From positions 1 to 25,504 of the forward strand of contig JASEGJ010000014.1 of assembly GCA_030018135.1 (NCBI GenBank): a DNA stretch of 25,504 bases, read 5' to 3'. Position numbers and translations under genes: made by a program. The notes under the pieces are model-generated. The model made no database searches. It was not told where the DNA came from and saw nothing but the letters and a program-made list of their open reading frames with translations. This document shows, one piece after another, positions 1-25,504 of the stretch; positions within the stretch are counted from its first letter, which is position 1; every line of letters begins with the position of its first letter. The stretch is from Candidatus Hodarchaeaceae archaeon (GTDB lineage Archaea > Hadarchaeota > Hadarchaeia > Hadarchaeales > Hadarchaeaceae).

Positions 1-87
1 GCTCAACCGCTTGCATGAATAGTCATCAACGGCAAAAACAAAGGAATTTTGCACATCCCTAGGTGTAAGTTTTTTGTGGCCATTTTT
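1..87. other. 3' flank of pckG, no gene seen
   Basis: I see no coding region here. Read on the minus strand, this is the 3' flank of the PEP carboxykinase gene. It contains a short inverted repeat, GCAAAA (32-37) with TTTTGC (47-52), and on the minus strand a T-rich stretch (TTTGTTTTTG, about 36-45) that could act as an archaeal U-tract terminator. The plus strand has two T runs near 70-76 and 83-89, which could end a transcript entering from the left. None of these is strong. Confidence 0.3.
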
Positions 88-2004
88 TTATTCCTCTGGG
101 AAGCACAGCGGTGAGATGTAATTGCCGAAGCTCTCCCTAGCTTTTAATAGGCGTTCCATTTGATCATCAAGTGCTTTGAAGAGCTCTTCCGGGGTGTCGG
201 AAACTTTTTCTTTCCAGAATTTCCTCACCCGCTCGATCTTGCGCAAGTTTTCAGGGACCCGAATTGTGAACTGCCCGACATAATCCTCCTCCGCATAGTT
301 TTTGTTCAATACCTGCTTGAAGAGGATGGCCAAATCCTCATACTTGGGGAGGAGGCCGGTGGGCGACCTTAACGCCCCCACATCATTATGCACACGAAGC
401 TCCATCCATTTTACCCACACATGTTTATCGAGACGATTATTCAAAAACTTCCCCGTTTTTAAATCGCACAGGAAGTAGTTAACCCCAAAGACAAGGGGGA
501 CTTTCCTAAGTTTTCTCCCGAATTCCAAGTAGTTTTTAATATACTGGCCGAGAGGGATTGAGATGAAGTCCTGGACACTCATGACGTTTATCTCATAGAC
601 GCCTTGTTCTTCCACGATTGCAAAAGTCGTTTCCGTCTCAAGGGCCGCCCCATAGGCAATGACGCCGTGCTCCCAGTTAAATCCCTCTTGAACGGGCACA
701 TAGGCCCTGTAATCGCGGCCCCCATACATTATGCCGCCCAATCCCACCCCCAAGGGGTTATCAAGCTCTGGATCGCAATTTGGTAATGTTTTAAGAGCCA
801 CCGTGTAACGGGCATTTTCGCTCGCGGGCGGGATCTCCTTACCATTCTGACCAACCTTGCCCTTATGCCAGTTTCCTGAAAAGTTTACCCCCTCTTTGGG
901 AAGCTCACAGCCCATGCTTGGCCACCACGGCTTAGCATCCTTGACAAGAACATTCGAAAAGATGATCTCGTTGGGGGTGGTGATTACTTGATAAATCAGG
1001 GGGTCATCCTTAGGGTTGACATTCTGAATGATGCCGAATACGCCAGCCTCTACATTTACGCCGCGGCAAACTCCATCGATATTGCGAAGGTAGGCGATAT
1101 CATCTGCAAGTATGGTCTCCCCCGGGAGCATGGCTGTGGAGGTCTTGCCGCAGGCGCTGGGGAAGGCGCCGGCTAGGTAGGTCTTACGTCCGCCGGGGCC
1201 GTTTACTCCCATCATCATGAAGTGCTCAGCCAGCCATCCTTCTCTATGGGCCTTACGGATGGCTAGACGGAGAGCAAGCTTCTTAAAACCCACTGAGTTG
1301 CCAGCATATTGGGTATTGGCGCTGTAGACGGTGTCCGTTACGTAGTCGATATAGATGCGCCTTTTATCATGTTCCACGCTTATCATTCTCTCGTTCACTT
1401 TGCCGGATGAATGCAGGGTCTTGAAGAACCCCACCTCAGGGGCCAATTGGAGGAAGGTCTCGTATCCCTTCCGATAAAGGAGGCTCACGGAATGGGCCAC
1501 ATACCAGGAGTCGGTACATTCCATACAAGGAATGGTGAATAGGGAGTTGACTGGCCCCAAAGTTAGGAAGCGAACGATCATCGTGCGGCCCTTCATCGCG
1601 CCCTTGAGCAAGTCCAGTACCTCCCTTAGGCCCTCCTCGCGGTCGATCTGTTTTAGGGCTGGGCTTAAGGAGTCCCCCTTTGGCACAAGGAACTTGGTGA
1701 CCTCGCGATCCCTCCCTTGATCATAGGGGCCATCAAAATGGAAGGTATGTCCCGGCATAGCTAGAGCGGCTCTCTCCTCGCCGCTAGCGATCGCCATGTG
1801 TTTGATATATGCGACCTCATCGGGGGTATCGCTACAGATAAAGATATCCTTTGGATTGCAGAGTTCAGCCGCCTCCGCAACGAACTGATGTACCTTTTGG
1901 TTTGGTATGGCGCATAGCTTCCCGTAGTCGGGTTCGCGCATCTTTGGCCTGAGTCCCTCAAGATACTCGTTCATTTTTCTCCTTTGGTCCAACGCTTCTC
2001 TCAT
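88..2004 (-). CDS. pckG: phosphoenolpyruvate carboxykinase (GTP)
   Basis: This enzyme interconverts oxaloacetate + GTP with phosphoenolpyruvate + GDP + CO2, the entry to gluconeogenesis, in the cytoplasm. Numbering from an upstream TTG at 2025, the P-loop GAFPSACGKTS lies near residues 286-296, the metal-binding kinase-2 segment ILADDIAYLRN near 305-315, and the substrate region MGVNGPGGRKTY just before the P-loop. The length (638-645 aa) fits the GTP-dependent family and not the shorter ATP-dependent one. I prefer the ATG at 2004 because a GGTGG lies five bases upstream; TTG at 2025 is open in frame and would add seven residues. The gene diverges from an Lrp/AsnC regulator about 100 bases away, so regulation by that protein is plausible but unproven. 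The frame has no break and family assignment is secure. Confidence 0.95.
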   Translation of the reverse strand: MREALDQRRKMNEYLEGLRPKMREPDYGKLCAIPNQKVHQFVAEAAELCNPKDIFICSDTPDEVAYIKHMAIASGEERAALAMPGHTFHFDGPYDQGRDREVTKFLVPKGDSLSPALKQIDREEGLREVLDLLKGAMKGRTMIVRFLTLGPVNSLFTIPCMECTDSWYVAHSVSLLYRKGYETFLQLAPEVGFFKTLHSSGKVNERMISVEHDKRRIYIDYVTDTVYSANTQYAGNSVGFKKLALRLAIRKAHREGWLAEHFMMMGVNGPGGRKTYLAGAFPSACGKTSTAMLPGETILADDIAYLRNIDGVCRGVNVEAGVFGIIQNVNPKDDPLIYQVITTPNEIIFSNVLVKDAKPWWPSMGCELPKEGVNFSGNWHKGKVGQNGKEIPPASENARYTVALKTLPNCDPELDNPLGVGLGGIMYGGRDYRAYVPVQEGFNWEHGVIAYGAALETETTFAIVEEQGVYEINVMSVQDFISIPLGQYIKNYLEFGRKLRKVPLVFGVNYFLCDLKTGKFLNNRLDKHVWVKWMELRVHNDVGALRSPTGLLPKYEDLAILFKQVLNKNYAEEDYVGQFTIRVPENLRKIERVRKFWKEKVSDTPEELFKALDDQMERLLKARESFGNYISPLCFPEE

Positions 2005-2080
2005 TTTGGCCACCGCTTTTTGCAATTTATGGATACTTCCCTTTCTGTTCTACTCTTAGTTTATTTTTATTGGAAAAACC

Positions 2081-2088
2081 TTTATATA
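2081..2088 (+). promoter_or_regulatory. TATA box for the lrp gene at 2129
   Basis: TTTATATA preceded by the A-rich GGAAAAACC looks like a TATA box with a BRE-like element. The expected start of transcription, about 25 bases on, falls near 2110, giving a leader of roughly 20 bases before the ATG at 2129. The reverse complement (TATATAAAGG) could also serve the divergent pckG. This is inference from spacing only. Confidence 0.55.
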
Positions 2089-2106
2089 CGTAAATCTTTT
2101 TAAGCT

Positions 2107-2120
2107 TTTTGTTAACAAAA
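2107..2120. promoter_or_regulatory. candidate Lrp operator, 14-base palindrome
   Basis: TTTTGTTAACAAAA is a perfect palindrome. It lies over the predicted transcription start and eight bases ahead of the lrp start codon. AT-rich palindromes of this size are typical of Lrp/AsnC sites, so autorepression is a reasonable reading. A second GTTAA at 2122-2126 may extend the site. Confidence 0.45.
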
Positions 2121-2128
2121 CGTTAAAT

Positions 2129-2614
2129 ATGCGAGAACTACGAGAAGTGCATAAGAAAATCCTTATCCAGCTGATGAAGGATGGCCGGCAATCAGTTTCA
2201 GAATTAGCGAAAAATGTGGGGGCCACAAGGCAAACGGTCGCTAAAAAAATTGAGGAACTAAAAGAATCTGGGGCTATAAATTCTTTTGTGGTAAGGTTAA
2301 ACCCTGAAAAATTTGGCCTTACCACCAAAGCTTATGTTTTTGTGCGTGAAGATCCGAGGGCCGAAATAAGGAAAAAAAATGAGGAAATAATCAAAGATTT
2401 TCATCAGGTATCCGAATTCTACCGCCTCTTCGGACGATACGACGCAGTGTTAGAGATCGTAGTTAAAGATGGCAGGGAACTAACCGACCTCATCAAAAAA
2501 ATCCACGCGTTGGAGGGCGTGAGGGAGACGGAAACTTTCATAGTTCATAGCACCGTCAAAGATAACCCCGAAGAACCATTTATGCAAGTTCTAGGGTCCT
2601 CCAAATCTACGTGA
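2129..2614 (+). CDS. Lrp/AsnC family transcriptional regulator
   Basis: This is a complete two-domain regulator of 161 aa. Residues about 5-50 form the winged helix-turn-helix (SVSELAKNVGATRQTVAKKI), with the family phrase 'I..F.V.LNPEKFG' linking to the C-terminal RAM/ligand-binding domain (about 65-142), which contains GRYDAVLEIVVKD and ends in ETFIVHSTVKD. Such proteins form octamers that wrap or bend DNA and respond to amino acids or other small ligands. The gene diverges from PEP carboxykinase and carries a palindrome at its own promoter, suggesting autoregulation and perhaps control of gluconeogenesis. It is more AT-rich than its neighbours (about 35% GC in the row 2281-2340, by hand count). 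Its last eight bases overlap the end of the convergent GPN GTPase gene. The effector cannot be read from the sequence. Confidence 0.9.
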   Translation: MRELREVHKKILIQLMKDGRQSVSELAKNVGATRQTVAKKIEELKESGAINSFVVRLNPEKFGLTTKAYVFVREDPRAEIRKKNEEIIKDFHQVSEFYRLFGRYDAVLEIVVKDGRELTDLIKKIHALEGVRETETFIVHSTVKDNPEEPFMQVLGSSKST

Positions 2615-3365
2615 GATCGCCGCACGCACAGAATATCTCGTGCACCATGTCGTAAAGCTCGGCCATACCCTCGCCGGATTTGGCGCTCACCTTTACAAGC
2701 CTGGCGGCTGGCAGGAGCTCGGGTAGCGCCTTGGATAGGCTGAGGGTCAGGTCTATCATCACGCCCGAGCTCTCTCTTATAACCTGCTCTTTCAGGAGTT
2801 CTACATCCGCCAGCATGCGGTCGACATCGGCCAGCTTGCCCTCGGCCAAGTCCATCTTGTTTAAGACGCTCACGGTCGGCACCCCCAAGCGAAGCCCCAC
2901 CGATAGCCCCAAGAGGCGCGTGAAGATCAATCCCGCGGCCTTCGCCGCTATTCCTACATCGGTCAGAAAGAGCGAGATCGTCACGCCCCCCATGAGTCTT
3001 GTTATCTCCGGTCCGCCATGGAAGAGGAAGACCTCCATCTGCCCCGGCGTGTCGATTAGTCTGATATCGACCTTGATTTTGTTTATTTGTCCCGAAAATT
3101 CTCCCGCTTTCTGCTCGAGCAGCTCGGATGCGCGGATCATCGCTCCATTCGGTCCAAGGTTTTCGTCGCGCATTATCTTGGCTATCGTGAAGTAATCGCG
3201 GATGTCGAAGTCTGGCTTGAAAGGGACGAAGTCGCATCCCGGGTCGAGGTTGATATAAGCAACCTTTTGATCGGTATTTTGCTCAATCCACCTCCCGAGG
3301 GTTGCTGTCAGAGCACTTTTCCCGGCGCCAGCGGTTCCGAGGACGATTAAATTGAGGGGGCGCAT
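2607..3365 (-). CDS. GPN-loop GTPase
   Basis: This 252-aa P-loop GTPase has the diagnostic Gly-Pro-Asn insertion. Visible motifs are G1 GTAGAGKSALT (10-20), the GPN loop LGPNGAM (70-76), G3 DTPGQME (105-111), G4 NKMD (169-172) and G5 SAK (227-229). Archaeal members are homodimers whose GPN loops reach into the partner's active site. Eukaryotic relatives (Gpn1-3) help assemble RNA polymerase II; the archaeal substrate is not settled. The frame is open 57 codons further upstream, but that part lies inside elp3. The ATG at 3365 shares its first base with the last base of the elp3 TGA (TGATG), so the two genes are almost certainly one transcript and translationally coupled. The C-terminal end overlaps the convergent lrp by eight bases. 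Confidence 0.93.
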   Translation of the reverse strand: MRPLNLIVLGTAGAGKSALTATLGRWIEQNTDQKVAYINLDPGCDFVPFKPDFDIRDYFTIAKIMRDENLGPNGAMIRASELLEQKAGEFSGQINKIKVDIRLIDTPGQMEVFLFHGGPEITRLMGGVTISLFLTDVGIAAKAAGLIFTRLLGLSVGLRLGVPTVSVLNKMDLAEGKLADVDRMLADVELLKEQVIRESSGVMIDLTLSLSKALPELLPAARLVKVSAKSGEGMAELYDMVHEIFCACGDLT

Positions 3366-4969
3366 CAGCTCAGCTCCTTCACCATGTACGGCCCTTCCCG
3401 TCTGTAGCCAAATCGCCGGTAATAGTTTCGTGTCCCTATTCCCGCAAGCACAATGACTTTCCGCGCATCGAACTCTTCCCTTGAAATCTTTTCTGCTTCG
3501 CGCAGCAATCGCTTGCCCCAACCGCGGTGCTGCCATTCGCCCGCTTTAGCCCCCTCTCCGACCCTCACGAGCGGACCGTAGACATGTAACTCCCTCACGA
3601 GCGTCGAGCGTTCGGCTCTGGCTTCTGCCCTGTGCGCTTTCGGCGATGGTCCCCTGAGCCTGAGCAATCCTACCAAGACATCCTGCCTCACATCCGCGAA
3701 CGAAATGAAGAACTCCTCTCCCTCGGATGCGCGGTACTTCTCGACCAAGAGTTTCACGTTGTCTGGAGTTGGATTCAGTCCGAGCCTGTACTCTACATGA
3801 CCGACCTCGCGGCACCGAATACATCGGCAGCGGGCGCCCTCCTGTCTAAGTTTTTCCTGGACCAAAACCCTTAGATCGCCGCGCTTGACCCCGTCCACTA
3901 TCAGGTTGGCTGGGATGTCGCGCTGGATCCGCTGAATTCTGATCCACGGCGGTACTCGCTTTTTAACCTCGGTGATAAGCTGCACGAGCTGCTGGAAGGG
4001 GTAGGGCCTGTATTCGCCGCGCTGCCATAACTCGTGAAGCCTTGTCCCTGGCATGACGAGGGTGGGATAGATCTTCAGGGCATCGGGCTTGAATCGCTCG
4101 TCCTCGAAAATTGTCCTGAAGGCCTCGAGGTCGCGTTCGTAGGTCGACCCTAGAAGATTCGGCATGCAATGGTAGACTACAGCGAAGCCAGCATCCTTGG
4201 CTATGCGTGTGGCCTCGGCAACATCCTCAACTGTGTGTCCTCGATTAACAAGTTTGTAAATATCATCATAAACCGTCTGCACTCCAAGCTCGACACGAGT
4301 AGCCCCAAGGCGAAGCATGAAATCAACGTGAGGTTCCTTACAATAGTCCGGGCGTGTTTCGATTGCTATGTCGCTGTTTCGAATTTCCGCATTTTCAGCC
4401 GCGGCTTGGGCCCCTTCGATCGTTATGGCATTTGCGCCTGACATCGCGTTTAAACACTGCATCACGAACCACTCGAGGTAATCTTGAGGATAAGCCGTGA
4501 GGGTGCCGCCGAAAATTATCAGCTCGACTTTATCAACATCATGTCCGATCACGCGGAGCTGCTCGATTCGGTTTTTCACTTGGTTGTATGGATCGTAGTT
4601 GTGTTGAATCGCCCTCATCGCGGCCGGTTCCCTTCCGGAATAGCTCTGAGGTGTGCCCACGCTTGGACCCCCGGGACAGTAAATACATGGTTCCAGTTTT
4701 GGACAAGGATAGGGTTTCGGCATGACCGTAATTATTGAGACGCCGGAAATCGAGCGCACGGGTTTCAATCTTAACACCTGGAGGACTTTGCCCCTCTCCT
4801 CAGCAGTCGTGGCTGCCAGGAGCTCGGAGTTGCTCAGCGGTTTCGGTAGCCCGAACTCTCGGCAGGATTGCATTTTAGCCCGAGCTAGCTTTCGCGCATC
4901 AGTTATCTCGCCGCTCGAGATCTTTTGTAGGATTCCCCTGCAAGCTACGGACATCGCATCCACCAGCAT
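3365..4969 (-). CDS. elp3: Elp3-type tRNA uridine(34) acetyltransferase, radical SAM + GNAT
   Basis: Archaeal Elp3 acts alone where eukaryotes use the Elongator complex: it builds the carboxymethyl group on C5 of wobble uridine in tRNA from acetyl-CoA and SAM. The radical SAM domain carries the cluster cysteines in CPKLEPCIYCPGG (about residues 89-101), followed by GGTLTAYP and the IETRPDY segment. The C-terminal GNAT domain has the acetyl-CoA loop HRGWGKRLL and ends in GTRNYYRRFGYRREGPYMVKEL, typical of Elp3. Between them a cluster of four cysteines (CRCIRCREVGH) matches the zinc site of the family. The start is uncertain: TTG 4975, ATG 4969 or ATG 4954. The last has a GGTGG five bases upstream and may be the real one. 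It is followed without gap by the GPN GTPase gene. Confidence 0.93.
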   Translation of the reverse strand: MLVDAMSVACRGILQKISSGEITDARKLARAKMQSCREFGLPKPLSNSELLAATTAEERGKVLQVLRLKPVRSISGVSIITVMPKPYPCPKLEPCIYCPGGPSVGTPQSYSGREPAAMRAIQHNYDPYNQVKNRIEQLRVIGHDVDKVELIIFGGTLTAYPQDYLEWFVMQCLNAMSGANAITIEGAQAAAENAEIRNSDIAIETRPDYCKEPHVDFMLRLGATRVELGVQTVYDDIYKLVNRGHTVEDVAEATRIAKDAGFAVVYHCMPNLLGSTYERDLEAFRTIFEDERFKPDALKIYPTLVMPGTRLHELWQRGEYRPYPFQQLVQLITEVKKRVPPWIRIQRIQRDIPANLIVDGVKRGDLRVLVQEKLRQEGARCRCIRCREVGHVEYRLGLNPTPDNVKLLVEKYRASEGEEFFISFADVRQDVLVGLLRLRGPSPKAHRAEARAERSTLVRELHVYGPLVRVGEGAKAGEWQHRGWGKRLLREAEKISREEFDARKVIVLAGIGTRNYYRRFGYRREGPYMVKELS

Positions 4970-5030
4970 CCCCAAGTTAGTTTGTATTTGGGGGTAATTT
5001 TGTTGTTGGTGTAGGTGAAAGTTGGAATCC

Positions 5031-5041
5031 GATATAAAAAA
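5031..5041 (-). promoter_or_regulatory. TATA box for elp3-GPN operon
   Basis: On the minus strand this reads TTTTTTATATC. A start about 25 bases downstream would fall near 5010, some 40-55 bases before the candidate elp3 start codons. The element is AT-rich on both strands and might also be used rightward. Spacing inference only. Confidence 0.45.
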
Positions 5042-5061
5042 GAGCTACTCGTGATTCGTTG

Positions 5062-5070
5062 TATTTATAA
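5062..5070 (+). promoter_or_regulatory. TATA box for hel308
   Basis: TATTTATAA lies inside a short inverted repeat, GTATT-TATAAC-AATAC (5061-5076). The predicted start near 5093 leaves a leader of about 55 bases that contains the AGGGTGA ribosome-binding site at 5136-5142. Confidence 0.4.
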
Positions 5071-5147
5071 CAATACTTTCGGTGACCCCTTCCCAAAAGT
5101 CGTTTAATTGGTGTCTGGTATAATCAGGTTTGAACAGGGTGACTGGC

Positions 5148-8100
5148 TTGAAGGTACTTGATGTCTGTAAAAAATACGGCTTACCTGAACAAATCGCTGA
5201 AGTGCTGAGAAAATTTGACATAACAGAACTTTACCCACCTCAGAGCGATGCAATAAAAAAAGGAGCACTGGAAAATAAAAATTTGGTCTTAGCCGTACCA
5301 ACCGCCAGCGGAAAAACTTTGATCTCAGAACTTTGCATGCTTAAATCGATCCTCACTGGCAAAGGAAAATGTCTCTATATCGTTCCGCTTCGAGCGCTGG
5401 CGAGCGAGAAGCATGAAGAGTTCAAGGAGAAGTATGGTCCGCTCGGGGTGAAGGTTGGCATCTCCATCGACGCTCAAGAAGAGATCGTCGTTGAGGAGAA
5501 TGGCAAACTAAAAATTGTCCATGTTAGTGAATTAGACAAATTTTTTATTAATTCTAGATCTAACGGTCGCTTTGAATGGGTTGAAAATCCCCCCTTATAT
5601 GTGTTCGGTTTCGACCCAAGCACGCTTAAAAATGCTAAATTTCGGGTTACCAAGCTTATTAGACATCCGGCCCCGGAAAAGATGCTCCAAATTGTAACAA
5701 CGAGCGGAAGACGTTGTATCGTTACTACTGATCACAGTATTTTCAGTTTGAATAACAACGAGGTAATGCCCGTGAAAGCTGGTTCGCTTAAGCCTAGGGA
5801 CTACATTGTCATTCCATCGCGAATAGAGTTTCCAGCCAGTAAAAATGATGTCATCAATATCGCGCAAGTTTTAGCGAAGAAGTCTAGAGTAAATTATTTC
5901 TTGCGCGGGATATCCCATTTTTTATTATCCCATAAACATGCACTCATCCGAAAGTTTGGAAGGAGGCGTGTTAAGGATTGGTTCCGTAATGACTCTGTAC
6001 CCTTGCAAACTCTAACAGGATATCTTGGCATCGAAAAACTTTCGGAATTGCCGAAAGAATGCAGGATTGCTTCAGGGACCTCACCGAACTCTATGCCCAA
6101 TTACATACGAGTTGATGCTAAACTAGCCAAATTTATTGGTTACTACCTAGCAGAAGGTTGCCACGATAAATACGGAATCAGCATAAGTTTTGGGCCAAAT
6201 GAACGGTTCTTGGCTCAGGATGCTATTAAGTGCATAAAAAGCATTTTTGGGTTTCAACAAAAAATAGAGAAGAAGCACCACAAATTTATTATCAGGATAA
6301 GTAGCCCAGCAGCAGTTGGCCTCATGCGAGATGTGCTCGAATGTGGCTATGATGCTAAAACGAAAAATATACCCTCCCACATTCTTTCAGCACCTTTGCC
6401 GATTGTGTCTGAATGTCTCAAAGCTTACTTCTCAGGGGACGGATACTTGCGGTATAGAAAGGAAGGTGTGCTAATCGCAGCAAATTCTATGAGCAAGCGA
6501 CTGATAAACCAAATAAGCTTTCTTCTGTTGAGGTTTGGAATAGTTACAAACCTTGTACATCGAGAACGGGGCCTGGTAAAGGGTTTGACCGAGATTTGTA
6601 TCTACGGTAGAGAACAACTGGCACGATTTATCAAAGAGATAGGTTTTGTAGAACCGTGGAAAAATGAAAAAATAAAAACAATCCTTGCTCAGACCAAAAT
6701 GAGAAAAGCTCATTTCTCGGAGAGGATACCTATCAAACATACAAGTTTACTAAAACTTTTGAGGGAGTTTAAAATAGCCGGCGAATATCGAGGGGTCTAC
6801 AGCGAAAAAGCAACGGTGAGCAAGGAGGCTATACACGAATCTCTCCAAAAGATGTCTTCATCTAAAGAGAAATCGAACCTATTGAAGTTGATAAACGGGT
6901 GGGTGGCATTTGATGAGATTAAAGAACTTCGCGTTCTAAGACCCAGCTCACAACATGTGTATGATGTCGAAGTTAAGCCAAGCGGTAAAAAAATTGAGAA
7001 TTTTATCGGTGGGTTTGGCCAGATTTTTTTACATAACTCAACTGGCGACTTCGATGTCGTTGACCCGAGGCTCGCCCGCTACGATATCCTCGTCGCCACC
7101 TCTGAGAAGGTCGACTCCCTCCTCCGCCACCGTGCGAAGTGGCTCGCCGACGTTATCTCGGTGACGGTGCTCGATGAGGTACATCTGATAGACGACTCAG
7201 GACGGGGCCCAACCCTCGAAGTCTTGACGGCCCGGCTCAGGCAGGTGAACCCGAAACTTCAGGTGCTGGCGCTCAGCGCGACGATAAAGAATGCCGATGA
7301 GATCGCCGAATGGCTCGGCGCTGAGCTGGTCAAGAGCGACTGGCGCCCCGTGCCGCTCAAGAAGGGCGTGTACCTCGATGGGAAGATAAAGTTCGACGAC
7401 GGGAGCAAGCGGACGGTGAAGACCGAAGTCGAGGACGACCTCGGGGCGCTCGCGATCGACACCGTGAGGGAGGGAGGGCAGGCACTTGTCTTCGTCAGCA
7501 CCCGCCGCTCAGCGCAGGCGGCCGCTGCCCTCGTAGCGAAATACGTGAAAGGGGTTATCTCACAGGAGGAACGCGAGCAGCTGGCCGCGGTGGCGAAAGC
7601 CGTTGAGGGCGCGCTCGGAGAGCCTACGCGGACCTGCCGCCGACTCGCCGACTGCGTTCGCCAAGGGGTGGCCTTCCATCACGCCGGGCTTCACCACGCC
7701 CAGCGGAAGGCCGTCGAGGACGCGTTCAGGCGGAATTTGATCAAGGTGGTATGCACCACCCCCACCCTGGCGGCGGGCGTGAACCTCCCCTCGCGCCGTA
7801 CCATCATCCGCGATTACCGCCGCTACGTCGAACCTTACGGGCTTCAGTTCATCCCCGTGCTAGAATTTCATCAAATGTGCGGGCGGGCGGGTCGGCCGCA
7901 ATACGACAAATACGGCGAAGCGGTCGTGATCGCGAAGGGGAAAGGTGAGGTCGAGGCGCTTTTCGAGGAGTTCATCCGAGCCGAGCCCGGGCGCATAACC
8001 TCGAAGCTCGCGACCGAGCCAGCGCTTCGGACCCATGTGCTGGCCTCGATTGCGGCGGGCTACGTGAGCGATGCCGATGGAATGATGAAGTTCATGGGGC

Positions 8101-8909
8101 AAACTTTCTTCGCCCATCAATACAGCATCGGCGACGTCGAGCTCGTCGTCGAGCGAGTCCTTGATTTCTTAGAGCGGGGGGAGATGGTCCGCAGACAGGG
8201 AAAACTTTTGCTCGCGACCCCCTTCGGGGAGCGCGTCTCCCGTCTCTACATCGATCCGCTATCGGCGGTCATGTTGCGCGATGGCATCAAGGGGATCTCC
8301 ACGCGAGAACCGACCGCCCTCGGCCTGCTCCACCTCGTCTGCCACACGCCCGACATGGGGAGGCTCTACCTCAGGCGGCAAGACTACCCCGATGTAGAAG
8401 CTTTCATCATCGAGCACGCCGAAGAGTTTCTGACCCCCATACCTGATCAGTACAGCGAACCCGACAAGTACGAATTTTTTATGGCCGAGGTGAAGATGGC
8501 CAAGATGCTGCAAGCTTGGCTCGAGGAAACGTCGGAGGATGACATCCACGAGCTGTTTGGGGTTGGGGCGGGAGATATCCGGAGGAACGTGGATACAGCC
8601 GAGTGGCTGCTCTACGCTGCCCACGAGCTCGCGAGGCTCTTCAAGGCCAAACCCGCACTCGCCCCGCTTCGCAAGCTACGCGAACGGATCAGATACGGCG
8701 TCAAGGAAGAGCTGCTCGAACTCGTGCAGCTTCATGGGATAGGGCGTGTTCGGGGGCGAAGCTTATTCAAGGCGGGCTATAGGAAGCTCGCGGATATCAA
8801 GCGGGCCACGGAACGGGAGCTGGCCCTAGTGCCATACATCGGCACAGAAATCGCACGGAGCATCAAACGGCAGGTCGAGGAAGGCGGGGAGTTGGCTGCT
8901 AAAGTTTAA
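5148..8909 (+). CDS. hel308: Hel308-type superfamily 2 DNA helicase, intein-containing precursor
   Basis: This is a Ski2-like 3'-5' DNA helicase, implicated in archaeal replication-fork repair. Numbered from an in-frame TTG at 5130, the extein shows Q motif PPQSDAI (36-42), Walker A VPTASGKT (56-63), motif Ia VPLRALASEK, motif II DEVH (682-685), motif III SAT (716-718), motif VI QMCGRAGRP (915-923), a ratchet domain and C-terminal helix-hairpin-helix repeats (HGIGRVRG, VPYIGTEIA). Removing the intein (residues 112-636) leaves about 728 aa, the usual Hel308 length, and recreates motif Ib as GVKVGISTGDFD. I place the start at TTG 5148 because AGGGTGA lies five bases ahead. TTG 5130 and GTG 5139 are open in frame. 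The first 65 or so codons are AT-rich (37% GC in row 5161-5220) while the rest of the extein is near 60%. Confidence 0.95.
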   Translation: MKVLDVCKKYGLPEQIAEVLRKFDITELYPPQSDAIKKGALENKNLVLAVPTASGKTLISELCMLKSILTGKGKCLYIVPLRALASEKHEEFKEKYGPLGVKVGISIDAQEEIVVEENGKLKIVHVSELDKFFINSRSNGRFEWVENPPLYVFGFDPSTLKNAKFRVTKLIRHPAPEKMLQIVTTSGRRCIVTTDHSIFSLNNNEVMPVKAGSLKPRDYIVIPSRIEFPASKNDVINIAQVLAKKSRVNYFLRGISHFLLSHKHALIRKFGRRRVKDWFRNDSVPLQTLTGYLGIEKLSELPKECRIASGTSPNSMPNYIRVDAKLAKFIGYYLAEGCHDKYGISISFGPNERFLAQDAIKCIKSIFGFQQKIEKKHHKFIIRISSPAAVGLMRDVLECGYDAKTKNIPSHILSAPLPIVSECLKAYFSGDGYLRYRKEGVLIAANSMSKRLINQISFLLLRFGIVTNLVHRERGLVKGLTEICIYGREQLARFIKEIGFVEPWKNEKIKTILAQTKMRKAHFSERIPIKHTSLLKLLREFKIAGEYRGVYSEKATVSKEAIHESLQKMSSSKEKSNLLKLINGWVAFDEIKELRVLRPSSQHVYDVEVKPSGKKIENFIGGFGQIFLHNSTGDFDVVDPRLARYDILVATSEKVDSLLRHRAKWLADVISVTVLDEVHLIDDSGRGPTLEVLTARLRQVNPKLQVLALSATIKNADEIAEWLGAELVKSDWRPVPLKKGVYLDGKIKFDDGSKRTVKTEVEDDLGALAIDTVREGGQALVFVSTRRSAQAAAALVAKYVKGVISQEEREQLAAVAKAVEGALGEPTRTCRRLADCVRQGVAFHHAGLHHAQRKAVEDAFRRNLIKVVCTTPTLAAGVNLPSRRTIIRDYRRYVEPYGLQFIPVLEFHQMCGRAGRPQYDKYGEAVVIAKGKGEVEALFEEFIRAEPGRITSKLATEPALRTHVLASIAAGYVSDADGMMKFMGQTFFAHQYSIGDVELVVERVLDFLERGEMVRRQGKLLLATPFGERVSRLYIDPLSAVMLRDGIKGISTREPTALGLLHLVCHTPDMGRLYLRRQDYPDVEAFIIEHAEEFLTPIPDQYSEPDKYEFFMAEVKMAKMLQAWLEETSEDDIHELFGVGAGDIRRNVDTAEWLLYAAHELARLFKAKPALAPLRKLRERIRYGVKEELLELVQLHGIGRVRGRSLFKAGYRKLADIKRATERELALVPYIGTEIARSIKRQVEEGGELAAKV
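5463..7037 (+). mobile_element. intein with LAGLIDADG homing endonuclease in hel308
   Basis: This 525-aa insertion is in frame. Splice junctions are Ser1 (codon 5463, after GVKVGI) and terminal His-Asn (7032-7037) followed by Ser+1 of STGDFD. Block A follows Ser1 (IDAQEEIVVEENGKLK). Block B is CIVTTDHSIF, with the conserved Thr and His. Blocks F/G are VYDVEVKPSG and NFIGGFGQIFLHN. In between lies a two-motif LAGLIDADG endonuclease: block C LAKFIGYYLAEGC (acid Glu) and block E LKAYFSGDGYL (acid Asp), with KNIPSHIL as block D. All splicing and nuclease residues are present, so I infer an active element. Its GC content (38% in row 6121-6180) contrasts with the extein (62% in row 7261-7320), consistent with horizontal arrival. 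Inteins are known in archaeal Hel308-like helicases such as that of Methanocaldococcus jannaschii. Confidence 0.95.
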
Positions 8910-9035
8910 ACCATCGCCGTCCCGTCCGGCATAAAAACTGAATTCGCGAAATCAACTGTCCGCGGCTTTGGGATTGCAAAGGCAACTGTGATCGCGAGGA
9001 TCGTCAGCACCTGCTCAACAACTCAGACCGCAAAG

Positions 9036-9042
9036 CTTTATT
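9036..9042 (+). promoter_or_regulatory. TATA-like element for purB
   Basis: CTTTATT lies 32 bases before the purB ATG at 9074. A start near 9062 would put AGGAG (9065-9069) at the very 5' end of the message. The rest of the gap after hel308 (8910-9035) holds nothing I can name. Confidence 0.35.
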
Positions 9043-9073
9043 GCCCCACCAAAATTGTCCTATCAGGAGTTGA

Positions 9074-10423
9074 ATGCCAGTTCACCCAATTGAACAACGC
9101 TATGGCAGTCGAGAGATGCGCTCGATATTTGAGTTGGAGACCCGTTTCCAGCGCATGCTAGAAGTCGAAGCCGCGCTCGCGAGAGCTTTGGCTAAAGTTG
9201 GAATGATCCCCAAAAACGCTGCTGAAAAAATTGCGGCGAAAGCTTCGACTAAATACGTGAAGGTCGAAAGGATTTGCGAGCTTGAACGGGAAGTTCAACA
9301 CGAGACGATGGCGCTCGTTCTGGCCCTCGCTGAAGCCTGCGGCGGTGCTGGCAAATACGTCCACTTCGGCGCGACGAGCAACGATGTCCTCGATACCGCT
9401 ACTGCCATACAAATCATGGATGCCTTGAAGATCGTCGAGCATGACCTGAAAAGGTTGCTCGGCATTGCCCTCGACCAGGCTTTCAAGCATAAGAATACTG
9501 TCATGGTTGGCCGAACGCACGGCCAGCATGCGGTGCCCACGACGCTCGGCCTGAAGTCCGCGATTTGGGCGTGCGAGCTCGCGCGACACATCGAGCGCCT
9601 CGAACAGCTCAAACCCCGCATTCTGGTCGGCAAGATGAGCGGAGCCGTCGGCACCGGCGCGGCTTGGGGCACTAGCGGACCTGAGGTTCAAGACCTCGTG
9701 ATGAAAGACCTCGGGCTATCCGGCGCTACAGCTTCAAACCAAATAGTGCAAAGGGATAGGTTCGCGGAGCTCATTTCATTCTTGGGCTTGCTCGCGAGCA
9801 TTCTCGACAAAATTGCCCGCGAAATACGAAATCTACAGCGCACGGAAATAGGCGAACTCGAGGAGCCATTTGGCGCCGCGCAGGTTGGGAGCAGCACGAT
9901 GCCCCACAAGCGAAATCCGATAAAGTGCGAGAAGATATGCGGCTTGGCGCGGGTTTTGCGCGCGAATGTGCACGCCGCCCTTGAAAACATCGTGCTCGAA
10001 CATGAACGCGACCTGAGCAACTCTTCCTGCGAGCGGGTGCTACTGCCGGAGTGCTTCCTGCTGACGGACGAGGTTCTTAAGACAGCTTGCGATGTGCTCA
10101 GCGGGCTAGTTGTGCACCCGGAGCAAATGGAGCGCAACTTGCAATTGACCCGCGGCTTGAACATGGCAGAGGCGGTGATGATCGAACTAACGAAGCGTGG
10201 CATGGGTCGTCAGATTGCGCACACTGTCTTAAGGGAGTGCAGCTTAGCCGCCATACGCAAGAACTTGCCGCTCGCAGCCGTGCTGCGCCAAGATGCCCGC
10301 GTATTAAAACTTATTTCCGAAGAAGAAATAGAGTCCCTGCTAGATCCCAAAAAATATTTGGGCAGCGCAGCCGCAATCGTTGAGCTTGTGATCAAAAAGT
10401 TAAAGCCACTTCAGAGAACATAG
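9074..10423 (+). CDS. purB: adenylosuccinate lyase
   Basis: This 449-aa enzyme cleaves SAICAR to AICAR + fumarate and adenylosuccinate to AMP + fumarate, two steps of purine synthesis. The fumarase/aspartase fold signature GSSTMPHKRNP is at 272-282 and carries the flexible-loop serines. GRTHGQHAVPTT (146-157) carries the general-acid histidine and HFGATSND (97-104) the third conserved region. Length and N-terminus (PVHPIEQRYGSREM) agree with the archaeal/Bacillus-type PurB rather than argininosuccinate lyase. AGGAG at 9065-9069 supports the ATG at 9074. No other purine gene is nearby. Its 3' end overlaps the convergent membrane-protein gene by 13 bases. Confidence 0.95.
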   Translation: MPVHPIEQRYGSREMRSIFELETRFQRMLEVEAALARALAKVGMIPKNAAEKIAAKASTKYVKVERICELEREVQHETMALVLALAEACGGAGKYVHFGATSNDVLDTATAIQIMDALKIVEHDLKRLLGIALDQAFKHKNTVMVGRTHGQHAVPTTLGLKSAIWACELARHIERLEQLKPRILVGKMSGAVGTGAAWGTSGPEVQDLVMKDLGLSGATASNQIVQRDRFAELISFLGLLASILDKIAREIRNLQRTEIGELEEPFGAAQVGSSTMPHKRNPIKCEKICGLARVLRANVHAALENIVLEHERDLSNSSCERVLLPECFLLTDEVLKTACDVLSGLVVHPEQMERNLQLTRGLNMAEAVMIELTKRGMGRQIAHTVLRECSLAAIRKNLPLAAVLRQDARVLKLISEEEIESLLDPKKYLGSAAAIVELVIKKLKPLQRT

Positions 10424-11016
10424 TGCATGGCATGCATCACGAACCCTGCGACAATTGGGATTGACAGATTATCGTTTATGGGAAGCAGCTCGACGCTTGC
10501 TGCGGCAATTGCGCCCGCAAAGGCTATCGCAATTGACTCGGTGATGATATGTCCAAAAAATGCGGCGAACACAATTGAAGCGACTAAAAACGCGACCAAA
10601 AGTAGGGTCAAGGTACCTTCGAGCGTTTTTTTACCTGATATCGTATGATGGCCCCATCGCTTGCCAACGACGGCTGCGGAGCCGTCTGCAAATGTTGATA
10701 TCAGCATGGCTGCTATTGCGATATCCTTGGGGTATGCCAATATGGCGACAAAGGCTCCCGCCGCAAAGAAGACATGCGCGCCTATCCCGCGCCTCTCTTG
10801 AGGCCTAATGAGGGGCTTTACCAAGGTTTCCGCCTCCTTGACAGGTATGCCATATCTGATGCGATATATTTCGGAAATTGTGAAGGCAAACGAGAAAATT
10901 GCGATAAACAACAGCGTAATTCCGCGGCTATAATCCGTAATCCAGTAAACAATAGGCACCGCAAGACCGATCAAATGTATGCTCTTCCGACGGAGCTCGG
11001 AAGCTACAGCGCCCAT
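10411..11016 (-). CDS. dolichol kinase / phosphatidate cytidylyltransferase-like membrane protein (SEC59/VTE5 type)
   Basis: This is a 201-aa integral membrane protein with about six or seven hydrophobic segments (near 13-27, 33-50, 80-95, 98-117, 135-154, 160-178, 185-201). The family hallmark is in the middle: TFADGSAAVVGKRWG (108-122) followed by ISGKKTLEG (126-134), then VELLPINDNLSIPI near the C-terminus. These segments are shared by CTP-dependent polyprenol/phytol/dolichol kinases and CDP-alcohol synthases. In archaea, relatives are annotated as dolichol kinase or as lipid cytidylyltransferase, and the sequence alone does not decide between them. The N-terminal ELRRKSIHLIGL, with conserved Arg-Lys-His, is typical of the kinase branch. 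A TATA-like CCTTTATAG lies at 11048-11056 and GGAG a few bases ahead of the ATG. A role in membrane lipid or glycosylation carrier metabolism is inferred. Confidence 0.8.
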   Translation of the reverse strand: MGAVASELRRKSIHLIGLAVPIVYWITDYSRGITLLFIAIFSFAFTISEIYRIRYGIPVKEAETLVKPLIRPQERRGIGAHVFFAAGAFVAILAYPKDIAIAAMLISTFADGSAAVVGKRWGHHTISGKKTLEGTLTLLLVAFLVASIVFAAFFGHIITESIAIAFAGAIAAASVELLPINDNLSIPIVAGFVMHAMHYVL

Positions 11017-11047
11017 ACGTCTCCATCCTATTCGTAGCTAGACAGAA

Positions 11048-11056
11048 CTATAAAGG
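11048..11056 (-). promoter_or_regulatory. TATA box for the SEC59-like gene
   Basis: On the minus strand this reads CCTTTATAG. The predicted start is near 11027, about ten bases before the ATG at 11016. It falls in the 75-base gap after sppA, so the gene probably does not depend on sppA read-through. Confidence 0.45.
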
Positions 11057-11091
11057 CAAATCATCAGCTCTAGGGCCGAAGCTGCGAGAAT

Positions 11092-11898
11092 TCAAAGCGC
11101 CTGTCTGAGGGCGCTCCAAAAACTCGGCGGATTTGCCATATCTACCGTCAGATACTCGCCCTCTTTCAGACCCGCGAGTTCCGCCGCCTTTCGCATCGCG
11201 CTGTCGTAGTCCCCAATTTCATCGACCAAGTTGTACCCTAAAGCCTCCCAGCCGTAAACGGTGGAGCCATCCATGAGGTCATCGATCTTCACTTTCGCTC
11301 GATTCCTCTGGATGCGGTAGATGAGTTCGTTCATGAGGTCGTCCACAAGCTTTTGGATGCGGTCATTCTCCTCCTGGGTTGGAGCACGCCACGGCGCAAA
11401 CTCATCCTTCGCCTCGCCGGAGCGCCACACGAAGTATTCGATTCCCTCCTTTTGAAACTTGTTTTCGTAGCTGACCCAAACTGCTATTATCCCGAGGCCA
11501 GCGGTTATCGTTTGGCTGCGGGCGAAAATGTAGTCGGATGCTGAGGCGATGAGATACGCCCCAGAAGCCCCGTATTGGTCTATCGCCACCACAACGGGTT
11601 TCTCGGTCTTTAGTTTCGCAAGCCGTTCCTCGGTCTCGAAACAAGCCTGTGCCGTCCCCCCCGGGCTGTTTATTACGACGACGACCGCACGTATGCTGGG
11701 ATCCTTAAGCGCGTTCCCGATTTGATCCGCGTAGCCGAAGTCGGTTACTTCATCCTCTATCCGAATAACTCCGATGCGGGTCGAGTACACGGAGTACACG
11801 CCATAAGCGTAGAGGATCGCGGCAGCTATAACTAGGGTTATCACTGCCAACCAGATGCGATGCCTTCGCAGCGCGGTAAACCCTCGCTTTTTGACCAT
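11092..11898 (-). CDS. sppA: signal peptide peptidase, SppA-like, membrane-anchored
   Basis: This protease (family S49) degrades cleaved signal peptides in or at the membrane. The protein is 268 aa with one N-terminal transmembrane helix (about 15-35, IWLAVITLVIAAAILYAYG) after a basic start, placing the protease domain outside. The catalytic pair of archaeal/Bacillus SppA is visible: Ser112 in DQYGASGAYLIAS and Lys164 in RSGEAKDEFAPWR. VVVVINSPGG (71-80) is the conserved substrate-strand/oxyanion region. Length matches the short archaeal form, not the double-length E. coli enzyme. The ATG at 11898 is preceded by GGGGTG. Immediately upstream lies the decayed glutamine synthetase fragment, so the promoter has to sit within about 11900-11990. 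Confidence 0.92.
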   Translation of the reverse strand: MVKKRGFTALRRHRIWLAVITLVIAAAILYAYGVYSVYSTRIGVIRIEDEVTDFGYADQIGNALKDPSIRAVVVVINSPGGTAQACFETEERLAKLKTEKPVVVAIDQYGASGAYLIASASDYIFARSQTITAGLGIIAVWVSYENKFQKEGIEYFVWRSGEAKDEFAPWRAPTQEENDRIQKLVDDLMNELIYRIQRNRAKVKIDDLMDGSTVYGWEALGYNLVDEIGDYDSAMRKAAELAGLKEGEYLTVDMANPPSFWSALRQAL

Positions 11899-12406
11899 TC
11901 AAACACCCCTTAACCATCGTTTTCGGTTTGTATTATGTGCGTTCATCCAACGTAAAAGGTTAGCATCTGGGTCGGGCGATCAGATTGTTATCCAGATTCC
12001 GAAGCTTCATCACTCGTCGTCCTTACATACGTGTCGCACATCCTCTCTCCGAGCGCTTTTTTGATGACATCGTCGCTCTCGAGGGCGTCGAGCGCATCGT
12101 CGAGCGTAGATGGAAGCGTCCTTACCCCCTTCTATTTCTTTCCTCCTCGCCCATTTTGCACACATTTTCCAGCGCCGAGGCCTAAGGCCGAGCTTCCTCT
12201 TAACGCCGTCTAGCCAGCGAAAAGCAGGTAGGGGGTTGCACATAAGATCTGGGATCCTGAGCTCCGACCCTATCTACCCCTTCGCAGCTCGAAGCACCTA
12301 TCATTACCAAGGGTTCGAGCCCCAGAAAAACACGCCAGCACTTCGAAGCCCGTTAATGTTCGCCATCTATATTTGAATGGAAGGAATGGCTAAGCAGTTC
12401 TCCTAA
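11899..12406. other. 508-base gap between sppA and the RAM genes
   Basis: This is the only stretch above 300 bases with no intact gene. About 340 bases of it are the glutamine synthetase remnant described separately. The left end (11899-11987) holds the sppA 5' region, with an AT-rich ACATAATAC on the minus strand near 11928-11936 as a possible TATA element. The right end (12325-12406) may hold further decayed synthetase sequence that I cannot align with confidence. Short open frames on both strands here look like chance. Confidence 0.6.
11988..12324 (-). pseudogene. glutamine synthetase remnant (C-terminal part, multiple frameshifts)
   Basis: Pieces of the C-terminal third of a type I glutamine synthetase can be read in order on the minus strand. 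WGSNPW (from 12324), VLRAAKG and ELRIPDLMCNP (to 12232) share one frame that has four stops. An extra C in a C run at 12231-12235 shifts to YLLFAG. A loss of a few codons then shifts to LDGVKRKL (about 12213-12190). ENVCKMGEEER follows (from 12169) in another frame. A shift near 12124 gives LPSTLDDALDALESDD...DTYVRTTSDE, ending at TAA 11988. Order and spacing match the intact GlnA ([49 protein letters not shown]). Residues differ enough that it is a separate paralogue, not a recent copy. The same frame beyond the TAA reads MLTFYVG then stop at 11943, possibly the original C-terminus. Nothing of the N-terminal two thirds remains in this gap. Confidence 0.85.
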
Positions 12407-12646
12407 TCACTCGGTCGATGGTAAGCACAGAAGGGTTTCCGTATGAGTTACTCCCGGCATCCGCTCTAGCATTTCGTAGATGTTTCTTTTAAGTTCCTCA
12501 TAGTTCTTCGCTTCAATAACAACCACAGCATCAAATCTCCCGAAGACCGAGTTGGCTAGCTTTACCCCTCGCACGCGCCTTGCCCTGACGATTTCCTCCG
12601 AAGTTCCAGGTTTCGTTTCAACCAGCACGAAGGCTCGTACAGACAT
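12407..12646 (-). CDS. stand-alone Lrp/AsnC ligand-binding (RAM) domain protein, copy 2
   Basis: This 79-aa protein consists of one RAM domain with no helix-turn-helix. The pattern is strand MSVRAFVLVETKPGTSEEIV, helix, strand VFGRFDAVVVIEAKN, helix, and final strand GVTHTETLLCL, the alpha-beta sandwich that binds amino acids in Lrp. It is a clear paralogue of the gene just upstream: both share MxxRA(F/Y)VLVxTKPGTSE, FGRFDA or WGRFDA, and HTET. It starts ten bases after that gene stops, so the two form one operon with glnA. Known family behaviour: stand-alone RAM proteins oligomerise and can modulate full-length Lrp proteins or enzymes. Inference: it reports glutamine or another nitrogen signal. 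The gene lies directly before the glutamine synthetase remnant. Confidence 0.88.
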   Translation of the reverse strand: MSVRAFVLVETKPGTSEEIVRARRVRGVKLANSVFGRFDAVVVIEAKNYEELKRNIYEMLERMPGVTHTETLLCLPSTE

Positions 12647-12656
12647 TCGCTCACTC

Positions 12657-12890
12657 TCAGAGGGTTATCGCGGTTTCGGTGTGGACGATATCTGGGTGAC
12701 CCGCGACAACTTTGTAGACGATTTCCGTGATTTTTTGCAGGTTGGGCGCCTCGATAATAATTATCGCATCGAAGCGGCCCCACAGCGAGTCGGCTTGCGT
12801 AACTTCCTTCACCTTCTCCTTGATGGATTTGACGACGTTTTCCGAAGTTCCTGGTTTCGTTGTAACTAAAACATACGCCCTCATAGACAT
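12657..12890 (-). CDS. stand-alone Lrp/AsnC ligand-binding (RAM) domain protein, copy 1
   Basis: This 77-aa protein is a single RAM domain (MSMRAYVLVTTKPGTSE, LWGRFDAIIIIEAPN, DIVHTETAITL). It lacks a DNA-binding domain, so it cannot be a conventional repressor. A strong ribosome-binding site, GAGGTGA, lies two bases ahead of the ATG at 12890. The gene begins 31 bases after the glnA stop on the same strand and is followed by its paralogue. Clustering with glnA, gdhA and a full-length Lrp suggests a sensor for nitrogen status, acting by mixing with full-length Lrp proteins or by contacting the synthetase. That role is inference. Confidence 0.9.
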   Translation of the reverse strand: MSMRAYVLVTTKPGTSENVVKSIKEKVKEVTQADSLWGRFDAIIIIEAPNLQKITEIVYKVVAGHPDIVHTETAITL

Positions 12891-12921
12891 TTCACCTCAA
12901 TACCCATTCGATGCACCTCCA

Positions 12922-14394
12922 TTAGATATCTAGGTATAAGTAAAACTCATATGGGGTTGGCCGAAGCGACTGCTGTTTGTACTCCTCCCGTTTGAGCTCG
13001 ATGAAGGTTTCCAACAGGTCTGCTGTGAAGATGTCTTCGAGATATCCGTGATCAGATTCCAACTCATCGAGGGCTTCCGTAAGTGAGCCCGGGAGTTCTT
13101 TTATACCGAGCTGCCTCCTGCGCTCGGGGGATAGGAGGTAGATGTTTTCATCCACTGGGTCACCGGGGTCGATCTTTCGTTTGATCCCATTCAACCCAGC
13201 AGCAACTTGCGCCGCGAAGGCGAGGTAGGGGTTGCACGCTGGATCTGGGGGTCTGAACTCGACTCGCTTCGTATCATGTGCAACTTTCGTCCCTTTGAAG
13301 TAAACTGGTACCCTAACGCCAGCCGACCTGTTCGCTCGGCTCCAGGCAGTGTACACAGGTGCCTCGTAACCTGGCACGAGCCGCTTATAGGAGTTAGTCG
13401 TTGGGGCGACAATCGCGGCCAAAGATCGACTGTGCTCTATAAGCCCGCCTATGTAATACCTCCCCAGCTGACTAAGCTCGGCGTATTCATCATCCGGATC
13501 ATAGAAGATATTTTTCTTCCCATTCCACAGGCTTTGGTGTACGTGCATGCCAGAAGCATTATCGCCAAAGATCGGTTTGGGCATAAAGGTTGCGATCATC
13601 CCCCGGAGATGTGCCACCACCTTTGCGACGAATTTATAGCTGACGATGCTGTCGGCCGCCTTTAGCAAGGGGGAAAAGGTCATGTCTATCTCGCACTGCC
13701 CGGCAGTAGCAACCTCATGGTGGTGGGCGTCAATTTTGATGCCAAAATGCCCCTCCAAAATCTTCGAGACCTCTGAGCGGTAGTCCTGGAGGGTGTCCTC
13801 GGGAGGAGCAGGGTAATATCCCTCCTTGAATCTAATCGGGAAGTTTGTCCCACCCCTACTCCAGATGGCTTCTCTCGACTCGATCCTATACCCGCTTTCT
13901 GCCCAAGCATCCCTAGCTGCGAGAGCACTCGGGAAGAGTTCGACTTTATCGAACACGAAGTATTCGACCTCCGGGCCCCAGTAGGAAGTGGTGAATCCAG
14001 CCCGCCTCACCGCCTCCTCAGCCTTCTCCGCGACGAAGCGCGAGTCCTTGGTGAACCTTCCCCCGCCATATGACTCATAGATTTTCGTCATCATCCTGGC
14101 GGTGCGACGTTCCGGTGGAGACCAAGGTAAGATAGCTAAGGTTTCCGGATCTGGCACTAGGACCATGTCGGACTCGTAGATGGCTTTGAAGCCCTTGATC
14201 GAGGAACCATCTAACTTCCCGAAGCCCGCGCTAAAACTATCGAGGTCAAAGTTCTTTGCTGGGATGGTTATGTGTTGGAGATACCCGGGGACATCGACGA
14301 AATGGAGGTCGACCCACTCAATCCTTTCCCTTGCCATGAGTTCGAGCGCTTCCCTAGCCTCCCTCACAGCAACCCTTTTTCGTGAGGCTTTCAT
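12922..14394 (-). CDS. glnA: glutamine synthetase, type I
   Basis: This enzyme makes glutamine from glutamate, ammonia and ATP, and is a cytoplasmic dodecamer in this family. The 490-aa protein keeps all catalytic positions I can locate: [10 protein letters not shown] (60-69), GPEVEYF (140-146; Glu142, Glu144), HHHEVA and GQCEIDM (Glu227, Glu235), [17 protein letters not shown] (273-289; His285), RLVPGYEAP (Glu344), [11 protein letters not shown] (Arg356, Arg361) and [13 protein letters not shown] (Glu379, Arg381). It should therefore be active. I do not see the adenylylation-loop tyrosine motif of bacterial GSI-beta. The ATG at 14394 has only a short leader after a TATA-like element at 14423-14432. 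Downstream genes are the two RAM proteins. A divergent Lrp/AsnC gene shares the promoter gap and is the obvious candidate regulator. Confidence 0.95.
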
Positions 14395-14412
14395 TTTAGA
14401 CCCGAATTTAAT

Positions 14413-14432
14413 CTTAAGAATAAGTATTTAAG
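14413..14432. promoter_or_regulatory. glnA promoter with overlapping inverted repeat
   Basis: CTTAA (14413-14417) and TTAAG (14428-14432) form an inverted repeat with a 10-base spacer. On the minus strand the right arm belongs to the TATA-like CTTAAATAC (14424-14432), which would start glnA transcription close to 14403, about ten bases before its ATG. A protein bound to the repeat would cover the TATA box. The nearby lrp gene is the natural candidate. Confidence 0.4.
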
Positions 14433-14459
14433 CATTTAGGGACAAAAGATTATGGAATC

Positions 14460-14468
14460 TATAAAAAT
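14460..14468 (+). promoter_or_regulatory. TATA-like element for the lrp gene at 14495
   Basis: TATAAAAAT lies about 30 bases before the ATG at 14495. However, a GAGG ribosome-binding site at 14483-14486 would then fall at or before the start of the message, so the upstream TATTTAAG (14425-14432) is an alternative promoter giving a longer leader. The choice is open. Confidence 0.3.
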
Positions 14469-14494
14469 TTAATAAAAAAATTGAGGAATCCTAA

Positions 14495-14935
14495 ATGGAC
14501 GAAATAGACCTTGAAATCATCAGAATGCTAGAACAGGATGCGCGAACGCCTTTCAAAGAGATAGCGACGAAGCTTGGGGTTTCGGAGGGTACAATCCACA
14601 ACCGTGTCAGAAAGATGCAGGAAGAGGGGATACTCATCGGGTTCTCCGCTCGGACGAACCCATCCAAGCTTGGGATGGATCTCACCGTCGTCATCGGCAT
14701 TAGAGTAAAGGGCGGAAAACTTGTCGAGGTGGAGCGCGAGCTTTCGGCCCTGCGGGAGGTGAAGTGCGTTTACGATGTTACGGGCGATTATGACGCGATG
14801 GTGATCGCGAGGTTCAGAAGCAGGGAGGAATTGAACCGCTTTATAAAGGAGGTAATTGCAAGTGAACATGTGGAGCGCACCGTCACCCATGTCGTGCTGA
14901 ATACCATAAAGGAGGACTTCACGACCCTGGTCTAG
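14495..14935 (+). CDS. Lrp/AsnC family transcriptional regulator
   Basis: This 146-aa protein is a full Lrp/AsnC protein. Residues 1-45 carry the DNA-binding domain (MDEIDLEIIRMLEQDARTPF, then EIATKLGVSEGTIHNRVRKM), followed by GILIGFSARTNPSKLG as linker and a RAM domain with VTGDYDAMVIARF and VTHVVLNTIKED. It lies between glnA (divergent) and gdhA (same direction, about 100 bases downstream), so it is well placed to control both ammonia-assimilation genes. A short U run (14936-14940) directly after the TAG may end its transcript. Effector not readable from sequence. Confidence 0.92.
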   Translation: MDEIDLEIIRMLEQDARTPFKEIATKLGVSEGTIHNRVRKMQEEGILIGFSARTNPSKLGMDLTVVIGIRVKGGKLVEVERELSALREVKCVYDVTGDYDAMVIARFRSREELNRFIKEVIASEHVERTVTHVVLNTIKEDFTTLV

Positions 14936-15001
14936 TTTTTAATTAACTACTGGCCAACATAAACTTTGGGAAAAAATAGGTGTCCAAAACTCTCGAAAGA
15001 A

Positions 15002-15009
15002 TTTTTAAA
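15002..15009 (+). promoter_or_regulatory. TATA box for gdhA, predicted leaderless transcript
   Basis: TTTTTAAA lies 23-30 bases ahead of the ATG at 15032. The predicted transcript starts at about 15030, leaving essentially no leader. The AAAGGAG at 15007-15013 overlaps the TATA box, so it would not be in that message. Confidence 0.5.
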
Positions 15010-15031
15010 GGAGCCATGATAAGTAAAGCAG

Positions 15032-16291
15032 ATGATCTTGATGGAGAAAGGACCGAGCCCATTCGAGGCAGTACTAAAACAAATCGACATGGTCGCGGAG
15101 AAGTTGAAATTGGACCCTTCCACCGTGGAGAAAATTAAGCATCCTAGAAAGATCGTGATAGTCTCGGTCCCCATCAAGATGGACGATGGCAGAATCAAAG
15201 TCTTCACTGGATACCGAGTGCAGTTCGATATGGCTAGAGGGCCCTACAAGGGGGGGATTAGGTACCATCCCAACGTTGACTTGGACGAGATAAAAGCACT
15301 TGCAGCATGGATGACCTGGAAATGCGCGGTCATGGACATCCCGTATGGCGGGGCTAAAGGGGGCATAACCTGCAACCCAAAGGAGATGTCGAAGGGCGAA
15401 CTCGAGCGCTTAACCAGAAAGTATACGGCCATGCTGTTGGACGAGATAGGCCCGTACAAGGATGTGCCCGCACCCGATGTCTACACGGATGCGCAGACCA
15501 TGGTTTGGATAATGGACACCTACAGCCAATTCAAGGGCTACTTGGTCCCTGAGGTGGTCACCGGCAAGCCGGTTGAGCTTGGTGGTTCGGAGGGTAGGGA
15601 GGAGGCGACCGGGAGGGGCATCGCCATCTGCGCGAGGGAAGCAGCCAAGCATCTTGGCATCGACTTGAAGGGAGCAAGGGTAGCTGTTCAAGGCTTTGGC
15701 AATGTCGGCAAGGCCGTGGCAAAGCTGTTGTACGAGATGGGTTGTAAGATCATCGCGGTCAGCGATTCCAGAGGTGGCATTTACAGGGCCGACGGTTTAA
15801 ACCTGCCTGCGGTCATCGAACATAAGCTTAAGGCGGGTCAATTATCGAGCTTCGAGGGCTGCGAGGGGATCACGAATGAAGAGTTACTCGAACTCGAGTG
15901 CGAGGTCCTCGTGCCCGCGGCGCTCGAGAATCAGATAACCGAGGCGAATGCCGATAGGATTAGGGCAAAAATTGTGGTTGAGGGGGCGAATGGTCCGTCG
16001 ACGCCTGGAGCTCGTCAAATCATGCAAGAACGAGGAATTTTTGTGGTGCCAGATATCCTGGCCAATGGCGGGGGCGTGACGGTCAGCTACTTCGAGTGGA
16101 CTCAGAATCTGCACCGAGAGCATTGGACCGAGGAGGAAGTGAATCGAAAGCTTGAGGAAAAAATGGTAAGAGCTTTCGACAATGTGTTGGAGGTCGCAAA
16201 AAAACACAATGTAAGCATGGCAGATGCGGCCTACATACTCGCGATAAGCCGAGTAAAGGATGCCCATGAGAAGCTTGGCTTATGGCCGTGA
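15032..16291 (+). CDS. gdhA: glutamate dehydrogenase
   Basis: This enzyme interconverts glutamate with 2-oxoglutarate + ammonia using NAD(P). The 419-aa protein is the usual hexameric archaeal/bacterial size. Visible are the substrate region ARGPYKGGIRYHP (68-80), Lys97 in MTWKCAV, the catalytic-lysine segment PYGGAKGGI (104-112; Lys109), APDVYTD (147-153), the Rossmann loop VQGFGNVGKAV (219-229), AVSDSRGGI (242-250) and the C-terminal GGVTVSYFEW. Cofactor preference is not clear: the Asp after the second strand is also present in NADP-using Pyrococcus enzymes. ATG 15032 and ATG 15041 are both possible. MEKGPSPFEAVLKQ from the second aligns better with relatives. The gene sits in a cluster with glnA and an Lrp regulator. 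Confidence 0.95.
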   Translation: MILMEKGPSPFEAVLKQIDMVAEKLKLDPSTVEKIKHPRKIVIVSVPIKMDDGRIKVFTGYRVQFDMARGPYKGGIRYHPNVDLDEIKALAAWMTWKCAVMDIPYGGAKGGITCNPKEMSKGELERLTRKYTAMLLDEIGPYKDVPAPDVYTDAQTMVWIMDTYSQFKGYLVPEVVTGKPVELGGSEGREEATGRGIAICAREAAKHLGIDLKGARVAVQGFGNVGKAVAKLLYEMGCKIIAVSDSRGGIYRADGLNLPAVIEHKLKAGQLSSFEGCEGITNEELLELECEVLVPAALENQITEANADRIRAKIVVEGANGPSTPGARQIMQERGIFVVPDILANGGGVTVSYFEWTQNLHREHWTEEEVNRKLEEKMVRAFDNVLEVAKKHNVSMADAAYILAISRVKDAHEKLGLWP

Positions 16292-16416
16292 ATTACATCA
16301 TCTGCGAATTTTGTCCAAGATATGACGAGGCATCGTCGAGCAGCCCGTTCGGCAGTAGGCGTCGCCAGAAATGTTTCGGTCGAAATAAAGGGCACCCCAA
16401 CTCACCCCGATGCTAA
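16282..16416 (+). CDS. possible 44-aa cysteine-containing small protein
   Basis: An open frame starting with ATG 16282 (GTG at 16288 is also in frame) overlaps the gdhA stop and runs to TAA 16416, three bases into the convergent pdxT. It encodes MAVNYIICEFCPRYDE at the start, then a Ser/Arg/Lys-rich tail with two more cysteines, one of them the last residue. A CxxC near the N-terminus hints at a small zinc-binding fold. There is no convincing ribosome-binding site and I recognise no family, so chance is quite possible. Confidence 0.25.
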   Translation: MAVNYIICEFCPRYDEASSSSPFGSRRRQKCFGRNKGHPNSPRC

Positions 16417-17021
16417 CCCTTACACATCCGCAGAAAGTATTCATGTGCCCTAGTGTCGGGCGTGAGTTCCGGATGAAATGCCATCGCCAGCAGGTTGTGC
16501 TGTCTGGCAGCCACGATCTTCCCCTGATACCTCGCCATGGTCTCGACATCGCGCCAAACCTTCTCGATCACCGGGGCGCGGATAAACACGCAACGGAATG
16601 GTTCTTTACCGAACGCCGGAACTCCTAGATCGACCTCGAAAGACTCGCGCTGTCGCCCGAATGCATTGCGGATAACTTTAATATCCATTAGGCCGAGCAA
16701 CGGCTGCCCGGCATGCATCGTCCGCTCGTCGCCCTCCTTTGCAAGTACGATCATACCCGCGCAAATGCCCAGGACGGGCGTACCAGCCATGGCCTTTTGT
16801 TTAACCTTTTCGAATAGCCCAGTGGCCACCAACAGTTTTCCGATCGTCGTGCTCTCGCCGCCCGGGATGATGATGCCGTCCAACTCATTGGCCTGTCCTG
16901 CCCTGCTGACCCAAGATACCTCGCCTTGGATACCCGACCTCAACATGGCGCGCTTTGTCGCCTCGATTTGCTCATGGACTGCGCCCTGAAGGCCGACGAC
17001 GCCAATCTTCATGTTGCTCAT
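16413..17021 (-). CDS. pdxT: pyridoxal 5'-phosphate synthase glutaminase subunit
   Basis: This glutaminase releases ammonia from glutamine and passes it through a tunnel to PdxS for PLP synthesis. The 202-aa class I amidotransferase shows the N-terminal GVVGLQGAVHEQ, the oxyanion strand PGGESTTIGKL (53-63), nucleophile Cys87 in LGICAGM and the His183/Glu185 pair in AFHPELT. Length and spacing are normal. The ATG at 17021 is chosen; ATG 17012 (MKIGVVG) is also possible. It lies 44 bases downstream of pdxS on the same strand. That gap contains a TATA-like sequence, so pdxT may also have its own start. Its use of glutamine ties it loosely to the adjacent nitrogen genes. Confidence 0.95.
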   Translation of the reverse strand: MSNMKIGVVGLQGAVHEQIEATKRAMLRSGIQGEVSWVSRAGQANELDGIIIPGGESTTIGKLLVATGLFEKVKQKAMAGTPVLGICAGMIVLAKEGDERTMHAGQPLLGLMDIKVIRNAFGRQRESFEVDLGVPAFGKEPFRCVFIRAPVIEKVWRDVETMARYQGKIVAARQHNLLAMAFHPELTPDTRAHEYFLRMCKG

Positions 17022-17040
17022 AGCCTTTTTGGTTGAAAAC

Positions 17041-17050
17041 TTTAAAAATA
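17041..17050 (-). promoter_or_regulatory. possible internal TATA box for pdxT
   Basis: On the minus strand this reads TATTTTTAAA. The start would fall on or next to the pdxT ATG at 17021, a leaderless message. The same T-rich run could instead terminate part of the pdxS transcripts. Confidence 0.35.
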
Positions 17051-17065
17051 CACAAAAAGCTTGGG

Positions 17066-17974
17066 TTAGACGCCCCTTGCCTGTAACTTTTCCTCCGCCC
17101 TCAGCACCTTGATGTCGATTCCGCGCATCGCCTCAGGCAGGTTCTTGCTGGCCTCCAGCAGAGCCTGCGGGTCATCAAAATAACGAGTCGCCTCAACGAT
17201 CGCTCGAGCCATCCTCGCCGGATCGCTTGACTTGAAAATTCCCGAGCCGACGAAGACGCCATCCACGCCGAGCTGCATGACCAATGCGCTATCGGCCGGC
17301 GTGCTTACCCCTCCGGCGCAGAACCATACCACCGGCAATCTCTGAAGTTTGGCGGTCTCCTCGACTAGCTCGAGCGGCACGCGATACTCCCTCGCCTTGG
17401 CTGCGAGTTCGTCTCTATTAAGCTCGGCAAGCTCCGCAATTTGCCTCTTGGTAAGCCTTATGTGTCGAACGGCTTCAACGATATTCCCGGTGCCAGCCTC
17501 GCCCTTCGTGCGAATCATCGCCGCTCCCTCGTTTATGCGCCGCAAAGCCTCGCCCAGATCGCGTGAACCGCAGACGAATGGTACCCTAAACTTTCGTTTA
17601 TCGACGTGGAACTCCTCGTCGGCGGGCGTTAGGACCTCGCTCTCATCTATCATGTCGACGCCAAGGGCCTCGAGGACCTGCGCCTCGGCAAAGTGACCGA
17701 TGCGACACTTTGCCATGACGGGGATGGTGACGGCATTCATGATCGCCTCGATGACCGCTGGGTCTGCCATCCGCGCCACCCCGCCTGCGGCACGGATATC
17801 CGCCGGCACCGCCTGCAGGGCCATCACCGCTACCGCTCCGGCTTCCTCGGCTATGATGGCCTGCTCCGGGTTGGTGACATCCATGATTACGCCTCCCTTG
17901 CACATGCTGGCAAATCCGCGCTTCAACCGCTCGGTGCCGAATTTTACGACTATCTCCTCGGTTTTCCTGTGCAT
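17066..17974 (-). CDS. pdxS: pyridoxal 5'-phosphate synthase lyase subunit
   Basis: PdxS condenses ribose 5-phosphate, glyceraldehyde 3-phosphate and ammonia into PLP. It forms a dodecamer decorated with PdxT. The 302-aa TIM barrel is highly typical: [14 protein letters not shown] (26-39; Asp32), the Schiff-base lysine 89 in [10 protein letters not shown], the second lysine 157 in [10 protein letters not shown] and the phosphate-binding [16 protein letters not shown] near the C-terminus. GGGTGG a few bases ahead supports the ATG at 17974. The gene is first in a pdxS-pdxT operon and diverges from a radical SAM gene across about 210 bases. A GAAATACC near 18018-18026 (minus strand) is a possible TATA box. 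Confidence 0.96.
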
Positions 17975-18184
17975 ATTCCCACCCTTTGTTGCTATGGTGT
18001 ATTTTTCCGCAAGAGGTATTTCAACCTTGCTTTTCTATGCCCTATTAATCAACTTGTGATGGCACAAAGCCCGCTTGAGTCAAGTGACGGAAAGTTTGGA
18101 GAAGCTTTAGGCTAAGCCACTTTGGAAGCGCCGAAAGCAATGCCCTTGGGTGCCCCGGATCGCGTTACATTATGAATTAATGTT
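17975..18184. promoter_or_regulatory. divergent intergenic region pdxS / radical SAM gene
   Basis: This stretch of about 210 bases has no gene I can support. The left end holds the pdxS ribosome-binding site and a weak TATA-like element. The right end is AT-rich (CATTATGAATTAATG, 18168-18182) just ahead of the radical SAM start. A short frame from ATG 18059 is only 18 codons long and shows no signal. Confidence 0.35.
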
Positions 18185-19360
18185 ATGGAGGCAACAAACA
18201 TTTTGGTATCAGGTATCAGCATGTTCTCGCGACACCTAAAGGGCTGGAGGGCGAAGTGCGAGCTCTGCGGCAGGGAGTCGGAGGATATTTCGGCCGCGCT
18301 CAAGGTATGTGCGCCCTGCGTTCGAGAGCACTTCGACGATGCCCGGCCTTACCTCGAAGCGGCGCATGCCGAAGTGAGGGGGCGATATGGCCTGCCGGCG
18401 AGGGCCCCCAAGGACCCGAACGGTGTGCGCTGCGGGGCCTGCGGCAATGATTGCAGGATACCTGAAGGAGGTAAGGGCTTCTGTGGAGTCGTCGAGAACG
18501 TGGGAGGGAAGCTCATCCGCAAGTTCGGTACTCCCGATCGAGGTCTGCTGAGCTGGTACTACGACCCGCTGCCCACGAACTGCGTTCCAGCTGAGTTTTG
18601 CGCTGGCTCGTCCGGCGCCGGCTATCCAAAATGGTGCCGCACGCCGAGGGGGGACATCAGCTACAACAACCTGTCCGTCTTCCTCGGGAGTTGCACCTAT
18701 AGCTGTCTTTTCTGTCAAAACTACGGCTTCAGGGAACTGACCACGAGCGGAAAACCTGTAATGAGCGCCGCCGAGCTCGCCGAAAGGGCTGATGAAAGCG
18801 TGGGTTGCATCTGCTATTTTGGCGGGGACCCATCCAGTCAAATGCCGTTTGTGATCAAATCGGCCGAACTCGCTAGGGCAAATGCCGCGAAAGATGGTCG
18901 GATCCTGAGGGTTTGTCTGGAGACGAACCTAAGCATGAACTCGGAGCACCTCAAAAAGTTCGCCGAGCTTTCGATGGGGAGCGGGGGCGGTATAAAGGCG
19001 GACCTAAAATGCTGGTCATCCGAGATCCTATATGCACTTTCGGGCATCGAGCACCGAGTGGCATATGAAAACTTTAAGTGGCTGGGCAAGCGGCACAGCA
19101 GACGGCCGGAGGTGCCCTTCGCCAGAGCCAGCACTTTGCTCATGCCGGACTACGTCGACGATGAGGAGATCCGAGGCGTTGCGTCTTTCATCGCTGATCT
19201 CGACCCGTCAATACCCTACTCGCTGCTGGCTTTTCACCCGCTATACTACATGGACGACATGCCCTACACGAGGCGCGAGGACGCGGAGAGGTTCCTGCGC
19301 ATCTGCAAGGAAGAGGGCTTGTGGAAGGTCAGGATAGGCAACCCATGGCTTCTCTGTTAG
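18185..19360 (+). CDS. radical SAM protein, pyruvate formate-lyase activase-like (COG1180 type)
   Basis: The radical SAM cluster motif is CTYSCLFCQN (Cys170, 174, 177), followed by a GGE-like YFGGDPSSQMPF. Ahead of it are two cysteine groups: CELCGRESE...CAPC (Cys25, 28, 42, 45) and CGACGNDC...GFCGV (Cys83, 86, 90, 100). They look like a zinc ribbon and a second metal site, the latter resembling the 'C.lC..C.i..G..G.CG' head of the AmmeMemoRadiSam-type enzymes. Residues 120-160 add four more cysteines. The 391-aa length fits this conserved archaeal group. The substrate is unknown; the name 'activase' is by similarity only, and no glycyl radical enzyme is in the window. ATG 18185 is used here, with ATG 18221 (MFSRHLKGW) an alternative. 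The gene stands alone between pdxS and nop5. Confidence 0.82.
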   Translation: MEATNILVSGISMFSRHLKGWRAKCELCGRESEDISAALKVCAPCVREHFDDARPYLEAAHAEVRGRYGLPARAPKDPNGVRCGACGNDCRIPEGGKGFCGVVENVGGKLIRKFGTPDRGLLSWYYDPLPTNCVPAEFCAGSSGAGYPKWCRTPRGDISYNNLSVFLGSCTYSCLFCQNYGFRELTTSGKPVMSAAELAERADESVGCICYFGGDPSSQMPFVIKSAELARANAAKDGRILRVCLETNLSMNSEHLKKFAELSMGSGGGIKADLKCWSSEILYALSGIEHRVAYENFKWLGKRHSRRPEVPFARASTLLMPDYVDDEEIRGVASFIADLDPSIPYSLLAFHPLYYMDDMPYTRREDAERFLRICKEEGLWKVRIGNPWLLC

Positions 19361-19363
19361 GGT

Positions 19364-19393
19364 CTTATAGAAGTTCAGCCAAGTTTAGCTTGG
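19364..19393 (+). promoter_or_regulatory. nop5-fibrillarin promoter with inverted repeat
   Basis: CTTATAGA (19364-19371) is a TATA-like element whose start would fall near 19394, about seven bases before the ATG at 19401. Between them lies a perfect inverted repeat, CCAAG-TTTAG-CTTGG (19379-19393), directly upstream of the predicted start, which could be a protein site. Confidence 0.4.
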
Positions 19394-19400
19394 TGTTCAC

Positions 19401-20561
19401 ATGGTCGTGTACATCGCAGAGTGCGTTTTGGGGGTATTTGCGTTCGACGATAAGGGGGAAATGCTTGGTTTAAGACAATTTCCACAAGATGCCGTAAAAA
19501 TCGCTGGCCGGTTAGCCAGTATTCAGATGGGCACGCCAACCGACGAGCATCGCGAGCTCATTGCTGAGCTGATTAAGCAGGGTCAACGTGAATTTTGTTT
19601 AGAGTCCGAGGAGCTGGCCGCACGATTGCGCGAGGAATTTAGGCGCGCCAGATTTGTAGCGCAAATGCCGAACAAGGCCGGCGAGATATTGCGCGGATCG
19701 TTGCGCAAGATAGCGGGCCAACTGGAAGTTGAGGGGGCCGACAAGCTCATTCGCGATGTCAATCTCCTGCTGACGCGCGAGCGGTTGCGCGAGGAAGCGG
19801 CCGAACGGGACAAGCTAATAATCCAAGCTATAAACATGCTCGATGAACTAGATAGGTCGACAAACATAATATGCGGACGAATCCGCGAATGGTACTCCAT
19901 ACATTTTCCGGAGCTTGATAGACTAGTGCCGGATCATCAAACATACTTGAAACTCATTCTGGAACTGGGGGCGCGTGAAAATTTCACGCCTTCGGCGGTG
20001 AAGGCGGCCGTCCAGCTCTCAGACGAAGATGCGGAGAAAATAGCCCAAGCGGCACAAAGTTCGTTCGGCGCAACATTCGATGGCCTCGATATAGAAGCGA
20101 TACACGGCTGCGCAAAGGAAGTTTTCGCCATGTATGAAGCGCGGGAGAAAATGGCGGAATATATCGATGGCCTGATGGCCCAACTCGCGCCCAACGTCCG
20201 CGCCGTGGTCGGTGGCTCAATAGGGGCGCGCCTCATCTCGCTGGCCGGCGGGCTCAAAGAACTTGCCCGCATGCCAGCGAGCACGGTCCAGATCCTAGGC
20301 GCTGAAAAGGCGCTTTTCAGGGCGCTTCGCGCCAGATCGAAGCCGCCCAAGCATGGCGTCATCTATCAGTACCCGGATATCCGTGGGGCGCCGAGATGGC
20401 AGCGGGGCAAAATAGCTCGCGCGCTCGCTGGAAAGCTCTCCATAGCCGCGCGCGTCGATGTCATGTCCGGCGAATTCATCGGTGATAAGTTAACTGCCGA
20501 TTTAAAGGCGCGCATCGCTGACATAAGGGCTAAGCGTGAGGGGCCAGAGAGGCGCAGATGA
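19401..20561 (+). CDS. nop5: Nop5 (Nop56/58) C/D-box sRNP core protein
   Basis: Nop5 is the scaffold of archaeal box C/D sRNPs. It binds the L7Ae-RNA complex through its Nop domain and recruits fibrillarin through its N-terminal domain. The 386-aa protein shows the N-terminal domain (1-115), a coiled-coil region (about 120-260, with VPDHQTYLKLILELG) and the Nop domain (about 260-365) with ASTVQILGAEKALFRAL (293-309), KPPKHGVIYQYP (314-325) and PRWQRGKIARALAGKL (331-346). The C-terminus is a short basic tail. The gene overlaps the fibrillarin start by ATGA, as in many archaea, giving stoichiometric partners. L7Ae is not in the window. Confidence 0.96.
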   Translation: MVVYIAECVLGVFAFDDKGEMLGLRQFPQDAVKIAGRLASIQMGTPTDEHRELIAELIKQGQREFCLESEELAARLREEFRRARFVAQMPNKAGEILRGSLRKIAGQLEVEGADKLIRDVNLLLTRERLREEAAERDKLIIQAINMLDELDRSTNIICGRIREWYSIHFPELDRLVPDHQTYLKLILELGARENFTPSAVKAAVQLSDEDAEKIAQAAQSSFGATFDGLDIEAIHGCAKEVFAMYEAREKMAEYIDGLMAQLAPNVRAVVGGSIGARLISLAGGLKELARMPASTVQILGAEKALFRALRARSKPPKHGVIYQYPDIRGAPRWQRGKIARALAGKLSIAARVDVMSGEFIGDKLTADLKARIADIRAKREGPERRR

Positions 20562-21247
20562 TGAAAGTAACCAAACATGAACGCTTTGCTGACGTATATT
20601 GGGTCGAGTTCGACGATGGCGCGCGGAGGCCAGCGACAGCCAATCTCGCGCCGGGTACGCAGGTTTACGGTGAGAAGCTCGTAAAGATCCATGATGTCGA
20701 GTATCGCGTTTGGGATCCCTACCGGAGCAAACTCGCAGCTGCCATTTTGAGGGACATTAAACACGTGCCGATCGCCAGCGGGGAGAAAGTGCTATACCTC
20801 GGCGCGGCGAGCGGGACCACCGCAAGCCACGTTTCGGACATGGTTGGGGCCAACGGCTCGATCTACTGCGTCGAGATCTCATCTCGTCCATTTCGCGACC
20901 TCCTGATCGTTTGCAGAAAACGGCCAAACATGATACCGATACTTGCCGACGCCATGCGACTCGAGGGTTATCGCCTGCTGATCGAGCAGGTTGATGTAAT
21001 TTACCAAGATATCGCGCAGCCTGAACAAACCGAGATTTTGCTGACGAATGCCAAAACGTTTTTGCGGGAGGACGGGTATGCCATGCTAGCCCTTAAAGCG
21101 AGAAGCATCGATGTCACAAGGGATCCGCGCGAGGTTTTTCGGGAAGGAATGGGAAGGCTGGAACGAGAGCTTGAGATTGTGGATTTAAAAATTCTCGAGC
21201 CCTACGAAAGAGACCATGCCATGCTTGTGATGAGGAAAGAAAGTTAG
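20558..21247 (+). CDS. flpA: fibrillarin-like rRNA/tRNA 2'-O-methyltransferase
   Basis: Fibrillarin is the catalytic subunit of the C/D-box sRNP and transfers methyl from SAM to ribose 2'-OH at sites set by guide RNAs. The 229-aa protein has the N-terminal VYWVEFDDGARRPAT region, VWDPYRSKLAAAI (51-63), the SAM-binding loop YLGAASGTTASHVSD (80-94), YCVEIS ending the second strand, ADAMR and the VIYQDIAQPEQ segment with catalytic Asp, then ALKARSID with the catalytic Lys. Length is normal. ATG 20558 overlaps the nop5 TGA; ATG 20561 is the next codon. It ends 21 bases from the convergent maf. Confidence 0.96.
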   Translation: MMKVTKHERFADVYWVEFDDGARRPATANLAPGTQVYGEKLVKIHDVEYRVWDPYRSKLAAAILRDIKHVPIASGEKVLYLGAASGTTASHVSDMVGANGSIYCVEISSRPFRDLLIVCRKRPNMIPILADAMRLEGYRLLIEQVDVIYQDIAQPEQTEILLTNAKTFLREDGYAMLALKARSIDVTRDPREVFREGMGRLERELEIVDLKILEPYERDHAMLVMRKES

Positions 21248-21268
21248 CGCACAATGAGCGCCGATTGG

Positions 21269-21859
21269 CTATCCGCGTTTTCTCGACTCTTCCGCAGCGC
21301 CCAAGGATTTCAACATCTCAATCAGCTTTGCCAAGGGGAGCCCAACCACATTGTAATAGCAGCCCTCGATGCTCTCCACGAGCGTAGCACCCTTTCCCTG
21401 AACACCGTAGGCACCCGCTTTATCTAGGGGTTCACCGGTGGCGATGTATTCTCTGATCTCTTCAGTGCTGAGCCTCCTGAACTTGACCTTGGTTTTAACG
21501 CATTCCACCGCTTCCTCGTTTTGATCGATGTCGACTATGGCCAAGCCGGTCATGACTTCGTGCTCGCGCCCACTTATCTTTCTCAACATCCTCTCAGCAT
21601 CGGCCTCGTCACTCGGTTTGCCCAGTATTTTGCCTTTATAAACCACCACGGTATCGGCGCCTATCACTATGCCTTCCTTCACCTTGCGCGCGACATCGCG
21701 TGCCTTACTCAGGGCTAAGCGCTTAACTAGCGTCTCTGGATCGGCCATGCCAAAATTATGTTCGGCTACCTCGCTCGGCATAACCTCACAAGGGAGCCCC
21801 ACTTGCTCTAGAAGCTCACGTCTTCTGGGGGATGCGGAAGCCAACGTGATTTTTCTCAT
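21269..21859 (-). CDS. maf: Maf-like nucleoside triphosphate pyrophosphatase
   Basis: This is a house-cleaning enzyme that hydrolyses non-canonical or pyrimidine NTPs to NMP + PPi. The 196-aa protein has the N-terminal LASASPRRRELL (6-17), the metal-binding GADTVVVYKGKILGKP (68-82; Asp69), SGREHEVMTGLAIV (97-109) and the C-terminal DKAGAYGVQGKGATLVES and NVVGLPL. The pattern is closest to the dTTP/UTP-type members. GGTG lies seven bases ahead of the ATG at 21859. It follows map by 71 bases on the same strand, and the gap has a small hairpin (CCCC-GTAAA-GGGG, 21907-21919) and a repeat ACCAAA-T-TTTGGT (21868-21880), so it may have its own promoter. Confidence 0.93.
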   Translation of the reverse strand: MRKITLASASPRRRELLEQVGLPCEVMPSEVAEHNFGMADPETLVKRLALSKARDVARKVKEGIVIGADTVVVYKGKILGKPSDEADAERMLRKISGREHEVMTGLAIVDIDQNEEAVECVKTKVKFRRLSTEEIREYIATGEPLDKAGAYGVQGKGATLVESIEGCYYNVVGLPLAKLIEMLKSLGAAEESRKRG

Positions 21860-21930
21860 ATCATCACACCAAATTTTGGTTTTGCGTATGGGAAAGCAGT
21901 GGCTGCCCCCGTAAAGGGGAAATTTCTCCT

Positions 21931-22824
21931 TCAGCGCGTTATGGCCTCACAACCATTTTCCGTCACTATTACAGTGTGTTCGGCTTGCGCCACCCTACCG
22001 TCAGCGCGCTCCTTGAGCACATGGTAAGGATGGAGCGCGCCCACACCGACTAGCTCACGGAGCGTTAGCTCAAGCCTAAGCCTCGATATCCCCTTCGCAA
22101 GCCATCGCTCGGCGAAAGGCAAACTGCCATATGCACGTTTGATGTCAAAAAGCATCTTACGCGCCATCCGCATCCGCACTGGTCGATCACCCAGATATCT
22201 AAAAATAAAAACTTGTGGCCCGTCCTCAACGTGGCCGGCACCATCCGTTATAAAGGGCTCAAGTGCGAGGATGTCGCCGACTTTTAACTCTCCATCTGCT
22301 CCTTCCCGCACGTTTGGCACCGTCAAGCCTGCATGTAAAGTCCAGCGCGCGAGCGCGTGTCCCGTAAGATTTCGAATGGGTTTAAAGCCAGCCGCCGTCG
22401 CCGTGTCCTCGACGACCCCACCGATTTCACCCACTTTGGTGCCTGGCTTGACTGCTTTGATTGCCTCCTCGAGCGCGCTTTCGACCACTTGCACCATTTC
22501 GGCCTTGCTGTCGGTCGCTACGGTCATCGCCGTGTCCGCGATGTAGCCATCTATGTGGGCGCCGATGTCGATCTTTACCAAATCGCCCTCCTTTACTCGT
22601 GTCTCGTCCGTCGCGGGCGGGCTATAGTGGGCTGCTATTTCGTTAACCGAAACGTTGCAGGGAAAGGCTGGCTTTGCACCCTTTTGCCTTATCAAGTCCT
22701 CAGCGGTCTCGGCGATCGTGAGGAGCATCTCGCCCGGTTTTATGAGCGGGCGCACCTCCTCGCGCACCTCTGCAACCAGTTTGCCCGCACGGCGGTAAAT
22801 CTCGAGCTCGGCATCCGTCAACAT
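21931..22824 (-). CDS. map: methionine aminopeptidase, type II
   Basis: This enzyme removes the initiator methionine from new proteins. The 297-aa protein keeps the five metal ligands: Asp86 (VKIDIGAH), Asp97 (YIADTAMTV), His156 (NLTGHALARW), Glu189 (LALEPF) and a glutamate in the C-terminal HTVIVTENG. His66 (AAHYSP) is the conserved substrate contact. The type II helical insert lies between His156 and the last glutamate (about 210-270), and the length matches archaeal MetAP2-like enzymes with no N-terminal extension. GAGGTTGGGG precedes the ATG at 22824. It follows polB after 55 bases that contain a hairpin and a TATA-like CTTAAATTG (22864-22872), so it is probably transcribed both with polB and on its own. 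Confidence 0.95.
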   Translation of the reverse strand: MLTDAELEIYRRAGKLVAEVREEVRPLIKPGEMLLTIAETAEDLIRQKGAKPAFPCNVSVNEIAAHYSPPATDETRVKEGDLVKIDIGAHIDGYIADTAMTVATDSKAEMVQVVESALEEAIKAVKPGTKVGEIGGVVEDTATAAGFKPIRNLTGHALARWTLHAGLTVPNVREGADGELKVGDILALEPFITDGAGHVEDGPQVFIFRYLGDRPVRMRMARKMLFDIKRAYGSLPFAERWLAKGISRLRLELTLRELVGVGALHPYHVLKERADGRVAQAEHTVIVTENGCEAITR

Positions 22825-22836
22825 TTCCCCAACCTC

Positions 22837-22854
22837 TAAACGAATGGTCGTTTA
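22837..22854. repeat. inverted repeat between polB and map
   Basis: TAAACGA and TCGTTTA form a perfect seven-base inverted repeat with the loop ATGG. It lies 13 bases upstream of the map ATG, around the predicted transcription start from the TATA-like sequence at 22864-22872. It could be an operator or a hairpin in the polB-map message. Confidence 0.45.
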
Positions 22855-22879
22855 ACGGGATTTCAATTTAAGCTTGATG

Positions 22880-25333
22880 CTATAAGGATGCACTTTTATT
22901 GCCTACGAATTCGGCCAGACTCACCTGTTTTGCCCACTCGTAGCGGAGGTCTTCCTCCTTGTAGCCCAAGACCTCCATGATGCGCATCACCGCTGGCAGC
23001 ACCTGATGCTTAACGTAGTAATCCGCGTCGTATTCCATGCCCTTAAAATCCTCGATTGGCACGGCTCGGTCGCTTATGCTCCCGCTGCCCTTGGCCTCTA
23101 TGTAAGCGATGATCATGCCCGGCTCGATCTCCAGCCCCTTTTCCCTTAGCCTCCTCGCGGCCATGACATGCGGGCCAATGGACCTGTAGCTCTCGAGCGG
23201 CATCGTGAGTTGGGTGTAGATGATGAGGTCCTCCAGGCTAACGCGCCCCTCGTAAATATCCTTCGTTACCCCTCGCACGATCTCTGCGGCTTTCTCCGGG
23301 GAGCCATCGCGCAGTACTGCCTCAAGCACGGCCTCCTGCGTCTTCTTTGCGATCGCTGCCCAGTCGCGCCTCACGAATTCCAATCCCTTGACGACGATTC
23401 TGCCCTCCTCATCGATCATCGCATAGCGCTTCTTGGTCACGAACACTCCCCTCTCGTAAAAGCCCTCGAGTTCAAGTTCCATTATCCCAGGCATGCTCTC
23501 ATTCACCTGCCTCAGAAATTGCATGACATCATCTCGACTTTTGCCATTGAGCTTACAGAGCAGGCTATCGGTGTCGCCGTATATCACCTCGAAGCCGGAA
23601 TCCCCCGCCATCTTAATCGTGTTGCGGATGTAGTGGCGACCGAAGCTGGTGACGCTCTCTGCCAGTTGCTTGAAGTACCAACGCGCTCGAGGGTAGCCCA
23701 ACATGCCGTAAAAGGAATTTGCTATTATCTTGAGCGCCCACTGCTGGGCATTCAGCGATTCGTACTCCCTGCTCCCCTTCCTGTGTTTCTTCATCTCTCG
23801 CTTCAGCCTCGTTCGCTCGTGGATGAGCTTCTCGAGCGTTGTGGGTATGAAACCGCGTTGCTTTGCGCAAAAGCGGTGGCCGAGTTCCGGCACGACGGTT
23901 GCTTCACTTGGTTTGCAACACTTGCAGTTAAACGTCGCCGGGTCGATGTTGTGAGAAACTATGATGGATGGGTAAAGCGAGCGAAAGTCAAATACAACTA
24001 AATCCTCGTGTAAGCCCTTGACAGGTTCCATGACGTATGCGCCGACATACGTTTCCTCTAGCCGCTCGCGGTACTCCTCGCCAACGGGCCTTGCTGGCAC
24101 AAGCTCGCCCCTTTTATGCGCCTCGGCGATGAGCAACCATTCGACGAGCTGGCCGGGGGTCATGCGGCTGACGTCGAACGGCGTTTGTCGCACAGTCCTC
24201 GTCAGTTCGAAGAACAGTGGCAGAAGCTCAAGCCCTATCTCGAGCGTCGCCTGCGCATCGGACATAGAGTACTCCAACAACTTTCTCGCCCTTTCGTCGC
24301 CGCGGTCCCAAGCCTCGCTGATTTCCGTGAACTCTATCTCGGGCTTTTCCTTGCCCAGCAAGTGCCTGTAAACATTCTCGAGGGTGTAGTGGATGAGCCT
24401 GATCGCCCCGATCGTCGCTAAAAAGTTGACCATCGCGTAAACATCGATGTGGACGCGTCCGCGTATGCGCGCGGCGGTGGCAAAGCGCCTCTTTCGCGCT
24501 ATGACCTCCGAGGCATCGCGTCCCAGCCTCAGCTTGACCTTAAGCTGCTTGGCGCGTTCGCGAAGATACGGGAAGTCGAAGAGGTCAGTATTGTAACCGA
24601 GCAAGATATCGATGTCCCGCTCCCTGACGAGTTCTATGAAACGCTCGAGCATTTCCCGCTCGTTTGCGACCGTCTCGACATAACCGAGCCCGGCCTTGAA
24701 ATCCCTCCAAGTGATCACTTTCTTGAAGCCTCGGTTGTCCGCCAAGCTTATCATGATAATTGGGTCCCTATCGGGTCGCGGCGAGCCGGCGGGATTGTAA
24801 ACCTCGATATCGAAGCTCATCATGTTCAACCTTGGTTCTGGCACCTTTGCTGATACCGGCGGCTTATCGAGGATTACGACCTTCATGCTCCCTCTGTCGA
24901 CGACCCTGCCGCTTATCCTGATGCCGCTCACTGGCGTGAGGTCGCGATCTATCAGGTAACGCCTCGCTGGCGGGATATCAAACTCATAGATCTCCTTGAC
25001 GCCCGGCAATTCGCGCATCTCATGCCTGAGCCTGGGCATTTCCCTCGGGTGGTGAAAGGTGACCTTGATAGCCTTGACCTTGTGTCCGAGATAGGTGCGC
25101 TCGACAAGCTCGACCGATTTTGGTTTGAGGGTACGCTCCCCTTCCTGAACTTGAAGTCCACTTATGAATTTGGCCGCGCGCGTCGGCTCATCGGCGGTGA
25201 CATAGATATAAGGTTCGAAGCTCGGATCTATGGCGATTATCGTGTCTCCCTCGCGCCTCAGAAAAAGCCGGATGAAGGGGTGCTCTTCCTCCTCCGTATA
25301 ATCGTTATCCAGCAGCAGGCCTTCCATGCGCAT
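22880..25333 (-). CDS. polB: family B DNA polymerase
   Basis: This is a replicative-type polymerase with proofreading exonuclease, 817 aa. Exonuclease motifs: Exo I MMSFDIEVYN (Asp175, Glu177), Exo II LLGYNTDLFDFPYL (Asp253), Exo III YSMSDAQ (Asp359). Polymerase motifs: A VVFDFRSLYPSIIVS (Asp449), B KIIANSFYGMLGYPRA (535-550) and C YGDTDS (585-590). Four cysteines (FNCKCC and later HRFC) lie in the palm insertion, where other archaeal PolB enzymes have a disulphide. None of the usual polB intein sites (motifs A, B, C) is occupied. ATG 25333 is followed by a second ATG at 25327. A TATA-like CCTTTATTTG (25356-25365, minus) would give an almost leaderless transcript. Downstream on the same strand are map and maf. 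Confidence 0.97.
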   Translation of the reverse strand: MRMEGLLLDNDYTEEEEHPFIRLFLRREGDTIIAIDPSFEPYIYVTADEPTRAAKFISGLQVQEGERTLKPKSVELVERTYLGHKVKAIKVTFHHPREMPRLRHEMRELPGVKEIYEFDIPPARRYLIDRDLTPVSGIRISGRVVDRGSMKVVILDKPPVSAKVPEPRLNMMSFDIEVYNPAGSPRPDRDPIIMISLADNRGFKKVITWRDFKAGLGYVETVANEREMLERFIELVRERDIDILLGYNTDLFDFPYLRERAKQLKVKLRLGRDASEVIARKRRFATAARIRGRVHIDVYAMVNFLATIGAIRLIHYTLENVYRHLLGKEKPEIEFTEISEAWDRGDERARKLLEYSMSDAQATLEIGLELLPLFFELTRTVRQTPFDVSRMTPGQLVEWLLIAEAHKRGELVPARPVGEEYRERLEETYVGAYVMEPVKGLHEDLVVFDFRSLYPSIIVSHNIDPATFNCKCCKPSEATVVPELGHRFCAKQRGFIPTTLEKLIHERTRLKREMKKHRKGSREYESLNAQQWALKIIANSFYGMLGYPRARWYFKQLAESVTSFGRHYIRNTIKMAGDSGFEVIYGDTDSLLCKLNGKSRDDVMQFLRQVNESMPGIMELELEGFYERGVFVTKKRYAMIDEEGRIVVKGLEFVRRDWAAIAKKTQEAVLEAVLRDGSPEKAAEIVRGVTKDIYEGRVSLEDLIIYTQLTMPLESYRSIGPHVMAARRLREKGLEIEPGMIIAYIEAKGSGSISDRAVPIEDFKGMEYDADYYVKHQVLPAVMRIMEVLGYKEEDLRYEWAKQVSLAEFVGNKSASL

Positions 25334-25504
25334 CGAATAGACATCGTCGACTTTTCAAATAAAGGTTCTGAGGTTTATGCCGCCCGATCCTTCCACATCA
25401 ACTGAAGGCAGTACTTGGGGTGCGGCTTAAACTTTTTCTGCGGGATTTCGGGTGCCGTTCAAATAAGGCTTTAATTTTTGAACCATAATCCATCGTCAAT
25501 GGAG
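25334..25504. promoter_or_regulatory. polB upstream region
   Basis: There is no gene here that I can support. It holds the polB TATA-like element (25356-25365, minus strand) and, further out, an inverted repeat GTTCAAA (25457-25463) / TTTGAAC (25477-25483) flanking the AT-rich GGCTTTAATT. That pair may belong to the promoter of a gene beyond the window edge. Confidence 0.35.

Follow-up and report, generated by a model that had tools for sequence, protein, structure and literature searches.

Gene order of the glnA slot

In the window, that is, the whole stretch of 25,504 nucleotides analyzed, an intact glnA codes for a type I glutamine synthetase of 490 aa (12922-14394, minus strand; TIGR00653, 571 bits against a cut-off of 429); no other intact gene for a glutamine synthetase was found in the assembly (93% complete). 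A divergent lrp gene, coding for an Lrp protein with both HTH and RAM domains, lies upstream of it (14495-14935, plus strand). On the other side are two intact genes coding for stand-alone Lrp/AsnC ligand-binding domain proteins, both without HTH: RAM1 (12657-12890, minus strand; 77 aa; Pfam PF01037, E 1.9e-8) and RAM2 (12407-12646, minus strand; 79 aa; PF01037, E 6.7e-9). They are located between the intact glnA and the remnant of another type I glnA (11988-12353, minus strand). A junction of about 50 bp (12354-12406) extends from the RAM2 stop to the first recognisable base of the remnant. The left border of the slot is a native sppA-like gene for an S49 peptidase (11092-11898, minus strand; PF01343), whose product is 76% identical to the one encoded at the same position in G005, a genome of the same family.

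From PCK to PolB, contig C4 of G005 and the window are collinear. The common order is PCK, lrp1, GTPase, Elp3, Hel308, purB, a gene for a 201-aa protein and sppA, followed by glnA, lrp, GDH, pdxT, pdxS, radical SAM, Nop58, fibrillarin, MAP, and PolB; the sole exception is the Maf gene of the window, which was not found in G005. The G005 slot between sppA and the divergent lrp contains exactly one glnA, which is intact and codes for 426 aa. Judged from sequence, the window lrp, syntenic in G005, is native: its product is 66% identical to the Lrp of G005, 62.5% to that of G022 (same order), and 44-50% to Bathyarchaeal-type Lrp proteins encoded beside glnA. The lrp gene of G022 is likewise divergent from its glnA. 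No clear homology was found between the lrp-glnA intergenic region of the window and its counterpart in G005.

The Hel308-type helicase gene of the window (5130-8909, plus strand) carries an intein at about residues 163-636 (Pfam Intein_splicing, LAGLIDADG_3), which is absent from the syntenic Hel308 gene of G005. In addition, a canonical-type glnA adjoins sppA in the opposite orientation in G009 (L053, G009:C14, 2548-4739), suggesting that the slot beside sppA may have exchanged its glnA more than once.

Identity and decay of the broken glnA

The minus strand of 11900-12420 was aligned with GlnA proteins by a frameshift-tolerant protein-DNA comparison (BLOSUM62, frameshift penalty 8, stop penalty 5), as an earlier note on this DNA had proposed. 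The scores were 325 against the GlnA of G005, 238 against that of G022, 142 against the intact GlnA of the window itself, and at most 172 against all other GlnA proteins compared. The maxima over 200 dinucleotide shuffles were 59, 68, and 61 for the G005, G022, and window proteins, respectively, and the best score among 84 other window segments used as controls was 54. At the DNA level, the remnant aligned to the G005 glnA with a score of 234 (shuffles: mean 30, maximum 46), and this match continues past glnA into the beginning of sppA. The similarity of the remnant to GlnA is real and far above chance.

The GlnA peptides quoted in the earlier note are all present, in order, in three minus-strand frames. 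The limits given there, 11943-12345, do contain remnant sequence, but are better set at 11988 to about 12353, since 11943-11987 lies beyond the end of the gene. The TAA stop at 11988-11990 is the 3' limit of the remnant and coincides with the native C-terminus. The 5' limit of about 12353 is to be read with the best-aligned part starting near 12320 and the bases from 12320 to 12353 matched by eye. In the junction 12354-12406, no significant alignment to the G005 glnA was found. The remnant thus delimited covers, in the numbering of the G005 ortholog, about codons 294-425.

The reading frame of the remnant contains about 10 frame-shifting indels and stops in all frames, and its 5' two thirds are gone. 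Relative to G005, and with exact positions that vary with the alignment, there are indels of 1, 2, 5, 5, and 2 bases within 12282-12313, three additional bases near 12272, a 16-base deletion near 12215, and single-base indels near 12177, 12125, and 12000. The extra C in a run of five C, which had been singled out earlier as one of the shifts, was recovered as a one-base insertion at about 12235. About 290 codons at the start of the native glnA were found neither at the locus nor in the rest of the assembly. The stretch 11988-12353 is a pseudogene that comprises the broken 3' third of a type I glnA, and as predicted it is likely to be missed by gene callers. In terms of the type I glutamine synthetase family (TIGR00653, PF00120), it is a relic of the C-terminal, catalytic third that no longer codes for protein, and both its ortholog in G005 and the foreign glnA score above the TIGR00653 cut-off.

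In the tree of the C-terminal region, the remnant grouped with the GlnA proteins of G005 and G022 (support 100/99) and was nearest to G005, while the intact gene of the window fell in another clade. This agrees with the proposal that the dead synthetase is distinct from the intact GlnA. Its further identification as a different paralogue is not supported by our results: the remnant is orthologous to the single glnA of G005 in the same slot, which makes it the native gene of that slot, passed down vertically.

The differences between the remnant and the G005 glnA at codon positions 1, 2, and 3 were 0.16, 0.15, and 0.47, a ratio of 3.0, which is at the lower end of the range for the intact neighbors (3.0-5.5), and the pattern was alike in all sections of the remnant. 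This excess at third positions shows that selection acted on the gene during most of the period following the split from G005. The loss of the native glnA is thus recent relative to that split.

Origin of the intact glnA and the RAM genes

The identity of the intact GlnA is 71% to its counterpart in G049, which does not belong to the phylum, and 64% to a sequence labelled Methanoperedens, but only 43-48% to the GlnA proteins of the phylum (about 43% to G005). In the full-length tree it was placed among archaeal relatives, in a clade with the G049 and Methanoperedens sequences (98/97) and distant from the two other GlnA types of the host's order, and its type was found in none of the 27 other genomes of the phylum. 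The window PolB has the reverse pattern, with 82% identity to G005 and 48% to G049. Sequence comparison thus identifies the intact glnA as foreign, a xenolog, and its dead neighbor as the native gene. The base composition of the cassette formed by glnA, RAM1, and RAM2 is that of the host and does not point to a foreign origin; the transfer is therefore not necessarily very recent. Mis-binning of the contig, considered because of the foreign-looking GlnA, was ruled out by PolB and the whole gene order, which match the family.

Three GlnA types occur in the host's order (GlnA loci G001-G026; L049, L065): most genomes have a canonical type, G005 and G022 a divergent type of 423-426 aa, and the window genome the foreign type. 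Two canonical copies each are carried by G004 and G025.

The arrangement of glnA and RAM genes is found in other archaea. Bathyarchaeota archaeon B26-1 has the same order of glnA and then two RAM orthologs, and RAM1 and RAM2 of the window are 66% and 62% identical to its first and second RAM proteins, respectively. Strong matches were present in 65 of 300 surveyed relatives of B26-1. In the stretches fetched, the string glnA-RAM1-RAM2 occurred on one strand in 32 other distinct archaeal genomes, including B26-1 (loci with the string: L090 4509-5030; L231, L232, L237-L242, L251-L253). The gaps between glnA and RAM in these genomes are 13-80 bp, their RAM1 and RAM2 orthologs are about 46-70% identical to the window pair, and 4 of the 32 share with the window a divergent Lrp gene upstream of glnA. 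The RAM-linked GlnA proteins formed two separate clades in the full-length tree, so that their linkage to RAM genes is either ancient or came about more than once.

Among 394 genomes around the host, only the window genome has a closely related RAM pair, and glnA, RAM1, and RAM2 very probably arrived together. No sampled genome was found to combine the closest GlnA with the RAM pair: neither G049 nor the Methanoperedens relative has such a pair next to glnA, and the RAM-linked GlnA proteins are at most about 59% identical. This suggests that the cassette may have come from an unsampled lineage or may have been built in steps. At the cassette borders, no mobile-element genes were found, and no direct or inverted repeats beyond the expected similarity of glnA to glnA and of RAM1 to RAM2. 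No relatives of the RAM proteins were found in viral contigs. Related RAM genes were also observed as divergent pairs, without glnA in the fetched stretch, at L243-L247 (G578, G559, G590, G564, G582), where the RAM2-like proteins are 68-75% identical to the window RAM2.

The window RAM proteins resemble the stand-alone RAM or demi-Lrp proteins DM1-DM3 of Pyrococcus horikoshii in their size of about 80 aa and in having PF01037 only, without HTH (PMC2995911), but differ from them in forming a tandem pair directly downstream of glnA in a conserved arrangement. The stand-alone protein DM2 of P. horikoshii and Grp of Sulfolobus tokodaii both bind Gln, and glnA is a target of Lrp in Halobacterium (PMC2995911). 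Because DM2 and Grp bind Gln, the window RAM proteins may be putative glutamine-family sensors for the foreign glnA. An lrp gene adjoining glnA is known in haloarchaea, where a divergent Lrp regulator gene lies beside glnA as in the window; the haloarchaeal cases are full-length Lrp proteins, and the passages of that paper on them do not discuss a RAM pair after glnA (PMC8229911). In the literature searched, which covered few subscription journals, no description of glnA linked to stand-alone RAM genes was found. Tentatively, glnA-RAM1-RAM2 could be a portable, self-regulated glutamine synthetase module of archaea, in which the paired RAM proteins would act as glutamine sensors that regulate GlnA or the divergent Lrp, and which might move between phyla as a unit and be able to replace a native glnA next to a conserved lrp gene.

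Probable displacement of the native glnA

Our results are best explained by xenologous displacement in situ, caught part-way, and it is very likely that a foreign glnA-RAM-RAM segment replaced the native gene over its first two thirds. This explanation builds on the observed synteny of the slot, the identity and decay of the remnant, the phylogenetic placement of the intact gene as foreign, and the occurrence of the cassette elsewhere. The ancestor would have had, as G005 has today, a single glnA of vertical descent flanked by sppA and a divergent lrp. A glnA-RAM1-RAM2 segment of another archaeal lineage would have recombined into the slot beside lrp, replacing about the first 290 codons of the native glnA, probably in a single event and with an unsampled archaeon as donor. 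The foreign enzyme would now be the source of all glutamine synthetase activity. The orphaned 3' third, downstream of RAM2 and in the same direction, is decaying through small indels. The intermediate state was seen in one genome, which is a draft assembly of 45 contigs. Xenologous gene displacement in situ is described in PMC1274311, which cites Omelchenko et al. 2003. As in that description, an acquired homolog occupies the locus of the native ortholog with the neighboring order intact: the replacing gene is foreign, it lies at the native locus with undisturbed neighbors, and the native ortholog has been lost. Such displacement is usually inferred from trees, whereas here native debris is still attached and the newcomer came with two extra genes.

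The earlier note had supposed that the lineage kept two synthetases side by side and lost one, and two type I GlnA sequences do adjoin here, one of them dead. Some relatives (G004, G025) also have two glnA copies elsewhere, but their extra copies are of the canonical type and on other contigs. A side-by-side pair occurs in none of the 27 other genomes of the phylum, which likewise lack the GlnA type of the window, and the comparison of the syntenic locus, proposed earlier as a way to find an intact second glnA, returned a single gene in the slot of the closest syntenic genome, G005. Copies from a tandem paralogous duplication should be mutual closest relatives or both be widespread in the lineage; the two window sequences are neither, and fall in different clades. 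Long coexistence of two paralogues is thus improbable. A variant of displacement, rather than an alternative to transfer, is a two-step route, in which the cassette would have entered between lrp and an intact native glnA, with both genes working until a later 5' deletion and decay. It would lead to the same outcome and could accommodate the junction of about 50 bp without recognisable origin, but no native 5' remnant was found, whether flanking the cassette or in the rest of the assembly, and one event is simpler, so that this route is possible but rather unlikely.

It is very hard to attribute the remnant to an artefact, that is, to a live gene broken by errors or to two genomes joined together, even in a draft of 45 contigs. 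Homopolymer errors cannot account for about 10 shifts, a 16-base deletion, and the absence of the 5' two thirds, the surrounding intact genes are free of such errors, and both flanks match G005 gene for gene, so that the locus is not a join. A comparably slight chance attaches to the 3' stretch at about 12000-12125 being maintained as a small functional peptide or regulatory RNA. This stretch contains no shift, and its differences from G005 are mostly at third positions (0.14/0.12/0.51), but the same pattern extends across the visibly broken part and is thus inherited from the working gene; the open stretch comprises about 46 codons, bounded by stops and without an ATG.

Xenologous displacement is a known kind of event that is unusually well documented by this one locus. 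Replacement by transfer is usually recognised from conflicting trees after the native copy has gone, and debris still in place is rarely seen; the points of interest are the preserved intermediate and the cassette. With the native debris, its intact syntenic counterpart, and the foreign cassette all open to comparison, the locus shows directly which way the replacement went and when, in relative terms, it took place. It also reveals a conserved glnA-RAM-RAM string, whose role in archaeal nitrogen control is testable.
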